A stretch of 64,000 nt of DNA from an uncultured Mediterranea sp. (lineage in GTDB: Bacteria; Bacteroidota; Bacteroidia; Bacteroidales; Bacteroidaceae): positions 157,363 to 221,362 of the forward strand of contig CALZEQ010000001.1 of assembly GCA_945641355.1 (NCBI GenBank). Reading direction: 5' to 3'. Positions 1 to 64,000 of this stretch are shown here, piece after piece (within the stretch, counting starts at the first letter, position 1; every line of letters starts with the position of its first letter). A program made the translations under genes and the position numbers. The notes under the pieces were generated by a model that was given only the letters and a program-made list of their open reading frames with translations, made no database searches and was not told the origin of the DNA.

Positions 1-87
1 TTGTTGGCCTGTCAGCTCTCGAACCGCTGTTCACTAATTGTATTGCAAACTCGGTGCCAATCGGAATGTGATGAATTATTTGACAAA

Positions 88-128
88 TTGTCAGCAAATA
101 GTAGACTATTTGTCTTATTTGCTGACAA
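88..128. terminator. Hairpin downstream of the NagB-like/PIG-L gene
   Basis: A perfect 13-bp inverted repeat (TTGTCAGCAAATA at 88-100, its complement at 116-128) with a 15-nt loop lies just past the stop of the minus-strand gene that ends at 150. On the minus strand it is followed by an AT-rich stretch but no clean T-run, so it is probably a terminator or 3' stabiliser. The first 149 bases hold no gene that I can support. Confidence 0.5.
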
Positions 129-149
129 AATGATTATATAATAAAGTAT

Positions 150-2141
150 TTATAGAGGAATGTATTCCACGAAAGCTTCCATGGCTTCATAGGATGCCAG
201 TCCCAAGCTATCGTACAATGAGGCTGTTGCTCTGTTTCGGTCTTCGCTTCGTTGCCAGAAGAGTCGTTCGTCATTACCCAGGAAGGGAGCACTTTCCATC
301 TGGCTTTGGTGCTTTAGGATAGAGTTCCGTTTGGCCCGAAGTTCTTCCGGACTGATAGGTACTGCCATTTCGATATTCTCTATTTCCCACTCGGCCCAAG
401 CACCGCGGTACATCCAGATGCGACAATCCTTCAGCCATTCTGCCTCCGCTTCCTTCTCCAGATCAATGGCTGCAAATACGGCATCCGTGCAGACGCGGTG
501 TGTACCGTGCGGATCGGCCAAGTCACCTGCCACAAAGATCTGATGAGGCTTCACCTCCTGCAACAGATGACGTACAATCTCGACGTCAACCTCGCTGATG
601 GGGTTCTTCTGGATTTTTCCTGTTTCATAGAAGGGCAGGTCCAGAAAGTGGCAATGATCCAGCGGAATGTTGTTGTAGGTGCAGGCGGTACGGGCCTCGC
701 CACGTCTGATCAGCCCTTTGATGGTCAGGATGTCGCGGGTGTCCATATCGCCATCCTTCTTGTTGCGTAGGTAATTGCGTATTTCGGTGTATTTCTCTTT
801 GATGATTTGGTCGGCATTGTCATTGAACAGTTGGTTGAATCCGTTGATGAAATGCAGGAAACGGATGACCTCTTCATCGCCTACGGCGATATTGCCACTG
901 GTTTCATAGGCTACGTGTACATCGTGCTTCTGCTCTACCAACCGGCGGATGGTACCGCCCATGGAGATGACATCGTCATCCGGATGGGGTGAGAATACCA
1001 CAATACGCTTCGGATAGGGTTTGGCTCGTTCCGGACGATAGGTGTCATCGGCATTCGGCTTGCCGCCCGGCCATCCTGTAATGGTATGCTGGAGGTCGTT
1101 GAATATCTTGATGTTCACGTTGTAGGCCGAGCCGTAAAGTGCCAGCAGTTCACTCAGACCGTTTTCGTTATAATCTTTGTTGGTCAGTTTCAGAATGGGC
1201 TTTTTGGTTAGTTGGCAGAGCCAGACGATGGCGCTTCGTATCAGTTTGTCGTTCCATTCGCAGGATGTAACTAGCCAGGGGCGTTGGATGCGGGTCAGAT
1301 TGGCAGCGGCCGACAGGTCGGTCACAATGCGGGCATTGTTGTGTGTCTGCAGGTACGAGGCCGGTATGGTGTCGGTAGTGGCTCCCTCTACACACTCTTT
1401 CACCATGTGTGCTTTCTCCTCACCCCAAGCTATGAGGTATATTTTCTTGGCATTCAGTATGGTAGAGACGCCCATGGTGATGGAGCTGATAGGGGTACTT
1501 TCGATGCAGCCGAAGGTCTTGGAGGCTTCGTTGCGTGAATCGTTGTCCAGCAAGATGAGGCGGGTCGTAGAATTGAGCCGTGAGCCGGGCTCGTTGAATC
1601 CGATATTTCCTACGCGACCTATGCCGATGATGGCTACGTCCAGACCGCCCAAGTTTGCGATGCGCTGCTCGTACAAGCGGCAGTATTCAAATATATTGTC
1701 TTTGGGGATGGTGCCGTCCGGACTGTAGACGTTCTGTTTGTCAATATCCACATGATTCAGCAGCATCTCGTTCAGTGCGTTCAGGTTGCTGTTGATGGCA
1801 TCCGGATTCAGCGGATAGTATTCATACAGATTGAATACGATGACGTTGCGGAAGCTGAGTCCCTCCTCCTTGTGCATCCGTACGAGGGCAGAATATACTT
1901 GGCGGGGTGAATTGCCGCCTGCCAGTGCCAGAACGCAGAACCGGCCTGCTTTCTGCTTGTCGCGTATCAGCTGGGCCACGTCGAGAGCTATCTGTTCCGC
2001 TCCCTCTTCTACTGATTCATAGATGTCTGTCGGTATCTTCTCCAATCGGGTGAGCACCGAGCGTTCAAAGGCGTTCTCAGGTTTGTAATACCTGGGAGAG
2101 ACTCTGTTAAGAGTGATTTGCGAACTAAGGTTGGTTTTCAT
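150..2141 (-). CDS. NagB-like domain fused to PIG-L/LmbE-type deacetylase domain
   Basis: The 663-aa cytoplasmic protein joins a glucosamine-6-phosphate deaminase-like fold (about residues 25-300) to a PIG-L/LmbE-type N-acetylglucosaminyl deacetylase domain (about 375-660). The second domain has the zinc motif SPHPDDD near residue 385 and a distal PHGTHR. This matches the length and layout of Bacteroides proteins annotated as NagB-like. The NagB part keeps FNEPGS, but the positions of the E. coli catalytic residues Asp72, Asp141 and His143 read Tyr, Val and Asn (NLYEYY near 105, RVGN near 176-179); only the equivalent of Glu148 remains. Deaminase activity is therefore doubtful, while the deacetylase half looks intact. 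The substrate is unknown, though an amino-sugar is likely. A -7 element lies upstream at 2216-2223. It stands alone and diverges from the SIMPL gene. Confidence 0.85.
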   Translation of the reverse strand: MKTNLSSQITLNRVSPRYYKPENAFERSVLTRLEKIPTDIYESVEEGAEQIALDVAQLIRDKQKAGRFCVLALAGGNSPRQVYSALVRMHKEEGLSFRNVIVFNLYEYYPLNPDAINSNLNALNEMLLNHVDIDKQNVYSPDGTIPKDNIFEYCRLYEQRIANLGGLDVAIIGIGRVGNIGFNEPGSRLNSTTRLILLDNDSRNEASKTFGCIESTPISSITMGVSTILNAKKIYLIAWGEEKAHMVKECVEGATTDTIPASYLQTHNNARIVTDLSAAANLTRIQRPWLVTSCEWNDKLIRSAIVWLCQLTKKPILKLTNKDYNENGLSELLALYGSAYNVNIKIFNDLQHTITGWPGGKPNADDTYRPERAKPYPKRIVVFSPHPDDDVISMGGTIRRLVEQKHDVHVAYETSGNIAVGDEEVIRFLHFINGFNQLFNDNADQIIKEKYTEIRNYLRNKKDGDMDTRDILTIKGLIRRGEARTACTYNNIPLDHCHFLDLPFYETGKIQKNPISEVDVEIVRHLLQEVKPHQIFVAGDLADPHGTHRVCTDAVFAAIDLEKEAEAEWLKDCRIWMYRGAWAEWEIENIEMAVPISPEELRAKRNSILKHQSQMESAPFLGNDERLFWQRSEDRNRATASLYDSLGLASYEAMEAFVEYIPL

Positions 2142-2215
2142 AACGCGAGCGTTGTTTTTTTATTGTTGTGATTAGGCGTTTGGGTCTTGTGAGAGACCTT
2201 ATTTGTTCATCAAGG

Positions 2216-2223
2216 CAAAAGTA
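2216..2223 (-). promoter_or_regulatory. Bacteroidetes -7 element for the NagB-like/PIG-L gene
   Basis: Read on the minus strand this is TACTTTTG, matching TAnnTTTG, about 75 nt before the start codon. No good TTTG is seen at the -33 distance. Confidence 0.5.
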
Positions 2224-2307
2224 GTGCTTTTTCAGCAAGATTATTCCCATGTGTATTCTTATTTTATTAAATACTCTAAAAATGAACATTTGTATAGTGT
2301 AATATGT

Positions 2308-2315
2308 TACCTTTG
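2308..2315 (+). promoter_or_regulatory. Bacteroidetes -7 element for the SIMPL gene
   Basis: TACCTTTG matches TAnnTTTG. A TTTG lies at 2289-2292, but the 15-nt spacing is shorter than the usual 19-21. It is 48 nt before the ATG at 2363 and favours that start over the TTG at 2339. Confidence 0.5.
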
Positions 2316-2362
2316 TTGTGTGACTGAAAGATGATTGATTGAATCTTTTAAATAGGTATGTT

Positions 2363-3064
2363 ATGAAAAATCTGAGATGGGAAGCCCTGATTCTGGCCAT
2401 TGGTATGGTGGTAGTGGGCAATTGTCTGAAAAACGCATTGGAGAATTTTACCGACAAGGAGCGGGTGGTCAGTGTGAAGGGTCTGGCAGAGATGGAGGTC
2501 CCTGCCGACAAGGTGGTATGGCCCTTGGTATATAAGGATATTGGTGATGACCCTGCCTTGCTCTATGAGAACATGGCAAAGAAGAATACGGCCATTGTCG
2601 CCTTCTTGAAGAACAACGGAATAGAGGAGACGGAAATCAGCATTGCCCCTCCCGAGGTGATAGATATGCAGGCCGAACGTTACGGCAACACCAACATAAA
2701 ATACCGCTACAATGCCACTTCGGTCATCACGGTGACATCGAGAAATGTAGATAAGGTACGCCAGTTGATGACCGAGCAGGCTGAACTGCTGAAGCAGGGC
2801 ATCGCCATCACCGGAGGAGACTATCGCTACAATGTTTCTTACGAATTTACCGGTCTGAACAGCATCAAGCCTCAGATGATAGAGGAGGCTACGAAGAATG
2901 CACGGGCAGCGGCCGAGAAGTTTGCCAAGGACTCGGACAGCAAGCTGGGCAAGATACGTAACGCTTCGCAAGGCCAGTTCTCCATTTCCGACAGAGATGC
3001 GAATACGCCCTATATCAAGAGCGTGCGTGTGGTGACCACCATCAACTACTACCTGCGTCGGTAA
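2363..3064 (+). CDS. SIMPL (DUF541/YggE-like) domain protein
   Basis: The 233-aa protein has an N-terminal hydrophobic segment (about residues 5-20) and a SIMPL domain, the family of E. coli YggE and Brucella BP26. It is probably periplasmic or anchored in the inner membrane. The recognisable features are the opening strand VVSVKGLAEMEVPADK, a central TSVITVTSRNVDKV and the late alpha/beta repeat rich in Ala and Lys. The molecular function of the family is not settled; links to oxidative stress and to oligomeric channel-like rings have been proposed. I chose ATG 2363 because the upstream TTG at 2339 would put a short polar leader ahead of the membrane segment. The gene converges on the acyltransferase, with a strong hairpin between them. 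Confidence 0.75.
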   Translation: MKNLRWEALILAIGMVVVGNCLKNALENFTDKERVVSVKGLAEMEVPADKVVWPLVYKDIGDDPALLYENMAKKNTAIVAFLKNNGIEETEISIAPPEVIDMQAERYGNTNIKYRYNATSVITVTSRNVDKVRQLMTEQAELLKQGIAITGGDYRYNVSYEFTGLNSIKPQMIEEATKNARAAAEKFAKDSDSKLGKIRNASQGQFSISDRDANTPYIKSVRVVTTINYYLRR

Positions 3065-3090
3065 GCAGGGAGGTGTAGGCCGGATAAAGT

Positions 3091-3121
3091 ATAGAGGGCA
3101 GCCCAACCGGCTGCCCTCTAT
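3091..3121. terminator. Bidirectional hairpin between convergent genes
   Basis: A perfect 13-bp stem (ATAGAGGGCAGCC and its complement) with a 5-nt loop sits between the convergent SIMPL and acyltransferase genes. It lacks a long T-run but its position suits a two-way terminator. Confidence 0.65.
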
Positions 3122-3154
3122 TATCTGAACGATGCCGACATCCTGTGCGGCGCG

Positions 3155-3700
3155 TCAGATGGCAAAGTTTTCGGGAATCCGTCCTCGGAACCCTTTGAAA
3201 TAGTCTTTTATGATGCGCATGTCCTCTTCCAGATTGCCCGTCGGCATCAGGGCCTTGGTTGCAGCGATGGTTTTCGACGGATAGTCGATGCCTATCAGCA
3301 TGATGGGCACCTTCGCTTTCAGTGCAATGTAATAGAACCCCTTTTTCCAGTTCGGATTGGCCTTGCGCGTCCCTTCGGGTGTGATGGCCAGATGGAACTG
3401 CCGGCTGTGGGCAAAGCGTTCGGCCATCTGCTCGACCAGTGATGTCTTCTTCCCGCGGTCCACGGGGATGCCTCCCATAGAACGGAATATAGGCCCCAAT
3501 GGCCAGAAGAACCACTCCTTTTTCATCATGAAACTGGTCTTTCTTCCTAACGAGCCATAGAACAGCTTGCCGATGAAGAGGTCGCAGTTGGAGGTATGAG
3601 GGGCGGCACAGATGACGCATTTGTCAAATTCGGGCACCGTTATCAGATAGTTCCAACCCAATATGCGGTGGTAGATAAAGCGGCAGAGGGCTTGCTTCAT
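3155..3700 (-). CDS. PlsC-like 1-acylglycerol-3-phosphate acyltransferase family protein
   Basis: This 181-aa protein belongs to the LPLAT/AGPAT superfamily, which transfers acyl groups to lysophospholipids at the inner membrane. It has the H(X)4D catalytic motif as HTSNCD near residues 35-40 and the PEGTR substrate-binding motif near 128-132. It is shorter than E. coli PlsC (245 aa) and belongs to the compact form often annotated as 1-acyl-sn-glycerol-3-phosphate acyltransferase in Bacteroides. Its ATG overlaps the stop of the preceding 91-aa gene in an ATGA, so the two are translationally coupled. The acyl acceptor cannot be told from sequence. Confidence 0.8.
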   Translation of the reverse strand: MKQALCRFIYHRILGWNYLITVPEFDKCVICAAPHTSNCDLFIGKLFYGSLGRKTSFMMKKEWFFWPLGPIFRSMGGIPVDRGKKTSLVEQMAERFAHSRQFHLAITPEGTRKANPNWKKGFYYIALKAKVPIMLIGIDYPSKTIAATKALMPTGNLEEDMRIIKDYFKGFRGRIPENFAI

Positions 3701-3972
3701 TCGGCAGTCAGTTGGTTCATGTGCTCAACAATCTGGCTGGCGGCAGCCTGCAGGTCGGTGCGCAGCTTGCTGTAGAATCCCTTTACATTACCCGGCTCTG
3801 TATGGCTGATGCGGCTCAGAAATTCGTTCTGCATATCCAAAATCTCGGCCAATACCTTGTCGGCTTCTGCCTGGTTCACCTTGGGGTTGATGATGCTGGC
3901 TGAGAGGCATTCGGTAAACAGTTCGCTTGCTATGTAGTTCACGCTTTTCTTCAATGTTCTTCTTTTTGCCAT
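3697..3972 (-). CDS. Conserved small helical protein of unknown function
   Basis: A 91-aa protein that I recognise only as a type of small Bacteroides hypothetical. It opens with a basic MAKRRTLKKS stretch, is otherwise predicted helical with alternating charge, and has no signal peptide or membrane segment. The four-base overlap with the downstream acyltransferase suggests co-translation and perhaps a shared role at the membrane, but nothing in the sequence shows a function. Confidence 0.7.
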   Translation of the reverse strand: MAKRRTLKKSVNYIASELFTECLSASIINPKVNQAEADKVLAEILDMQNEFLSRISHTEPGNVKGFYSKLRTDLQAAASQIVEHMNQLTAE

Positions 3973-4045
3973 AATCGTTTGTCTTTAAAGAGTTGATAAT
4001 CGGTTGTCTCTCTCCTTTTTGGGGGGAGTCGGTTGTTTCAAAGTA

Positions 4046-4053
4046 CAAATATA
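4046..4053 (-). promoter_or_regulatory. Bacteroidetes -7 element for the 91-aa/acyltransferase operon
   Basis: On the minus strand this reads TATATTTG (TAnnTTTG), 73 nt before the start at 3972. No clear -33 TTTG is seen. Confidence 0.45.
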
Positions 4054-4085
4054 CGCATTATATTTGATTTTCGTCGATATTTTGT

Positions 4086-5753
4086 TCAACTTTTGCAAGA
4101 AAGAGGTCTCACTCCCTTGGTCGCGGCCTTGAATACGGGGCGTGGCTGCTGCACTTCCGATTCGTAGCCATACCAGTACCCTTGACCTTCCTCCTTGCCG
4201 ACCGGAAGGAAGCAGATGCGCAGTGTCGGCTTGTACTCGCCATAGATTGTTTCCCATTCGGCCGGCAACTGTTGGCGTTTGGTGCGGACTCGTTCTGCAG
4301 GAGCTTTCTTCAGCGACAGGCCGGCCTCTATCCACGCCATGCTCACGTCGTTCAGACGCTCCGGATAGTGTCGTTTGCAGAAGTCGTAGAGCAGGCACCC
4401 GCGTCGCTCCAGGCTTAGTGGCTGGTCGATGAGGTTTCCCTCCACCATCTCTTTGAGCAACCGATGCAGAAAATCTGCATCCTGTAGGATGAGGCTGCGC
4501 GTCACCTCCTGCCAGGCCTCGGTGTTGTAGAAGGCATCCAGCAGGCGGGACAGTTGCCGGGCTGTCTGCAGTTCGCCGTTCCCTATCTGTTCGGTTTGCA
4601 ACACTTCGTATGGGGGTAGGGGAGCATAGACGATGCCCAGCTCTGCCGCCCGTCGGCGCATCTCCGTGCCCGGCAGCAGCTTGAGCGACTCCAGCTGAAT
4701 TTCGCCGGCTTTGTATGCGGCCAGCGTACGCACATCTTCAAACAGTTGTTCCAGCCGATAGAGGGGTAACCCGGCTATCAGGTCGGCATGAGTCACCACA
4801 TTGGGCAGGGTGCAGAGGAACCTCAGTCCCTCCAGCGCATCGGTCAGCCGGCCTTGTCGGCGGCATTGCTGCAGCACCTCTTCGTGCAGGCTCTGTATGC
4901 CCGCCTCCAGATGTAGAAGGCCGTCCGGCATGTGCCGCAGTTCCTCCTTCAGTTCTTCCGACAGCAAGGCCGGATGGATTTCCAGATGGAAGCGGATGTC
5001 GGGATGATATTCACGGAATAGGTTCAGCAACTCCTTGGCCCTTCGGTTGTTGTAGTTGAAGGTGCGGTCAAGCACGCGCACGTTGCGTATGCCGTGTGCC
5101 CGGATGGTGTCTAACCGTTGCCGGATGGCCGGTAGGGAGAGTGTGCGTACCGGTTTCTCGCCTCCGCTTACGCAGAAGGCGCATGTGTTGAAGCAGCCGC
5201 GCGTGGTCTCTAACTGCACGAACGGTTTCCCCCAAGGGAAGAAACGGCTTGCTTCGGGAGGCATCAGCCGGTCAAAGGCGTGGACGCGGGCCGTCCCGTT
5301 GTCGCAATACCTGCCTTCGTCGTCCAGATAGCAGAGCCCCGTTATCGCGCTCCATCGGTCTCGCTCCCGATGGCAGGCCAGCCAGCGGGGAAACTCCTCT
5401 TCTCCCTCTCCGCGGAACACGGCATCTACATACGGATGGCATCGGAGGAAAGCCTCGTTATCGCCCAGAAACTCCGGTCCACCCAGTATGACGTTCGTCT
5501 GCGGCAGCAAGGCACGTAGGCGGGCAACGATGTGCATCAGCTGTTCGTGGTTGAAGAGCCAGGCCGTAGCCGCCACTATATCGGGCCGATGCCGTACAAT
5601 CTCCTCTACCACGCTTCCTGCTTGTTCGTTGATGGTGGCCGACACCACTTCCCATTCCACCCCTGCCATGTCGCCCGTCTGGGCGTGCAGGGCCGGCAGT
5701 GCCAGCGAAGAGTGGGCATACGAACTGTTCAGGTCTATCCAAAGTAATTTCAT
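4086..5753 (-). CDS. B12-binding-domain radical SAM protein (DUF4080 type)
   Basis: The 555-aa protein has an N-terminal cobalamin-binding-like Rossmann region (about residues 1-140, with GGPEFLG and RGEGEEEF) and then a radical SAM core whose CX3CX2C cluster is RGCFNTCAFC near 186-195. The C-terminal 200 residues resemble DUF4080, found on many Bacteroidetes and Clostridia radical SAM proteins of unknown substrate. The DXHXXG cobalamin lower-ligand motif is not evident, so cobalamin use is not assured. It would generate a 5'-deoxyadenosyl radical for an unidentified reaction. It is transcribed divergently from the DMP19-like gene from tightly packed promoters. Confidence 0.8.
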   Translation of the reverse strand: MKLLWIDLNSSYAHSSLALPALHAQTGDMAGVEWEVVSATINEQAGSVVEEIVRHRPDIVAATAWLFNHEQLMHIVARLRALLPQTNVILGGPEFLGDNEAFLRCHPYVDAVFRGEGEEEFPRWLACHRERDRWSAITGLCYLDDEGRYCDNGTARVHAFDRLMPPEASRFFPWGKPFVQLETTRGCFNTCAFCVSGGEKPVRTLSLPAIRQRLDTIRAHGIRNVRVLDRTFNYNNRRAKELLNLFREYHPDIRFHLEIHPALLSEELKEELRHMPDGLLHLEAGIQSLHEEVLQQCRRQGRLTDALEGLRFLCTLPNVVTHADLIAGLPLYRLEQLFEDVRTLAAYKAGEIQLESLKLLPGTEMRRRAAELGIVYAPLPPYEVLQTEQIGNGELQTARQLSRLLDAFYNTEAWQEVTRSLILQDADFLHRLLKEMVEGNLIDQPLSLERRGCLLYDFCKRHYPERLNDVSMAWIEAGLSLKKAPAERVRTKRQQLPAEWETIYGEYKPTLRICFLPVGKEEGQGYWYGYESEVQQPRPVFKAATKGVRPLSCKS

Positions 5754-5775
5754 GTCATCATCTGTAATCGTGGCG

Positions 5776-5783
5776 CAAACTTA
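5776..5783 (-). promoter_or_regulatory. -7 element for the radical SAM gene
   Basis: On the minus strand this reads TAAGTTTG, 23 nt before the start codon at 5753. It faces away from an identical element at 5807-5814. Confidence 0.55.
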
Positions 5784-5806
5784 CATAAAAAACGCAGATT
5801 ATTGTG

Positions 5807-5814
5807 TAAGTTTG
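5807..5814 (+). promoter_or_regulatory. -7 element for the DMP19-like gene
   Basis: TAAGTTTG lies about 52 nt before ATG 5866. It and its minus-strand twin form an inverted repeat (gCAAACTTAc / gTAAGTTTGc) only 23 nt apart, so the two polymerases could not bind at once. Confidence 0.55.
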
Positions 5815-5865
5815 CACGCAAAACGGGCCTTCAGGCTATAAGTTACCGACAAACCATAAAAGAGA

Positions 5866-6378
5866 ATGGGTATGAAAGAGCAGATAGAAATTGCAGATGC
5901 GGCGTTGCGTCAGGCCGCCCAAGAGGGAATGGACGCATTCATACAAGTGTTTACCGATGCCTATCTGCAGCGGATAGGCGGACAGCTGACGGCAGAGACC
6001 ATGCCGCTGCTGACGGGCGAGCAGCACACCTTGCTGGCCTATCGCCTGTTGCGTGACGAACTGATGGAGGGTGGTTTCTGCCAGTTGATACAGAATGGCT
6101 ACGGGGGCTATATCTTCGACAATCCCTTTGCGCGAGTGATGCGTATGTGGGAGGTAGGCGACCTCCACAAGCTGATTTATGCCGCCCGCAAGATTTATGA
6201 TGCCCATCGGGCCGACCTGGAGCGCGAGCGTACCGACGATGAGTTCATGGCCATGTACGAGCAATACGAGGCGTTCGACGAACTGGAGGATGAGTTCCTG
6301 GAGAAGGAGGAGGAGTATACCGCCCGTGTGGCTGCGTATGTGGACGAGCATCTGGAGCTTTTTGCCGCCATCGTCTGA
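5866..6378 (+). CDS. DMP19/DUF4375-family acidic protein
   Basis: This 170-aa protein resembles the DMP19 (DUF4375) family. The family part is the central region TGEQHTLLAYRLLRDEL, EGGFCQLIQNGYGGYIF and NPFARVMRMW (about residues 50-100). Neisseria DMP19, of similar size, is a DNA-mimic dimer that binds the NHTF transcription factor. The C-terminal third here is extremely acidic (ELEDEFLEKEEE), which suits DNA mimicry, but no partner regulator is recognisable next to it. ATG 5872 is an alternative start. Four phased palindromes follow the stop. Family confidence is moderate to good; the role is inferred. Confidence 0.7.
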   Translation: MGMKEQIEIADAALRQAAQEGMDAFIQVFTDAYLQRIGGQLTAETMPLLTGEQHTLLAYRLLRDELMEGGFCQLIQNGYGGYIFDNPFARVMRMWEVGDLHKLIYAARKIYDAHRADLERERTDDEFMAMYEQYEAFDELEDEFLEKEEEYTARVAAYVDEHLELFAAIV

Positions 6379-6391
6379 TGTGTTGCTCATT

Positions 6392-6468
6392 TCTTTTAAA
6401 GAAGATGCTCATATCTTTTAAAGATAAGGCCGATTTCTTTTAAAGATAAAGCACACTTCTTTTAAAGA
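6392..6468. repeat. Four TCTTTTAAAGA quasi-palindromes at exact 22-bp spacing
   Basis: The 11-mer TCTTTTAAAGA starts at 6392, 6414, 6436 and 6458, a perfect 22-bp period, in the gap between two convergent genes. Each copy is a palindrome about a central T. The spacers share little beyond a frequent ATAA after the motif. Confidence 0.85.
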
Positions 6469-6516
6469 TAAATGCTTGTGGGTGTATACCAACTCCGCCT
6501 CCCTACAAAATGCCGG

Positions 6517-8085
6517 TCATTCCTCTATCTTCCAATCGCTGATGGTGTGTCGCTCGGAGTCGAAGTTGATGCCCACCTTGATGACGGGCAGCCCTGCAAG
6601 GGCAAAGCGCGAGGCATACTCCTTCAGGTCCATCTGCCGCATGGCGGCTTCGGCACTCTGGTTGAGTCTCAGCTCGAATAGATAGAGGGCTTTGGCCGTG
6701 CGCATTACCATCTCCACACGGCCTGTCGGCGTGTGCACCTCCACATCCACATACCGCCCCAGCAGGGAGAAGATGATGTAGAGCATCTGTTGGTAATGCC
6801 CCTCGCTGTCGGCTTGATTGCAGTAGGGCACGGTGAGCAGATAGGCTTGCAGGAGGCGGAGCATCCCGTCAAGGTCGTCATGATAGAGTGCGCTATACAT
6901 CTTTCCTACCGTTGTGAGCCCGCGACCTCCCAACCGTCCCACATAGTTGGGGAGGAGGCTGTCCATCAGTCCGACACGTATCTCGGCATTGGGTATGTCA
7001 AGCAGATAGACTTTGCTGGTGCGGTCGTACGCCTTGATAGTCAGATAGCCGCTTTGGTAGAGCAACGGGATGATGGAGACCATGCCTTCCGTGGGGGCAT
7101 CAAACTCGGAAGCCAAGGCCTCTATGGTAGCCAAATCAGAGGGCATAACATCGAATTTCCGCATCATCTCCAGCAGATAGGTGGGAGTGCCCGAGGCAAA
7201 CCAGTAACTGTTGAGCTCCCGGTCCTGCATGGCATTGAACAGGCTGAAAGGGTTGAACACATCGGGCGAAGGCCAAGTGAAGTGATAGCCGTCGTATTGT
7301 CGGCGCAATGCCTCGATGGCTTCGTCACGGCTCATCTTCTGATAGGCGGCCAGGTTGTCTATATAGTCGGACATCTGGCTGAGCATCTCCTCCTTGCTGA
7401 TGCCGCAGAGGGTGGCATATTCGGGCAGCATGGAGATGTTCTTCAGGTTGTTCAGCTCGCTGAAGATGCTGAGCTGCGAGAACTTGGTGATGCCGGTCAG
7501 GAAGACAAACTTCAGGTAGGGGTCGCATGCCTTGAGCGGAGAGTAGAAGTTGCGCATCACGTTGCGCAGGATAGGCAGTTGCGTCTCTTCGTGCACCACG
7601 TCGAGTAGCGGGGCATCGTATTCGTCGATTAAGATGACTACCGGCCGTCCGGTCTGCTCGTAAGCCGCAGAGATGAGATCGGTTAATCTGACGTTGTTAT
7701 CAGCAGCCGGTTGATTGATGCCATATTTCGGCTCGTACACGGCCAGTCGCGAACCGAGGTAGCGTTCCAGCTGCTCCTTCTCCATGTGCTTGCCTAACGA
7801 CATGTCAAATCGCAGTACGGGATAGGCTGTCCACTCCTGCTCCAGCCGTTCGATGGCCAGTCCCTTGAACAATTCCTTACGCCCTTCAAAGTAAGCCTGC
7901 AGGGTGGAGATAAGCAGGGACTTGCCGAATCGGCGCGGACGGCTCAGAAAAATATAGTTGCTGGCATGAATCATCTGCCAGATATATGCTGTCTTGTCCA
8001 CATAGAGGTAGCCATCCTCTATGACTTTCTCAAATGTCTGTATGCCCACGGGCAGTCGTTTCAGTCGTTTTGCTTCCATCGTCAC
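6517..8085 (-). CDS. AAA-ATPase-like / PDDEXK_9 (DUF1703) family protein
   Basis: The 522-aa protein has the usual layout of a large, often multicopy Bacteroides family: an N-terminal AAA-ATPase-like domain (LPVGIQTFEKV, YVDKT, P-loop-like PRRFGKSLL near residues 49-57, Walker B VILIDEYDAPLL near 150-161) and a C-terminal PD-(D/E)XK nuclease-like domain from about 420. The nuclease signature normally reads GR-x-D ... FE-x-K. Here it is GRVEMV ... FELRL, with Asp replaced by Glu and Lys by Arg, so nuclease activity may be weak or lost. The biological role of the family is unknown. The gene stands alone on the minus strand; ATG 8079 is an alternative start. Confidence 0.85.
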   Translation of the reverse strand: MTMEAKRLKRLPVGIQTFEKVIEDGYLYVDKTAYIWQMIHASNYIFLSRPRRFGKSLLISTLQAYFEGRKELFKGLAIERLEQEWTAYPVLRFDMSLGKHMEKEQLERYLGSRLAVYEPKYGINQPAADNNVRLTDLISAAYEQTGRPVVILIDEYDAPLLDVVHEETQLPILRNVMRNFYSPLKACDPYLKFVFLTGITKFSQLSIFSELNNLKNISMLPEYATLCGISKEEMLSQMSDYIDNLAAYQKMSRDEAIEALRRQYDGYHFTWPSPDVFNPFSLFNAMQDRELNSYWFASGTPTYLLEMMRKFDVMPSDLATIEALASEFDAPTEGMVSIIPLLYQSGYLTIKAYDRTSKVYLLDIPNAEIRVGLMDSLLPNYVGRLGGRGLTTVGKMYSALYHDDLDGMLRLLQAYLLTVPYCNQADSEGHYQQMLYIIFSLLGRYVDVEVHTPTGRVEMVMRTAKALYLFELRLNQSAEAAMRQMDLKEYASRFALAGLPVIKVGINFDSERHTISDWKIEE

Positions 8086-8313
8086 CTGTCGTTGTTGATT
8101 CTACGAGCAAAAGTACTACAATCGGTTGGAACTTGCAATGGTAGCCTGTTTTTAATGTAGCTGGCACTGTGGCGGTCGCATGAATCCCGCATTATTCTTT
8201 CGTAATAAATGTTAAATATCGGAAGGGCGATGCAGTATTTGTACCCATCCTGCATTTATTCTTAAAAACAATAAAAAAACGGGGAATGGCTATCGTACCT
8301 CGTATCTTTTGTA

Positions 8314-8321
8314 TATTTTTG
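8314..8321 (+). promoter_or_regulatory. -7 element for the NigD-like lipoprotein gene
   Basis: TATTTTTG fits TAnnTTTG and lies 22 nt before ATG 8344. The rest of the 258-bp gap 8086-8343 shows no gene or strong structure. Confidence 0.5.
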
Positions 8322-8343
8322 CAACTCAAATAATAATAAGACA

Positions 8344-9168
8344 ATGAAACAACTTAAACTATTAATGCTTTCTGCCCTCATGCTGTTGATGGGCGTATCT
8401 TTTACATCTTGTTTGGATTCGGACAATGACTATGTACAGACCATCTCTGCGTATGGCAAACTTTATTCAAGCTACGGCAGTTACTACTTCAGACTGAACA
8501 ATGGCTACACCATTACGCCTTCATATGCATCGGTGGCTGCTATCGAAGCCAATGGTACCAAACTTTCTACGTTTGATGGGCAGCTGGTCTATTTCCTTTA
8601 TACGGCTGAAGGACTGGTACCGAACGAAACGACCAAAACGCTGGACGGCGTTACGCTGCAGGGCCTGATTACGTTGGACAACACCGTTCAGGTGGTCGGC
8701 GGTAAGGAAGAGGATGCCCTTCCGCAGGACTCCATCGCCACGTCGCCCATCATTACGATGGAGTACAATCAGTCGAAGCCCGAGTTCTGGGATGCAACCA
8801 CGCTGTTGCTGCCGGTGCAGTTCTCTGTAAAGAAGGCCGAGAACTACGTGACGCTGGTTTACTATACCGATGAGGACGCTGACAACGGTGACATCCTGCG
8901 CCTGCATTTGCGTCTGAATGCCAAAGGCAAATCGATGTCTACCAACTATACTTCTTATGAGTATGCTTCCGAAGGTGGCTATCTGGGCGTATTCTTGAGA
9001 GCTTATAATCTGGATGACGTGTTCAGAATATATATGTCAAAGAAGGGTATAGGGGCTTATCCTACGAAAGTTCAGATTGTGACACAAGAGAACTCGTACA
9101 GTACGGAGATGACCGAAGCACAGGAAAAGGTCTATACCGTGGAGTATAAGCCTGAAACATCCAATTAA
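8344..9168 (+). CDS. NigD-like lipoprotein
   Basis: The 274-aa protein has a lipoprotein signal peptide ending SFTSC with the acylated Cys at residue 23. An LDSDNDY stretch follows, as in many surface or periplasmic Bacteroides lipoproteins. The body fits the NigD-like family (an N-terminal OB-fold-like domain and a C-terminal beta domain), first named for a putative bacteriocin-immunity operon but mostly of unknown function. There is no adjacent bacteriocin gene, so immunity is not implied. The next gene begins 14 nt downstream, and the two may be co-transcribed. The family call is from general resemblance, not a search. Confidence 0.6.
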   Translation: MKQLKLLMLSALMLLMGVSFTSCLDSDNDYVQTISAYGKLYSSYGSYYFRLNNGYTITPSYASVAAIEANGTKLSTFDGQLVYFLYTAEGLVPNETTKTLDGVTLQGLITLDNTVQVVGGKEEDALPQDSIATSPIITMEYNQSKPEFWDATTLLLPVQFSVKKAENYVTLVYYTDEDADNGDILRLHLRLNAKGKSMSTNYTSYEYASEGGYLGVFLRAYNLDDVFRIYMSKKGIGAYPTKVQIVTQENSYSTEMTEAQEKVYTVEYKPETSN

Positions 9169-9182
9169 ATTGTAATTGATAC

Positions 9183-9755
9183 TTGAACTATAAAGAATTA
9201 TTTCATCTCGCGATGTCATTGATTTCCTCCCCGGCCCGTGCTTGGGAGGAAATTCGTTTAGAGGATAGGCGGAAGGTGTACACCTCCTTCGTCTATCCTA
9301 TGATTGGTTTATGCGCCTTGTCGGTCTTCATCGGCTCGTTGTTCACGATGGGGTGGGACGGCCCGCAGAGCTTCCAGTATGCCATGCGCCAGTGTTGTGC
9401 CGTGGCGGTATCGCTGTTCGGAGGCTATTTTCTGGCTGCCTATCTCATCAATGCCCTGTGCGTCCATCTGCTGGGGCTTGATGACAATCCCGCCTTGGCC
9501 CGTCAGTTTGCCGGCTACGCACTGGTGGTGCTCTTCCTGCTGCGCATCATCTTGGGCATCCTGCCCGACTTTGCCATCATTGCCCTGCTGCTGCAGTTCT
9601 ACATCGTCTATGTGGTGTGGGAGGGCAGTGCCGCACTGATGCAGATAGCCGAAGAAAACCGCCTGCGCTTCACTGTCATCTCGTCGGTGCTGCTCATCGC
9701 CTGTCCCGTGCTGATAGAGTGGGCCTTCACGCGGCTGACCATCCTGCTCAACTGA
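9183..9755 (+). CDS. Yip1-domain multi-pass membrane protein
   Basis: The 190-aa inner-membrane protein has about five hydrophobic segments and the opening NYKELFHLAMSLISSPARAWEEI that is typical of bacterial Yip1-domain proteins. It appears to use a TTG start at 9183, because the first ATG (9213) would remove the conserved N-terminus. The function of the bacterial family is unknown. It sits directly ahead of smpB and metH on the same strand with a 39-nt gap to smpB. Confidence 0.7.
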   Translation: MNYKELFHLAMSLISSPARAWEEIRLEDRRKVYTSFVYPMIGLCALSVFIGSLFTMGWDGPQSFQYAMRQCCAVAVSLFGGYFLAAYLINALCVHLLGLDDNPALARQFAGYALVVLFLLRIILGILPDFAIIALLLQFYIVYVVWEGSAALMQIAEENRLRFTVISSVLLIACPVLIEWAFTRLTILLN

Positions 9756-9794
9756 CCCCGTTACCGACACCCTCCTACCTAACGATTGCGCCTT

Positions 9795-10247
9795 ATGAAA
9801 CAACCCGCTATCAACATCAAGAACAAACGCGCCACTTTCGACTACGAGTTGGTGGATACGTACACCGCCGGCATCGTGCTGACGGGAACCGAAATCAAGT
9901 CAATCCGACTGGGGAAGGCTGGCCTGGTAGATACCTTCTGCTACTTTGCCAACGGCGAACTGTGGGTGAAGAACATGCACATTGCCGAGTACTTCTACGG
10001 TTCGTACAACAATCACTCCTCGCGCCGCGAGCGCAAGCTGCTCCTGACGAAGAAGGAGCTGGACAAGCTGGCCAGAGGTACCAAGGATCCGGGCTTCACC
10101 ATCGTGCCCGTGCGGCTGTTCATCAACGAGAAGGGGCTGGCCAAGCTGGTGATAGCCCTGGCGAAAGGAAAGAAACAGTACGACAAGCGCGAATCCCTGC
10201 GCGAGAAAGACGACAAGAGGGATATGGCCAGAATGTTCAAGCGATAA
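9795..10247 (+). CDS. smpB: SsrA-binding protein SmpB
   Basis: SmpB (150 aa) binds tmRNA and delivers it to stalled ribosomes in trans-translation. The sequence is typical throughout: [13 protein letters not shown] at the N-terminus, [12 protein letters not shown] near residues 35-46, and the Lys/Arg-rich tail [20 protein letters not shown] that inserts into the mRNA channel. ATG 9795 gives the family's usual N-terminus; the TTG at 9786 only adds MRL. tmRNA itself is not in the window. metH follows 43 nt downstream. Confidence 0.97.
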
Positions 10248-10290
10248 ATCTGCTCCCTTCTACCTATTTAATATATATACATACACAATC

Positions 10291-13056
10291 ATGAATACAA
10301 TCAACGAACTGGTGCGTCAGCGCATCCTGATTCTGGACGGTGCCATGGGCACCATGATACAGCAGTGCGGACTGACCGAGGACGACTTCCGGGGCGAACG
10401 CTTCGCCCACCTGCCCGGACAGATGAAGGGCAACAACGACCTGCTCTGTCTGACACGTCCCGACATCATTGCCGACATACATCGCAAATACCTGACGGCA
10501 GGTGCCGACATCATAGAGACCAACTCCTTCAACGCCACGCGCATCAGCATGGCCGACTATCACGTGCAGGAGTACGTACGCGAAATCAACTTGGAGGCAG
10601 CCCGCATCGCCCGTCGGGTGGCCGATGAGTTTACGGCCCTCACCCCTCACAAGCCCCGCTTCGTGGCCGGCTCGGTAGGACCTACCAACAAGACTTGCTC
10701 CATGAGTCCCGATGTGAACAACCCCGCCTTCCGCTCGCTCACCTTCGACCAGCTGGCCGATGCCTATTGCGAGCAGATGGAGGCGTTGCTGGATGGGGGC
10801 GTGGATGCCCTGCTCATCGAGACCATCTTTGATACGCTGAATGCCAAGGCAGCCATCTATGCCGCCGAAGAGACCATGCGGCGGACGGGGCGGCAGGTAC
10901 CGCTGATGCTGTCGGTCACTGTATCCAACACGGACGGGCGTACCCTCTCCGGGCAGACGTTGGAGGCCTTCTTGGCCTCGGTGCAGCACGCCCCCCTCTT
11001 CTCGGTGGGGCTGAACTGTTCGTTCGGTGCCCGTCAGCTGAAGGCCTGCCTGCAGCAGCTGGCCGCCTGCGCCCCTTACTACATCAGTGCCTATCCCAAT
11101 GCCGGCCTGCCCAACAGCCTGGGGCAGTACGACCAGACCCCCGACGACATGGCCCGCGAGGTGGCCGAGTACATCAGCGAAGGACTGGTGAACATCATCG
11201 GCGGATGCTGCGGTACGACGGATGCCTACATCGCACGCTACGGTGCGCTGGTGGAGGGGGCCAAGCCGCACCAGCCTGCCCCCCGGCCCGAAAGCCTCTG
11301 GCTCTCCGGACTGGAACTGCTGGAGGTGAAGCCCGAAAACAACTTTGTGAACGTGGGCGAGCGGTGCAACGTGGCCGGCTCGCGCATGTTCCTGCGGCTG
11401 ATTAATGAGAAGAAATACGATGAGGCGCTGAGCATCGCCCGCCGCCAGGTGGAGGATGGAGCGCAGGTCATCGACATCAATATGGACGACGGCCTGCTGG
11501 ATGCAGAGGCCGAGATGGTCAACTTCCTGAACCTGATAGCCTCTGAACCCGACATTGCCCGCGTCCCCGTCATGATAGACTCCTCCAAGTGGGAGGTGAT
11601 AGTGGCCGGTCTGAAGTGTGTGCAAGGCAAGTGCATCGTCAACTCCATCTCGCTGAAAGAGGGTGAGGAGAAGTTTTTGGAACGTGCCAGAGCCGTGAAA
11701 CGCTACGGTGCGGCAGCGGTGGTGATGGCCTTCGACGAGCGCGGTCAGGCCGACAGCTACGAACGTCGCATCGAGGTGTGTGCCCGTGCCTACCGCCTGC
11801 TGGTGGACGAGGTGGGCTTCAATCCGCACGACATCATCTTCGACCCCAACGTGCTGGCCATTGCCACCGGCATGGAGGAACACAACAACTATGCGGTGGA
11901 CTTCATACGGGCAGCCGGATGGATACGCAGCAACCTGCCCGGGGCGCATGTCAGCGGCGGGGTGAGCAACCTCTCCTTCTCCTTCCGGGGCCATAACTAC
12001 ATCCGAGAGGCCATGCACGCCGTCTTCCTCTATCACGCTATCCGGCAGGGCATGGATATGGGCATTGTCAATCCGGCCTCTTCCGTGCTCTACACCGACC
12101 TGCCGGCCGATTTGCTGGAGCGCATCGAAGATGTGGTGCTGAACCGCCGTCCCGATGCGGCCGAACGGCTGATAGAGACAGCTGAACGGATGAAGGCGGA
12201 AGCCGAAGCGGCCAAGGCAGCCGGCCAGACGGCCTCGCCTGCCGATGCCTCCGCCCATCAGCAATGGCGTCAGGCAACGTTGGACGAGCGGCTGGTCTAT
12301 GCCCTTGTCAAGGGGGTGGGCGACTACCTGGAGGCCGACTTGGCGGAAGCGTTGCAAGTCTACCCCAAAGCGGTGGACATCATCGAAGGCCCGCTGATGG
12401 CGGGCATGAACCGTGTGGGCGACCTCTTCGGGGCCGGCAAGATGTTCCTGCCTCAGGTGGTGAAGACTGCCCGTACCATGAAGCAGGCTGTGGCCATACT
12501 GCAACCCGCGCTCGAAGCGGGCAAGCAGGAGGGGGCAGCCCCCGCCGGACGGGTGTTGCTGGCTACGGTGAAGGGTGATGTGCACGACATCGGCAAGAAC
12601 ATTGTCTCGGTGGTGATGGCGTGCAACGGGTACGAAATCATCGACCTGGGTGTGATGGTGCCTGCCGAAACCATCGTGCAACGGGCCATCGAAGAACGGG
12701 TAGACATGATAGGGCTCAGCGGGCTCATCACCCCGTCGCTCGACGAGATGGTGCATGTGGCGCTTGAACTGGAACGGGCCGGACTGGACATCCCCCTGCT
12801 GATAGGAGGCGCCACAACCTCACAGCTCCATACGGCCTTGAAGATAGCGCCGGTCTATCATGCACCGGTGGTTCACCTGAAAGATGCGTCGCAGAATGCG
12901 GTAGTAGCCTCCCGACTGATGAATCCGCAGACCCGCTGCGAGCTGGCGCACGAGCTGGAACAGACTTACGAGACGTTGCGCGAGGGTCATGCCGACCGTC
13001 GCGTACCGACCGTCTCGCTGGAGGAGGCGCAGCGCAACAAGCTGAACTTGTTCTGA
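10291..13056 (+). CDS. metH: Cobalamin-dependent methionine synthase lacking the activation domain
   Basis: MetH transfers a methyl group from 5-methyltetrahydrofolate via cobalamin to homocysteine. At 921 aa it has the homocysteine-binding barrel (about 1-325, zinc Cys in GLNCSFG near 240 and GGCCGTT near 305), the pterin-binding barrel (about 340-605), the four-helix cap (about 650-740) and the cobalamin domain (about 750-890, DVHDIGKN near 765). It stops at EAQRNKLNLF, where E. coli MetH (1227 aa) continues into the AdoMet-dependent reactivation domain. No separate activation-domain gene lies nearby. The missing module is probably encoded elsewhere, a split I believe is common in Bacteroides. 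GC content is high relative to the neighbours. Confidence 0.95.
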   Translation: MNTINELVRQRILILDGAMGTMIQQCGLTEDDFRGERFAHLPGQMKGNNDLLCLTRPDIIADIHRKYLTAGADIIETNSFNATRISMADYHVQEYVREINLEAARIARRVADEFTALTPHKPRFVAGSVGPTNKTCSMSPDVNNPAFRSLTFDQLADAYCEQMEALLDGGVDALLIETIFDTLNAKAAIYAAEETMRRTGRQVPLMLSVTVSNTDGRTLSGQTLEAFLASVQHAPLFSVGLNCSFGARQLKACLQQLAACAPYYISAYPNAGLPNSLGQYDQTPDDMAREVAEYISEGLVNIIGGCCGTTDAYIARYGALVEGAKPHQPAPRPESLWLSGLELLEVKPENNFVNVGERCNVAGSRMFLRLINEKKYDEALSIARRQVEDGAQVIDINMDDGLLDAEAEMVNFLNLIASEPDIARVPVMIDSSKWEVIVAGLKCVQGKCIVNSISLKEGEEKFLERARAVKRYGAAAVVMAFDERGQADSYERRIEVCARAYRLLVDEVGFNPHDIIFDPNVLAIATGMEEHNNYAVDFIRAAGWIRSNLPGAHVSGGVSNLSFSFRGHNYIREAMHAVFLYHAIRQGMDMGIVNPASSVLYTDLPADLLERIEDVVLNRRPDAAERLIETAERMKAEAEAAKAAGQTASPADASAHQQWRQATLDERLVYALVKGVGDYLEADLAEALQVYPKAVDIIEGPLMAGMNRVGDLFGAGKMFLPQVVKTARTMKQAVAILQPALEAGKQEGAAPAGRVLLATVKGDVHDIGKNIVSVVMACNGYEIIDLGVMVPAETIVQRAIEERVDMIGLSGLITPSLDEMVHVALELERAGLDIPLLIGGATTSQLHTALKIAPVYHAPVVHLKDASQNAVVASRLMNPQTRCELAHELEQTYETLREGHADRRVPTVSLEEAQRNKLNLF

Positions 13057-13086
13057 TGCACACAGGGCTGCGCCGTCCCCTGCCGT

Positions 13087-13962
13087 TCATTCCATCACCG
13101 GATAGAGCAGCAGCTGTTGCAGGATGGCCCGCCCCATGCGCTGCTGACCCTGCGTGTTGGGGTGCAGCCGGTCGTTCTCCTTGTCCCAGAAGTAGTCCAG
13201 TTGTTCCTGCACCATCGGCTGTAGTCCGCTGACGGCATTCAGGTCTATCACTGGCATGGCCCACAGGTTGCCGGCCTCTTTGACAGCCTCTACGTAGGCA
13301 TCGATGTAGGCTCCGCACGTGTTCTGATAGTTCTCGTCGGGTTGTACGTTGCTGTCGTTGAAGTAGGCCCGTCCCCTATGCAGCGGAGTCATCAGTATGA
13401 TTTGTTTGGTCGGGTAGGTCTGTTTCAGCTGTTTCAGTGCCAGGTTGATGCGACCGCGGTAGGTCGTGTCGGTCAGCGAGAGGGTGCGGTGCCGGCGAGG
13501 TCCCGTCCGTTTGGGACGTCCGTCGTTGGCATATTCCACCTCCTCCATCTGTTCGTCAAACCATTCTCCCAAAGGCAGTCCCTTGTTGTAGTCGTTCGTT
13601 CCCATCAGGATGAGTATGCTGTCCACGTCGTCGCCATGCTCCTTTTTCAGTTGGGCGGTCTGTCGGGGGATGTCGTTCCACTGCCGCCCGCTGATGGCAT
13701 AGACGTAGGGCGTGATGCCTATCCAATCCTGCAGGAAACTCCAGTAGTTCTTGATTTGTCCTCCCTTCAGGTTGGGGTCAGTGATGGAGTCGCCGAAGAA
13801 GGCTACCTTCTTCCCCTGCCAGGGATGTGTGTACGTGATAGCCGTCTGGACAGACGAGTGAGGTGCGGCAGGTTGTGCCTCTGCTGCTGCGTTCCCTCCC
13901 AGCAGCAGGGCTCCGCTCAGGCAGAGCGTCAGTAAGGGTTGATAGCGTGTCATACGATACAT
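13087..13962 (-). CDS. Secreted SGNH/GDSL-type hydrolase
   Basis: This 291-aa exported protein (signal peptide about residues 1-29, ending EAQ) has the SGNH hydrolase blocks: FFGDSIT (nucleophile Ser, block I) near 56-62, GTNDYN (block III) and DRLHPN (block V, Asp-His). It is probably a periplasmic or secreted esterase, perhaps acting on acetylated glycans, but the substrate is not evident. It converges on metH with a 30-bp gap and has no operon partner. Confidence 0.85.
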   Translation of the reverse strand: MYRMTRYQPLLTLCLSGALLLGGNAAAEAQPAAPHSSVQTAITYTHPWQGKKVAFFGDSITDPNLKGGQIKNYWSFLQDWIGITPYVYAISGRQWNDIPRQTAQLKKEHGDDVDSILILMGTNDYNKGLPLGEWFDEQMEEVEYANDGRPKRTGPRRHRTLSLTDTTYRGRINLALKQLKQTYPTKQIILMTPLHRGRAYFNDSNVQPDENYQNTCGAYIDAYVEAVKEAGNLWAMPVIDLNAVSGLQPMVQEQLDYFWDKENDRLHPNTQGQQRMGRAILQQLLLYPVME

Positions 13963-14085
13963 GTTGTTTTAGGATTGTCTGTAAATTCCTTCAAAAGTAG
14001 GAGGTTTTTTTGAAAAACAGCGTCACAGACCTCCCTTTTTTTATTGATTTATAGATAGGATGGCGGGAAGTTCATTTTATTTTCG

Positions 14086-14093
14086 TACTTTTG
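14086..14093 (+). promoter_or_regulatory. -7 element for ffh-folD
   Basis: TACTTTTG matches TAnnTTTG and lies 50 nt before the ffh start. No TTTG is seen at the -33 position. Confidence 0.55.
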
Positions 14094-14142
14094 CACCCCT
14101 AAAAAGTGTGTTAGTTTGTAAACGGATAATTAAGCATATACT

Positions 14143-15468
14143 ATGTTCGATAATTTAAGTGAACGGCTTGAGAGGTCGTTCAAGATTCTGAAAGGTGAGG
14201 GAAAAATCACCGAAATCAATGTGGCAGAGACGTTGAAGGACGTGCGTAAGGCATTGCTTGATGCCGATGTCAACTACAAGGTTGCCAAGAATTTTACAGA
14301 TACTGTCAAGGAGAAAGCCTTGGGGCAGAACGTGCTGACAGCTGTGAAGCCCAGCCAGCTGATGGTGAAGATTGTACACGACGAGCTGGCCAAGCTGATG
14401 GGTGGCGAGACGGCCGATATCAACCTCAGTGGCAAGCCGGCGGTCATCCTGATGTCCGGTCTGCAAGGTTCGGGTAAGACCACCTTCTCTGGTAAGCTGG
14501 CCCGTATGCTCAAATCTAAGCGCAACCGTCGTCCCCTGTTGGTGGCTTGTGACGTCTATCGCCCTGCCGCTATCGAGCAGCTGCGTGTGTTGGCCGAGCA
14601 GATCAACGTGCCCATGTATAGCGAGCCGGACAGCAAGGATCCTGTAGCCATTGCCCAGCACGCCATTCAGGAGGCCAAGGCCAAGGGCTACGACCTGGTC
14701 ATCGTCGATACCGCCGGCCGCCTGGCCGTGGATGAGGAGATGATGAACGAGATTGCCGCCATCAAGGCTGCCATCCAACCCGACGAAATCCTCTTCGTGG
14801 TCGATGCCATGACCGGTCAGGATGCCGTCAACACCGCCCGCGAATTCAACGAACGACTCGACTTCAACGGTGTGGTGCTGACCAAGCTCGATGGTGATAC
14901 CCGTGGCGGTGCCGCCCTCTCTATCCGCACCGTGGTGAACAAGCCCATCAAGTTTGTGGGTACCGGTGAGAAGCTGGAGGCTATCGACCAGTTCCATCCC
15001 GCCCGTATGGCCGACCGTATCCTCGGTATGGGTGACATCGTTTCACTCGTAGAGCGTGCCCAGGAGCAGTACGACGAGGAGGAGGCCAAGCGACTGCAGA
15101 AGAAAATCCAGAAGAACCAGTTCGACTTCAACGATTTCATGAGTCAGATTCAGCAAATCAAGAAGATGGGTAACCTGAAGGAACTGGCCTCCATGATACC
15201 GGGCGTAGGCAAGGCCATCAAGGATATCGACATTGATGACAATGCTTTCAAGAGCATCGAGGCCATCATCAACTCCATGACGCCCAAGGAGCGCACCAAT
15301 CCTGAGATACTCAACGGCAGTCGCCGCCAGCGCATTGCCAAGGGTAGCGGTACCAACATCCAGGAGGTAAACCGCCTGCTGAAGCAGTTCGACCAGACAC
15401 GCAAGATGATGAAGATGGTGACGGGCAGCAAGATGGGCAAGATGATGATGCCGAAAATGAAGCGATAA
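14143..15468 (+). CDS. ffh: Signal recognition particle protein Ffh
   Basis: Ffh (441 aa) is the SRP54 GTPase that, with 4.5S RNA, targets nascent membrane proteins to FtsY and the translocon. It has the N domain (about 1-90), the G domain (P-loop GLQGSGKTTF near 106, DTAGR near 190, TKLDGD near 247) and the methionine-rich M domain (about 300-441) with MIPGVGK and GSRRQRIAKGSG for RNA and signal-peptide binding. Length is normal. folD follows 26 nt downstream, so the two are probably co-transcribed. Confidence 0.98.
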   Translation: MFDNLSERLERSFKILKGEGKITEINVAETLKDVRKALLDADVNYKVAKNFTDTVKEKALGQNVLTAVKPSQLMVKIVHDELAKLMGGETADINLSGKPAVILMSGLQGSGKTTFSGKLARMLKSKRNRRPLLVACDVYRPAAIEQLRVLAEQINVPMYSEPDSKDPVAIAQHAIQEAKAKGYDLVIVDTAGRLAVDEEMMNEIAAIKAAIQPDEILFVVDAMTGQDAVNTAREFNERLDFNGVVLTKLDGDTRGGAALSIRTVVNKPIKFVGTGEKLEAIDQFHPARMADRILGMGDIVSLVERAQEQYDEEEAKRLQKKIQKNQFDFNDFMSQIQQIKKMGNLKELASMIPGVGKAIKDIDIDDNAFKSIEAIINSMTPKERTNPEILNGSRRQRIAKGSGTNIQEVNRLLKQFDQTRKMMKMVTGSKMGKMMMPKMKR

Positions 15469-15494
15469 ACCAAACGAAGATATAGAGAAACAAC

Positions 15495-16376
15495 ATGCAA
15501 CTGATTGACGGAAAAGCTATCTCCGAGCAGGTGAAGCAGGAGATTGCAGCAGAAGTAGCCGAAATCGTGAAGAACGGAGGCAAACGCCCCCATCTGGCCG
15601 CCATTCTGGTGGGACACGACGGAGGCAGTGAGACGTACGTGGCCGCCAAGGTGAAAGCGTGCGAAGTGTGCGGATTCAAGTCGACCCTCATCCGATACGA
15701 GGCTGATGTAACGGAAGAGGAACTGCTGGCTAAGGTGCGCGAGCTGAACGAAGATGCCGATGTGGACGGTTTCATTGTACAGCTGCCTCTGCCCAAGCAC
15801 ATCTCTGAGCAGAAGGTCATCGAGACCATTGATTACCGAAAGGATGTGGACGGCTTTCACCCCATCAACGTGGGCCGCATGTCCATCGGACTGCCTTGCT
15901 ACGTAAGTGCCACCCCCAACGGTATCCTCGAACTGCTCAAACGCTATCAGATTGAGACGCAGGGTAAGAAATGTGTGGTGCTGGGACGCAGCAACATCGT
16001 GGGGAAGCCTATGGCCACGCTGATGATGCAGAAGGCTTATCCCGGTGATGCTACCGTCACCGTATGTCACAGCCGCAGTAAGGACTTGGAGAAGGAGTGC
16101 CGCGAGGCCGATATCATCATCGCCGCTTTGGGACAGCCTAACTTTGTGAAGGCCGATATGGTGAAGGAAGGGGCCGTCGTCATCGACGTAGGTACCACTC
16201 GTGTGCCCGATGCTACCCGTAAGTCGGGCTTCAAGCTGACCGGTGACGTGAAGTTCGACGAGGTCTCTCCCAAGTGCTCCTATATCACACCTGTGCCGGG
16301 CGGGGTGGGACCCATGACCATCGTGTCACTGATGAAAAACACCTTGCTGGCCGGCAAAAAGGCCATTTACCAATAA
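15495..16376 (+). CDS. folD: Bifunctional methylenetetrahydrofolate dehydrogenase/cyclohydrolase FolD
   Basis: FolD (293 aa) interconverts 5,10-methylene-THF, methenyl-THF and 10-formyl-THF for purine and formyl-Met synthesis. Visible landmarks are [12 protein letters not shown] with the catalytic Lys region (about 52-63), [13 protein letters not shown] near 90-102, the NAD(P)-binding [14 protein letters not shown] near 164-177 and [11 protein letters not shown] near 270-280. Length is normal. It lies after ffh and is followed by a hairpin. Confidence 0.97.
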
Positions 16377-16386
16377 AATAGTTGTA

Positions 16387-16410
16387 GGGGCAGACCTGTG
16401 TGTCTGCCCT
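16387..16410. repeat. Intergenic hairpin after folD
   Basis: GGGCAGAC and its perfect complement enclose a 6-nt loop, flanked on the left by GTAG and on the right by TGAA. No T-run follows. It overlaps the GTG (16400) proposed by the ORF track, which argues for the later ATG start of the CapA-like gene. It resembles a second TAGGG-flanked hairpin at 42291-42314. Confidence 0.55.
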
Positions 16411-16435
16411 GAATGCATCCACGGCCACCGCATCC

Positions 16436-17596
16436 ATGAAACGAGTTCTCCTGACAATCGTTCAATTACTCTATGGCAGCCTCCTCCTCTTCCCTCAGGA
16501 AAGGCTGACGCTGCTGTTTGCAGGAGACCTTATGCAGCATCAGGCACAGATAGAGTCGGCCCGGCGACCTGACGGCAGTTTCGACTATCGCCCCTGCTTT
16601 GCACCCGTACGCTCCCTCATTGAGGAGGCCGACATTGCTATAGGCAATTTGGAAGTGACCTTGGCCGGACGACCCTATAGCGGCTATCCCTGTTTCAGTG
16701 CTCCCGACGAGTTCGCCGCAGCGTTGCGGGAGGCGGGGTTTGATGTGTTGCTCACGGCCAACAACCATTGTCTCGACCGAAGTCGGAGGGGGTTGGAACG
16801 CACCATCCGCGTGCTTGATTCGTTGCACATCGCTCACCTGGGTACCTATCAGAATCGCTCTTCGCGTTCGGCAAGCTATCCGTTGCTGATAGAGAAGAAA
16901 GGTTTTCGCATCGTACTGCTCAATGCCACCTACGGGACCAATGGTTTCGAGGTCATCCCTCCCAATGTAGTCAACTATCTTCATCGTGAGGAGCTGCAGG
17001 CTGACATTCGGAAGGCACGTGCCTGGCATCCCGATGCCATCATTGCTTGCGTGCATTGGGGGGAGGAGTACAGACGGCATCCCTCCAAGGAACAGCGTGC
17101 GTGGGCCGAATGGCTGTTGCAGCAGGGGGTCACCCACATCATCGGCTCTCACCCCCATGTGGTGCAGCCGATGGAACTGCGTACGCAGGGCAGCCGGCAA
17201 CATGTGGTGGTCTATTCGTTGGGCAATTTCATCTCCAATATGAGCCGGGAGGATGCCGACGGGGGTGCCCTCTTTATGCTGGAACTTCAGAAACCGTTTG
17301 CCAGCCAGCTGTTGCCGCCCTTGTTCCCATGGGACGAGTCGTTGCTGCGTGCCGAAGTCCCCTTTCCTTCCCCCTGTCGCGTCTCCCGCTGCGGATATCG
17401 TCTGGTATGGACGGCTCGCCCGGCACTGAGCGGTGCATCTCATTATTCACTTTACCCTGTCAACTCGCCGGCGGTCGGCCAGCTGCCTGCCGAAGCCCGC
17501 AATCGCCTGGATATCTTTGCCAAACGTTCGCTTGAGCTTTTCCGTCAGTACAACCTCCACGTACCGGCGTGGCAGGAAACTGACAATTCTTACTAA
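16436..17596 (+). CDS. CapA/PGA_cap family metallophosphatase-like protein
   Basis: The 386-aa protein has an N-terminal signal or anchor (MKRVLLTIVQLLYGSLLLF) and the CapA fold: LLFAGDLMQH near residue 30, NLEVTL, the ANNHCLDR motif, a GSHPHVVQP motif and YSLGNFIS. This family, related to calcineurin-type phosphoesterases, includes PgsA/CapA of poly-gamma-glutamate capsule systems. However, single copies without CapB/CapC, as here, are common in Bacteroides and of unknown substrate. I use ATG 16436 because it gives a clean signal peptide and avoids the hairpin. Confidence 0.8.
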   Translation: MKRVLLTIVQLLYGSLLLFPQERLTLLFAGDLMQHQAQIESARRPDGSFDYRPCFAPVRSLIEEADIAIGNLEVTLAGRPYSGYPCFSAPDEFAAALREAGFDVLLTANNHCLDRSRRGLERTIRVLDSLHIAHLGTYQNRSSRSASYPLLIEKKGFRIVLLNATYGTNGFEVIPPNVVNYLHREELQADIRKARAWHPDAIIACVHWGEEYRRHPSKEQRAWAEWLLQQGVTHIIGSHPHVVQPMELRTQGSRQHVVVYSLGNFISNMSREDADGGALFMLELQKPFASQLLPPLFPWDESLLRAEVPFPSPCRVSRCGYRLVWTARPALSGASHYSLYPVNSPAVGQLPAEARNRLDIFAKRSLELFRQYNLHVPAWQETDNSY

Positions 17597-17613
17597 AAAT
17601 ATCTTCCTGAAAT

Positions 17614-17644
17614 TTTGCTGGAATGAAAATAATCTCTATCTTTG
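17614..17644 (+). promoter_or_regulatory. Full Bacteroidetes promoter for tRNA-His
   Basis: TTTG (17614-17617), exactly 19 nt, then TATCTTTG (17637-17644). This is a complete match to the TTTG-N19-TAnnTTTG consensus and lies 27 nt before the tRNA. Confidence 0.85.
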
Positions 17645-17671
17645 CACCGCATTTAGGAAATGCAACAACAT

Positions 17672-17746
17672 GGTGGCTGTAGTTCAGTTGGTTAGAGCGT
17701 CAGATTGTGGTTCTGAATGTCGAGGGTTCGAGTCCCTTCTGCCACC
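17672..17746 (+). tRNA. tRNA-His (anticodon GTG)
   Basis: A full cloverleaf can be drawn: D stem GTTC/GAGC, anticodon stem TCAGA/TCTGA around loop TTGTGGT (GTG at 17707-17709), and T arm GAGGG-TTCGAGT-CCCTT. The encoded G(-1) at 17672 opposite C73 at 17746 is the histidine identity pair. The acceptor stem has one U6-U67 mismatch. CCA is not fully encoded (C73 is followed by CA then G), as is usual in this phylum. Confidence 0.97.
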
Positions 17747-17750
17747 CAGC

Positions 17751-17788
17751 AAAAAGAGAAGATCCCATTCGGGGCCTTCTCTTTTTTT
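17751..17788 (+). terminator. Intrinsic terminator of tRNA-His
   Basis: AAAGAGAAG pairs with CTTCTCTTT, with CCC/GGG inside, and ends in a run of seven T. It follows the tRNA by a few bases. Confidence 0.85.
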
Positions 17789-17849
17789 GTGCCTGTAATC
17801 TGGCTCCTGTATCATTTTTGGAGATTCTCCGATTTTTAATGAGGTTTTT

Positions 17850-17881
17850 CTTGTGGCTTTCATTTAAACTCCTTATCTTTG
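17850..17881 (+). promoter_or_regulatory. Promoter of the candidate 6S-like RNA
   Basis: TATCTTTG at 17874-17881, preceded by CTTG at 17850-17853 with 20-nt spacing (one mismatch to TTTG). No protein gene starts downstream for over 400 nt, which fits transcription of a non-coding RNA. Confidence 0.65.
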
Positions 17882-17887
17882 TCTTAG

Positions 17888-18082
17888 GAAAAGCGAATAA
17901 GCATAGCCGCATTGATTGGATCGGGAAACTCATCAAATATATCTGAAATACCGAGACAAGCTTCGCTTCTCAATGGCGGGCCACGCCCTTCGGGGTAACC
18001 TTTGAGTCGGTGGATTACAAAGAGGACGAGCTCTCAAATCATGTCTTTCGGAGTTTCATCACATCATCGATGCGGCTTTTTT
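17888..18082 (+). ncRNA. Candidate 6S-like regulatory RNA (about 195 nt)
   Basis: Bounded by its own -7 element and a T-run, the sequence folds by eye into a long rod with a central bubble. The closing stem is AGCCGCAT (17905-17912) with ATGCGGCT (18070-18077) directly before six T. Next come TGAT/ATCA and GAAACTC/GAGTTTC, then an unpaired 5'-side stretch of about 19 nt, CCGA-GAC/GTC-TT-TCGG, and CTCAAtGG/CCtTTGAG capped by a GC-rich hairpin. This closed stem, bubble and apical stem is the plan of 6S RNA, which sequesters housekeeping RNA polymerase. From memory, the Rfam Bacteroidales-1 motif has been proposed as the 6S of this order. The alternative is another structured sRNA. The 5' end is inferred from the promoter, to within about 5 nt. 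Confidence 0.6.
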
Positions 18083-18085
18083 CAT

Positions 18086-18128
18086 AAAAGGGGATGAGAA
18101 ATCTGTGGTAGATTTCGCGTCCCCTTTT
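18086..18128. terminator. Strong hairpin after the candidate 6S-like RNA
   Basis: AAAAGGGGA/TCCCCTTTT encloses a second perfect stem GAAATCT/AGATTTC with a short loop. The right arm ends in TTTT. It probably serves as a second terminator ahead of the AraC gene. The remaining 18129-18310 shows only the AraC promoter. Confidence 0.6.
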
Positions 18129-18249
18129 CACCATATATAGGTATATGTTTCGCTCCGGTCCCGTTTGTGCGATGCTTCATGCGGTTGCAGTATCACACCT
18201 TCTATCCGAATCGGTTTTGTGCTTTATGCTAAACTAATAAGCAACAACA

Positions 18250-18280
18250 GTTGGAAGTTAAAAAAGAATTCATATCTTTG
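18250..18280 (+). promoter_or_regulatory. Promoter of the AraC-family gene
   Basis: TATCTTTG at 18273-18280 with GTTG at 18250-18253, 19 nt apart; one mismatch in the -33 element. The ATG is 30 nt downstream. Confidence 0.6.
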
Positions 18281-18310
18281 CGGAGTTATACTATTTAAAC
18301 CTTTCATGCC

Positions 18311-19198
18311 ATGGAAAGTGAGAATTCTATTATTCGGGAGATTACTCCGTTGTCCGATCGTGATTGCTTCTATATTGCCGATCGCAAGAAGACTGAATTT
18401 ACATACCCTATTCATTGCCATGCTGAGTATGAATTGAATTTCACAGAACATGCCACCGGCGTGAAACGTATCGTGGGTGATTCTGCCGAGATCATCGGCG
18501 ATTATGATTTGGTGCTGATAACGGCAAAGGAACTGGAACATGTATGGGAACAGCATGATTGTACTTCGGAGAATATCCGCGAAATCACGATTCAGTTCTC
18601 CCCCGACCTCTTTTCCGGCAGCCTTATTAACAAGAACCAGTTTGATAGTATCCGTCGAATGCTGCAACGGGCGCAGTGCGGGCTCTCTTTTCCCATGCAG
18701 GCTATCATGAAAGTGTATAACTGGCTGGACAAACTGGCATCTGCCGAGCAGGGATTTTATGCAGTGATGAATTTCATGCGAATTCTGTATGAGCTTTCAT
18801 TGTACGAAGATGCCAAAGTACTCTCCAGCTCTTCGTTTGCCAAAATAGAAAACTATTCGGACAGCCGCCGCGTACAGAAGGTGCAACGTTACATCGCGGC
18901 ACACTATCGGGAAGAAATTCATCTGAATGAACTGGCCGATATGGTGGGCTTGACCCCAGTTGCTTTCAGCCGTTTCTTCAGACTTCGCACAGGCAAGACC
19001 CTCTCTGACTACATCATTGATATTCGTCTGGGCAATGCAACCCGTTTGTTGGTAGACTCCCAGCGTACCATTGCCGAAATAGGATATGAAAGTGGTTTCA
19101 ACAATCTTTCTAACTTCAATCGTCTCTTCAAACGCAAAAAAGGAATGTCGCCCAAAGAGTTCCGAGAGGGCTACAGAAAAAAGAAGCTGGTGATATAG
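18311..19198 (+). CDS. AraC-family transcriptional regulator
   Basis: The 295-aa regulator has an N-terminal cupin-like sensor region (about 15-170, with TYPIHCHAEYELNF) and a C-terminal pair of helix-turn-helix motifs (about 192-290): HLNELADMVGLTPVAFSRFFR and then TIAEIGYESGFNNLSNFNRLFKRKKGMSPKEFR. Such proteins usually activate genes in response to a small ligand bound by the cupin. The target is unknown; no sugar-use operon adjoins it. The neighbouring PepSY-like gene converges on it and the sulfonation operon lies 0.8 kb further on. Confidence 0.9.
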   Translation: MESENSIIREITPLSDRDCFYIADRKKTEFTYPIHCHAEYELNFTEHATGVKRIVGDSAEIIGDYDLVLITAKELEHVWEQHDCTSENIREITIQFSPDLFSGSLINKNQFDSIRRMLQRAQCGLSFPMQAIMKVYNWLDKLASAEQGFYAVMNFMRILYELSLYEDAKVLSSSSFAKIENYSDSRRVQKVQRYIAAHYREEIHLNELADMVGLTPVAFSRFFRLRTGKTLSDYIIDIRLGNATRLLVDSQRTIAEIGYESGFNNLSNFNRLFKRKKGMSPKEFREGYRKKKLVI

Positions 19199-19317
19199 CA
19201 GCTGGGTCGTATTTTGTCCTGCATTATCCCATGGATTTAAGAAATATACGTCAATCGGATAAATTAGTATCATTCGTGTCACAACTTAATTTAGAGAACT
19301 TATGTACTACAACCAGA

Positions 19318-19351
19318 GAACTTATGTTAAAATGGCTTTTAACATAAGTTC
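19318..19351. terminator. Perfect 15-bp hairpin between convergent genes
   Basis: GAACTTATGTTAAAA and its exact complement flank a TGGC loop, with A and T runs at the loop end of the stem. It lies between the convergent AraC and PepSY-like genes. Additional copies of the ACTTATGT core lie at 19296-19305 and about 19364-19371, more than a terminator needs. Confidence 0.6.
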
Positions 19352-19374
19352 GTGGGGCAAGTTACTTATGTTCA

Positions 19375-19821
19375 TCAGTCATCAATGTCAATAAGCTGGA
19401 AACGGGTGTTGTACTTCAGCTCTTGTCCGTTGGTAAGCGTCACTTCGTACAGCGATTTCTCACGTTCCATCTTGACAATCCTTGCCTCGGGAAAGAGTGA
19501 TGCGACGTGTTGACGAATAGCTTCGGGCACGATGTCTTGAGGTACGGCACCGGACTTGCAACTTACTTCCTTCCATTCCCCCTTCTTGTCAAACTCCAGC
19601 TTGTTCCCATCGGTAAAGATTACCTCGTAGCTCTTTTCCAAAAAATCAGTCTCTACCTTGGCAAGGGCCACTTGGCTGTCGGCAAAATGGAGCCGGATGA
19701 ACTGTTGTGCCTTTTGAGGCATCTGGGTGATGGTAATGGGACGCGCATTGTCCGCTCTCACAATGGTCTGCAAGGCGAACAGGCAGACCATAATCAAACT
19801 TAATTGCTTCATACGTATCAT
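19375..19821 (-). CDS. Secreted PepSY-like protein
   Basis: This 148-aa protein has a signal peptide (cleavage after VRA, about residue 23) and two PepSY-like repeats: roughly 25-85 (MPQKAQQFIRLHFADSQV..., EFDKKGEWKEV) and 90-148 (VPEAIRQHVASLFPEARIVK..., YEVTLTNGQELKYNTRFQL). It fits the PepSY_like family, periplasmic in Bacteroidetes and superficially like beta-lactamase inhibitory protein. No molecular function is established. ATG 19812 (MKQ) is an equally good start. Confidence 0.75.
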   Translation of the reverse strand: MIRMKQLSLIMVCLFALQTIVRADNARPITITQMPQKAQQFIRLHFADSQVALAKVETDFLEKSYEVIFTDGNKLEFDKKGEWKEVSCKSGAVPQDIVPEAIRQHVASLFPEARIVKMEREKSLYEVTLTNGQELKYNTRFQLIDIDD

Positions 19822-19967
19822 AATCTATCCATTTTAGTTTTACAAACAAAGTAACGACAATTCTGTGAAATATAACAGGAAAAACGGGTAAAATGTTGTT
19901 CAAAAAATGCAAAACGTCTCTTTATTCATCGCAAACTCGTTTAAAAAAAGTTATAAAACGAATCAGT

Positions 19968-20000
19968 AAACTATTTGCAGGAAGATAGTTTTTATCTTTG
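19968..20000 (+). promoter_or_regulatory. cysQ promoter with overlapping inverted repeat
   Basis: The -7 element TATCTTTG is at 19993-20000, with TTTG at 19974-19977 only 15 nt upstream. The inverted repeat AAACTAT (19968-19974) / ATAGTTT (19985-19991) with a 10-nt spacer fills the region between them and could be a repressor or activator site. Nothing else is evident in 19822-20040. Confidence 0.5.
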
Positions 20001-20040
20001 CTCACTGTTAGCTCCCTGCGGAAGCGGAACTCGCACAGAA

Positions 20041-20904
20041 ATGAAAAAACAGACTGATATGGAACCTTACTATATATTGAAAGCTATTGACGCAGCTTTA
20101 GATGCTGGTAATCGGATACGTGCTATATACGATTATCCGGATTCGGATTTTCAGATTGAACGAAAAGCCGATGATTCTCCTTTAACCATAGCTGACCGTA
20201 AGGCACACGAAGCCATTGCCGATGCCTTGGCGAACACGCCTTTCCCCTTACTGAGTGAGGAGGGAAAGTTGATGCCTTACGCTGATCGTAAGGGGTGGCA
20301 GGCGTTGTGGGTGGTGGATCCGCTGGATGGAACCAAAGAGTTCATCAAACGCAACGGTGAGTTTACGGTGAATATTGCGTGGATCAGGGATGGAGTTCCT
20401 GTGATGGGGGTCATCTATCTGCCCGTAAAGCGTATCCTTTACTTTGCCGATGAGGAACTGGGGGCCTATAAGGTGGCAGACATGATCAGCAGGGAGGGCC
20501 GAACACTGGACCAGTTACGGGAGCGAGCTGTACGACTGCCTGCCGCAGATGGGCACACTTCGCTGGTAGTAGTGGCCTCGCGCTCGCACTTGACACCGGA
20601 GACCGAAGCCTATATAGAAGAGCTGAGACAGCGGCGTGGTGCCGTGGAACTGGTCTCTTCGGGCAGTTCCTTGAAGATATGTCTGGTGGCAGAAGGGGTG
20701 GCCGATGTCTATCCTCGCTTTGCACCTACTATGGAGTGGGATACGGCTGCCGGACACGCTATAGCTCGTGCCGCTGGTCGGGAAATGTATCAGGTTGGAA
20801 CCGATGTCCCCCTCCGCTATAACAAGGAGAATCTGTTAAACCCTTGGTTTGTGGTGGAACCTTGCAGAAAGAATAAAAGTAGTAATCAAGTAAAAAATGT
20901 GTAG
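20041..20904 (+). CDS. cysQ: 3'(2'),5'-bisphosphate nucleotidase CysQ
   Basis: CysQ (287 aa) is the inositol-monophosphatase-fold enzyme that removes the 3' phosphate from PAP, the by-product of PAPS-dependent sulfotransferases, and also acts on PAPS. Metal-binding motifs are LLSEEGK near residues 70-76, the DPLDGTKEFI signature near 97-106 and the late WDTAAGHAI. ATG 20041 (MKKQTDMEPYY) is preferred to the TTG at 19975, which lies upstream of the likely transcription start; 20059 is also possible. It heads the sulfonation operon and its end touches the transporter start. Confidence 0.92.
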   Translation: MKKQTDMEPYYILKAIDAALDAGNRIRAIYDYPDSDFQIERKADDSPLTIADRKAHEAIADALANTPFPLLSEEGKLMPYADRKGWQALWVVDPLDGTKEFIKRNGEFTVNIAWIRDGVPVMGVIYLPVKRILYFADEELGAYKVADMISREGRTLDQLRERAVRLPAADGHTSLVVVASRSHLTPETEAYIEELRQRRGAVELVSSGSSLKICLVAEGVADVYPRFAPTMEWDTAAGHAIARAAGREMYQVGTDVPLRYNKENLLNPWFVVEPCRKNKSSNQVKNV

Positions 20905-22459
20905 GATGACATTCGATATGCTGATTATATTGTTGGGTCTGCTGGCTATGGTGGTGGCACTGGTGATGGACCGTATGCGTCCAGGAATGGTGCTCTTTTC
21001 CGTGGTTGTATTGTTCCTGTGTGCTGGCATCCTGACGCCATCTGAGATGCTGGAGGGATTTAGCAACAAGGGGATGATTACCGTGGCGCTGCTATTCCTG
21101 GTCAGCGAAGGAGTCCGCCAATCGGGTGCCTTGGGGCAACTGATCAAGCGGCTGCTTCCACAGGGAAGGACTACCGTGTTCAAAGCACAGTTGCGTATGT
21201 TGCCTGTCATCTCATTCGTCTCAGCCTTCTTGAATAATACGCCAGTGGTCGTTATTTTTGCTCCCATCATCAAGCGGTGGGCAGAGTCAGTCAGGCTGCC
21301 AGCCACCAAATTCCTGATACCGCTGTCGTATGTCACTATATTGGGGGGAATCTGTACGCTGATAGGTACCTCCACCAATCTGGTGGTACATGGTATGATA
21401 CTGGAAGCCGGATACGAAGGGTTCTCCATGTTCGAGTTGGGCAAGGTGGGTATCTTTATCGCGGTTGCTGGTATCCTGTATCTGCTTCTGTTTTCGTCCA
21501 GACTGTTACCGGATCAGCGTGGCCGTGCGGCGGATGCGGACGAAGACTTGGAAGAGCGTGGGGACCTGCATCGGGTGGAGGCTGTGCTGGGCGCACGTTT
21601 CCCTGGCATCAACAAGAGATTGGGTGAATTCAACTTCAAACGTCACTATGGCGCAGAGGTTAGAGAGATTAAACGGGGAGGACAGTGTCTGACGGGAAAT
21701 CTGAGCGAGGAGTACTTGAGAGAGGGAGATACGTTGGTGTTGCTGGCAGATGACTCGTTCATCCAGGCGTGGGGCGAGTCGTCGGTGTTTGTGATGCTGG
21801 CTAACGGTAGGGATGCAGAGCCGGTGGCCGGACGCAGAAAACGCTGGTTCGCATTGGCGCTGCTGATACTGATGATTGTGGGGGCTACGGTGGGTGAACT
21901 GCCTGCTGTGCGCAAGGCCTTGCCCGGCATCAAGCTGGACATGTTCTTTTTCGTTTCTGTCACTACCATCATCATGGCGTGGACTCACGTTTTTCCCGCT
22001 CGTAAGTATACGAAATATATCTCTTGGGACATTCTCATCACCATCGCTTGTGCTTTTGCAATCAGCAAGGCGATGGTCAATTCCGGAGTGGCGGATGGTG
22101 TGGCAAGGTTCATCATTGACATGAGTGACAGCTACGGGCCTTACGTCCTGCTGGCTGCACTGTTTATTATCACCAATCTCTTTACGGAGTTGATTACCAA
22201 CAATGCGGCAGCAGCACTGGCCTTCCCTCTGGCACTCTCTATCTCGGCGCAACTGGGAGTCAGCCCGATGCCCTTCTTTGTGGTCATCTGCATGGCGGCA
22301 TCTGCCAGCTTCTCTACCCCCATCGGTTATCAGACCAATTTGATTGTGCAAGGTATAGGCAACTATCGCTTTACAGATTTTGTGCGTATAGGATTGCCGC
22401 TGAATATCATCACGTTCTTAATTTCGGTATTTCTGATACCTATTATTTGGCCATTTTAA
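20897..22459 (+). CDS. SLC13/DASS-type transporter, probable sulfate importer
   Basis: The 520-aa inner-membrane protein has about 10-12 hydrophobic segments with the repeated DASS/ArsB-type signatures FLNNTPVVV (near 113-121), GTSTNLVVHG (near 158-167) and, in the second half, NNAAAALAFPLA and TPIGYQTNLIV. Between the halves (about 205-300) lies a cytoplasmic TrkA-C-like (RCK_C) domain. Such proteins carry sulfate, di- or tricarboxylates. Its place between cysQ and cysC supports sulfate. It starts at ATG 20897, overlapping the cysQ stop, or at 20906. Confidence 0.85.
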   Translation: MCRMTFDMLIILLGLLAMVVALVMDRMRPGMVLFSVVVLFLCAGILTPSEMLEGFSNKGMITVALLFLVSEGVRQSGALGQLIKRLLPQGRTTVFKAQLRMLPVISFVSAFLNNTPVVVIFAPIIKRWAESVRLPATKFLIPLSYVTILGGICTLIGTSTNLVVHGMILEAGYEGFSMFELGKVGIFIAVAGILYLLLFSSRLLPDQRGRAADADEDLEERGDLHRVEAVLGARFPGINKRLGEFNFKRHYGAEVREIKRGGQCLTGNLSEEYLREGDTLVLLADDSFIQAWGESSVFVMLANGRDAEPVAGRRKRWFALALLILMIVGATVGELPAVRKALPGIKLDMFFFVSVTTIIMAWTHVFPARKYTKYISWDILITIACAFAISKAMVNSGVADGVARFIIDMSDSYGPYVLLAALFIITNLFTELITNNAAAALAFPLALSISAQLGVSPMPFFVVICMAASASFSTPIGYQTNLIVQGIGNYRFTDFVRIGLPLNIITFLISVFLIPIIWPF

Positions 22460-22473
22460 ATGAATGTTGAGTT

Positions 22474-23082
22474 ATGATACAAAAGTTTATCTATCCGGTT
22501 TTTGATCGAATGCTCTCCCGTACGGACAAAGAGGAGCTGATAGGACAGCATGCCGTCATGGTATGGTTTACAGGATTGAGCGGTTCGGGGAAAAGTACGC
22601 TGGCCATCGCTTTGGAAAGGGAACTGCATAGACGAGGACTGTTCTGCCGTATACTGGACGGAGACAACATCCGTAGCGGTATCAATAACAACCTGGGCTT
22701 CTCGGAAGAGGATCGTGTGGAGAACATACGTCGCATAGCCGAGGTAGCGCGTCTGTTTATAGATACAGGCGTTATCACCATTGCCGCTTTCATCAGTCCT
22801 ACGAATCGTCTGCGACAGATGGCAGCCGACATCATCGGGCGGGAGGACTTTTTGGAAATCTTTGTCAGCACACCGCTACAGACGTGTGAGGAGAGGGATG
22901 TAAAGGGTCTCTATGCCAAGGCACGGCGCGGCGAGATAACGAATTTTACGGGCATCTCGGCGCCTTTTGAGGTGCCTGAACACCCGGCTCTTACACTGGA
23001 CACTTCCCACCTTTCCGTGGAAGAGGCTGTAGACCGCTTGTTGGCACTGGTGTTGCCTAAAGTAGAACCCAAAAAGAAGTAA
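22474..23082 (+). CDS. cysC: Adenylylsulfate (APS) kinase CysC
   Basis: CysC (202 aa) phosphorylates APS at the 3' position to give PAPS. It has the P-loop GLSGSGKST near residues 34-42, the DGDNIR motif near 61-66, the LGFSEEDRVENIRR substrate loop and the FISP segment. It is a stand-alone kinase, not fused to CysN. It lies 14 nt after the transporter and 6 nt before cysD. The N-terminal 25 residues are unusual for CysC, a hydrophobic and basic leader (KFIYPVFDRML) of unknown use. Confidence 0.95.
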   Translation: MIQKFIYPVFDRMLSRTDKEELIGQHAVMVWFTGLSGSGKSTLAIALERELHRRGLFCRILDGDNIRSGINNNLGFSEEDRVENIRRIAEVARLFIDTGVITIAAFISPTNRLRQMAADIIGREDFLEIFVSTPLQTCEERDVKGLYAKARRGEITNFTGISAPFEVPEHPALTLDTSHLSVEEAVDRLLALVLPKVEPKKK

Positions 23083-23088
23083 AGCTCT

Positions 23089-24000
23089 ATGGAAACAGTA
23101 TATAGACTGAGCCACTTGAAGGAACTCGAAGCCGAGTCCATTCATATCATCCGTGAGGTGGCAGCGGAATTTGAGAATCCGGTGATGCTGTACAGCATCG
23201 GAAAGGACTCGTCGGTGATGGTACGACTGGCTGAGAAAGCATTTTATCCGGGTAAGGTACCTTTCCCCTTGATGCACATTGACTCCAAATGGAAATTCAG
23301 GGAGATGATAGAGTTTCGCGACGAGTATGCCCGAAAGTATGGTTGGAATCTCATTGTAGAGAGTAATATGGAGGCCTATCGGGCTGGTGTGGGACCCTTT
23401 ACGCATGGTAGTAAGGTGCATACCGACTTAATGAAAACCAAGGCGTTGCTTCAGGCATTGGACAAATACAAGTTTGATGCGGCCTTTGGCGGAGCACGCC
23501 GGGATGAGGAGAAGTCGCGTGCGAAGGAACGTATATTCTCGTTTCGCGACAAGTTCCATCAGTGGGATCCGAAGAACCAACGGCCGGAGCTGTGGGACAT
23601 CTACAATGCCCGCGTGCATAAGGGGGAGAGTATCCGTGTGTTCCCGTTAAGCAATTGGACCGAATTGGACATCTGGCAGTACATCCGGTTGGAGAACATA
23701 CCTATCGTTCCACTCTATTTTGCCAAGGAGCGTCCTTGTGTGGAGATAGATGGCAATCTGATTATGGCGGATGATGACCGCCTGCCGGCATCGTACCGTG
23801 ACAAGATACAGATGCGCATGGTACGCTTCCGCACGTTGGGATGCTGGCCGCTTACAGGGGCTGTGGAGAGTACGGCTGACACCATCGAGAAGATTGTAGA
23901 GGAGATGATGACCACTACCAAGAGCGAGCGTACGACGCGAGTGATTGATTTCGACCAGGATGCCAGTATGGAGCAGAAGAAACGGGAAGGGTATTTCTAA
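23089..24000 (+). CDS. cysD: Sulfate adenylyltransferase subunit 2 (CysD)
   Basis: CysD (303 aa) is the catalytic ATP sulfurylase subunit that forms APS from sulfate and ATP, driven by the CysN GTPase. The PP-loop is YSIGKDSSV near residues 36-44, with [16 protein letters not shown] (near 130-145) and [14 protein letters not shown] later. Length matches the E. coli protein (302 aa). The stop TAA abuts the cysN ATG directly. Confidence 0.97.
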
Positions 24001-25482
24001 ATGAAAGAAAGGATTTGTACAATGGATGATTCAAAATTGGATATAAAAGCATTTCTGGATAAGGATGAACAGAAGGACTTGCTGCGGTTTCTGACTGCAG
24101 GTTCGGTGGACGATGGGAAGTCTACACTGATAGGACGCCTGTTGTTCGACAGTAAGAAGATATATGAAGACCAGCTGGATGCATTGGAACGGGACAGCAA
24201 GCGCATGGGGAATGCCGGCGAGCACATTGACTACGCATTGCTGCTGGACGGATTGAAGGCGGAGCGCGAGCAGGGTATCACCATTGATGTGGCTTACCGC
24301 TACTTCTCGACGAACAACCGCAAGTTTATCATCGCAGATACTCCGGGGCATGAACAGTATACACGAAACATGATTACCGGCGGTTCCACCGCAAACCTTG
24401 CCGTCATACTGGTGGATGCCCGTACGGGAGTCATCACGCAGACCCGCCGTCATACATTCCTGGTTTCGCTGCTGGGAATCAAGCATGTGGTACTGGCTGT
24501 GAACAAGATGGATCTGGTGGATTTCTCTGAAGAACGTTTCAGCGACATCGTGTCGGCATACAAGGAGTTTATCACTCCGCTGGACATTCCTGACGTGCAG
24601 TGCATACCATTGTCGGCACTGGATGGCGACAATGTAGTGGAAAAGTCTGTGCGGACACCTTGGTATGCAGGACCCTCGTTGCTCGATTTCCTGGAAAATG
24701 TACCCATCAGCAACGACCATAACCTGTCCGATTTCCGCTTTCCCGTGCAGTATGTGTTGCGACCCAATCTCGACTTCAGAGGCTTCTGTGGAAAGGTGGC
24801 CTCGGGCACTGTCCGCAAAGGAGACGAGGTGCTGGCACTTCCTTCCGGAAAACGGTCTCGCGTCAAGTGCATCGTGACCTATGACGGCGAATTGGAGGAG
24901 GCTTTCCCGCCCCAATCCATCACGCTTACACTGGAGGATGAGATAGATGTGTCGCGCGGAGAGATGCTGGTTCATCCGGATAATATGCCCTTGGTCGGGC
25001 GCGTGCTGGATGCCATGCTGGTGTGGATGGATGAGGAGCCGATGGATATGGACAAATCCTTTTTCATCAAGCAGACTACCAATCTGAGCCGTGTCCGCAT
25101 AGATGACATTAAGTACAAGGTGGATGTGAACACGATGGAGCATCTCTCTGAACAGAACGGACGTCTGACTATAGAAACGCTGCCGATGACACTTAACCAG
25201 ATAGGAAGGGTGGTACTGACGACGGCAAAAGAGCAGTTCTTTGATCCTTATCGGACGAACAAGGCCACTGGATCCTTTATCCTGATTGATCCCATCAGCA
25301 ACAATACCTGTGCCGTGGGGATGATTATCGGCCGACTGGACGAGAAGGAACTGCATCTGGCATCGGATCTGCCGGTGATAGATTTGTCTCGTTTGGACAT
25401 CTCGCCAGAATACTACCCGGCTATTGAAAAGGCTTTCAAGGAACTGGAACGACAAGGTATCGCTGTCCACCTCAAAAAGTGA
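24001..25482 (+). CDS. cysN: Sulfate adenylyltransferase subunit 1, GTPase (CysN)
   Basis: CysN (493 aa) is the EF-Tu-like GTPase subunit of ATP sulfurylase. Seen are G1 [10 protein letters not shown] near residues 33-42, the [11 protein letters not shown] switch region, G3 DTPGHEQY near 113-120, G4 NKMD near 168-171 and two beta-barrel domains behind. There is no CysC fusion. The ATG at 24001 leaves no gap after cysD; ATG 24022 is an alternative. The sulfotransferase begins 38 nt downstream. Confidence 0.97.
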
Positions 25483-25520
25483 GGTGACAGATAGTGTGAC
25501 AATGAATAGTTTATATTAAA

Positions 25521-26627
25521 ATGGGACTTTTGGAATTCAATAAGCTGCCTATCAATACGTTGGTAGGAGCAGACTGGAAGACGTTCAAGGCCGTTACGGC
25601 CGGACGCGAGGTGGATGCTGCGTATCGAGGCAAGTACCGGCTGACAAAGGCCGTGTGTCGGTTACTCTCCCTGCTGGCTCCATTGCAAGACCGGCGTTAC
25701 GACAAATTGCTGGCTGACAAGCCGCTGGAACATGACCCCGTATTTATCTTGGGGCATTGGCGCAGTGGTACTACCTTCATGCACAATGTCTTTTCATGCG
25801 ACCGCCATTTTGGCTACAATACCACGTATCAGACCGTTTTCCCCCATCTGATGATGTGGGGACAACCTTTCTTTAAGAAAAATATGAGCTGGCTGATGCC
25901 GGACAAACGGCCTACGGACAACATGGAGTTGGCTGTAGACTTGCCGCAAGAGGAAGAGTTTGCGCTGACTAATATGATGCCATACACCTACTACAACTTT
26001 TGGTTCCTTCCCCGGCATCAACAGGAGTATGCAGACAAGTACCTGCTATTCAATAATCTGACACCGCAGGAATTGAAAACGTTTGAGGAGACTTTCGTGA
26101 AACTGATAAAAATTTCGCTTTGGAATACGCACGGAACCCAGTTTCTGAGTAAGAATCCGCCTCATACCGGACGGGTGAAAGAGCTGGTGAAGATGTTTCC
26201 TCAGGCTAAGTTTATCTATCTGATACGCAACCCTTATACGGTGTTTGAAAGCACCCGCAGTTTTTTTACGAATACCATCCAGCCGCTGAAGCTGCAGGAT
26301 ATTACTCCCGAAGAGTTGGAAACGAACATTCTCTCTATCTATACCAAGTTGTATCAGAAGTACGAGGCGGACAAGGGGTGTATCCCTCAGGGACATCTGA
26401 TAGAGGTGAAGTTCGAGGATTTTGAGGCCGATGCATTGGGGATGACGGAGCATATCTATCAGGCACTCTCCATACCGGGGTTTGCAGAAGCGCGCCCGGC
26501 TATCGAGAACTATGTGGGTGGAAAGAAGGGATACAAGAAAAACCGTTACCAATATGATGAACGGACTGTGCAATTGGTGCAAAAGCATTGGGGATATGCG
26601 TTGGGGCAGTGGAACTATCAGCTTTGA
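25521..26627 (+). CDS. PAPS-dependent sulfotransferase
   Basis: The 368-aa enzyme has the PAPS-binding signatures of the sulfotransferase superfamily (Sulfotransf_3-like): the 5'-phosphosulfate loop GHWRSGTTFMHN near residues 79-90 and the 3'-phosphate motif YLIRNPYTVFESTRSFF near 233-250, plus SKNPPHTGRV. It would move the sulfo group from PAPS to an acceptor hydroxyl in the cytoplasm. From memory, a Bacteroides thetaiotaomicron homologue in a similar sulfate-activation cluster sulfonates steroids such as cholesterol derivatives and bile acids, so a sterol-type acceptor is the leading guess. No signal peptide is present. Confidence 0.9.
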   Translation: MGLLEFNKLPINTLVGADWKTFKAVTAGREVDAAYRGKYRLTKAVCRLLSLLAPLQDRRYDKLLADKPLEHDPVFILGHWRSGTTFMHNVFSCDRHFGYNTTYQTVFPHLMMWGQPFFKKNMSWLMPDKRPTDNMELAVDLPQEEEFALTNMMPYTYYNFWFLPRHQQEYADKYLLFNNLTPQELKTFEETFVKLIKISLWNTHGTQFLSKNPPHTGRVKELVKMFPQAKFIYLIRNPYTVFESTRSFFTNTIQPLKLQDITPEELETNILSIYTKLYQKYEADKGCIPQGHLIEVKFEDFEADALGMTEHIYQALSIPGFAEARPAIENYVGGKKGYKKNRYQYDERTVQLVQKHWGYALGQWNYQL

Positions 26628-26640
26628 GACAATGGAGGAG

Positions 26641-27609
26641 ATGAAACGTATACGGATGTTGACGGCAATCGTTTGGGCCAGCTTGAGCCTGTGTCTGCCC
26701 CTATGGGCCCAACATCATACCGTGGAGCCAATCCCTTTCGGTGACATGAACCAGTGGGTAGACCGACAGATTAAGGAATCTGGTATTATAGGTGGGGCAA
26801 CCAAGCATGTGTATGCCATTGCCCCTACTGCTACCGTGACAGACAACAGTGCTTATCGCAACAGGGGTGGGTCGCCCTGGGCCTCGTCCAACGTAATGGC
26901 GCGTGTGATGGGAGTCACCAAGACGAACACCTCCGTCTTCCCCGAGAAAAGAGACAGTGGCTTCTGTGCCCGTCTGGATACCCGAATGGAGAGTGTCAAG
27001 GTTGCCGGGCTGCTGGACATCACAGTGTTGGCGGCCGGTTCCATCTTTTTGGGAGAGACACACGAGCCTATCAAGGGGACAAAGAATCCGCAGAAGATGA
27101 TCAATTCGGGTATCGCTTTTACAAAAAAACCGATTGCCGTACAGTTTGACTACAAGGTGAAGATGTCCGATCGGGAGAAAAGAATCCGGGCTACCGGTTT
27201 CGGTAAGATTGCCGATGTGGAGGGAAAGGACTTCCCCGCCGTGATTTTGCTACTGCAAAAACGGTGGGAAGATAGCAAAGGAAATATCTATGCCAAGCGG
27301 GTAGGTACCATGGTGGTACGCTATTATGCCTCGACAACGGATTGGCGGAACAAAGTGACCTATCCCATTCTGTATGGAGACATCACGGGAGACCCTGCTT
27401 ACAAGGCGCACATGATGCGTTTGCAGGTGGAGGAACGATACGCTGTGAACAGCAAGGGCAACAGCGTGCCCATTCACGAAGTGGCATGGGGAACGGCCGA
27501 TGATGAACCGACCCACCTCATCTTACAGTTCACTTCGAGCCACGGAGGAGCCTATGTCGGCTCGCCTGGAAATTCGCTGTGGGTGGATAATGTGAACTTG
27601 ATTTATTAA
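26641..27609 (+). CDS. Secreted PCMD-domain protein in the sulfonation operon
   Basis: About 322 aa with a signal peptide ending LWAQ. The rest looks like the PCMD family (putative carbohydrate metabolism domain), a beta-sandwich found on exported Bacteroides proteins: SPWASSNVMA, FCARLDTRMESVKV, GSIFLGET, and the closing SLWVDNVNLIY. Function is unknown. It follows the sulfotransferase by 13 nt and so belongs to the operon by position. The ORF track start at 26482 lies within the sulfotransferase and is not credible; ATG 26632, 26641 and 26656 are all possible. Confidence 0.7.
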   Translation: MKRIRMLTAIVWASLSLCLPLWAQHHTVEPIPFGDMNQWVDRQIKESGIIGGATKHVYAIAPTATVTDNSAYRNRGGSPWASSNVMARVMGVTKTNTSVFPEKRDSGFCARLDTRMESVKVAGLLDITVLAAGSIFLGETHEPIKGTKNPQKMINSGIAFTKKPIAVQFDYKVKMSDREKRIRATGFGKIADVEGKDFPAVILLLQKRWEDSKGNIYAKRVGTMVVRYYASTTDWRNKVTYPILYGDITGDPAYKAHMMRLQVEERYAVNSKGNSVPIHEVAWGTADDEPTHLILQFTSSHGGAYVGSPGNSLWVDNVNLIY

Positions 27610-27648
27610 TGTCTCCGCTATTATCAAGGCATTTTTTTATATAAAATC

Positions 27649-27679
27649 TTTGGAGTTATTAAAAAAGTGTCTATTTTTG
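27649..27679 (+). promoter_or_regulatory. Full Bacteroidetes promoter of the YjbH/OmpA module
   Basis: TTTG (27649-27652), 19 nt, TATTTTTG (27672-27679): a perfect consensus promoter. It rules out the GTG start at 27667 and points to the ATG at 27745, giving a leader of about 60 nt. Confidence 0.85.
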
Positions 27680-27744
27680 CAGCAAGTTTTGTGTCGTATA
27701 GGCACGCGAGAACTGTGGAAAAAAGGAGGTTAAGAAGCTTTAAC

Positions 27745-28974
27745 ATGGGAAAGTCCCTAACTACTAAAACAATAGCACGTTATGTGGCGTTCTTGCTTTA
27801 CTGCCTGTCTCCCGTAGGGGGATTTTGTCAGACGGGAGAACTTGTGACGGATGTATTGGTGGAAATGGGATTTGAAAATGTGCGGTGGACGGAAGATGAA
27901 ACCGAACGGGTTTATGTGTTGCAGAATTCAACTTATCGTCTGCAAGGCTTGGGAATCGGTAAAGCGGTGGATGTAATCCAGCGATGGGGCATGCCTCACG
28001 ATAAATCCTGTCGGGTGATTGTGCTTGACAACGGAGTCCCGCAGATTTCGCTCAGCTATCGGCGCACAGCGGAGGTCGATACGCTGTCACTCGTCCGACG
28101 CCAAGCATGGGATGCCAGTTATGAACTGGGAGGTGCTTGGAAGAAGGTGAAACGGGCGAAGACGAAAAATAGCTCTTTGTTTAAGGTTGATGTGCTGGTC
28201 TATCCTCAGTTGTCATTCAGAAACTTGATATTGACTCAAATCTACCAAGTGCTGTTTGACTTGAGCCCAGCTGTTGAGGTCTCTTTCTGGAGTGGTATGC
28301 GTCTGACGGCACAGTTGAAGGTGCCGGTGTATAACGATGGCTATGGGGACTACGAGGGGAAAATTCATCCGGGGCATCTGACGTTGTCGCAGAGTTTCCG
28401 TTTGCCTTATCAGCTGTTCGGAAAGGTGACAGTAGGCTGTTTTAGCGCAGACCGTTTCGGAGTGGACGTTGCACTTAGACATCCTTTTAAAGATGAACGC
28501 CTCTCTGCTATGGTACGTGTAGGGTATACGGGTACCGGCTTTTGGGATGGATTCCGATATCATTATGATACGGATATGACGCTGACATGGACGTTGGGTG
28601 CAGGTTTCTATTGGCCTCAGTATAACACTCAGTTCATATTGAAAGCCGAACAATACCTTAAAGAGGATAGGGGAGTGAAATTTGAAATGATGCGCCACTT
28701 TCGCTATTGTTCAATCGGATTTTATGCGATGAAGGCTAAAGAGGCAAAGGCAAACGGAGGGTTTCGTTTTCAGGTGGCTCTGCCGCCTTATCGATACAAA
28801 CGATATAAGAATCGTTGGCCACGGATTGATACGGCTCCTTCGATGGGTATTATATATAACGCGGGTAATGAACGTTACTATTATAAGGAATATAAGGCGG
28901 AGGCCTGCGATAATATAATCAAGGAGAATAGTTTTAATCCATATTTTATTAAGTCAGAATTGTTAAATTTTTAA
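27745..28974 (+). CDS. Middle and C-terminal half of a YjbH-type outer-membrane protein
   Basis: The 409-aa exported protein (signal peptide about 1-28, ending GFCQ) looks like the second half of E. coli YjbH (698 aa). It has a periplasmic segment (about 30-130, STYRLQGLGIGKAVDVIQRWG, RVIVLDNGVPQISLSYRR), then a beta-barrel portion with LTLSQSFRLPYQLFGKVTVGCF, HPFKDERLSAMVRVGY and closing barrel strands. YjbH is an outer-membrane partner of an exopolysaccharide operon in enterobacteria. The N-terminal barrel half is missing here and is found at 31163-31909. It is the first gene after the consensus promoter, 12 nt before the DUF3869 gene. An AAGGAGGT lies 14 nt before the ATG, unusually SD-like for this phylum. 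Confidence 0.65.
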   Translation: MGKSLTTKTIARYVAFLLYCLSPVGGFCQTGELVTDVLVEMGFENVRWTEDETERVYVLQNSTYRLQGLGIGKAVDVIQRWGMPHDKSCRVIVLDNGVPQISLSYRRTAEVDTLSLVRRQAWDASYELGGAWKKVKRAKTKNSSLFKVDVLVYPQLSFRNLILTQIYQVLFDLSPAVEVSFWSGMRLTAQLKVPVYNDGYGDYEGKIHPGHLTLSQSFRLPYQLFGKVTVGCFSADRFGVDVALRHPFKDERLSAMVRVGYTGTGFWDGFRYHYDTDMTLTWTLGAGFYWPQYNTQFILKAEQYLKEDRGVKFEMMRHFRYCSIGFYAMKAKEAKANGGFRFQVALPPYRYKRYKNRWPRIDTAPSMGIIYNAGNERYYYKEYKAEACDNIIKENSFNPYFIKSELLNF

Positions 28975-28986
28975 ATTATTATTGAG

Positions 28987-29880
28987 ATGAAAAAGATTAA
29001 ATTCTTGAACGGTTTGAAAGCTATGTTCGCTTTTGCCGTAGTTGCATTGACAGGATCTCTCTTCACCTCTTGCGAGAAAGAAGATGTGAATGCAACATTC
29101 CAGTCAAAACCCGCTGAAGCTGTTATCAATGTGGAGGTGCGTGAGTTCTTTACTCAGAGCGTGGTAACCAATGAGGCTACTATTACTTCAGACAAAGGTG
29201 CGGTTGAAAACGGCAAGCTGACTTTGACAGGTAACAAAGACCTGGCTGCTCAAACTGTCAACTTTACTGCTACCTATAAGGGTAATTCCGGTACGACCAG
29301 TGTTACCATTCCTGCACTGAAGGCTGGTACAGTAGCTGAATTTAAGGTGACAATTACTGTTGCTTACCAAGAGCCATCGGAAGACAAGACGCTGGTAATT
29401 GCAACGAAATTAGGTGATCCCGTAATCAAGACTTACAATTTGGGTGATCCCTCTCACAGTCATGCCGATGCCATGTGGATGGAAAACGCTAACGACTATA
29501 TCCTGAGACGTACGTTCACTTATACGAAACGTGACTATTCTAAGGTCATCAAGAACGAATTGGATAGCAGAGTAGATTTCGATTCTTCTGCATATACGTA
29601 TGACAATTCAGAGGATGTTTCTGTAGAGTTCAAGTTCTCTGCTTGGAGTCTCTATCGTGTCTATTATTTTGAGACATCGACTGATGAAATTATGAGCTTC
29701 TCTTATAAGGAAACAGGTGAAGACTTGGGTAAGGTGACCATTGAGAAAGTATATGGTTCTGGTGCTTATTCTGAGGAAACAGCTCTTCCGGGTCATTCTC
29801 ATGAATACGTTCCGGGTCACGGTCATGGTGAACATGGTTATGACGCAAATGCAGGTGGTGGTATCGTAGATCCCGCATAA
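28987..29880 (+). CDS. DUF3869-type lipoprotein with His-rich C-terminus
   Basis: The 297-aa protein has a lipobox ending LFTSC (Cys near residue 29), two beta-rich regions (about 35-130 and 140-260) and a C-terminal tail with many His and Gly (GHSHEYVPGHGHGEHGYD). It matches what I recall as DUF3869, which accompanies OmpA in Bacteroides. The tail could bind divalent metal; this is inference. It is co-transcribed with the YjbH half upstream and ompA 47 nt downstream. Confidence 0.7.
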   Translation: MKKIKFLNGLKAMFAFAVVALTGSLFTSCEKEDVNATFQSKPAEAVINVEVREFFTQSVVTNEATITSDKGAVENGKLTLTGNKDLAAQTVNFTATYKGNSGTTSVTIPALKAGTVAEFKVTITVAYQEPSEDKTLVIATKLGDPVIKTYNLGDPSHSHADAMWMENANDYILRRTFTYTKRDYSKVIKNELDSRVDFDSSAYTYDNSEDVSVEFKFSAWSLYRVYYFETSTDEIMSFSYKETGEDLGKVTIEKVYGSGAYSEETALPGHSHEYVPGHGHGEHGYDANAGGGIVDPA

Positions 29881-29927
29881 TGTGTGTGTTAACTGATTGA
29901 TTTGATAACTTAAAACTTAGAATAAAG

Positions 29928-31085
29928 ATGAAAGCAAAATTATTGTTCGCTGCTGCTTTGTTGGCTGGCGCTTCTGTGGCTGTAAACGCACAGGAAGCAA
30001 AGAACAAATATTATACAGAGAAGGCTTCTGACAACATCTTCATCGGCGTGGGTGTAGGTGGTATGTCTGTATTGAACGGTGGTATGAATACACCGACAAT
30101 GAATGTCAATCTGCAGATTGGTAAGTTGATTACTCCTACTTGGGGCGTTCGTGGTGTCATCAGTGGCTTGTGGCAGAGTCTGGATGATCAGGACAATGGC
30201 TACTTTGTTGAAGGTCAGTCTGAATATCATAAGTATTGCAAGCAGTTCGGTGAAATCAACTTGGATGCAATGCTGAATTTGACTACTTTGTTCGGTGGAT
30301 ACAATCCGGATCGCGTAGTAGACTTCTATCTGTTTGGAGGTCCTACAATGAACCTCTCCTCTGTTGGAACTCAGTTCACGGGTGAGTCTACTGCCAATTC
30401 TTATGTAGTGGAGGAAAACGATGACTTGAAGGCTCGTTTCGGAGCCACTGTAGGTCTGGGCTTGGGCTTCAATCTGAACAAACGTCTCGCTTTGAACGTA
30501 GAAGGTCGTCTGGGTGTGACTCCTTCTATTTTTGGTGATGTCAGCGATTGTCGCAAAGCTGAGGCCACAGCTCGTGTAAACGTAGGTCTGGCTTATACAT
30601 TCGGTGGCAAGAAGTTCGTTCGTGCTTCTAACATAGATGAAGATGCTATCAATGCTGAAATCAACCGTTACAGAAGCGAGCTGGCTAAAGCACAGGCTGA
30701 TTTGGCAGATTGCCGCAATTCATTGGCTAACAGAAAGCCGGAAGTGAAGGAAGTGACGAAGGAAATTGAAAGTGCAGGTCCGTTGGCTGTATTCTTCCGC
30801 ATCGGTAGTGCCCGTTTGGACGACTATGGCAAGGTTAACATCCAGTTGATTGCCAAGAAGATGAAGGCGAACTCTGACAAGAAGTACAAAGTGGCCGGTT
30901 ATTGCGACAAGGCTACTGGTAGCGCTTCATTCAACCAGAAGCTTTCTGAAAAACGTGCTCAGGTAGTTTACGATGCTTTGATTGCTGAAGGTGTTGACAA
31001 GAGCCAACTTGAATGCGTAGGCTTCGGTGGTACAGAGAACATGTTCGGCAAGAACTTCCTGAACCGCGTGGTTATTGTAGAATAA
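29928..31085 (+). CDS. OmpA-family outer-membrane protein
   Basis: The 385-aa protein has a signal peptide (ending VNAQ, residue 22) and an N-terminal eight-strand-type barrel (about 30-230). A helical linker (about 240-275, NAEINRYRSELAKAQADLADCR) follows, then a C-terminal OmpA-like peptidoglycan-binding domain (about 280-385, AVFFRIGSARLDDYGKVNI, AGYCDKATGSASFNQKLSEKRAQVVY). It tethers the outer membrane to the wall. Codons are strongly biased (CGT, CTG, GGT, AAC), as in highly expressed genes, consistent with the abundant Bacteroides OmpA. A strong terminator follows the stop. Confidence 0.92.
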   Translation: MKAKLLFAAALLAGASVAVNAQEAKNKYYTEKASDNIFIGVGVGGMSVLNGGMNTPTMNVNLQIGKLITPTWGVRGVISGLWQSLDDQDNGYFVEGQSEYHKYCKQFGEINLDAMLNLTTLFGGYNPDRVVDFYLFGGPTMNLSSVGTQFTGESTANSYVVEENDDLKARFGATVGLGLGFNLNKRLALNVEGRLGVTPSIFGDVSDCRKAEATARVNVGLAYTFGGKKFVRASNIDEDAINAEINRYRSELAKAQADLADCRNSLANRKPEVKEVTKEIESAGPLAVFFRIGSARLDDYGKVNIQLIAKKMKANSDKKYKVAGYCDKATGSASFNQKLSEKRAQVVYDALIAEGVDKSQLECVGFGGTENMFGKNFLNRVVIVE

Positions 31086-31114
31086 TAGAGAACTATTTGA
31101 AATAGTTTGATTGG

Positions 31115-31148
31115 GAAGAGGGTGCGTCATAACACCCTCTTCTTTTTT
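31115..31148 (+). terminator. Intrinsic terminator after ompA
   Basis: GAAGAGGGTG / CACCCTCTTC, a perfect 10-bp stem with an 8-nt loop, then TTTTTT. It ends 14 nt before the ATG of the YjbH N-half gene, which has no obvious promoter of its own. Confidence 0.9.
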
Positions 31149-31162
31149 CCCGATGAATCTTT

Positions 31163-31909
31163 ATGCGAAATAAGCAACTTCTGATAGCCATCTTTTGTCT
31201 GGTCTCGTCGTATGCAGGGTATGCACAGCTGACTTATGGTACGACCGGCTTGCTTCATGCACCTTCTGCTGAGATGCAGCGTGACAAGACTGTGCTGATA
31301 GGTGGCAATTTTCTGCATAAAGAACTTACTCCTCCTACATGGTATTATAACACTTATAACTATTACCTCAATGTTACCATCCTTCCGTGGATGGAAGTCG
31401 CATATACTTGTACGCTATTCAAGGCGGAGGCTTTGGGCTTGGGTCCCTATGGCTATTCTGGCTTTACCAATCAGGATCGATACTTTTCGCTTCGTCTCCG
31501 TCTTTTAAAGGAAGGCCAGTTCTGGAGGTATATGCCCGCAGTGGTGGTTGGAACGTCAGACCCCTTTACATCCAGCAATACACAGGTGGCACCTACTGAG
31601 GGTAACGGCTATTTCTGTCGTTTCTTTCTGGCAGCAACCAAACATCTCTCTTTGGGTTCGGAAGAGGTTGGCGTTCATCTCTCATATCTCTATAATAACA
31701 GAACTGAATATAAACTGAACGGTGTTGCTGCGGGTATCACCTACCATCCCTCTTTCCATCCCTCATTGCGCCTGATTGCCGAATATGATTCTAAAGATAT
31801 CTCGTTCGGGGCCACTTATTTATTGCTTAATCATTTGCAATTTCAGATAGAGATGCAGCAGATGCGCTATTTCTCAGGTGGCATCGCCTTTAAAATCCAT
31901 CTTCGATAA
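31163..31909 (+). CDS. N-terminal half of a YjbH-type outer-membrane protein
   Basis: The 248-aa exported protein (signal peptide ending GYAQ, about residue 21) matches the first third of E. coli YjbH. It has LTYGTTGLLHAPSAEM (compare the FGGVGLLQTPTARM region), NYYLNVTILPWMEVAYTCT, FSLRLRLLKEGQFW, PAVVVGTSDPF and alternating barrel strands to a final FSGGIAFKIHLR. It stops where YjbH would continue into the periplasmic segment that is instead encoded at 27745-28974. It lies just past the ompA terminator, so expression probably depends on read-through. Its function is unknown and it may be an OM partner of OmpA or of an exported glycan. Confidence 0.7.
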   Translation: MRNKQLLIAIFCLVSSYAGYAQLTYGTTGLLHAPSAEMQRDKTVLIGGNFLHKELTPPTWYYNTYNYYLNVTILPWMEVAYTCTLFKAEALGLGPYGYSGFTNQDRYFSLRLRLLKEGQFWRYMPAVVVGTSDPFTSSNTQVAPTEGNGYFCRFFLAATKHLSLGSEEVGVHLSYLYNNRTEYKLNGVAAGITYHPSFHPSLRLIAEYDSKDISFGATYLLLNHLQFQIEMQQMRYFSGGIAFKIHLR

Positions 31910-31983
31910 GCTGAATATCTCATCAAAAGATGTGATTTTCGTTATTATATGTTTATTCATGCCGCTGCAATTCAAATAAATCG

Positions 31984-31991
31984 TAACTTTG
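31984..31991 (+). promoter_or_regulatory. -7 element for ruvX
   Basis: TAACTTTG matches TAnnTTTG and lies only 9 nt before the ATG at 32001, implying a very short or absent leader. No -33 match is visible. Confidence 0.45.
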
Positions 31992-32000
31992 TGACTTGTT

Positions 32001-32417
32001 ATGAGTAGAATAATAGCCATAGACTACGGAAGAAAGCGTACAGGAATTGCGGTAAGTGACACTTTGCAGATGATTGCCAATGGATTGACCACAGTGCCTA
32101 CCCATACGTTGCTCGATTTTCTACTGGGTTACGTGGAACGTGAACCGGTAGAACGTATTTTGGTAGGGCTTCCCAAACAGATGAACAATGAGGCTTCAGA
32201 AAGTATGAAGTATATCGAACCCTTTGTCCGTTCATTGAAGAAAAAGTTGCCTCATATTGCAGTAGAGTATGTGGATGAACGTTTTACCTCAGTCTTGGCT
32301 CATCGCACCATGTTAGAGGCAGGTTTGAAAAAGAAGGCGCGCCAAAACAAGGAACTGGTGGATGAAATCAGTGCTACTATTATCCTACAAACCTATTTGG
32401 AAAGTAATCGTTTATAG
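32001..32417 (+). CDS. ruvX: RuvX/YqgF pre-16S rRNA nuclease
   Basis: YqgF/RuvX (138 aa) is an RNase H-fold nuclease needed for 16S rRNA 5' end maturation and once called a Holliday junction resolvase. Motifs are [17 protein letters not shown] near residues 4-20, VGLP near 53-56 and the acidic YVDERFTS and [11 protein letters not shown]. Length is typical. It starts the run ruvX-def-TPR. Confidence 0.93.
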
Positions 32418-32437
32418 TATTAATACAGAATTTGAAG

Positions 32438-32995
32438 ATGATTTTACCGATTTACGTGTACGGGCAACCCGTACTGAGACAAGTGGCAGAGGATATCACT
32501 CCAGATTATCCCAACCTGAAAGAACTGATTCAAGATATGTTTGAGACCATGGATCGCGCTGAAGGTGTGGGGCTGGCAGCTCCGCAGATAGGTCTGCCTA
32601 TCCGTGTCGTTGTAATTGACTTGGACGTGCTGTCCGAAGACATGCCTGAATATAAAGGTTTTCGCAAAACATATATTAATGCCCACATTCTGGAGGTGAC
32701 CGGTGAGGAAGTCTCTATGGAAGAGGGCTGCTTAAGTCTGCCAGGCATTCATGAGTCAGTGAAGAGAGGAAATAAAATACGAGTGAAGTATTGGGACGAG
32801 GAACTGGTTGAACACGAGGAGGTGGTTGAAGGCTATTTGGCACGTGTGATGCAGCACGAGTTCGACCATCTGGAAGGTAAGATGTTTATCGACCATCTTT
32901 CTGCGTTGCGAAAGCAGATGATCAAGGGCAAGCTGAATGCAATGCTTAAGGGGAAAGCTCATTGCAATTATAAGGTGAAAACCGTAAGGAAATAG
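32438..32995 (+). CDS. def: Peptide deformylase
   Basis: Def (185 aa) removes the formyl group from new proteins using Fe2+. All three motifs are present: [10 protein letters not shown] near 43-52, EEGCLSLPG near 97-105 (metal Cys) and [12 protein letters not shown] near 143-154 (metal His pair and catalytic Glu). The true start is ATG 32438; the ORF track's TTG at 32432 only adds two residues. 20 nt separate it from ruvX. Confidence 0.97.
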
Positions 32996-33022
32996 TTTCT
33001 AATCAGATAACATAAAGGACGG

Positions 33023-35071
33023 ATGCGTAAGTTTTTATGGATAACGCTCTTGCTTCTGCCGGCATGCCTGCACGCACAGATTAATACGGAACGGGTGATG
33101 ACTATTGCCCGAAATGCCTTGTATTTTGAGGATTACGTGTTGTCCATTCAGTATTTTAACCAGGTCATCAGTGCCAAACCCTACTTGTTTGAACCTTATT
33201 TTTATCGTGGATTGGCAAAAATCAATCTGGATGACTTTCAGGGAGCTGAGGCGGATTGCGATGAAGCCATCCAGCGCAATCCGTTTGTAGTGGGCGCATA
33301 TCAGATAAGAGGGCTGGCCCGTATCAGACAGAATAAGTTTGACGATGCCATTTCCGATTATCGTACGGCATTGAAGTACGATCCTGAAAATGTGGTTTTG
33401 TGGCATAATCTCTCGTTGTGCCACATTCAGAAAGAGGACTATGTTGCAGCCAAGGATGATTTGGGCAAGTTGCTGGATATAGCTCCTCGTTATACTCGTG
33501 CCTATTTGATGCGCGGCGAGGTGTCGTTGAAGCAGAAGGATACCTTGCAGGCTATGACAGACTTTGACAAGGCAATCCAAATGGACCGATATGAGCCTGA
33601 TGGCTGGGCGGCCCGTTCTATTGTAAGGATTCAACAAGGTAAATACAAGGAGGCGGAGGCCGATCTCGATCAGGCCATTCATTTGAGTGCTCGCAATGCC
33701 GGCAATTACATCAATCGTGCATTGGCCCGTTTCCACCAGAACAATCTGAGGGGAGCGATGAGCGATTATGACCTGGCATTGAGTATAGATCCGCATAATT
33801 TTCTGGGTCACTACAACCGTGGATTGCTTCGCGCACAAGTCGGAGATGACAATAGGGCCATCGAAGATTTTGATTTCGTATTGTCTATGGAACCGGATAA
33901 CATGATGGCTACTTTCAATCGTGGTTTGTTACGGGCTCAGACCGGAGACTATAAGGGGGCTATCAATGATTATTCCCGTGTCATTGAGGAGTACCCGAAC
34001 TTTCTTGCGGGATATCATTATCGGGCAGAGGCCCGTAAGAAAACCGGCGACCGTAAGGGAGCTGAACAGGATGAGATTAAAATTCTGAAGATGCAGTTGG
34101 ACAAACAGAATGCCCTATTGGGTGGTAATGCCGACAAAAAACGTGATGATGAATCGCAGTCGGATACGGCCGATACCAGTGGCAAGACACGCAAGAAATC
34201 GGACAAGAATATGGAAAATTATCGGAAAATTGTGATTGCCGATGATTCAGATGCCGATAAACGGTACACCAGCGATTATCGGGGGCGTGTGCAGGACCGC
34301 AACGTCTCTGTCAAGTTAGAGCCGATGTTTGCATTGACCTATTATGAAAAGATGAGCGACGTGAAGAGAATCGTTCATTACCATAAGTTCATTGATGAAC
34401 TGAACCAGACTAAGATGTTTCCTAAGCTGCTGAAAATTACTAATATGGAAGCTCCGCTGACCGAGGAACAGGTTCGGTTCCATTTCGCGTTGATTGACAC
34501 GCATACATCAGACATCGTTTCGGATGCTCACGATGGAAAGAAACGTTTCCTACGTGCATTGGATTTTTATTTGGTGCAGGATTTCGACAGTGCTGTTGAC
34601 GATTTGACCCAATCCATACTTTTGGATGATGCCTTTTTCCCGGCTTACTTCATGCGTGCGTTGATACGCTACAAACAGCTGGAATATAAGAAGGCGGAAG
34701 CCGGACTGGATGGAGAGGTTGCCTCGTCACGTGCTGACGGGCGACAGACTGCCGATGTGAAAGCCATAGATTATGAGGTCGTGCGAGCAGATCTCGATCA
34801 GGTCGTGCGCTTGGCTCCTGATTTCGTATATGGGTATTACAACCGGGCCAACTTGCTTTCCATGCTGAAAGACTATCGGGCTGCTTTGTCCGATTACGAT
34901 AAGGCCCTCTCGCTGAATCCAGATTTGGCAGAAGCGTACTACAATCGTGGATTGACCCATATCTTTTTAGGAAACAACAAACAAGGAATCTCAGATTTGA
35001 GTAAGGCCGGTGAACTGGGAATCGTTTCGGCCTATAATGTCATTAAAAGATTTACGGCTGTAGGAGATTAA
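33023..35071 (+). CDS. Secreted tetratricopeptide-repeat protein
   Basis: The 682-aa exported protein (signal peptide ending CLHAQ, about residue 18) carries about ten TPR units in residues 20-355 (YFNQVISAKP, GLAKINLDDFQGAEADCDEA, NRGLLRAQVGDDNRAIEDFD and so on). A charged linker follows, then a non-TPR region (about 390-500, with YYEKMSDVKRIVHYHKFIDEL) and four more TPRs at the end. TPRs bind peptides in multi-protein assemblies. The partner is unknown, but placement after def and before thrS is a conserved Bacteroidales arrangement as I recall. Confidence 0.88.
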   Translation: MRKFLWITLLLLPACLHAQINTERVMTIARNALYFEDYVLSIQYFNQVISAKPYLFEPYFYRGLAKINLDDFQGAEADCDEAIQRNPFVVGAYQIRGLARIRQNKFDDAISDYRTALKYDPENVVLWHNLSLCHIQKEDYVAAKDDLGKLLDIAPRYTRAYLMRGEVSLKQKDTLQAMTDFDKAIQMDRYEPDGWAARSIVRIQQGKYKEAEADLDQAIHLSARNAGNYINRALARFHQNNLRGAMSDYDLALSIDPHNFLGHYNRGLLRAQVGDDNRAIEDFDFVLSMEPDNMMATFNRGLLRAQTGDYKGAINDYSRVIEEYPNFLAGYHYRAEARKKTGDRKGAEQDEIKILKMQLDKQNALLGGNADKKRDDESQSDTADTSGKTRKKSDKNMENYRKIVIADDSDADKRYTSDYRGRVQDRNVSVKLEPMFALTYYEKMSDVKRIVHYHKFIDELNQTKMFPKLLKITNMEAPLTEEQVRFHFALIDTHTSDIVSDAHDGKKRFLRALDFYLVQDFDSAVDDLTQSILLDDAFFPAYFMRALIRYKQLEYKKAEAGLDGEVASSRADGRQTADVKAIDYEVVRADLDQVVRLAPDFVYGYYNRANLLSMLKDYRAALSDYDKALSLNPDLAEAYYNRGLTHIFLGNNKQGISDLSKAGELGIVSAYNVIKRFTAVGD

Positions 35072-35099
35072 TTATCAAAAAGAAATAGCTAATTTTGCG

Positions 35100-35107
35100 A
35101 TTTGAAA
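35100..35107 (+). promoter_or_regulatory. -7 element for thrS
   Basis: TAATTTTG fits TAnnTTTG, leaving a leader of about 60 nt before ATG 35171. I see no T-box or other riboswitch in it. Confidence 0.5.
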
Positions 35108-35170
35108 ACAGAATGATGGAGTCAATATCCATCTTCTTGGGTGTAGAATAGAAATAATATACATATCATT

Positions 35171-37111
35171 ATGATTAAAATAACATTTCCAGATGGCTCC
35201 GTTCGTGAGTACAACGAAGGAGTAACAGGTCTGCAGATTGCAGAGAGCATCAGCTCACGTCTGGCACAGGAGGTGCTGGCATGCGGTGTAAACGGAGAAA
35301 CGGTAGAGTTGGGACGTCCTATTATGCAGGATTCCGATTTTGTGCTCTATAAGTGGGAAGACGAACAAGGCAAACACGCCTTTTGGCACACCAGTGCCCA
35401 CTTGCTTGCCGAGGCTTTGCAAGAGCTCTATCCCGGTATCCAATTCGGTATCGGTCCTGCGATTGAAAACGGTTTCTATTATGACGTAGATCCGGGTGAA
35501 ACTCCTATCAAGGAATCTGATTTGCCTGCTATTGAGAAGAAAATGGCCGAACTGGTGGCTAAGAAGGAGGCAGTGGTTCGGGCCGATATTGCCAAGGCTG
35601 ATGCGTTGACGATGTTCGGCAATCGCGGTGAAACCTATAAATGCGAATTGATTTCAGAACTGGAAGACGGACATATCACAACCTATACGCAGGGCGCATT
35701 CACCGATCTTTGTCGTGGTCCGCACTTGATGACGACAGCTCCTATCAAGGCTATCAAATTGACGTCGGTAGCCGGTGCTTATTGGCGTGGACGCGAAGAC
35801 CGCAAGATGATGACCCGTATCTATGGTATTACCTTCCCGAAGAAGAAGATGCTCGATGAGTATCTGGTGCTGCTGGAGGAGGCCAAGAAACGCGATCACC
35901 GCAAGATCGGTAAGGAGATGGATCTTTTCATGTTCTCTGATACCGTAGGCAAAGGTCTGCCTATGTGGTTGCCGAAGGGAGCGGCCTTACGTCTGCGCCT
36001 GCAGGAGTTCCTCCGCCGCATCCAGGCCCGTTACGATTATCAGGAGGTCATCACTCCGCCCATTGGCAACAAACTTCTTTATATTACCTCCGGTCACTAT
36101 GCCAAGTATGGAAAGGATTCTTTCCAACCTATACATACTCCAGAGGAGGGCGAAGAGTACTTCCTGAAACCGATGAACTGTCCGCACCACTGTATGATAT
36201 ACAAAAACTCGCCTCGCTCCTACAAGGATCTTCCTTTGCGCTTGGCCGAGTTCGGAACGGTATGCCGTTACGAACAGAGCGGTGAATTGCACGGACTGAC
36301 TCGTGTACGTAGCTTTACACAAGACGATGCCCACATCTATTGTCGTCCAGACCAGGTAAAAGACGAGTTCCTTCGTGTGATGGATATCATTTCCATTGTG
36401 TTCCAGTCGATGAACTTCACGAATTTTGAGGCACAGATTTCTCTGCGTGACAAGGAAAACCGTGAGAAGTATATTGGAAGTGACGAGAATTGGGAGCGTG
36501 CCGAACAAGCCATTATTGAAGCTTGTGAGGAGAAAGGCCTGAAAGCCAAAGTAGAATATGGCGAAGCTGCTTTCTACGGTCCTAAGCTGGACTTCATGGT
36601 GAAGGATGCTATCGGTCGCCGTTGGCAGTTGGGTACCATTCAGGTAGACTATAATCTGCCCGAACGTTTCCAGTTGGAGTATACCGGTGCCGACAATCAA
36701 AAGCATCGTCCGGTCATGATTCATCGCGCTCCTTTCGGTTCAATGGAACGCTTCGTGGCTGTCCTGATTGAGCATACAGCCGGCAAGTTCCCCTTGTGGC
36801 TGGCCCCCGATCAAATCGCCATCCTGCCTATCAGCGAGAAGTTCAATGACTATGCCCGTGAAGTGCAGCAATATCTGAAACGTTTCGACCTCCGTGCTGT
36901 CATTGACGAACGCAACGAGAAAATCGGACGCAAGATTCGTGACAACGAAATGAAGCGTATCCCCTATATGCTTGTAGTCGGTGAGAAAGAGGCCGAAAAC
37001 AAGGAAGTTGCTGTCCGTAAGCAAGGTGAAGGCGATATGGGAACCATGAAATTTGAAGATTTCGCTAAAAAAATGAGCGAAGAAGTTCAAAATATGATAA
37101 ATAAATGGTAA
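35171..37111 (+). CDS. thrS: Threonyl-tRNA synthetase
   Basis: ThrRS (646 aa) has the N-terminal TGS domain (1-62, [18 protein letters not shown]) and an editing domain (about 70-225, with [11 protein letters not shown] and the ligand DLCRGPHL). The class II catalytic core (about 245-540) contains motif 2 [22 protein letters not shown], zinc ligands including the Cys in MNCPHH, and motif 3 [14 protein letters not shown]-terminal anticodon-binding domain follows. Length is normal. Confidence 0.98.
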
Positions 37112-37116
37112 CTTTG
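37109..37116 (+). promoter_or_regulatory. -7 element for infC-rpmI-rplT overlapping the thrS stop
   Basis: TAACTTTG begins with the thrS stop codon itself and precedes infC by about 98 nt, leaving a long leader in which translational control could act. Confidence 0.5.
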
Positions 37117-37213
37117 CGCCCAATTAAAAACGTAACGGCTTTTGCAACGTCAGTTTAGTTGATAAAACAATTTAGTTATAAAGTAAGAAACAAACCGGAA
37201 GTAAAGTTATTTA

Positions 37214-37819
37214 ATGAAGAATGACAGCTTAAAAGGGCAACATCGGATTAATGGACAAATCCGTGCCAAAGAAGTCCGCATTGTGGGCGATGATGTAGAA
37301 TCCAAAGTGTATCCGATAGCTCAGGCTTTAAGACTGGCTGAGGAGCATGAGGCCGATCTCGTGGAAATTTCTCCAAATGCACAACCTCCTGTTTGTCGTA
37401 TTATTGAGTATTCTAAGTTCCTGTATCAATTGAAGAAACGTCAAAAGGAACAAAAGGCCAAGCAAGTAAAGGTCAATGTCAAGGAGATACGTTTCGGTCC
37501 TCAGACAGACGATCATGACTACAACTTCAAGTTGAAGCATGCCAAAGGCTTTTTGGAAGATGGCGACAAGGTGAAGGCTTACGTCTTTTTTAAGGGACGC
37601 TCCATTTTATTCAAGGAACAGGGCGAAGTTCTGTTGCTCCGTTTTGCCAATGATTTGGAAGATTATGCCAAGGTAGATCAGATGCCGATATTGGAGGGTA
37701 AGAGAATGACCATCCAACTCTCTCCGAAGAAGGGGGTAGCTGCCAAGAAAACAGCAGCTCCCAAGGTAGTAGAGGCAAAAGCAGAAGATGCTGCAGGCGA
37801 TTTATCAGAAAACAAATGA
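37214..37819 (+). CDS. infC: Translation initiation factor IF-3
   Basis: IF-3 (201 aa) keeps the 30S subunit free and proofreads initiator tRNA. N-domain ([20 protein letters not shown] near residues 11-30, [19 protein letters not shown]) and C-domain ([26 protein letters not shown] near 90-115) are intact. The last 30 or so residues are an Ala/Lys/Glu-rich extension ([21 protein letters not shown]) beyond the E. coli length of 180. It begins with ATG rather than the AUU seen in E. coli infC, so that form of autoregulation is not evident. Confidence 0.97.
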
Positions 37820-37876
37820 GTAACGCCAAGGTATAGTGCGTTGCCATATAATAATAATTAAAAATTAATTAATAAG

Positions 37877-38074
37877 ATGCCAAAGATCAAGACTAACTCC
37901 GGTTCTAAAAAAAGATTCACTCTTACCGGAACGGGTAAAATCAAAAGAAAGCACGCTTTTCATAGTCACATTCTGACTAAGAAGACGAAGAAGCAGAAGA
38001 GAAACTTGTGTTATTCTACCATTGTGGATAGAACCAACGTAAGTCAGGTGAAAGAACTTCTCGCCATGAAATAA
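37877..38074 (+). CDS. rpmI: 50S ribosomal protein L35
   Basis: L35 (65 aa) is basic and typical: [14 protein letters not shown] at the start, [20 protein letters not shown] in the middle. It lies in the conserved order infC-rpmI-rplT. A small AACGC/GCGTT hairpin precedes it in the infC-rpmI gap. Confidence 0.97.
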
Positions 38075-38174
38075 AAGTAGAAGCGTACGAATTTAAGTTA
38101 TTAACCGAATGCATTAGCTGTAATAAGTCCGTTGTGAGAAGCACCGGCGCTAACATTCAAAAACAAGTAAAACT

Positions 38175-38525
38175 ATGCCAAGATCAGTAAATCATGTTGC
38201 TTCAAGAGCAAGAAGAAAGAAAATTTTGAAATTAACCAGAGGTTACTTTGGTGCAAGAAAGAATGTTTGGACCGTAGCCAAGAATACTTGGGAGAAGGGT
38301 CTGACCTATGCTTTCCGCGACCGTAAGAATAAGAAGAGAAACTTCCGTGCATTGTGGATTCAGCGTATCAATGCTGCCGCTCGCCTTGAAGGTCTCTCTT
38401 ACTCAAAGCTGATGGGTGCTTTGCACAAAGCCGGTATTGAAATCAACCGTAAGGTGTTGGCCGACTTGGCAATGAATCACCCCGAAGCATTCAAGGCTAT
38501 TGTTGCGAAGGCAAAGGCTGCATAA
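38175..38525 (+). CDS. rplT: 50S ribosomal protein L20
   Basis: L20 (116 aa), an early 23S-binding assembly protein, known in other bacteria to regulate this operon through its mRNA. Standard motifs [19 protein letters not shown] and [21 protein letters not shown] are present. The 100-nt gap after rpmI could hold a regulatory structure, but I could not assign one. A terminator follows. Confidence 0.98.
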
Positions 38526-38544
38526 GATGCTTTATCAGATATGC

Positions 38545-38578
38545 AAAACGCCGTTCATCTAAGATGGACGGCGTTTTT
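38545..38578 (+). terminator. Intrinsic terminator after rplT
   Basis: AAAACGCCGTTCAT / ATGGACGGCGTTTT with a 4-nt loop and one G-T pair, ending in TTTTT. Confidence 0.9.
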
Positions 38579-38840
38579 GCGTTAGTATAAAGTGCTCTTT
38601 AACCGGATGGAAGAAAGATATCCAGTTATGCTTACGCATGTTCCCAGCCCTTAGAGCTTATGTTTTCTAATCTAAACACATACGTTTGTCGAGCGTATTG
38701 TAGCCTAAAATGGTCGTTTCATGGCTTGAAACGATTATATCATGACATGATATCACTGTCTTATGCTGCAATACTATGCTTGCTGGATGAAGTAGATGGA
38801 CACACAGGTCAATAGGGTGTTGGATAAGTTTTCTGTCTTA
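38579..38840. other. Intergenic region with CATG-centred palindromes
   Basis: No gene is supported here. The first part has a possible long-range stem (GCTCT near 38593 with AGAGC near 38653) and an ATACG/CGTAT hairpin near 38680. At 38709-38755 lies a block sharing the ATGGTCGTTTCATGGC word with the right end of the window: CGTTTCA/TGAAACG (38715-38733) and the perfect 17-mer ATATCATGACATGATAT (38737-38753). Confidence 0.7.
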
Positions 38841-40295
38841 TTATTGCTTTGGGGTGGAGAGACGGTACTCCTCGTCAATACGGATACCTGCAGGTGCCAA
38901 GTGACGAGGATAGTCTATCTCGGTTGTAGTGTCTACGTAGCGGCGCATTTCGGTCAATTCAGTTCCAGCCACTTCATGGCATACCTTCCAAAACTCTTCT
39001 TCTGTAAAACCACGGCCTTTCTCCTTATAGTAGCTGTAGTATAGCAGGCGCATGACATCATCCAGACTCTTCCGGTTATCAGTCAGCCGACGTATTTCGA
39101 TGTCCATCAGCAGGGCTACGATGGGGCCTTTGAAGTAATAGTTGATGCAAACGTCATCTTCATTCTCGTTGTCGGTAAGAAAGTTGAGCCAGATGTCGTA
39201 GCTGCTTTGGCGAAGACTCATGTGCTTGTGCCCCTCTTGGGTCTCCACTCGTCGGATGAATCCGCTCATTTTGTCTAATACCTCCTCATCGGAAGCCAGT
39301 CCTGCCCGTCGGACTAATTCGGTTTCGAAATGCATGTTGATGCCTTCGGATACCCATAACATGGCTGTGAATACCTCGCGATCGTAGTCGAATGGACCCA
39401 GTTCGATAGGGCGGATGCGCTTTACATTATACAGGTGGAAATACTCGTGGGCAATGAAGTAGAGGAAACGCAGGTAATGGCTTCTCGACTGGAACCGAAA
39501 GGAACCATCGGTGAAACTGGCCTGTGAGTTGGCGTGTTCCAGTCCGCCTTGCCCTTGTCCTAACAGCAGGAAGCAGTAGCGTGAGTAGGGAACCTCGCCC
39601 ATCAGTTTGGTGGCTTCAGCAACAATTTTCCGGATATCGTCAAAGAAGGTGGTCTCTTCGATTCCGTCAGGTGTCTCGATGGCAAACTCATATTCATGTC
39701 CTTCCCATAGCTTCTTTACTACCAGATGGTTGCCGATGAGGAAGGGGCAATCGTATAGTTCGTCCGCATCCTTTGCCCGATAAGTGAATGGACTTCCGGT
39801 GACTGCTTCCATGCCTGTGGATATATGCGCCCATCCTTCAGCTGGTTGTATGTGGACGGTGATGGGATTCTCTTTCTCTCCATCTATATACATGAAGACT
39901 CCATTGCCAGGCATGAAGGCCCTTTCTGGGTCAACCTTGGCTTCACAAACATCCTGTTTATGAGCATAGACTCGATACGTTACAATGACCTTCCGCTGCT
40001 TCCCATTTCGAACCAACCATCCAGATTTGCCTTGTTTCTCCCATTGTATAGGTTGGCCATCTGTATCTGTGACGGCAAAATCGGCCAGATTCCGTGGATA
40101 ATCCTTTATTTGGTAATAGCCGGGTGCCCATACAGGCATTTTCAGAAGTGTTTGCTCGCATTTCAGGTCGTTGAGGGTCAGGTTGACATGGATGTAATGG
40201 CTCTCGGGGGCGAAAGAAATGTGATAAGCCAGTTCGGATGCATAACTGCTGATACTTAACCAACAGATGATGAGGAAAGCAAATAGTTTGTTCAT
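38841..40295 (-). CDS. Exported M61-family metallopeptidase
   Basis: The 484-aa protein has a signal peptide (about 1-19) and an N-terminal beta domain. The M61 (glycyl aminopeptidase-like) catalytic domain carries the zinc motif HEYFH near residue 283 and a downstream Glu region SEGINMHFE. It matches the family to about residue 470 but lacks the C-terminal PDZ domain of longer M61 enzymes (about 600 aa). It probably acts in the periplasm; specificity is unknown. It is the last gene of a minus-strand block, separated from DUF349 by a long-loop hairpin. Confidence 0.88.
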   Translation of the reverse strand: MNKLFAFLIICWLSISSYASELAYHISFAPESHYIHVNLTLNDLKCEQTLLKMPVWAPGYYQIKDYPRNLADFAVTDTDGQPIQWEKQGKSGWLVRNGKQRKVIVTYRVYAHKQDVCEAKVDPERAFMPGNGVFMYIDGEKENPITVHIQPAEGWAHISTGMEAVTGSPFTYRAKDADELYDCPFLIGNHLVVKKLWEGHEYEFAIETPDGIEETTFFDDIRKIVAEATKLMGEVPYSRYCFLLLGQGQGGLEHANSQASFTDGSFRFQSRSHYLRFLYFIAHEYFHLYNVKRIRPIELGPFDYDREVFTAMLWVSEGINMHFETELVRRAGLASDEEVLDKMSGFIRRVETQEGHKHMSLRQSSYDIWLNFLTDNENEDDVCINYYFKGPIVALLMDIEIRRLTDNRKSLDDVMRLLYYSYYKEKGRGFTEEEFWKVCHEVAGTELTEMRRYVDTTTEIDYPRHLAPAGIRIDEEYRLSTPKQ

Positions 40296-40339
40296 ATCAG
40301 ATGTATTTGGGAAAGTAGGGAGTGTGTGGCATAAATAAA

Positions 40340-40406
40340 GAGAGACACGATATTACGGTCGTAAAGGAGATTCATCCTTGTCAGCAGCTGCGATATCGTG
40401 TCTCTC
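40340..40406 (-). terminator. Long-loop hairpin between the DUF349 and M61 genes
   Basis: A perfect 14-bp inverted repeat (GAGAGACACGATAT and its complement) encloses a 39-nt loop. On the minus strand it lies just past the DUF349 stop and is followed by TTTATTTAT. It probably terminates DUF349 transcripts. Two relatives lie at 48580-48634 and 52309-52356. Confidence 0.6.
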
Positions 40407-40431
40407 ATCAAATCTCTTCATGAGAGAACTC

Positions 40432-42276
40432 TCATTGTAGGTTGGTGTCTATTACCTTGATTTTTTCTTCTATCAGTTTAATGTCGCCTTTCAGCTTATC
40501 TACTTTTCGGTTGATTTCATTCAACAGGCTATTGCCTTTCTTTGATGAGGCCGTCAGAAAACCGAGGTTGTTTTCGTAGGTCTGTAACTCACTCTTCATG
40601 GCTTCGTAGGCGCGTGCCAATTTCTCACGTTCGCGATATAGGGCCTGCGAGCCTCCCTCTTGTATAGAATTGATGGAGGTTTTGAAATTATCCAACTTCT
40701 TGGTTGAAGCCGACAGGTTGAAGCGGTCGAATAATCCGTCAACCAGCGTGCGGTACTGTTTGTAGAGCTTGTCCTTCTCTTTAAAAGGTACATGGCCAAC
40801 ACTGTTCCACTCCTTTGTCAGTTCGCGTACCAGACGGGTGGCTTCGTCTATAGCGGTTTCTTCATCAATTTCCTGCAGGCGGGCTATGATGGAACGTTTC
40901 TTGTCCAGATTCTCCTGTTCAATGCTTCGCTGGCTGGAGGTAGCTTTGGCCTTTTGATCGAAGAAATAGTCGCATGCCGAGATGAAGCGTTTCCATACGG
41001 CATCCGAATGTTTTTTGGCCACAGGACCTATTGTTTTCCACTCTTTCTGCAGACGGGTCAGTTCATCGGCTGTCGCTTTCCAGTCGGTACTCTCTTTCAG
41101 CGCTTCGGCACGTTCACAGAGGGCACGTTTCTTTTCCAGATTCTCGTTCATCCCCTCCTTCAGTGCTTTAAAGAATTCACCTTTGCGACGGAAGAAGTCG
41201 TCGCATGCCGAACGGAAACGCTCGAAAATCTTGACGTTCATCTTTTGTGGTGCGAAGCCTATGGTCTTCCATTTGGCTTGTAGGGCAATGATTTCCTGTG
41301 TCTTGTTCTCCCATGATGCGAAACTGGTCAGTTCGCCATATTCGATGGATTCAATAATCTCGCAGATGACAGTCTTCTGGTCCAAATTATGCTGTTCGGT
41401 CTCTTTCAACGCCTCGAAATGTTGCTGATGACGACGGTTGACAGTGGTGGAAGCCTCTTTAAAACGTGCCCATAGACTTTCGCGCAACTCCTTGGCTACA
41501 GGACCTGTGTCACGGAATTCCTGATGCAGTTTTTGCAGTTGGTGGAAGGCGGAAACGACATCCGGCTCACCAGCTAACTTTTCAGCTGCTTCACAGAGCC
41601 GTGTCTTGATTTCCAGATTCTTCTTGAAGTCGTATTCGCGGAACTCGTTGTTCAGTTTCAGCAGGTCATAGAACTTCTCGACGTAGAGCTGGTAACTCTT
41701 CCAAAGTTCATTGGCTTTCCCTTGCGGAATGAGTGTTACCTCGTTCCATTGTTGTTGCAGCTTCTTGAACTCATTGTAATTCTTGTTGGCATCGTCGGGT
41801 GATTCTATCAACTCTTTCAGCTCTTCGATGATGGAGAGCTTTATCTGCAGATTCAGTTCTTTCTGTTTCTCTTGTTCGGCGGTCAACTGGCCTCTTTTCT
41901 CTTTAATGACGGACATCAGACTTTTGAACTCCTCCTCCCGTGAATCGGGTTGGGGAGTGAATGCGTCGGCTTCACCACCTTGATCAATGAATGCCTTGCG
42001 TGCTGTTTCCAACTCTGCGTTGTGTAGCTTATAGAACAGTTGTTTCAAACTGTCTATTTCGCTTTTTGCGCTGTTCTCCACATCTTCTGTAATCGCTTTC
42101 AGGCGGGCCAGAATTTCCTCCTTGGTCAACCGTTGGGTGGTTACAGCAGGTTTCTCTGCAGTCTCGTTTTCTGCTGGAGCTTCGGGCTCTGTCGGCTCAA
42201 GGCTCTCCGCTGTCTTTTTTTCTTCTTCTAATTCCACCGTTTTTTCGGGGAGATTAGTGTCATGAGTGTCCGTCAT
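40432..42276 (-). CDS. DUF349 coiled-coil protein
   Basis: The 614-aa cytoplasmic protein has an acidic Pro/Glu-rich N-terminus (1-50) followed by repeated DUF349 helical units of about 70-80 residues. The recurring words are W.EV/W..IG..P....D..W..F and F.....FF. (for example WKTIGPVAKKHSDAVWKRFISACDYFF). A final coiled coil runs from about 560. DUF349 proteins have no settled biochemical role. It follows mgtE by 148 nt. Confidence 0.88.
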   Translation of the reverse strand: MTDTHDTNLPEKTVELEEEKKTAESLEPTEPEAPAENETAEKPAVTTQRLTKEEILARLKAITEDVENSAKSEIDSLKQLFYKLHNAELETARKAFIDQGGEADAFTPQPDSREEEFKSLMSVIKEKRGQLTAEQEKQKELNLQIKLSIIEELKELIESPDDANKNYNEFKKLQQQWNEVTLIPQGKANELWKSYQLYVEKFYDLLKLNNEFREYDFKKNLEIKTRLCEAAEKLAGEPDVVSAFHQLQKLHQEFRDTGPVAKELRESLWARFKEASTTVNRRHQQHFEALKETEQHNLDQKTVICEIIESIEYGELTSFASWENKTQEIIALQAKWKTIGFAPQKMNVKIFERFRSACDDFFRRKGEFFKALKEGMNENLEKKRALCERAEALKESTDWKATADELTRLQKEWKTIGPVAKKHSDAVWKRFISACDYFFDQKAKATSSQRSIEQENLDKKRSIIARLQEIDEETAIDEATRLVRELTKEWNSVGHVPFKEKDKLYKQYRTLVDGLFDRFNLSASTKKLDNFKTSINSIQEGGSQALYREREKLARAYEAMKSELQTYENNLGFLTASSKKGNSLLNEINRKVDKLKGDIKLIEEKIKVIDTNLQ

Positions 42277-42290
42277 TGTATTTATTCTTT

Positions 42291-42314
42291 TAGGGACGGG
42301 GCGTGCCCCGTAGG
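42291..42314. repeat. TAGGG-flanked GC-rich palindrome upstream of the DUF349 gene
   Basis: ACGGGGC-GT-GCCCCGT (42296-42311) is a perfect 16-bp palindrome within TAGGG...AGG. It sits in the mgtE-DUF349 gap, close before the DUF349 start. It resembles the hairpin after folD in its flank and GC-rich stem. Confidence 0.55.
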
Positions 42315-42424
42315 ATTATAAGCCACAAATTAACAAAATAAATTGGTTACTTCATACTTTTTTCTGGTTTTTTTCTTGTTATCAGTCTGTTTTTCTTTGA
42401 AAAAGTAAACTGTTGTGCAGTATA

Positions 42425-43771
42425 TCAAGATAAAAGTACGGTAATTCCCATATAGAGCATCATGCCGATAATGTCGTTGGTGATGGAAATAAAGGGACCG
42501 GTGGCAATGGCCGGATCAACCTTCAACTTCTCCAGCGTCATGGGTACCAGCGTACCGAAGATGGAGGCGAACATAACAACGGCAAAGAGGCTGATGGATA
42601 CGGAATAGGTTACGGTAGCCGTAGCTCCGAACCGTATGAAATTGTAGATGTATACCAGCAAGGAGATGATGGTGGCATTGATGAGGGCTACTACAGCCTC
42701 CTTGACAATCTGCCGGAAGGTGTCTTTGGCATCAAGCGAACTGTTGGCCAGACCTTGCACCACGATAGCCGATGACTGTGTACCCACATTTCCACCGGTG
42801 CCGCCAATCAGGGGGATATAGAGTGCCATCTCGGGATGGGCGGCAAAGGTGCTGTCGAAGTTTCCCAATATCATGGAGTTGCCGATACCGCCCAGCATAC
42901 CTATCAGCAGCCAAGGCAGGCGTGCCGTAGTCTGGCGTACCACGTTATCATCTGTCTCTACGTCTTGTGAGAGACCGGATGCCAACTGGTAGTCGCGTTC
43001 AGACTGCTCACGAACCTCGTCCATGACATCGTCTACGGTAATCTGGCCCACCAATCGTCCGATGCTGTCAACTACCGGAACGGCCACCAAGTCATATTTT
43101 TCAATCATTTGTACCACTTCGTCAATGGGTGTATCTACGTGAACGGAGAGCGGATCTTTCTTCATGACATGCTTCACCTTTGATACGGAAGGTGATGTAA
43201 TCATCTTCTTCAGCGGAAAGACACCCTGCAGGCGGTCGTCGTCATCGATGACATAGACATAATAGATCTCATCCAACTGTTCAGCCTGTTGGCGCATCTC
43301 TTTCAGACATTCAGGCATACTCCAGTTTTCGTTGACGGTTACCATTTCTGTACCCATCAAACCACCAGCCGTGTCTTCGTCGTATTTCAGCAAGTCGACG
43401 ATGTCGCCGGCTTGTTCGATATCCTCGATGTGCGACAGTACCTCTTCCTGTTTGTCTTCGTCCAGTTCTCGCATCAGGTCCACGGCATCGTCCGTGTCCA
43501 TATAGTCAACGAACCGTTTGGCAATGGTTTCTGACGGCAGTATCTCAAGGAATTCCTTACGTACGTCTTCGTCCATCTCCACCAAGACGTCTGCGGCAGT
43601 TTCGTTATCCAACAGCCGGTAGACGAAGCGTGCGTCTTCCGGATCCAGGTCGTTACATAGTTCTGCTATATCGGCCGGATGAAGGTCGGTGAGCATTGCC
43701 TTTACGTTTTCGGCATCTTTCTGCTCGATGTACCCTTTGACTTTGTCTATGTATTCTTCGTCAATTTCCAT
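42425..43771 (-). CDS. mgtE: Magnesium transporter MgtE
   Basis: MgtE (448 aa) is a Mg2+-gated channel. It has the acidic N domain (about 1-130, superhelical, LHPADIAELCNDLDPEDARFV), two CBS domains (about 135-255, with VMKKDPLSVHVDTPIDEV and VPVVDSIGRLVGQITVDDVM) and five membrane helices. Pore motifs GGTGGNVGTQSS and the Mg2+-binding Asp in ITNDIIG are present. It lies 24 nt after rsmA in the same direction. Confidence 0.96.
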   Translation of the reverse strand: MEIDEEYIDKVKGYIEQKDAENVKAMLTDLHPADIAELCNDLDPEDARFVYRLLDNETAADVLVEMDEDVRKEFLEILPSETIAKRFVDYMDTDDAVDLMRELDEDKQEEVLSHIEDIEQAGDIVDLLKYDEDTAGGLMGTEMVTVNENWSMPECLKEMRQQAEQLDEIYYVYVIDDDDRLQGVFPLKKMITSPSVSKVKHVMKKDPLSVHVDTPIDEVVQMIEKYDLVAVPVVDSIGRLVGQITVDDVMDEVREQSERDYQLASGLSQDVETDDNVVRQTTARLPWLLIGMLGGIGNSMILGNFDSTFAAHPEMALYIPLIGGTGGNVGTQSSAIVVQGLANSSLDAKDTFRQIVKEAVVALINATIISLLVYIYNFIRFGATATVTYSVSISLFAVVMFASIFGTLVPMTLEKLKVDPAIATGPFISITNDIIGMMLYMGITVLLS

Positions 43772-43795
43772 AACTTTATCTTCTGTTCTGACGAG

Positions 43796-44587
43796 TTATT
43801 GCTTTATGTTCAGTACTTTCTCTACGCGATTGGTCAAATCTACAAACTCTTGTACGGAGAGCTGTTCCGGTCGGCGGTTGAACAGTGCATCTTCCGTCAG
43901 CGGACAATCCTTGCCAAGTAACGGCTTGATGGAGTTGCGCAACGTTTTGCGTCGTTGGTTAAAGGTGGTCTTCACTACTTGTCTGAACAACTGTTCATTG
44001 CAACCCAATTCTCGGGTATCGTTGCGCATCATGCGGATGACTGCGCTTTTCACCTTAGGAGGAGGATTGAACACATGCTCACTGACGGTAAAGAGATACT
44101 CCACGTCGTACCATGCTTGAATCAAGACACTCAATATACCATACGTCTTACTGCCTGGAGCGGCGGCAATGCGTTCGGCCACCTCCTTCTGAATCATACC
44201 TGTGCAGCAGGGTATCAGTTCTTTGTTGTCCAGCATCTTGAAGAATATCTGGCTGGATATGTTATAGGGATAGTTACCCGTCAGCACAAAAGGGCGTCCG
44301 GCAAACAGGCGGTCCAGGTGCATCTTCAGAAAATCATCTTCTATGATACCTTCTTCCAGCACCGGATAGGCTTCACGCAGGTAGGCTACCGATTCAAAAT
44401 CAACCTCCACCACCTTCAGTTCACGTGCTTTGGGAAGCAGGAACTGAGTAAGTACCCCCATACCAGGCCCTACTTCCAGAATGGGTAGGGTAGGGTAGGC
44501 ATCCACCGTGTCGGCTATGGCTTGTGCCACTTTCAGATCTTTCAGAAAGTGCTGGCCGAGAAACTTTTTTGGTTTTACTAATCTCAT
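43796..44587 (-). CDS. rsmA: 16S rRNA dimethyladenosine transferase RsmA (KsgA)
   Basis: RsmA (263 aa) dimethylates A1518 and A1519 of 16S rRNA using AdoMet. Landmarks are the N-terminal KKFLGQHFLKD, the AdoMet loop EVGPGMGVLT near residues 38-47 and the catalytic GNYPYNISSQIFF near 98-110. It is the first gene of an rsmA-mgtE-DUF349 run. Confidence 0.97.
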   Translation of the reverse strand: MRLVKPKKFLGQHFLKDLKVAQAIADTVDAYPTLPILEVGPGMGVLTQFLLPKARELKVVEVDFESVAYLREAYPVLEEGIIEDDFLKMHLDRLFAGRPFVLTGNYPYNISSQIFFKMLDNKELIPCCTGMIQKEVAERIAAAPGSKTYGILSVLIQAWYDVEYLFTVSEHVFNPPPKVKSAVIRMMRNDTRELGCNEQLFRQVVKTTFNQRRKTLRNSIKPLLGKDCPLTEDALFNRRPEQLSVQEFVDLTNRVEKVLNIKQ

Positions 44588-44715
44588 GTATCAACAAAAT
44601 GGTTACATTTGCTCCGCCTTAAGAGAATCGTTCTTCGTAAGGCGCATCAAAGGTAATTCTTTTTGCCGAAGAATAAAGAATGATACCGAAAAAAATGAGT
44701 GAAAACGTCGACTGA

Positions 44716-45684
44716 ATGAAAAAGACATTGAAAATCGTTTTGCCCATCCTGCTGGGTGCTTTTATACTCTATTGGGTTTACCGGGATTTTGATTTTTCCC
44801 GTGTACGCGACGTGTTGTTGCATGACACGGATTGGGGATGGATGTTGCTGTCGCTTGTGCCGGGGGTGTTGAGCCATGTATTCCGTGGGTGGCGGTGGAA
44901 ACAGACTCTGGAGCCATTAGGTGCATCCCCCAGACGTGGCAGCTGCGTGGATGCTATCTTCCTCTCTTATGCCGCCAATCTGGTACTTCCCCGGGTAGGG
45001 GAGGTGTCACGTTGTGGAGTGTTGGCTCGTCATGATCAGGTCTCGTTTGCACAATCGCTTGGTACAGTGGTGACGGAACGTCTTATAGATACACTTTGTA
45101 TATTGTTGATTACCGGTGTTACATTCCTGTTGCAGATGCCGGTTTTCTTTCGTTTCTTTGAGGAGACAGGCACTAAGATTCCTTCGTTGGTTCACCTGCT
45201 TATGTCGCCCTGGTTTTATGTGTCCCTGTTCTGCGTCATCGGGGTAGTGGCTCTTTTTTATTATCTGTTGCGGGCACTCTCGTTCTTTGAGCGGGTGCGT
45301 GGTGTGGTGCTGCACGTATGGCAGGGCATCCTCTCACTGAGCAGGGTACGCCACGTGTCTTTGTACGTGCTCTATACGTTGCTGATATGGGCCTGCTACT
45401 ACTATCATTTCTATCTCACCTTGTTCTGCTTCCCATTCACCGCCGGGCTGGATTCACTGGCCGGTTTGGTGATGTTTGTGGCAGGTACCTTCGCTGTAAT
45501 CGTACCTACACCCAATGGAGCCGGTCCGTGGCACTTTGCCGTCATCACCATGATGATGCTTTACGGGGTCAGTGCTACGGATGCTGCCGTGTTTGCTCTC
45601 ATTGTCCACGGTGTGCAGACATTACTCGTCATTCTGTTGGGAGGATGGGGCTGGGCTCATCTGGCATGGACGAATCGTAGGTAA
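44716..45684 (+). CDS. Flippase-like (UPF0104/LPG synthase TM-region) membrane protein
   Basis: The 322-aa integral membrane protein has about eight hydrophobic segments and the signature of the lysylphosphatidylglycerol synthase transmembrane family: HVFRGWRWKQTLEPLG, LVLPRVGEVSRCGVLARHD and the late VIVPTPNGAGPWHFAV. Relatives without the C-terminal synthase domain are thought to be lipid flippase-like. The substrate is unknown. Its stop codon directly abuts the stop of the convergent NlpC/P60 gene, leaving no intergenic base. Confidence 0.85.
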   Translation: MKKTLKIVLPILLGAFILYWVYRDFDFSRVRDVLLHDTDWGWMLLSLVPGVLSHVFRGWRWKQTLEPLGASPRRGSCVDAIFLSYAANLVLPRVGEVSRCGVLARHDQVSFAQSLGTVVTERLIDTLCILLITGVTFLLQMPVFFRFFEETGTKIPSLVHLLMSPWFYVSLFCVIGVVALFYYLLRALSFFERVRGVVLHVWQGILSLSRVRHVSLYVLYTLLIWACYYYHFYLTLFCFPFTAGLDSLAGLVMFVAGTFAVIVPTPNGAGPWHFAVITMMMLYGVSATDAAVFALIVHGVQTLLVILLGGWGWAHLAWTNRR

Positions 45685-46206
45685 TCAGTTCCTATCGAAC
45701 CGTCCGCCTCCTACCCAATGCTGCCGGTAGTACTCTTCCAGTAGGCTGCTGACCATTACTCCCTGGCTGCTGGCGTGGATAAACTTCCACTCCTTCAGGT
45801 AGATGCCTACATGGGCAATCTTCCGGCCGGAGGAGGTGGTAGTGAAGAATAGCAGGTCGCCCGGACGTAGTTCATCGCGTGTAAGCAGGTGCGGACAGAG
45901 GTTGTGCTGGGCGGAGGCGTTGCGTGGAAGGCGTATATGGTAGACGGTCCGGTAGAGCTGATGGGTCAACCCGGAGCAGTCTATACCCTCACGGCTGTCG
46001 CCTCCGCTGCGATGGGGGGTACCTATCCATTCTGCAGCATTCAGATAGAGCTTGTGGTTGTCGTTGCGGTCAATGTCCAAACCCAGACGAAGGCCGGCAT
46101 GGGCCAATGTGCGATAGTAGCCGTCCGGGTGCGAAGTGTTGCATGAAGCCAAGCTGAGTATCAGACCAACCGTCAGAAGGAAGTGGTATGTCGCAGTCTG
46201 TTTCAT
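45685..46206 (-). CDS. NlpC/P60 (C40) family lipoprotein
   Basis: The 173-aa lipoprotein (lipobox SLASC, Cys22) is a C40 cell-wall endopeptidase-like protein. The catalytic Cys is in GIDCSGL (Cys77), the His in AHVGIYL (His132) and a third polar residue is His144 in FIHASS. Such enzymes cut gamma-D-Glu-diamino acid bonds in peptidoglycan. I start it at ATG 46206, whose first four bases overlap the upstream ABC gene's stop; the ORF track's extra 15 residues lie inside that gene and would bury the signal peptide. Confidence 0.9.
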   Translation of the reverse strand: MKQTATYHFLLTVGLILSLASCNTSHPDGYYRTLAHAGLRLGLDIDRNDNHKLYLNAAEWIGTPHRSGGDSREGIDCSGLTHQLYRTVYHIRLPRNASAQHNLCPHLLTRDELRPGDLLFFTTTSSGRKIAHVGIYLKEWKFIHASSQGVMVSSLLEEYYRQHWVGGGRFDRN

Positions 46207-46976
46207 GCTTCTTCGGATTGGGGGGTGGCGGAAGCTTCGTCGTTTTGGCATTGCTCTTCGGCAATCTCCTGTTCAACGCGGACATTGAAATAGGCCTCCA
46301 GTTCTTGCTCAGCTGAATTGTTTACGTTGTGGAGGTCACGCAGAATCACTCCGTATTCCAGCAGTGCAATGCGTGAACAGACGTCGACCGTATGGTTCAG
46401 GTTGTGGCTGGAAATGATGACAGTGGCCTGCTGCTCTTCGTTGTAGCGTTTCAACAGATGTTTGATGATGGACTGCGAACTGGGGTCGAGGAAGTTGAAA
46501 GGTTCGTCCAGAATGAGCAGCGAGGGGTGATGAAGCATGGCAGAGATGATGCCTATCTTCTGCTTGTTGCCCATGGAGAAGTTACGGATGAACTTCTTCT
46601 GTCCCAATACTTCACCATTCATGAAGCGTTCAAAAGGTTTCAGACGCTGATCCACCTCCTCTTTCTTCAGTCCATACATCTTCCCGATGAAGTAGAAATA
46701 CTCTTCGGGGGTAAGGTAGTCTATCAGGAAGCCGTCATCGATAAAGGCTCCGGTTGTGTTCTTCCACTCTTCGGACTTCGATACGTCCGTACCGTCAATA
46801 CTTACGTGACCCTGGTCGGCCTTGAGCAAATCGAGTATCAGGCGGAAGAGGGTGGTTTTCCCAGCTCCGTTGTTGCCCACCAGACCGAGCATGTCGCCTG
46901 ACTGGATGGTATAGTTATCTATGTTGACGGCTATCTTGCTGCCGAATTTTTTCTGAAGGTTTGATAGAGTAATCAT
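46203..46976 (-). CDS. ABC transporter ATP-binding protein
   Basis: The 257-aa ATPase has Walker A VGNNGAGKTT near residues 33-42, a degenerate signature NFSMGNKQKIGI near 130-141, Walker B LLILDEPFNFLD near 155-166 and the switch His in SSHN. It belongs to the group that pairs with DUF5687-type permeases in Bacteroidetes. A hydrophilic Glu-rich tail (about 225-257) follows the domain. The permease is 63 nt upstream. Substrate is unknown. Confidence 0.9.
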   Translation of the reverse strand: MITLSNLQKKFGSKIAVNIDNYTIQSGDMLGLVGNNGAGKTTLFRLILDLLKADQGHVSIDGTDVSKSEEWKNTTGAFIDDGFLIDYLTPEEYFYFIGKMYGLKKEEVDQRLKPFERFMNGEVLGQKKFIRNFSMGNKQKIGIISAMLHHPSLLILDEPFNFLDPSSQSIIKHLLKRYNEEQQATVIISSHNLNHTVDVCSRIALLEYGVILRDLHNVNNSAEQELEAYFNVRVEQEIAEEQCQNDEASATPQSEEA

Positions 46977-47039
46977 AACAAAGGATATCTTATAATTAAA
47001 TGATATGGATGGGTAATCTCATTTTTCTGGTTGCAAAGT

Positions 47040-48530
47040 CTATTTCTGTCGGCTGTCACGGAAACCTTCCATGTTTTGGTAACGGCGTTTCATGAAACGT
47101 TTGTAGACCATGCGCAACCAGAAGCGCGAAGTGAGTATGAAGACGAGGCCCGTGCCGATGAAGATGCAGGATACCACCGTGTCATCAAACAGTGCCTGCA
47201 GGCCGAACAGCATAATCAGGGGTACGCCCATGGCAGCCATGGAAAGGAGATTCTGCATACCTGTACCCATATTCCGTTGGGTCATCTTGTTGTTCAGATC
47301 AATGGTTTTGTTGTTGTATATAGCCATTTGGAAAAGGCAGAAGTACACAAATCCGGGGACGAAAGTAACCCATGACAGACAGGTGAGTACAGAGACCTTT
47401 CCCATAATCATGGCGGGTGACATCAGCAGCAGGGGAATCAGCTGTCCCAGTGTGTATAAGGCATACTTGGCCTGGAGCAGGGAGTAGATGCTCTCCTTAC
47501 GGCTCATCAGTCCATCAATGTAGTTGCCTTCGTATCCCATGATGGTGCTGAGGAAGAGAATGCCGAAGAGGGAGAAGTTGTACATCACCAGAAAGTCCTT
47601 CATGCCGCCTTGATAGACATCGCTGAAAGCAATCAGGATGCTGAACATCAGTACCACGCCGCCAGCCATATAGAGGCCACGCTTGCATATCTTGTTGCGG
47701 AGCATCAGCTTCAGTTCCAGCTTCATATATTCGCCTACCTGTCCGTAACGTTCCAGAAAGCGGTATTCGGACACTTTCTTTACCTGTATGGTGCTGTCCT
47801 CCACCTTATTGATCTCATTATAGACCATTCTGCTTATCAGACGGCGGTCAATCAGATAAAATACGGCAATAGTAGCCAAGGTGCCGAGGAAGGTGAGGGG
47901 ATCGCCCAGAATAAAGCCTTCGCCCACGTTGAGTGAAAAGTCGAACAGGGGACTTCGGTCAGGTATCAGTAGAACGGCTGCCAGAACTCCGTAGACACAG
48001 AGGGGAAGTAGCAGCCACCAGAAGCGTTCGCTCATCAGCGTACGGCAGAGCAGGAACCAGTAGTTGTTGAGCAGCATCAGCAGCCAGATGCCGATGATGT
48101 AGGTCGCTACCCCTGTCACTCCGTAGAAGCGGGAGATGCTGAGAATGGCAAAGGGAACAAAGAAAAAGAACCAGAAAAGGTTGTAGCTGTCCAGGCCGGA
48201 ACGGAGCAATAGGATGTCTATCAGACGGCTCCGCTTGATGGGCAGCAGCATGTAGGGTTTCATCTCCTGGGTAGCCGTCTTCTGAAAAGGCAGACGGATG
48301 ATGAAGTCGATGAACAGGACAAACAGCAGACCGCTGTTCAGTACGTGGTAGGATTCGCGCGCACCTCCGCTGAACGCAAAAGCGAATACGCTGCCGAAGA
48401 AGATGAAGTAGCCGGCCCAGAAGACAACCATCAGGTATATCCAGAACTTGGCAAAACGGCTTTTCTCGTACATGGGGTTACGCTTTTCGGCCAGTTTGCC
48501 GTGGCGGCGGAGCTCTAAAAACAGGTTCAT
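47040..48530 (-). CDS. ABC transporter permease (DUF5687 family)
   Basis: The 496-aa protein has about ten to twelve membrane segments and the opening MNLFLELRRHGKLAEKRNPMYEKSRFAKFW I associate with DUF5687, the permease partner of the adjacent ATPase. The start at 48530 is chosen because the upstream extension in the ORF track is polar, Ser/Thr-rich and lacks family character. An exporter of lipid, peptide or other envelope material is likely, but the substrate cannot be assigned. Confidence 0.78.
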   Translation of the reverse strand: MNLFLELRRHGKLAEKRNPMYEKSRFAKFWIYLMVVFWAGYFIFFGSVFAFAFSGGARESYHVLNSGLLFVLFIDFIIRLPFQKTATQEMKPYMLLPIKRSRLIDILLLRSGLDSYNLFWFFFFVPFAILSISRFYGVTGVATYIIGIWLLMLLNNYWFLLCRTLMSERFWWLLLPLCVYGVLAAVLLIPDRSPLFDFSLNVGEGFILGDPLTFLGTLATIAVFYLIDRRLISRMVYNEINKVEDSTIQVKKVSEYRFLERYGQVGEYMKLELKLMLRNKICKRGLYMAGGVVLMFSILIAFSDVYQGGMKDFLVMYNFSLFGILFLSTIMGYEGNYIDGLMSRKESIYSLLQAKYALYTLGQLIPLLLMSPAMIMGKVSVLTCLSWVTFVPGFVYFCLFQMAIYNNKTIDLNNKMTQRNMGTGMQNLLSMAAMGVPLIMLFGLQALFDDTVVSCIFIGTGLVFILTSRFWLRMVYKRFMKRRYQNMEGFRDSRQK

Positions 48531-48579
48531 GAGTAATGTGTGGGTTGAGTCAGAAGATAGATAGCATGTATAATCAGTA

Positions 48580-48634
48580 GAAAGACGGAGGTTCGTCAAA
48601 ACATAGCCGTGTCTTGAGGACCCCTCCGTCTTTC
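48580..48634 (-). terminator. Long-loop hairpin after the M16 peptidase gene
   Basis: GAAAGACGGAGG and its perfect complement (12 bp) enclose a 31-nt loop, between the M16 stop (48652) and the DUF5687 start (48530). It has the same design as 40340-40406. Confidence 0.6.
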
Positions 48635-48651
48635 CGTTAGGAGGGGGAGAA

Positions 48652-51498
48652 TCACTTCTCCTCCTCAGCTGTCAGAATGATGGTAGCCTTGTTGCCCTGC
48701 TTCAGAAAATCGGCGGCAAACTGACGGATGTCCTGAGTCGTCAGTCCATTGACAGCTTCTACATATCCGACCGTCTTGTCGATATTCAGGAAATAGTAGT
48801 CCAACAGGTTCTGCAACCAGTAGTTGTTCTCCTTCTGATTGTCGTTATACTGTTTTACCATATATTCCTTGACTTTCTTCAGGTGTTCCTCGGAGGGACC
48901 TTGAACTGCCAGTTCGTCAAACAGGTCGCAGATGCGTTTGTTCAGATACTCTTTCTTGGCAGGGTCGGTCTGGTAGACAATCTGCAGCAGAAGCTGGTTT
49001 CTGGGGTTCTTTTCCAGATTTGCATAGCAGCTTACACCGTACGTACCACCCTCTTTCTCGCGAATTTCTTCGGTATAGATGATGTTCAGTATCTGCGTCA
49101 AGGCACTTTGCTTAATCCAGTTGGCCAGATTGTACTCACATGCGCCGCTGTACACCATCAGGTTGGTAGCCATCGGTGTCTGCAGTTTTTTGGCATACTC
49201 CTTGTTGACGTTGCCTTTCACAATCTCCATCTTGCGGTCTACAAAAGTCTCGCTGCTCTTCAGTGAAGGTAGTGCACCGATGTATTGTGCAATGAGCGGC
49301 TTCGCCTTTTCCATATCAATATTGCCTACAAAGAAGAAGCGGAAGTCATCGGCATCGGCAAAACGCTCGTGGTACATCTCCAGGATGCGATTATAGTCCA
49401 GTTGGTCAATCATTTCCGGCTGCACAACGAGGGCACGCGGATGGTTGCCGAAGAGAACAACGGAGGCGGTATCGTTCAGCGAACTCAACGGATTGGCCTT
49501 GGCACTCTCCAGCTGTGCTTTCACGCGGTTTTTGAAGGAGGTGAATGCCTCTTCGTCTCTGTGCGGAGCCGTGAAGGTCAGGTAGGTGAGCTGCATCAGT
49601 GTTTCAAAGTCCTTGGGTGAACTGAAACCGGAGACAAACTCGTTCAGAGATCCCACTGAGGTACTTACAGAAACTTTCTTGCCGGCCAACAACTTGTCCA
49701 GCTCCACCTTATTGTGGCTACCCAGACCGCCGCTGCCGGTTACTCCCGTTATATACGAAGCGTTCAGCAGTTCCTTGTCCTCATACAGGGAGGTTCCGCC
49801 GAAACTATAGGCACTCATACGGATTTCATCGGCTTTGAAGTCGGTCTTCTTGAGAATCACCTTCACGCCGTTGGAAAGGGTCAGCTCGGTAGTGCCATAG
49901 ATGCCGTCACTCTTTTCAGATACGATGCTACCGCCCTGAGGAACTTCTGACATCAGCGGTTCGTTGCTGACCTTATCTTCGTAAGGTTTCAGTTCCATGC
50001 TGCGTACTTGTTTCAGCAGTTCGAGTACACGTTCCCGGGTGGGGCAGTTGGCCTTCTCGTCATCCACGGCTGCTATGAATACGGCTGCATTCTCCTCTTG
50101 AGCCAGCATCTGTTGGAACGTCTGGTTGATAGCGGCTACCGGCAGATTGGGAGCCACTTGATTCATGGTGCTGTACTCAAATTCAATGCCGGGGATGGGC
50201 TCGGCATCAAGGAAGTGGCGTACATATTCCCGGACATAGCTGCTGTGTTTGCTCTTTTCGCGTTCGTTGAAGGCCGATTCTAGGTGTTGCAGGTAGTTGG
50301 CACGGGCACGTTCATATTCCGACTCGGTAAAGCCGAAACGGCGGGCACGTTCCAGCTCCGTCAATACGGTCTGAAGGGCTGTCTCGATGCCGTCAGCCTT
50401 GCAGGAAGCATCCATGCCCAGTGCTTCTTTGGTCTTGCCCAAGAAGTAGTTACCATAAGAGCAGCTGGCACTGATGAAGGGCGGCGTGGCCGTCTGGCGT
50501 AGTTCGTCCAGACGTGCGGTCAGCATATCGGTGGCCATGTCAAGCATATATTCGCCCAGCATGTACATCATGTTACCCTTGATGGAGTCGGGTGTAGCGT
50601 CTTGCTTGAAGAAGAGCATCAGCATAGGCTCGTCAATCTCCTTGTCCTTGCCGATGTATACCAGCGGCTCTTTGTTGTCGGGGATGGGATAATACGCGCG
50701 TTTGGCCGGATTGACCGGTGCGGGTACGTCGGCCCAGGTAGCCTTGATTTTGCTCTCAACCTGGTCCACATCCACATCGCCTACGATGACGATTCCTTGC
50801 AGATCGGGACGATACCATTTGTGATAGTAGTCGCGGATGCGTTCGTAGGGGAAGTTGTCAATCACTTCCAGCGTACCGATAGGCATACAGTCGGCATACT
50901 TGGAGTCGGGGAACAGCGTAGGCAGCGATTCTGAGTAGAGGCGCATGATGCCCACGTTGCGACTGCGCCACTCTTCGTGGATGACGCCTCGTTCCTTGTC
51001 AATCTCGTTTCCGCTCAGCAGCAGAGCGTTGCTCCAGTCGTGCAGAATGAGCAGGCAGGAGTCGAGCACTGCTTCGTTTTCGATAGGGGCGTTGCTGATG
51101 TTGTACACCGTTTCGTCTACCGATGTGTAGGCATTGAGGTCGCGTCCGAACTTGATGCCTTTGCTTTCGCACCACTGTACGATGCCCAGCCCCTTCTCAT
51201 TGCCGGGGAAGTTCTTGGTGCCGTTGAAGGCCATGTGCTCCAGGAAGTGGGCCAATCCGCGCTGGTTGGGTTCTTCTTGAATGGCGCCTACCTTCTGGGC
51301 AATGTAGAATTCAGCCCGCTTTTCGGGTAGGGCATTGTGGCGGATGTAATAAGTCAGACCGTTATCCAACTTGCCGATGCGCACGTTGGGGTCGGTCGGG
51401 ATGGGAGGCAGCTGCATCTGAGCAGATGCACATTGTATGTTGCAGCAGAGTAACAGTGCGGCAACAAACGCATTACGAAAAATTAGAAGATGCTTCAT
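48652..51498 (-). CDS. Exported M16-family (pitrilysin-like) zinc peptidase
   Basis: The 948-aa protein has a signal peptide (ending ASAQ, about residue 27) and two M16 units. The first carries the inverted zinc motif HFLEH (residues 84-88) and a downstream catalytic Glu region (NEAVLDSCLLILHDW); the second (about 510-948) is the inactive-type partner domain. The architecture equals that of other long Bacteroides M16 peptidases, probably periplasmic enzymes that degrade peptides. It is followed by the long-loop hairpin. Confidence 0.93.
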   Translation of the reverse strand: MKHLLIFRNAFVAALLLCCNIQCASAQMQLPPIPTDPNVRIGKLDNGLTYYIRHNALPEKRAEFYIAQKVGAIQEEPNQRGLAHFLEHMAFNGTKNFPGNEKGLGIVQWCESKGIKFGRDLNAYTSVDETVYNISNAPIENEAVLDSCLLILHDWSNALLLSGNEIDKERGVIHEEWRSRNVGIMRLYSESLPTLFPDSKYADCMPIGTLEVIDNFPYERIRDYYHKWYRPDLQGIVIVGDVDVDQVESKIKATWADVPAPVNPAKRAYYPIPDNKEPLVYIGKDKEIDEPMLMLFFKQDATPDSIKGNMMYMLGEYMLDMATDMLTARLDELRQTATPPFISASCSYGNYFLGKTKEALGMDASCKADGIETALQTVLTELERARRFGFTESEYERARANYLQHLESAFNEREKSKHSSYVREYVRHFLDAEPIPGIEFEYSTMNQVAPNLPVAAINQTFQQMLAQEENAAVFIAAVDDEKANCPTRERVLELLKQVRSMELKPYEDKVSNEPLMSEVPQGGSIVSEKSDGIYGTTELTLSNGVKVILKKTDFKADEIRMSAYSFGGTSLYEDKELLNASYITGVTGSGGLGSHNKVELDKLLAGKKVSVSTSVGSLNEFVSGFSSPKDFETLMQLTYLTFTAPHRDEEAFTSFKNRVKAQLESAKANPLSSLNDTASVVLFGNHPRALVVQPEMIDQLDYNRILEMYHERFADADDFRFFFVGNIDMEKAKPLIAQYIGALPSLKSSETFVDRKMEIVKGNVNKEYAKKLQTPMATNLMVYSGACEYNLANWIKQSALTQILNIIYTEEIREKEGGTYGVSCYANLEKNPRNQLLLQIVYQTDPAKKEYLNKRICDLFDELAVQGPSEEHLKKVKEYMVKQYNDNQKENNYWLQNLLDYYFLNIDKTVGYVEAVNGLTTQDIRQFAADFLKQGNKATIILTAEEEK

Positions 51499-51580
51499 AA
51501 CTGAATAATTAGTAGTTTTCTTTTGTTTGTTCTATCAGTCGTGGGAAGGTGTTTCAAATCACACATCTTCTCCGTTTTTT

Positions 51581-52279
51581 TCAATAATCTGTATGAGACG
51601 AGGCCCGGAGTGAAGGCCAGGCTTCATACAAGGCTGGCATGGAGGGGAGGACAAGATGCGCTCCGGCCTCGCGAAGCACCTGCTCGTCCAGCGGCCCGGT
51701 ATTGACGGCAACGGTAAAGATACCGGCGGCCACACCAGCCTGCACGCCGATAGGTGCATTCTCTATTACAATGGCTTCATCGGCCTTTACGCCGGCTTTG
51801 GCCAGTCCCATCAGGTAGGGCTCCGGGTGGGGCTTCCCATACTTTACATCGAAGGCGGTGACCATGTGCTGCGGTGTGAAGATGCCTGGGTAGTGATGGC
51901 TCAGGCGGTCAATCAAGGTGCGCTGTCCGCTCCCGGTCACCAAAACCGGAATCAGTCCGTCGGCTTTCACTCGTTTCAGTAAGTCGGAGGCACCGGGCAT
52001 AGGCTCGGCTTCCGGATGTCGGTTGAATTCGGCACTCTTCTCGGCATAGATTTGTTCTATCAGTTCCGGCGTAGCCTCTTTGCCATATTGGCGCAGATAG
52101 ACGATGTTGATGGTAGAGGCTCCTGTGCGTCCTTCGTGCAGATAGGCCTCTTCGCGGCTCAGATGCAGTCCGTGACGCTCCATCACTGTGTGCCAGGCCT
52201 CTGAGTGGTAGGGCATGGAGTTGAAGAGTACACCGTCCATATCAAACAGTACGGCTTTCAGGTTGTTTGGGAAGTTCAT
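51581..52279 (-). CDS. HAD-superfamily phosphatase, beta-phosphoglucomutase-like
   Basis: The 232-aa protein has the HAD motifs FDMDGVLFNSMP (residues 12-23), VTGSGQRTL (motif II), a Lys in VKYGKPHPEPY and ENAPIGVQAG (motif IV region), with the helical cap of subclass I. It could be a sugar-phosphate phosphatase or a beta-phosphoglucomutase. Its position after pgi suggests hexose phosphate metabolism but does not prove it. Confidence 0.85.
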   Translation of the reverse strand: MNFPNNLKAVLFDMDGVLFNSMPYHSEAWHTVMERHGLHLSREEAYLHEGRTGASTINIVYLRQYGKEATPELIEQIYAEKSAEFNRHPEAEPMPGASDLLKRVKADGLIPVLVTGSGQRTLIDRLSHHYPGIFTPQHMVTAFDVKYGKPHPEPYLMGLAKAGVKADEAIVIENAPIGVQAGVAAGIFTVAVNTGPLDEQVLREAGAHLVLPSMPALYEAWPSLRASSHTDY

Positions 52280-52308
52280 GATGGGTGAATGATAGCTTTT
52301 AGAAGTGA

Positions 52309-52356
52309 AGAAGGACCGTTACCATGTGCTGTGACGACGATGGTTCAGGTCCTTCT
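52309..52356 (-). terminator. Long-loop hairpin after pgi
   Basis: AGAAGGACC / GGTCCTTCT (9 bp, perfect) with a 30-nt loop that itself contains CCAT/ATGG. It lies between the pgi stop and the HAD start. Confidence 0.5.
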
Positions 52357-52408
52357 GCATGATTCGGAATGTCAGTAGCCGGATATGTGCCGGCCTTGGA
52401 ACGATGCG

Positions 52409-53746
52409 TTACAGGCGAGCCTGAATCGCTTTCGATTCAGCTTCGTAGCCGGGCTTGTTGAGCAGGGCGAACATGTTTTTCTTATATGCCTCTACACCCG
52501 GTTGGTTGAAGGGGTTGACACCCAGCAGATAACCGCTGATGCCGCAAGCCTTTTCGAAGAAGTAGAGCAGACCTCCGATGCTTTCTTCGTTCAGGGTCGG
52601 GATGACGATGCGCATGTTGGGCACTCCGCCGTCTACATGAGCCAGCTGTGTACCCAGTTCGGCCATCTTGTTCACTTCGTCTACATGTTTGCCGGCCAGG
52701 AAGTTCAGGCCGTCCAGATTTTCTGCATCCGTAGGCACTTCCAGACGATGGTTTGGATGTTCTACCGAGATAACCGTCTCATAGATGGTGCGTTCGCCCT
52801 CCTGAATCCACTGTCCCATGGAGTGCAGGTCGGTAGAGAAGTCTACGGCAGCGGGGAAGATGCCCTTGTTGTCCTTGCCTTCCGACTCGCCGTACAGCTG
52901 CTTCCACCATTCGCTGACGTAGTGCAGTTTGGGGTTGAAGTTCACCAGGATTTCAATCTTCTTTCCCTGACGATACAGTTCGTTGCGTGTGGCGGCATAG
53001 ATGGCAGCGGGATTCTCTGCGAACGGAACATCGGCTCCGCAGCACTTCTCCATGGCAGCAGCACCAGCTACTAGTTTCTCGATGTCATATCCGGCCACGG
53101 CGATGGGCAGAAGGCCTACCGGAGTGAGTACGGAGAAGCGGCCTCCTACGTTGTCGGGGATGATGAAGGACTTGTAACCTTCGTTGTCGGCTGTGACGCG
53201 GGCGGCACCCTTCCGGGCATCCGTGACGGCTACGATGACTTTGCGTGCCATCTCCTTGCCGCGCTGATCCTCGCACTGCTTCTTCAGCAGGCGGAATGCC
53301 AGAGCTGTCTCGGTGGTTGTACCGGATTTGGAGATGTTGATGACACCGAATTTCTTGCCCTTCAGGTATTGGGTGAGTTCGTACAGATAGTCTTCGCCGA
53401 TGTTGTGACCGGCATAGAGGATGACGGGACCATCCTTCTGCTCCTGCAGCCAGGCGAAGCTGTTGGAGAGTGCTTCGATGACGGCACGGGCACCCAGGTA
53501 GCTGCCTCCGATGCCGGCTACCACTACCACTTCGCAGTTCTCGCGCAATGTCTGTGCAGTAGCTTTCAGGTCGTTCAGATGCTCCTTGGTGATAGAGGAG
53601 GGCAAGTGCAGCCAGCCCAGAAAGTCGTTGCCCGGACGAGTGCCCTTTTCCAGTGCCTCTTGTGCAGCCATGACGTCGGCTTCATAGGCGTTGACAGATT
53701 CTTTCGTGATGAATCCAAAAGTCTTTTCAATGTTTAACTGTACCAT
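52409..53746 (-). CDS. pgi: Glucose-6-phosphate isomerase
   Basis: Pgi (445 aa) interconverts glucose 6-phosphate and fructose 6-phosphate. SIS-fold motifs are [12 protein letters not shown] near residues 78-89, the phosphate-binding [15 protein letters not shown] near 136-150, [14 protein letters not shown] and the C-terminal [10 protein letters not shown] with its catalytic Lys. It is the compact Bacteroidetes and Firmicutes form, shorter than E. coli Pgi (549 aa). It lies 62 nt after gpsA. Confidence 0.97.
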
Positions 53747-53808
53747 AGTAGATATGCTTTTTAAAAGTTTTTATGTTATCAGTAGTCTTTGCTTTTTGCC
53801 ACCGGTCG

Positions 53809-54804
53809 TCATCGGAAAGAGTCAGTCAGCAACTTGATTTCGATGGTAGGCGAGATGCGTTCATACAATATATTATATACGGCATCCACGATGGGCATAT
53901 TCACATGATAGTGCTTGTTGATTTCCTTGATACACTTGGTGCCGTAGTAGCCTTCCGCTATCATCTCCATCTCTATCTGTGCGCTCTTCACGGAGTAACC
54001 CTTGCCAATCATGCTACCGAATGTGCGGTTGCGGCTGAAGTTGGAGTAGCCCGTCACCAGCAGGTCGCCCAGATAGACCGAGTCATAGACGTTGCGGTCC
54101 AGTGGGTGTACGGTCTGCAGGAATCGGTTCATCTCCTGTATGGCGTTGGCCATCAGCACGGCCTGGAAGTTGTCTCCATACTTCAGTCCGCTGCAGATGC
54201 CGGCCGCAATGGCATATACGTTTTTCAGCACCGAGCTGTACTCGATGCCTGCCACGTCGTTGCTCACCGAGGTCTTGATGAACGAGTTGGCCAGCCGTCG
54301 GGCCACCACTTCGGCCTTGTCCCTGTCCGGACAGGCGATGGTCAGATAAGAGAGCCGCTCCAGTGCCACCTCTTCGGCATGGCAGGGACCGGCCAGCACA
54401 GCGATGTTTTCGGCCGGTACACCATACTCCTTGGTGAAATACTCCGATACGATGACGTTGTCGTCGGGTACGATGCCTTTGATGGCGGTGATGATGAACT
54501 TGTCTTTGATGCGAGTCCTCAGCTTCTTCAGATGTGACTTCAGATAGGGTGAGGGGGTGACGAATATCAGCGTGTCCGACTCCTTCACCACTTCGTTGAT
54601 GTTGGAGTTGAAGTTGATGCGCTTGACGTCGAACTTCACGCTCGTCAGATAGGCCGGGTTGTGGCCCAGACGCTTGAAGTCGGCAATGCGGTCGTCACGC
54701 CGCATATACCAGTTGATGCTCTCCGTCTGCGCCAGCACCATTTTGGCAATGGCTGTGGCCCAACTTCCTCCGCCCATAATGGCTATCTTACCGGGTAGTT
54801 TCAT
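53809..54804 (-). CDS. gpsA: Glycerol-3-phosphate dehydrogenase [NAD(P)+]
   Basis: GpsA (331 aa) reduces dihydroxyacetone phosphate to sn-glycerol 3-phosphate for phospholipid synthesis. Seen are the Rossmann motif IMGGGSWATAIAKM near residues 9-22, ITAIKGIVPDD, AGPCHAEEVA, and the catalytic Lys in the ALKN-type sequence SVLKNVYAIAAGI. It begins one base after the lysS stop, so the two are translationally linked. Confidence 0.95.
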   Translation of the reverse strand: MKLPGKIAIMGGGSWATAIAKMVLAQTESINWYMRRDDRIADFKRLGHNPAYLTSVKFDVKRINFNSNINEVVKESDTLIFVTPSPYLKSHLKKLRTRIKDKFIITAIKGIVPDDNVIVSEYFTKEYGVPAENIAVLAGPCHAEEVALERLSYLTIACPDRDKAEVVARRLANSFIKTSVSNDVAGIEYSSVLKNVYAIAAGICSGLKYGDNFQAVLMANAIQEMNRFLQTVHPLDRNVYDSVYLGDLLVTGYSNFSRNRTFGSMIGKGYSVKSAQIEMEMIAEGYYGTKCIKEINKHYHVNMPIVDAVYNILYERISPTIEIKLLTDSFR

Positions 54805-54805
54805 A

Positions 54806-56536
54806 TCACTGATTGATGGCGTTGATCCACTCCGTCACGTCACCGACGCTCGGATTGGTCAGTCCTAATTTGTATTTCTTGTTGATGCCGCAGATGTCCA
54901 TGTGCAATTTCTGCGGGTTCACCTCTTTCATGTCGCTCACCAGGTTGTAGCCGGCCTTCTGGATGACCGGTACCCACTCTTCGGCAATGCCTAGAGCTGT
55001 ATATTTGGCTGTTGCATCTTTCGGAGCCGTCTTCTCCGGACGCATCTGTGGGAAGAAGAGCACTTCCTGTATGAAGGCCTTGCCCGTCATCAGCATGGTC
55101 AGTCGGTCGATACCGATGCCGATGCCCGATGTAGGCGGCATACCGTATTGCAGTGCCTTCAGGAAGTCCTGGTCGATGAACATGGCCTCGTCGTCGCCCT
55201 TCTCGCTCAGTCGCAGCTGTTCTTTGAAGCGTTCTTCCTGGTCGATGGGGTCGTTCAGCTCCGAATAGGCGTTGGCCAGCTCCTTGCCATTCACCATCAG
55301 CTCGAAACGTTCCGTCAGGCCGGGCTTCGAACGGTGCATCTTGGTCAGAGGCGACATCTCTACGGGATAGTCGGTGATGAAGGTGGGTTGTATGAAGGTG
55401 CCTTCGCAGAACTCGCCGAAGATTTCGTCAATCAGCTTGCCCTTGCCCATGGTGTCATCAATCTCCATCTTCAACTCCTTGCATATCTGGCGGATTTCCT
55501 CCTCGCTTTTGCCCTCCAGGTCGTAGCCTGTCTTCTCCTTGATAGCTTCCAAAATGGGCAGGCGGCGGTAGGGGGCCTTGAAGCTGATGGTCTTGCCGTC
55601 AATCTCCGTCTCCGTACAGCCGTTCACGGCAATGCAGATACGCTCCAGCAGTTTCTCGGTGAAGGACATCATCCAGTTGTAGTCCTTGTATTGTACATAC
55701 AGCTCCATGCAGGTGAACTCCGGATTGTGGTTCTTGTCCATGCCTTCGTTGCGGAAGTTCTTGCCAATCTCGTACACACCTTCGAATCCGCCCACGATGA
55801 GCCGTTTCAAGTAGAGTTCGGTGGCGATGCGCAGGTAGAGGTCGATGTCTAATGAATTATGGTGTGTAATGAAGGGGCGTGCACTGGCTCCGCCGGGGAT
55901 GCTCTGCAGAATGGGTGTCTCCACCTCGGTGTAGCCTGCCTCGTCCAGCACAGCACGCATCGTCTTAATGACGGTAGCCCGCTTCAGGAAGGTCTCTTTC
56001 ACCCCGTCGTTCACCACCAGGTCCACATAGCGCTGGCGGTAGCGCAGTTCGGGGTCTTCAAAAGAGTCGTAGGCCACACCGTCCTTGTACTTCACGATAG
56101 GCAGCGGCTTGATGCTCTTGGCCAGTACGGTCAGCTTCTTGGCATGGATGCTGATTTCGCCCATCTGGGTGCGGAACACAAATCCTTCGATGCCGATGAA
56201 GTCGCCCAGGTCGAGCAGACGCTTGAACACGGTGGTGTACATATCCTTGTTCTCTTCCGGGCAGATGTCATCACGGGTGATGTACACCTGGATGCGACCT
56301 TTGGAGTCTTGCAGTTCGATGAAGGAGGCTTTGCCCATCACGCGGCGGCTCATCATACGTCCGGCCACGGATACCTGCCGTGGTTCGGCATCATCCTTGA
56401 ATTCTGCTTTGATATCGGTAGAGAAGGCATTGGTTACATACTCTGCTGCGGGATAGGGCTCGATGCCCATCGCGCGAAGTTCATTCATACTGTTGCGTCG
56501 AATGATTTCCTGTTCACTTAGTTCTAAAACGTTCAT
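54806..56536 (-). CDS. lysS: Lysyl-tRNA synthetase, class II
   Basis: LysRS (576 aa) has an N-terminal OB-fold anticodon domain (about 60-170, VSVAGRMMSRRVMGKASFIELQD) and the class II core, with motif 2 region KNFRNEGMDKNHNPEFT and motif 3 GIGIGIDRLTML. A C-terminal extension of about 70 residues (ALGIAEEWVPVIQKAGYNLVSD...) goes beyond the E. coli length of 505 and is usual in Bacteroidetes as I recall. The start is ATG 56536 (MNVLELSEQEIIRR); the ORF track's longer version begins upstream of the likely promoter. Confidence 0.96.
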   Translation of the reverse strand: MNVLELSEQEIIRRNSMNELRAMGIEPYPAAEYVTNAFSTDIKAEFKDDAEPRQVSVAGRMMSRRVMGKASFIELQDSKGRIQVYITRDDICPEENKDMYTTVFKRLLDLGDFIGIEGFVFRTQMGEISIHAKKLTVLAKSIKPLPIVKYKDGVAYDSFEDPELRYRQRYVDLVVNDGVKETFLKRATVIKTMRAVLDEAGYTEVETPILQSIPGGASARPFITHHNSLDIDLYLRIATELYLKRLIVGGFEGVYEIGKNFRNEGMDKNHNPEFTCMELYVQYKDYNWMMSFTEKLLERICIAVNGCTETEIDGKTISFKAPYRRLPILEAIKEKTGYDLEGKSEEEIRQICKELKMEIDDTMGKGKLIDEIFGEFCEGTFIQPTFITDYPVEMSPLTKMHRSKPGLTERFELMVNGKELANAYSELNDPIDQEERFKEQLRLSEKGDDEAMFIDQDFLKALQYGMPPTSGIGIGIDRLTMLMTGKAFIQEVLFFPQMRPEKTAPKDATAKYTALGIAEEWVPVIQKAGYNLVSDMKEVNPQKLHMDICGINKKYKLGLTNPSVGDVTEWINAINQ

Positions 56537-56563
56537 ATCGTTAAAATTCACTCTATTTGGGGA

Positions 56564-56571
56564 CAAAAGTA
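56564..56571 (-). promoter_or_regulatory. -7 element for lysS-gpsA
   Basis: On the minus strand this is TACTTTTG, 27 nt before the lysS ATG at 56536. It shows that the 56596 start of the ORF track is untranscribed. Confidence 0.6.
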
Positions 56572-56708
56572 CGAAACATTTTTCAGATAATGACATTTTT
56601 TGAGGAATATATGTGTGAGGGGCCTGCCATTCCTTGCATTTTCTTGCGTTCAGGATGGCAGCGTATTGGCATTATCGCTGTATGCACGCATAATGTACGA
56701 GTTTTGTA

Positions 56709-56752
56709 AGAGGATGGTAAGGGGATGGTAAGAAGATGATAAGAGAATCGGC
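56709..56752 (+). repeat. 11-bp tandem repeat upstream of the sigma-factor operon
   Basis: AGAGGATGGTA, AGGGGATGGTA and AGAAGATGATA follow each other without gaps (56709-56741), and a fourth decayed unit reaches 56752. The 11-bp period equals about one helical turn. It lies 34-77 bp before the -7 element of the sigma gene. The rest of 56597-56708 shows nothing recognisable. Confidence 0.8.
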
Positions 56753-56779
56753 TATTTTTGTCTTGTATGAAAACTCCGT

Positions 56780-56821
56780 TTTCGGTAATTTTGCATCGGG
56801 TAATTTCGGATTTTACCGAAA
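56780..56821 (+). promoter_or_regulatory. Sigma operon promoter with overlapping inverted repeat
   Basis: The -7 element TAATTTTG is at 56786-56793, with CTTG 20 nt upstream (56762-56765). Its start overlaps TTTCGGTAA (56780-56788), which has an exact complement TTACCGAAA at 56813-56821 and a near-copy CGGGTAATTTCGG between (56797-56809). This is a plausible operator spanning the promoter and early leader. Confidence 0.55.
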
Positions 56822-56899
56822 TAGTTGGATAAAAACGTTATTCCCGCGTAGCGAAATGCGCTGTCATGTGTTATTATTGCAGAAACAGCAACGAGAACA

Positions 56900-57394
56900 A
56901 TGGAGATACACGAGTTCATACAGGGAGCCGAAAGGCTGCGGAACGATCTGCTCGGACAGGCCGGACATTATTTGGCCGATGCCGACGATGCCGAGGATGC
57001 CGTGCAGGAGACGCTCCTACGGCTCTGGATGGCAAGGGAACGGATAGCTACACCCGACAAGATGAGGAATATGGCCTCTGTGGTCTGCCGCAACGTGGCA
57101 CTTAATATGCTTCGTGATGCTACTCTCCGTTGCGCTGTGGATGAGGCACAGGCCACCTCCCTGCAAGCCAGTCCGCACGAGGAGCTGGAGGCACGTGAAA
57201 CCGGGCTGCAGCTGAGGCGCAGCATCCGGGCACTGAGCCCCAAGCAGCGGGCTCTCATGCGGATGCGCAATGTGGAGAACTTGTCGTATGCCGATATTGC
57301 CAAACTGATGGGAACTACCGAGTCGTCCGTGCGGGGTATGATTTGCAAGGCCCGTATGGAACTCTTAAAACAGATGAAAGGAGCAGTAGAATGA
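56900..57394 (+). CDS. ECF-type RNA polymerase sigma factor
   Basis: The 164-aa sigma-70-family factor has region 2 (about 5-75, LGQAGHYLADADDAEDAVQETLLRLW and the DNA-contact segment RNMASVVCRNVALNML) and region 4 (about 100-155, IRALSPKQRALMRMRNVENLSYADIAKLMGTTESSVRGMICKAR). It would direct polymerase to a small regulon, most likely including its own operon. It overlaps the anti-sigma gene by four bases (ATGA), the usual coupling of such pairs. Confidence 0.92.
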   Translation: MEIHEFIQGAERLRNDLLGQAGHYLADADDAEDAVQETLLRLWMARERIATPDKMRNMASVVCRNVALNMLRDATLRCAVDEAQATSLQASPHEELEARETGLQLRRSIRALSPKQRALMRMRNVENLSYADIAKLMGTTESSVRGMICKARMELLKQMKGAVE

Positions 57395-57966
57395 AACAGG
57401 AAAAAGTGGACATAGCGGAACTTCTTGATAAGTTCCTCCAAGGAGAGACCAGCGAAGCCGAAGAGCAGCTGCTCACGGACTACTTCGCTCATACTGAACA
57501 TATTCCCGAGGAGCGGAGCCTTTACAAAGAGTTGTTCCGGAGTTTCCGCACGGATGCCTACGACTTCTCTTCCGAGGAGATGGATGCCATGGAGAGTGCC
57601 CCCATGGCTGCCGGGCAGCCTATCGGAAAGACATCCCGCAGGCACTTTGGACTTATGGTCCGATGGATGGCCGTGGCAGCCTGCCTGCTGGCTGTCATCT
57701 GGACAGTAGACTTTCGTCCCTGGACATCGCCCAAGGAGGAGAGTCCGGTTCCGGAGTCACAGGAAATTACCGTAGGCGAACTCCTTGAAACTCTCACCAT
57801 CCTGGCTGAGACCACACCTGAGGATGCCACCATCACGGCCACTCGCGGGGCAGGCGGCATTGAGGTAAGTACTTCTACGCTCCAGGGTGCGTCGGTTACC
57901 TATACACTCAGACGACGTGCCGACAACTCTACGCTGGAATTGATATCGCAACATATTTATAACTAA
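57391..57966 (+). CDS. Single-pass membrane protein, probable anti-sigma factor
   Basis: The 191-aa protein has a cytoplasmic N-terminus (about 1-85, DIAELLDKFLQGETSEAEEQLLTDYFA, of the kind that docks on sigma factors), one membrane helix (about 90-110, WMAVAACLLAVIW) and a short periplasmic part (about 75 residues) ending with a small beta motif. It lacks the FecR and DUF4974 sensor domains of polysaccharide-locus anti-sigmas, so the inducing signal must be read differently. The start at 57391 overlaps the sigma stop. Confidence 0.8.
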   Translation: MKQEKVDIAELLDKFLQGETSEAEEQLLTDYFAHTEHIPEERSLYKELFRSFRTDAYDFSSEEMDAMESAPMAAGQPIGKTSRRHFGLMVRWMAVAACLLAVIWTVDFRPWTSPKEESPVPESQEITVGELLETLTILAETTPEDATITATRGAGGIEVSTSTLQGASVTYTLRRRADNSTLELISQHIYN

Positions 57967-57982
57967 CTATTTATATTTCATT

Positions 57983-58498
57983 ATGAAACGTACAGTCATC
58001 TTCTGGCTCGCAGCACTGTTTGCCATCGCCAGCCTCTCGGCGCAGGAGGTAAAACCGGCCCGTTACATCATCAATGGTAAGGTGGTAAAGGAGTTTGACG
58101 GTTCGCAACTCGTCGGACAGACCATCACTCACTACAGGCTGGATGGGGAACACAATGCCCACATCATCTTCACCTCCGCCTACCAGGGTGATACCGAGAC
58201 AATGAAGAAGGAGGCGCAGGCAACCCTTGAAGGAGTAACTAAGGGGAAAATCAGCGCCCTGACCATCCACGATGGTGAGGCCAAACCCAAGGCCGACCAG
58301 TCCGAGGAGAACATCTACGTCATCAACGGCAAAGTGGTGCCCTATTCGGAGTTTAAAGAGCTGTCGAGCAACAAGGTCGCTTCGATAACGGTCATCAAGA
58401 ACAAGCAGAACCCCGATTTCGTGAAGTATGCCCGCGATGCCGTGAAATACGCCGGATTCGATCCCAAGGCCTTGATTATCATTACCGTCAAACCCTAA
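57983..58498 (+). CDS. Exported protein with two INGKVV repeats
   Basis: The 171-aa protein has a signal peptide (ending LSAQ, residue 21) and an internal duplication: RYIINGKVV at residues 27-35 and IYVINGKVV at 111-119, each followed by a strand and a short acidic helix. The second copy continues into LSSNKVASITVIKNK, recalling the plug-domain word in TonB-dependent receptors (where a named product precedes an ...I..I.VLK strand). It is not a receptor itself. It could contact TonB, the anti-sigma or the receptor. I know no named family for it. Confidence 0.6.
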   Translation: MKRTVIFWLAALFAIASLSAQEVKPARYIINGKVVKEFDGSQLVGQTITHYRLDGEHNAHIIFTSAYQGDTETMKKEAQATLEGVTKGKISALTIHDGEAKPKADQSEENIYVINGKVVPYSEFKELSSNKVASITVIKNKQNPDFVKYARDAVKYAGFDPKALIIITVKP

Positions 58499-58646
58499 CT
58501 TGTCCATTGACGAAGAAACTTTCGGTTTAGGCTGAATGTTATTAGAATACAGTTGTTACGGTTTTTTTAAATATATTTTATAAAAACAGAATGAAGGAGG
58601 TAGCTATCTTTACAACATGAATAATCATAGTAATACGAAAAACAAT

Positions 58647-59507
58647 ATGCACCGACTGACTGTCACACTGATGCTGCTTTTTATAACTTTTGCGCTTCAT
58701 TCACAGCGGAAAGAGAAATATCCTCGCGCTGAAATTAAGGTGGAGTATAATTATTACAATCATTTTTTGCGCGGAAGTGACGGCGTCGTGGAAAGAAACA
58801 TCCCATTTGTTTTGCTCGTAAACCGAAATCAGAGTAAATTTTACTATCCAAGTACCGAGTTCAAAGATTCTTTGCATTCAACCCCTGCTGGACGTGCAAA
58901 GGCGAGACAGATGTTTAGTGCCGCCGCAGCTGCTTATATAGAGAACAAGGACCGTAGTGCCATGGATGGTGTGGTTTATCGTACGAGATTGTATGTGACA
59001 AAGGATTTTGCCAAGTCTGCTTCTACTACTTACGATAAAGCCGGGATGGGGAGGTCTGGATTCTATGAAGAACCGTTTTCGGAAATAGACTGGGTAATAT
59101 CAGCAGACAGTACAAAGATGATATTGGACTATTCATGTATCATGGCGAAGGCCGATTATCATGGAAGAGAATGGAGTGTCTGGTTTACTCCCGAAATTCC
59201 CATACAAGACGGCCCTTGGAAACTTTGCGGATTGCCCGGACTTATCATGGAGGCAACGGAAACATCTGGGCAACATGGATTTACTGCCACGGGAATAGAG
59301 ACAAGCACGCAGACCATTTATCCCTTGTTTAGCTCGGAGTATGAAAAGATGAACAGGCTTGACATGTTGCGGGCCGAAAGGCATTATCAAGAGAATAGCC
59401 ATGCCATGTTCAAAGCTGCCACAGGATATGATTTAGGTGGAGGCACAGATAAACCGGCAACCGAGGAAGGACGCAAATTCGATTTTCTGGAAACTGATTA
59501 TCACTGA
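58647..59507 (+). CDS. GLPGLI-family secreted protein 1
   Basis: The 286-aa exported protein (signal peptide ending LHSQ) belongs to the GLPGLI family, named for the word seen here in GPWKLCGLPGLIMEA. The region before it, DYHGREWSVWFTPEIPIQDGPW, and the C-terminal LETDYH are shared with the two paralogues downstream. The function of the family is unknown. I choose ATG 58647 since the earlier ATG 58617 adds a polar Asn-rich leader. The receptor ATG is 3 nt after its stop. A TATCTTTA just upstream (about 58605) could be a weak -7. Confidence 0.85.
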   Translation: MHRLTVTLMLLFITFALHSQRKEKYPRAEIKVEYNYYNHFLRGSDGVVERNIPFVLLVNRNQSKFYYPSTEFKDSLHSTPAGRAKARQMFSAAAAAYIENKDRSAMDGVVYRTRLYVTKDFAKSASTTYDKAGMGRSGFYEEPFSEIDWVISADSTKMILDYSCIMAKADYHGREWSVWFTPEIPIQDGPWKLCGLPGLIMEATETSGQHGFTATGIETSTQTIYPLFSSEYEKMNRLDMLRAERHYQENSHAMFKAATGYDLGGGTDKPATEEGRKFDFLETDYH

Positions 59508-59509
59508 TT

Positions 59510-62086
59510 ATGAAACACTTCATGCTATGGATACTGCTGCTCGCTGCACAGGTGGCAGCAGCACAGGTCAATGTCTGCGGCACGGTGATGGACCGCGAAG
59601 CCAATGAACCGCTGGTGGGGGCATCGGTCATCGTCAAGGGAGCTGACGGCAAGATAAAGACCTTCTCCTCATCACGAGAGGATGGAGGGTTCAGTATGAC
59701 TCTGCCCTCTGTAGCCGGATGCCGGCTGGATGTTGCCATGATGGGATTTGTCAGACAATCTTTCTCGTTAGACAGCGTCTCCTTTCCCCTGACGGTCTGT
59801 ATGCAAATCGGATCCACCTTGCTGAAGGAGGTCAATGTAAAGGCCGACCGCATCCGTGAGCAAGGCGATACCGTCAGCTATTATGTCAGCAGTTTTGCCC
59901 AGGCGCAAGACCGCACCATCGGCGATGTGCTGCGACGTATGCCTGGCATCGATGTGGCAAGCAACGGCAAGATACAGTATCAGGGCGAGGACATCAACAA
60001 GTTCTATATCGAAGGTTCCGACCTGCTGGGTGGCAAGTATGGCATTGCCACCAACGGCATAAGCTCTGATGATGTGGGCGCAGTAGAGGTGATGGAGAAC
60101 CATCAGCCGATGCAGGTGCTGTCTGGCATCTCCTTCTCCGACAAAGCGGCCATCAATCTGAAACTGAAGAACAAGGCGAAGGCAGTCTGGAGCCTGCATG
60201 GGGATGCCGGAGGCGGCTGGTCGTGGCAGCCTGAAGGCGCTGTGTGGGATGGAGAGTTGTTTGCCATGGCCGTGATGCCGGGATTTCAGAGCATCACCAC
60301 CTTCCGGACCAACAATACGGGCGAAGACCTCTTGGCCTCCAAAACGGACTTCTTTGCTGACCGACGCGGTACAGGATTAAGCCGGTATGTCAGTGTAGGG
60401 CTGCCCGGAGTGCCGTCGCTCGATGGCAGGCGTACCCTGCAGAACCGCTCTTTCCTGGTATCGACGAACAATCTGTGGAAAGTGGGACGGGGTGAACTCA
60501 AGGCCAACATCGACTACTCCTTCAACCGTATGGCCGCCAATGCACAGAATATCACCACTTACTTCCTGGATGAGGGTGACCGCGTCGTCACCGAGAATCG
60601 CAGTGGCACGGAGCATCAACACGCCCTGAACGGCAAGTTCATCTATGAACTGAATCAGAAAACAGCATACGTCAACAATACGCTTCAGACCAACATAGAC
60701 TGGAACGACATCAGCCTCCGCACCACCGGCTCACTGCCCAACAGCCAGTGGGCAGACTTGCCGGATTACTATGTCAGCAACCGCTTCAAGCTGATAAGGC
60801 GCTTCAAGGGCAAGCACCTCGTGACATTCGAGAGCCGCAACGAATGGGAGTCGCTGCCGCAGACGCTCCGCTGCAGTCTGGACGGCAATGCCTATCGCCA
60901 GCACGTAGGCAACCACGCCTTCTATACGCAGGAGAGCGCAGCATATACCTTCACGCTCAGCGGCATCACCGTGAGTCTGGAAGGAGGAATGAAGGGGTAT
61001 TGGCGGTCGATGGACTCCGCGCTACCCGATATCCCGACCGAACTGCCCGGACTGACTGAGAACGTCATCCACACGAACTCCCTCACCCTCTATGCCACGC
61101 CCCGGTTTGAGTATTGGGTCAAGCGTGTGAATCTTTCGCTCAATGTACCGGTCAGTTATGCGCATTACTCATTTGACAAAGCCATTGCCAACCGTGACGA
61201 AGTGTATTGCTCTCCCTCGCTGAGCATGAACTGGAAACCCAACAACCGCTTTTCGGGCACCATACGCGGAGGCATGGGCCGTTCGCCGATGACTCTTACC
61301 CTCATTCATCCGGGGCTTGTCCTGACGGATTACCGTACACTCAAATCGGGCGTTGATGATTTCTACAGCTCCACGTCACAGCAGGTGTCAGCAAGTTTCA
61401 GCTACAAGCATACGCGCCACGGCCTCTTTGCCAACGGCATGGTGATGCACTCGTGGAACCACCTGCCATACACCCTGTCGCAGCAGCTTTATGGCGACTA
61501 TGTGGTCTATAGCTATGCGGATGCCGATAATGACGGAAAGATGCTGATGGCGATGGGAAGCCTCGGCAAAACGCTCGACTTCATGCGTGGAAGTTGCCGT
61601 ATCAACGGCTCCTTCAACCGCAACGAATCCCGACTCTTTTCTCAAAACCAATCCGTACAGTCGGTAGGTACAGGCTGGAGTGTGGGCGGCAAAGTCAACG
61701 GCTCGCCATGGCGTTGGTTTAGTTTCGACTATGCCATCCGTTTCTCCGACAGTCGCTTGGCTATGAACGAGGCAACTGCCCCCTGGCTATCGACCCTGAC
61801 CAACGAACTGAGCCTGAACTTCCAGCCCCATTCCAAATGGCAATGGCAAGTGGGTGGTGAGCATTACCGCAACGAGCTGACACAGGGGACATACAAAAGC
61901 ATCCTGATGCTCGACACCAAGCTCATCTTCACGCCTACAAAACAAATTGAGCTGTCTGCCTCGCTCACAAATATGCTCAACAAGAAACAGTATAATTACA
62001 CAACGTACTCGCAACTCTCCTCCTTCGAGAGCCAACGCTCGCTCCGTGGCCGCCAGTTGCTTGTTTCATTAACACTAAGAAAATGA
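59510..62086 (+). CDS. Outer-membrane TonB-dependent-receptor-like protein
   Basis: The 858-aa protein has a signal peptide (residue 19), a carboxypeptidase-regulatory-like beta domain (about 20-105, VNVCGTVMDREANEPLVGASVIVKG), a plug-like domain (about 115-215, DTVSYYVSSFAQAQDRTIGDVLRRMPGIDV, FYIEGSDLLGGKYGIATN, VEVMENHQPMQVL) and a barrel of about 640 residues. There is no N-terminal STN signalling domain. Its class of receptor-like proteins is common in Bacteroidetes beside GLPGLI genes. The ligand is unknown; no SusD partner is encoded. It overlaps GLPGLI 2 by four bases. Confidence 0.85.
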   Translation: MKHFMLWILLLAAQVAAAQVNVCGTVMDREANEPLVGASVIVKGADGKIKTFSSSREDGGFSMTLPSVAGCRLDVAMMGFVRQSFSLDSVSFPLTVCMQIGSTLLKEVNVKADRIREQGDTVSYYVSSFAQAQDRTIGDVLRRMPGIDVASNGKIQYQGEDINKFYIEGSDLLGGKYGIATNGISSDDVGAVEVMENHQPMQVLSGISFSDKAAINLKLKNKAKAVWSLHGDAGGGWSWQPEGAVWDGELFAMAVMPGFQSITTFRTNNTGEDLLASKTDFFADRRGTGLSRYVSVGLPGVPSLDGRRTLQNRSFLVSTNNLWKVGRGELKANIDYSFNRMAANAQNITTYFLDEGDRVVTENRSGTEHQHALNGKFIYELNQKTAYVNNTLQTNIDWNDISLRTTGSLPNSQWADLPDYYVSNRFKLIRRFKGKHLVTFESRNEWESLPQTLRCSLDGNAYRQHVGNHAFYTQESAAYTFTLSGITVSLEGGMKGYWRSMDSALPDIPTELPGLTENVIHTNSLTLYATPRFEYWVKRVNLSLNVPVSYAHYSFDKAIANRDEVYCSPSLSMNWKPNNRFSGTIRGGMGRSPMTLTLIHPGLVLTDYRTLKSGVDDFYSSTSQQVSASFSYKHTRHGLFANGMVMHSWNHLPYTLSQQLYGDYVVYSYADADNDGKMLMAMGSLGKTLDFMRGSCRINGSFNRNESRLFSQNQSVQSVGTGWSVGGKVNGSPWRWFSFDYAIRFSDSRLAMNEATAPWLSTLTNELSLNFQPHSKWQWQVGGEHYRNELTQGTYKSILMLDTKLIFTPTKQIELSASLTNMLNKKQYNYTTYSQLSSFESQRSLRGRQLLVSLTLRK

Positions 62087-62916
62087 AGAAACTTATTTCA
62101 TCAATCATCGAATGCCTTATAGCAGTAGCCGTAATGGCACAGACAGCTGACATCGAGGTCAGCTATGTAGCACATTATCCCAATCTGAGGGATGGAAAAA
62201 CGGATTTGACGAGCCAATACATCCTGTTGTCAAACTCAACGCAGTCGAAATTCTTTTCGCCGGTCACCGAGTACCTCGATTCTCTTAATTCCACTCCAGA
62301 GGGGAAAGCCAAACTGAAGGAAATGCAAAGAAGTGCTTTAGCTTCAGGGGATTTTGATAAGATACCTCGACCTGATGGCACCATGTACGTGGTCAAATCT
62401 TTCGCAAACGGCAAGCAGAAGCATTATGATACCTCGGGGCTCGAAAAATATGTTTACGAAGAGTCTGTTCCTTCTCAGGATTGGCAAACTACTGATTCCT
62501 CCAAGGTCATTTTGGGTTACGAATGCTTCATGGCTACTACCGACTATCATGGCAGAAAATGGATTGCTTGGTTTTCACCCGAAATCCCTGTGCAGAACGG
62601 TCCTTGGAAATTCGATGGTTTGCCAGGACTGATACTTGAAGTATCGGCTGATGGGAACCAGTATGGCTTCATTGCCACAGGAATACAACAATCTGCCAAG
62701 CCAATTGGACCGGTGTATCTCTCCAATGAATACGAATCAACAGACCGCATCAACTATCTGAAAACCAAACGCGCTTTCATGGATAACCCTCTTGGAAAAA
62801 TCAATGCACAGTTCGGAACTGATAATATAAAAGTTACCACGAGCGATGGCGAAGATATCAAACAGTTGTTCGTCCCAGCTTCAGTAGCTGATTTCATTGA
62901 AACCGACTATCATTAA
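62083..62916 (+). CDS. GLPGLI-family secreted protein 2
   Basis: 277 aa with a signal peptide (ending VMAQ). It has DYHGRKWIAWFSPEIPVQNGPWKFDGLPGLI and ends IETDYH. The start is the ATG within the receptor's stop overlap. Like its paralogues it begins with a strand of type IEVSYVAHY followed by YILLSNSTQSKFF. It is 12 nt ahead of GLPGLI 3. Confidence 0.87.
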   Translation: MKKLISSIIECLIAVAVMAQTADIEVSYVAHYPNLRDGKTDLTSQYILLSNSTQSKFFSPVTEYLDSLNSTPEGKAKLKEMQRSALASGDFDKIPRPDGTMYVVKSFANGKQKHYDTSGLEKYVYEESVPSQDWQTTDSSKVILGYECFMATTDYHGRKWIAWFSPEIPVQNGPWKFDGLPGLILEVSADGNQYGFIATGIQQSAKPIGPVYLSNEYESTDRINYLKTKRAFMDNPLGKINAQFGTDNIKVTTSDGEDIKQLFVPASVADFIETDYH

Positions 62917-62927
62917 AGCCTTATGAA

Positions 62928-63773
62928 ATGAAAAGAACAATCACAGTTTTTGCATCCTTATTTATTGCGATTGTGCTCATTGCACAGAAAGCACAGTTGA
63001 AGGTGGGGTATGACTATCACTATTTCGACCCGCGTGGGATAGAGAAGGATGAGGCCTTCATCCTTCTGGCCGGAAAGGATTGCGCCAAATTCTACAACAG
63101 CCAGTCACAGTGGCTCGACTCTACACGCTGCACCAAGGAAGGCGAGCAATGGTATGTGCAGCAAGGATTGGTGATGATGGGCGAACTGATGAACAAATCG
63201 AAGGAAGAACGAGAGGTGATTCTCAACAGCTCAGCTATCGGTCATGCCGTCAACCTCTATGTGGTCCGCAAGGGAGACAAGTTCCATGTATGGGACATGG
63301 TGTATCATGAATACCGCAAATATGCTGAGCCTATTGAGGAGAGAGACTGGGCAATCCTTGACGATTCGACCAAGACGGTATTAGGATATGAGTGCCTGAT
63401 GGCGACAACCGAATACCATGGCCGCAAATGGACGGCATGGTTTACGCCCGAAGTACCCATGAATGCCGGACCTTGGAAACTACTCGGATTGCCCGGTCTG
63501 ATATTGGAGGCTATCGACAGCACCGGGCAACATCACTTCGCTGCCAATGGACTGCAATCCGTTGACGTGGATATTCCAAAGGTCTATGAACCCTATTCAT
63601 ACGAGAAGACGACAAGAAAGAAGTTCCTTGCGCTTTGCCGATACAGGTATGACAATGTCCAAGGCATGAGCGACCTGCACTATGGCGGCAATGGACCACG
63701 ACTATCTCCGGAGAAAATAGAGTACGAGAGCGGCAAGAAGGGCTTCGACCTGCTTGAAACCGATTACAACTAA
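62928..63773 (+). CDS. GLPGLI-family secreted protein 3
   Basis: 281 aa, signal peptide about 1-20 (ending VLIAQ). Core words: VGYDYHYF, AFILLAGKDCAKFYNS, EYHGRKWTAWFTPEVPMNAGPWKLLGLPGLI and the terminal LETDYN. It differs from the others by a Lys/Glu-rich stretch near residue 90. This is the last gene of the operon in the window; an unknown terminator or further genes may follow. Confidence 0.87.
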   Translation: MKRTITVFASLFIAIVLIAQKAQLKVGYDYHYFDPRGIEKDEAFILLAGKDCAKFYNSQSQWLDSTRCTKEGEQWYVQQGLVMMGELMNKSKEEREVILNSSAIGHAVNLYVVRKGDKFHVWDMVYHEYRKYAEPIEERDWAILDDSTKTVLGYECLMATTEYHGRKWTAWFTPEVPMNAGPWKLLGLPGLILEAIDSTGQHHFAANGLQSVDVDIPKVYEPYSYEKTTRKKFLALCRYRYDNVQGMSDLHYGGNGPRLSPEKIEYESGKKGFDLLETDYN

Positions 63774-64000
63774 TCCCCTCCCCCCCCTGCATAACCGTTT
63801 CCGGTGATGGGGCATCGTCTGTCACAATGAAGTGCCGGCAATATAGGCCACGGTGGAAAGACATCGTATCATGGCATAAAATGATGGTACAAAGCCATGA
63901 AATGGTCATTTCATGCCATGAAACGACCATTTCATGCTGCATTATGTTTGCAGAAGCCGCTACCTCATGCTGTGATAACCGGCTTCTTGATGTAAGGAAA
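63774..64000. repeat. Intergenic region with nested palindromes
   Basis: No gene is supported. The 35-bp block 63899-63933, with halves GAAATGGTCATTTCATG and CATGAAACGACCATTTC about a central C, is a near-perfect palindrome (one mismatch). Related half-sites precede it (ATGGCATAAAATGATGG, 63871-63887). Its complement shares ATGGTCGTTTCATGGC with 38710-38725. Confidence 0.75.

Follow-up and report, generated by a model that had tools for sequence, protein, structure and literature searches.

Predicted division of a YjbH-type double-barrel protein between two genes that enclose a variable lipoprotein and an OmpA protein

Four plus-strand genes within the stretch of DNA analysed here (the window, 64,000 nt, from a gut relative of Bacteroides) encode two YjbH-family proteins in reversed order, with genes for a DUF3869 lipoprotein (hereafter X) and an OmpA protein between them (Table 1). 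Judged from profile alignments, the gene boundary is that between the N-terminal and middle domains of GfcD, such that a double-barrel protein is divided between two complete barrels. We propose, with a probability of roughly 0.4, that the four genes specify an outer-membrane module in which two barrels and an OmpA anchor display the variable lipoprotein. Gene 4 would supply a complete 12-strand N-terminal barrel and gene 1 a periplasmic domain with a complete 13-strand C-terminal barrel, the two working as an outer-membrane pair though separate chains, as their co-occurrence suggests; OmpA, to judge from its domain content, would fix the assembly to peptidoglycan. X would be the client, arriving at the surface as a lipoprotein whose acidic start resembles the Bacteroidota lipoprotein export signal. 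Its constant His/Gly-rich tail, with the motif NAGGG, would dock on or in the barrels, its lipid anchor perhaps being placed via the lateral gate proposed for GfcD-C, and its body would be left free to vary. In relatives, comparative sequence shows an arrangement by which a tyrosine recombinase would exchange whole cassettes behind a single fixed promoter and signal peptide; the window copy stands alone and is not equipped for inversion. Few outer-membrane barrels are as widespread as YjbH/GfcD (PMC11494523), and its separation into two genes in Bacteroidota lets each barrel be deleted, tagged or swapped alone.

Table 1. Features of the four-gene cassette and its surroundings (window coordinates)
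Feature	Position	Strand	Description
PCMD-domain protein	26632..27609	+	PF13201, E 1.7e-24
Putative Bacteroides -7 promoter element, upstream of gene 1	27672..27679	+	TATTTTTG (TAnnTTTG), read from sequence
YjbH-C gene (gene 1)	27745..28974	+	signal peptide, periplasmic alpha/beta domain and ~13 beta strands (predicted), corresponding to GfcD-M + GfcD-C
Equivalent of relatives' crossover site	27994..28014	+	degenerate, CCTCACGATAAATCCTGTCGG vs CCGGATAAAAAGCCATG.. (codon-aligned comparison)
DUF3869 lipoprotein X (gene 2), 297 aa	28987..29880	+	PF12985, E 7.5e-13; lipobox LFTSC; acidic CEKED start
Variable body of X, then His/Gly tail	within 28987..29880	+	terminal NAGGGIVDPA
Conserved C-terminal tail of X	29788..29877	+	PGHSHEYVPGHGHGEHGYDANAGGGIVDPA, from comparison of cassette lipoproteins
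OmpA protein (gene 3)	29928..31085	+	PF13505 N-terminal beta-barrel; PF00691 C-terminal peptidoglycan-binding OmpA domain
Terminator-like hairpin, OmpA/YjbH-N gap	31115..31150	+	GAAGAGGGTG-8-CACCCTCTTC, then T-run; perfect 10-bp inverted repeat
YjbH-N gene (gene 4)	31163..31909	+	signal peptide and ~12 beta strands (predicted), corresponding to the GfcD-N barrel

Identity of the two YjbH parts and place of the split

A preliminary description of this DNA had named two YjbH-family genes, each with its own signal peptide, that flank DUF3869 and OmpA genes in reversed order, and both points were borne out, the first by Pfam and by hhalign against E. coli YjbH, the second by N-termini that, judged by eye, are of the signal-peptidase-I type in both genes. 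In the search with the YjbH profile that it had suggested (PF06082, which we take to be the family formerly named DUF940), gene 4 matched model positions 3-119 with an E-value of 4e-12, above the Pfam cut-off, and gene 1 matched positions 478-596 with an E-value of 6e-4 and 19.2 bits, under the 24-bit cut-off. Because of this weak score, the identity of gene 1 was settled by profile-profile comparison with E. coli YjbH plus GfcD, in which its family aligned with YjbH residues 316-653 (probability 86.9, E 4e-6) and the gene 4 family with residues 1-273 (probability 98.9, E 1e-17). Outside the signal peptide, profile comparison of the two families with each other revealed no similarity.

Published models of GfcD comprise a 12-strand N-terminal barrel (GfcD-N, residues 19-278), a periplasmic region (GfcD-M, 279-423) and a 13-strand barrel that opens laterally and is plugged by its C-terminus (GfcD-C, 424-698) (PMC11494523; also PMC8592465, PMC9603273). 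In these terms gene 4 corresponds to GfcD-N, and gene 1 takes in both GfcD-M and GfcD-C; since each gene covers a whole GfcD/YjbH barrel domain, each is predicted to encode one whole barrel rather than half of one. What distinguishes the window from E. coli is that the single polypeptide of the double-barrel PF06082 proteins is replaced by two chains from two genes, reversed, with a lipoprotein and OmpA between. The earlier reading of gene 1 as a YjbH-like periplasmic segment followed by the second half of a barrel is thus retained for the segment and revised for the remainder, a whole barrel domain of about 13 strands, and gene 4, taken at first for the other half, aligns with all of GfcD-N. 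The companion idea that two halves combine into one barrel draws on the fact that both parts form one chain in E. coli; we reject it as very improbable on account of the domain partition (YjbH 1-273 and 316-653), the 12 and about 13 strands predicted in weak AF2 models, and the two separate barrels of the published models.

The AF2 model of gene 1 (pLDDT 62, pTM 0.55) shows a helix-strand-strand-helix-strand-strand arrangement followed by about 13 strands, at a confidence that does not extend to the lateral gate proposed for strands 1 and 13 of GfcD-C; that of gene 4 shows 12 strands at pLDDT 45. Confidence was moderate for gene 1 and, because few sequences entered the alignments, poor for gene 4. 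A Foldseek search of the PDB with the gene 1 model returned nothing at E <= 0.001 and only generic barrels beyond that (e.g. FapF R157A, E 1.6e-2), and a fold search of a viral structure library with the same model gave nothing useful. When the two YjbH parts were searched by sequence against the PDB, neither had a real relative there, and none was found in the viral contigs scanned.

Distribution of the two parts and the polysaccharide alternative

The split YjbH is the Bacteroidota norm: across 151 family and 396 phylum genomes, N-type and C-type hits fall in different reading frames, the single exception being one frame that spans both types and contains one stop. Natarajan et al. 2015 (PMC4387736) had already noted OmpA and DUF940 genes as neighbours of DUF3869 genes. 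Neither the split nor the neighbourhood is therefore new, and the supposition that the arrangement had gone undescribed does not stand. Cassettes occur in two gene orders, YjbH-C, X, OmpA, YjbH-N (type A, as in the window) and YjbH-C, X, YjbH-N, OmpA. In exopolysaccharide (EPS) loci the parts follow the ordinary N-then-C order. One such pair lies in the same genome as the window, directly after Wza and Wzc homologues. The EPS-locus pairs (L004 and L177-L182, from the same genome or genus) contain both parts as well, and the lipoprotein gene that comes next encodes a terminal HSGG tail in 7/7 loci; they differ from the cassettes in that the N and C genes are adjacent or overlapping with no OmpA between, and in the shorter tail. 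Wza/Wzc adjoin the pair in L004.

Among the 64 high-quality genomes of 101 searched in the genus, YjbH-C and YjbH-N are present in the same 44, a co-occurrence whose hypergeometric p of 5e-17 is nominal, as it ignores shared ancestry, which inflates co-occurrence. This perfect concordance makes plausible the suggestion of the preliminary description that the two parts share a complex. Several cassettes lack an adjacent YjbH-N (L154, L157, L164, L174-L176), and in all six of their genomes (G208, G032, G174, G149, G185, G206) YjbH-N is found elsewhere, so the parts appear able to pair in trans. In one further genome with a YjbH-N-less cassette (G172), YjbH-N was not found in an assembly that is 76% complete. 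In two loci (L184, L185) the unlinked YjbH-N gene sits immediately between Wza-Wzc on one side and, on the other, genes for glycan synthesis, and YjbH-N appears, from its positions, to tie the cassette to polysaccharide loci.

Ten further type-A cassettes were examined, and all have a hairpin between OmpA and YjbH-N, its stem being GAAGGCGTCTG/CAGACGCCTT or a near variant of it; the window retains the hairpin with a different stem (Table 1). Its position indicates that YjbH-N may be produced in smaller amounts than the other proteins or separately from them, and equal expression of the four genes is not assured. For the display module, this conserved element is an adverse observation, in that it parts YjbH-N from the other three genes of type-A cassettes. 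The hairpin, together with the ability of YjbH-N to sit elsewhere in the genome, would also suit a reading of the four genes as mere neighbours without joint function, which we consider quite improbable given that the cassette is conserved across many species in two gene orders and moved as a unit by inversion, and that the two YjbH parts co-occur perfectly.

The main rival to the display module is a role in polysaccharide export or anchoring. In that case the barrels would, like GfcD in published proposals, carry out or hold on to a polysaccharide that may be lipid-linked, and the lipoprotein would be an accessory surface anchor or lectin. This is a serious contender, somewhat less probable than display: it is in line with the GfcD/YjbH literature (PMC11494523, PMC8592465, PMC9603273), with the paralogous split pair directly after Wza and Wzc homologues in the same genome, with orphan YjbH-N genes that adjoin Wza/Wzc or sit inside glycan loci, and with a carbohydrate-binding domain (CBM_4_9) in one cassette lipoprotein. 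However, neither the window cassette nor any other annotated cassette contains a polysaccharide gene, the genes whose neighbourhood is conserved alongside the cassette encode envelope proteins, and the hypervariable partner is a protein. The group 4 capsule operon gfcBCD places genes for the GfcB lipoprotein and GfcC next to GfcD, whereas Pfam finds homologues of neither in the window cassette, where DUF3869 and OmpA genes intervene. The company that orphan and EPS-type YjbH genes keep, Wza/Wzc and glycan genes, points to polysaccharide rather than protein and so weighs against display.

Protein display and glycan export might also be linked, the module anchoring a lipoprotein that binds or assembles with exopolysaccharide. 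YjbH-N is common to glycan loci and cassettes, and in B. fragilis one invertase co-regulates an EPS operon with a cluster of outer-membrane-protein genes, likened to the cassette here by description, both of which are needed for vesicles (PMC4747536); the window genome, however, shows no direct sign of coupling, and we regard this as unlikely.

Variable body and constant ends of lipoprotein X

Evidence for the display module also comes from X. The gene after YjbH-C encodes a lipoprotein in 69/69 cassettes, ranging from 163 to 866 aa, and every one of the 69 has a His-rich/Gly C-terminal tail with GGG, which falls within the last 11 residues in 67 and is followed by a short extension in 2. Median pairwise identity of the X body is 28%, versus 63% for YjbH-C, 63% for OmpA and 79% for YjbH-N; the ends of X are conserved, with 53% identity over the first 32 residues and 57% over the last 25. 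The body domain itself varies, being DUF3869, BF9343_1606-like, CBM_4_9 or none. In the window genome, NAGGG occurs as an in-frame C-terminal tail in X only.

Window X matches the DUF3869 model (PF12985) with 48.9 bits (cut-off 24.5), the domain following a lipobox read from the sequence, and is similar to 3KOG chain A (E 5.6e-23). The DUF3869 lipoproteins BVU_4064 and BF1687 (3KOG, 3G3L) share with it His-rich C-termini and OmpA/DUF940 neighbours, as given in the excerpts of PMC4387736, which contain no mention that we found of a constant NAGGG ending across unrelated bodies, a two-part YjbH or inversion loci. The PDB title of these structures, 'putative pore-forming toxin', derives solely from a resemblance in fold. 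In a partial literature search, we found no description of a constant tail on hypervariable lipoproteins or of cassette inversion loci. The short Gly/Thr-rich E. coli proteins YjbE/GfcA, considered as relatives of the tailed lipoproteins, have the GGG/GG stretch alone in common with them and were set aside as a bare lead.

Acidic residues lie just past the lipid cysteine in 37/38 X proteins. The mature start of window X, CEKEDV, matches C-X-K-(D/E)2-X, the lipoprotein export signal (LES) defined in Capnocytophaga (PMC5080379), unlike the B. fragilis consensus, SDDDD (PMC5080379); from this fit, X is probably surface-exposed. By the same token, X may not need the barrels to reach the surface, an observation that counts against the display module.

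A stronger version of the display module would make the split GfcD-type pair and OmpA a dedicated lipoprotein display or export apparatus that recognises the C-terminal His/Gly..NAGGG tail, with unrelated bodies exchanged on one platform and, in several species, swapped when site-specific inversion varies an antigen or a phage receptor; we hold this to be doubtful. The constant tail offers a short, mutable tag for testing, and the module's link to a lipoprotein whose body is hypervariable suggests that polysaccharide is not its client, or not its only one.

Invertible relatives and the solitary window copy

In about ten related species or strains, two or three facing cassettes surround a tyrosine recombinase gene (PF00589, E 3e-24), which lies between cassettes in every multi-cassette locus with the interval assembled. 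Each such locus has one full-length YjbH-C; the other copies start at about residue 83-85, without a start or signal peptide, and their homology begins at CCGGATAAAAAGCCATG or a variant. Codon-aligned comparison places the crossover at YjbH-C codons ~83-90, the same codons across loci, with site letters that agree within most loci and vary between them; in the multi-cassette species (L093-L102) the site is written CCGG..AAGCCATG. Opposed cassettes, a recombinase and a shared site occur together in L093-L098 and L100-L102.

Comparison between genomes suggests that these cassettes move. Two genomes with similar cassettes (G205 and G221) differ by inversion of an 8.8-kb segment with one break at the crossover site (position 4937 in L095, codon 84 being at ~4934), and the cassette that one genome has linked to the full N-terminus is silent in the other. 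The whole gene set thus appears to be swapped by DNA inversion in related species. The window has a single cassette and a degenerate site, nothing in its genome comes nearer to the recombinase than 33% identity, and around the putative promoter of its cassette only weak, chance-like inverted-repeat pairs were seen. The candidate promoter element fits the Bacteroides -7 consensus as quoted in PMC4747536.

These loci resemble Bacteroides shufflons of the SusC/SusD type, in which inversion by a tyrosine recombinase brings silent envelope cassettes behind one expression site (PMC4747536, PMC12632263); they differ in their cargo, which in the cassette relatives is YjbH-C/X/OmpA/YjbH-N, and the window copy differs in not being invertible. 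A GroEL-like neighbour, as in the B. fragilis BF3397-BF3403 context (PMC4747536), was looked for in the cassette loci and not found. B. thetaiotaomicron Bt1927/Bt1926, likened by description, pairs a phase-variable S-layer surface lipoprotein with a barrel partner, but there the promoter is inverted rather than cassettes swapped (PMC12578637, PMC12118408). With its invertible versions, the module would join the surface structures that gut Bacteroides vary by phase and that may matter for phage and immune recognition. A PCMD-domain gene adjoins the cassette in many relatives, as in the window, in varying orientation, and is probably a common flank of the cassette rather than a member.

Conserved features around the cassette

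Across the window's DUF3869 lipoprotein and 69 cassette lipoproteins, a C-terminal tail of the form His/Gly..GGG is constant on unrelated bodies, with HGHGHG and HDSHDSHD subtypes. In many species a PCMD-domain neighbour adjoins the cassette, and both its side and its orientation vary. Between OmpA and YjbH-N lies a hairpin with a T-run, the structure of which is kept in relatives sharing the window's gene order and the stem sequence of which differs from theirs. In E. coli, the yjbH and gfcD operons begin with yjbE and gfcA respectively; the proteins that these two genes encode are short, rich in Gly and Thr, contain runs of GGG or GG, and are possibly loose analogues of the tail.

Coordinates of the features
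Feature	Location	Positions
PCMD-domain protein, flanking cassette	window	26632-27609
Lipoprotein tail	window	29788-29877
Hairpin	window	31115-31150
Exopolysaccharide-type locus	L004 (contig 6, window's genome)	4934-13374
YjbH-N, YjbH-C, tailed lipoprotein, GldL and GldM homologues, in order	L177	4350-11059
E. coli yjbE	L198	2907-3149
E. coli gfcA	L199	6440-6745

Multi-cassette loci

Sequence comparison shows oppositely oriented cassettes flanking a tyrosine recombinase in multi-cassette loci L093-L098 and L100-L102, and assigns fragments L103, L106-L108 and L115 to the same type. One YjbH-C copy is full-length, the remainder beginning at codon 83-85; the crossover site coincides with contig ends in one genome and an N-gap in another.

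Exopolysaccharide-type loci

L004 encodes a sugar-phosphate transferase, Wza, Wzc, overlapping YjbH-N and YjbH-C, and a lipoprotein ending in QHSGGTGN. In L177, the GldL/GldM homologues (type IX secretion motor families) form an unusual pairing with the preceding YjbH pair and tailed lipoprotein.
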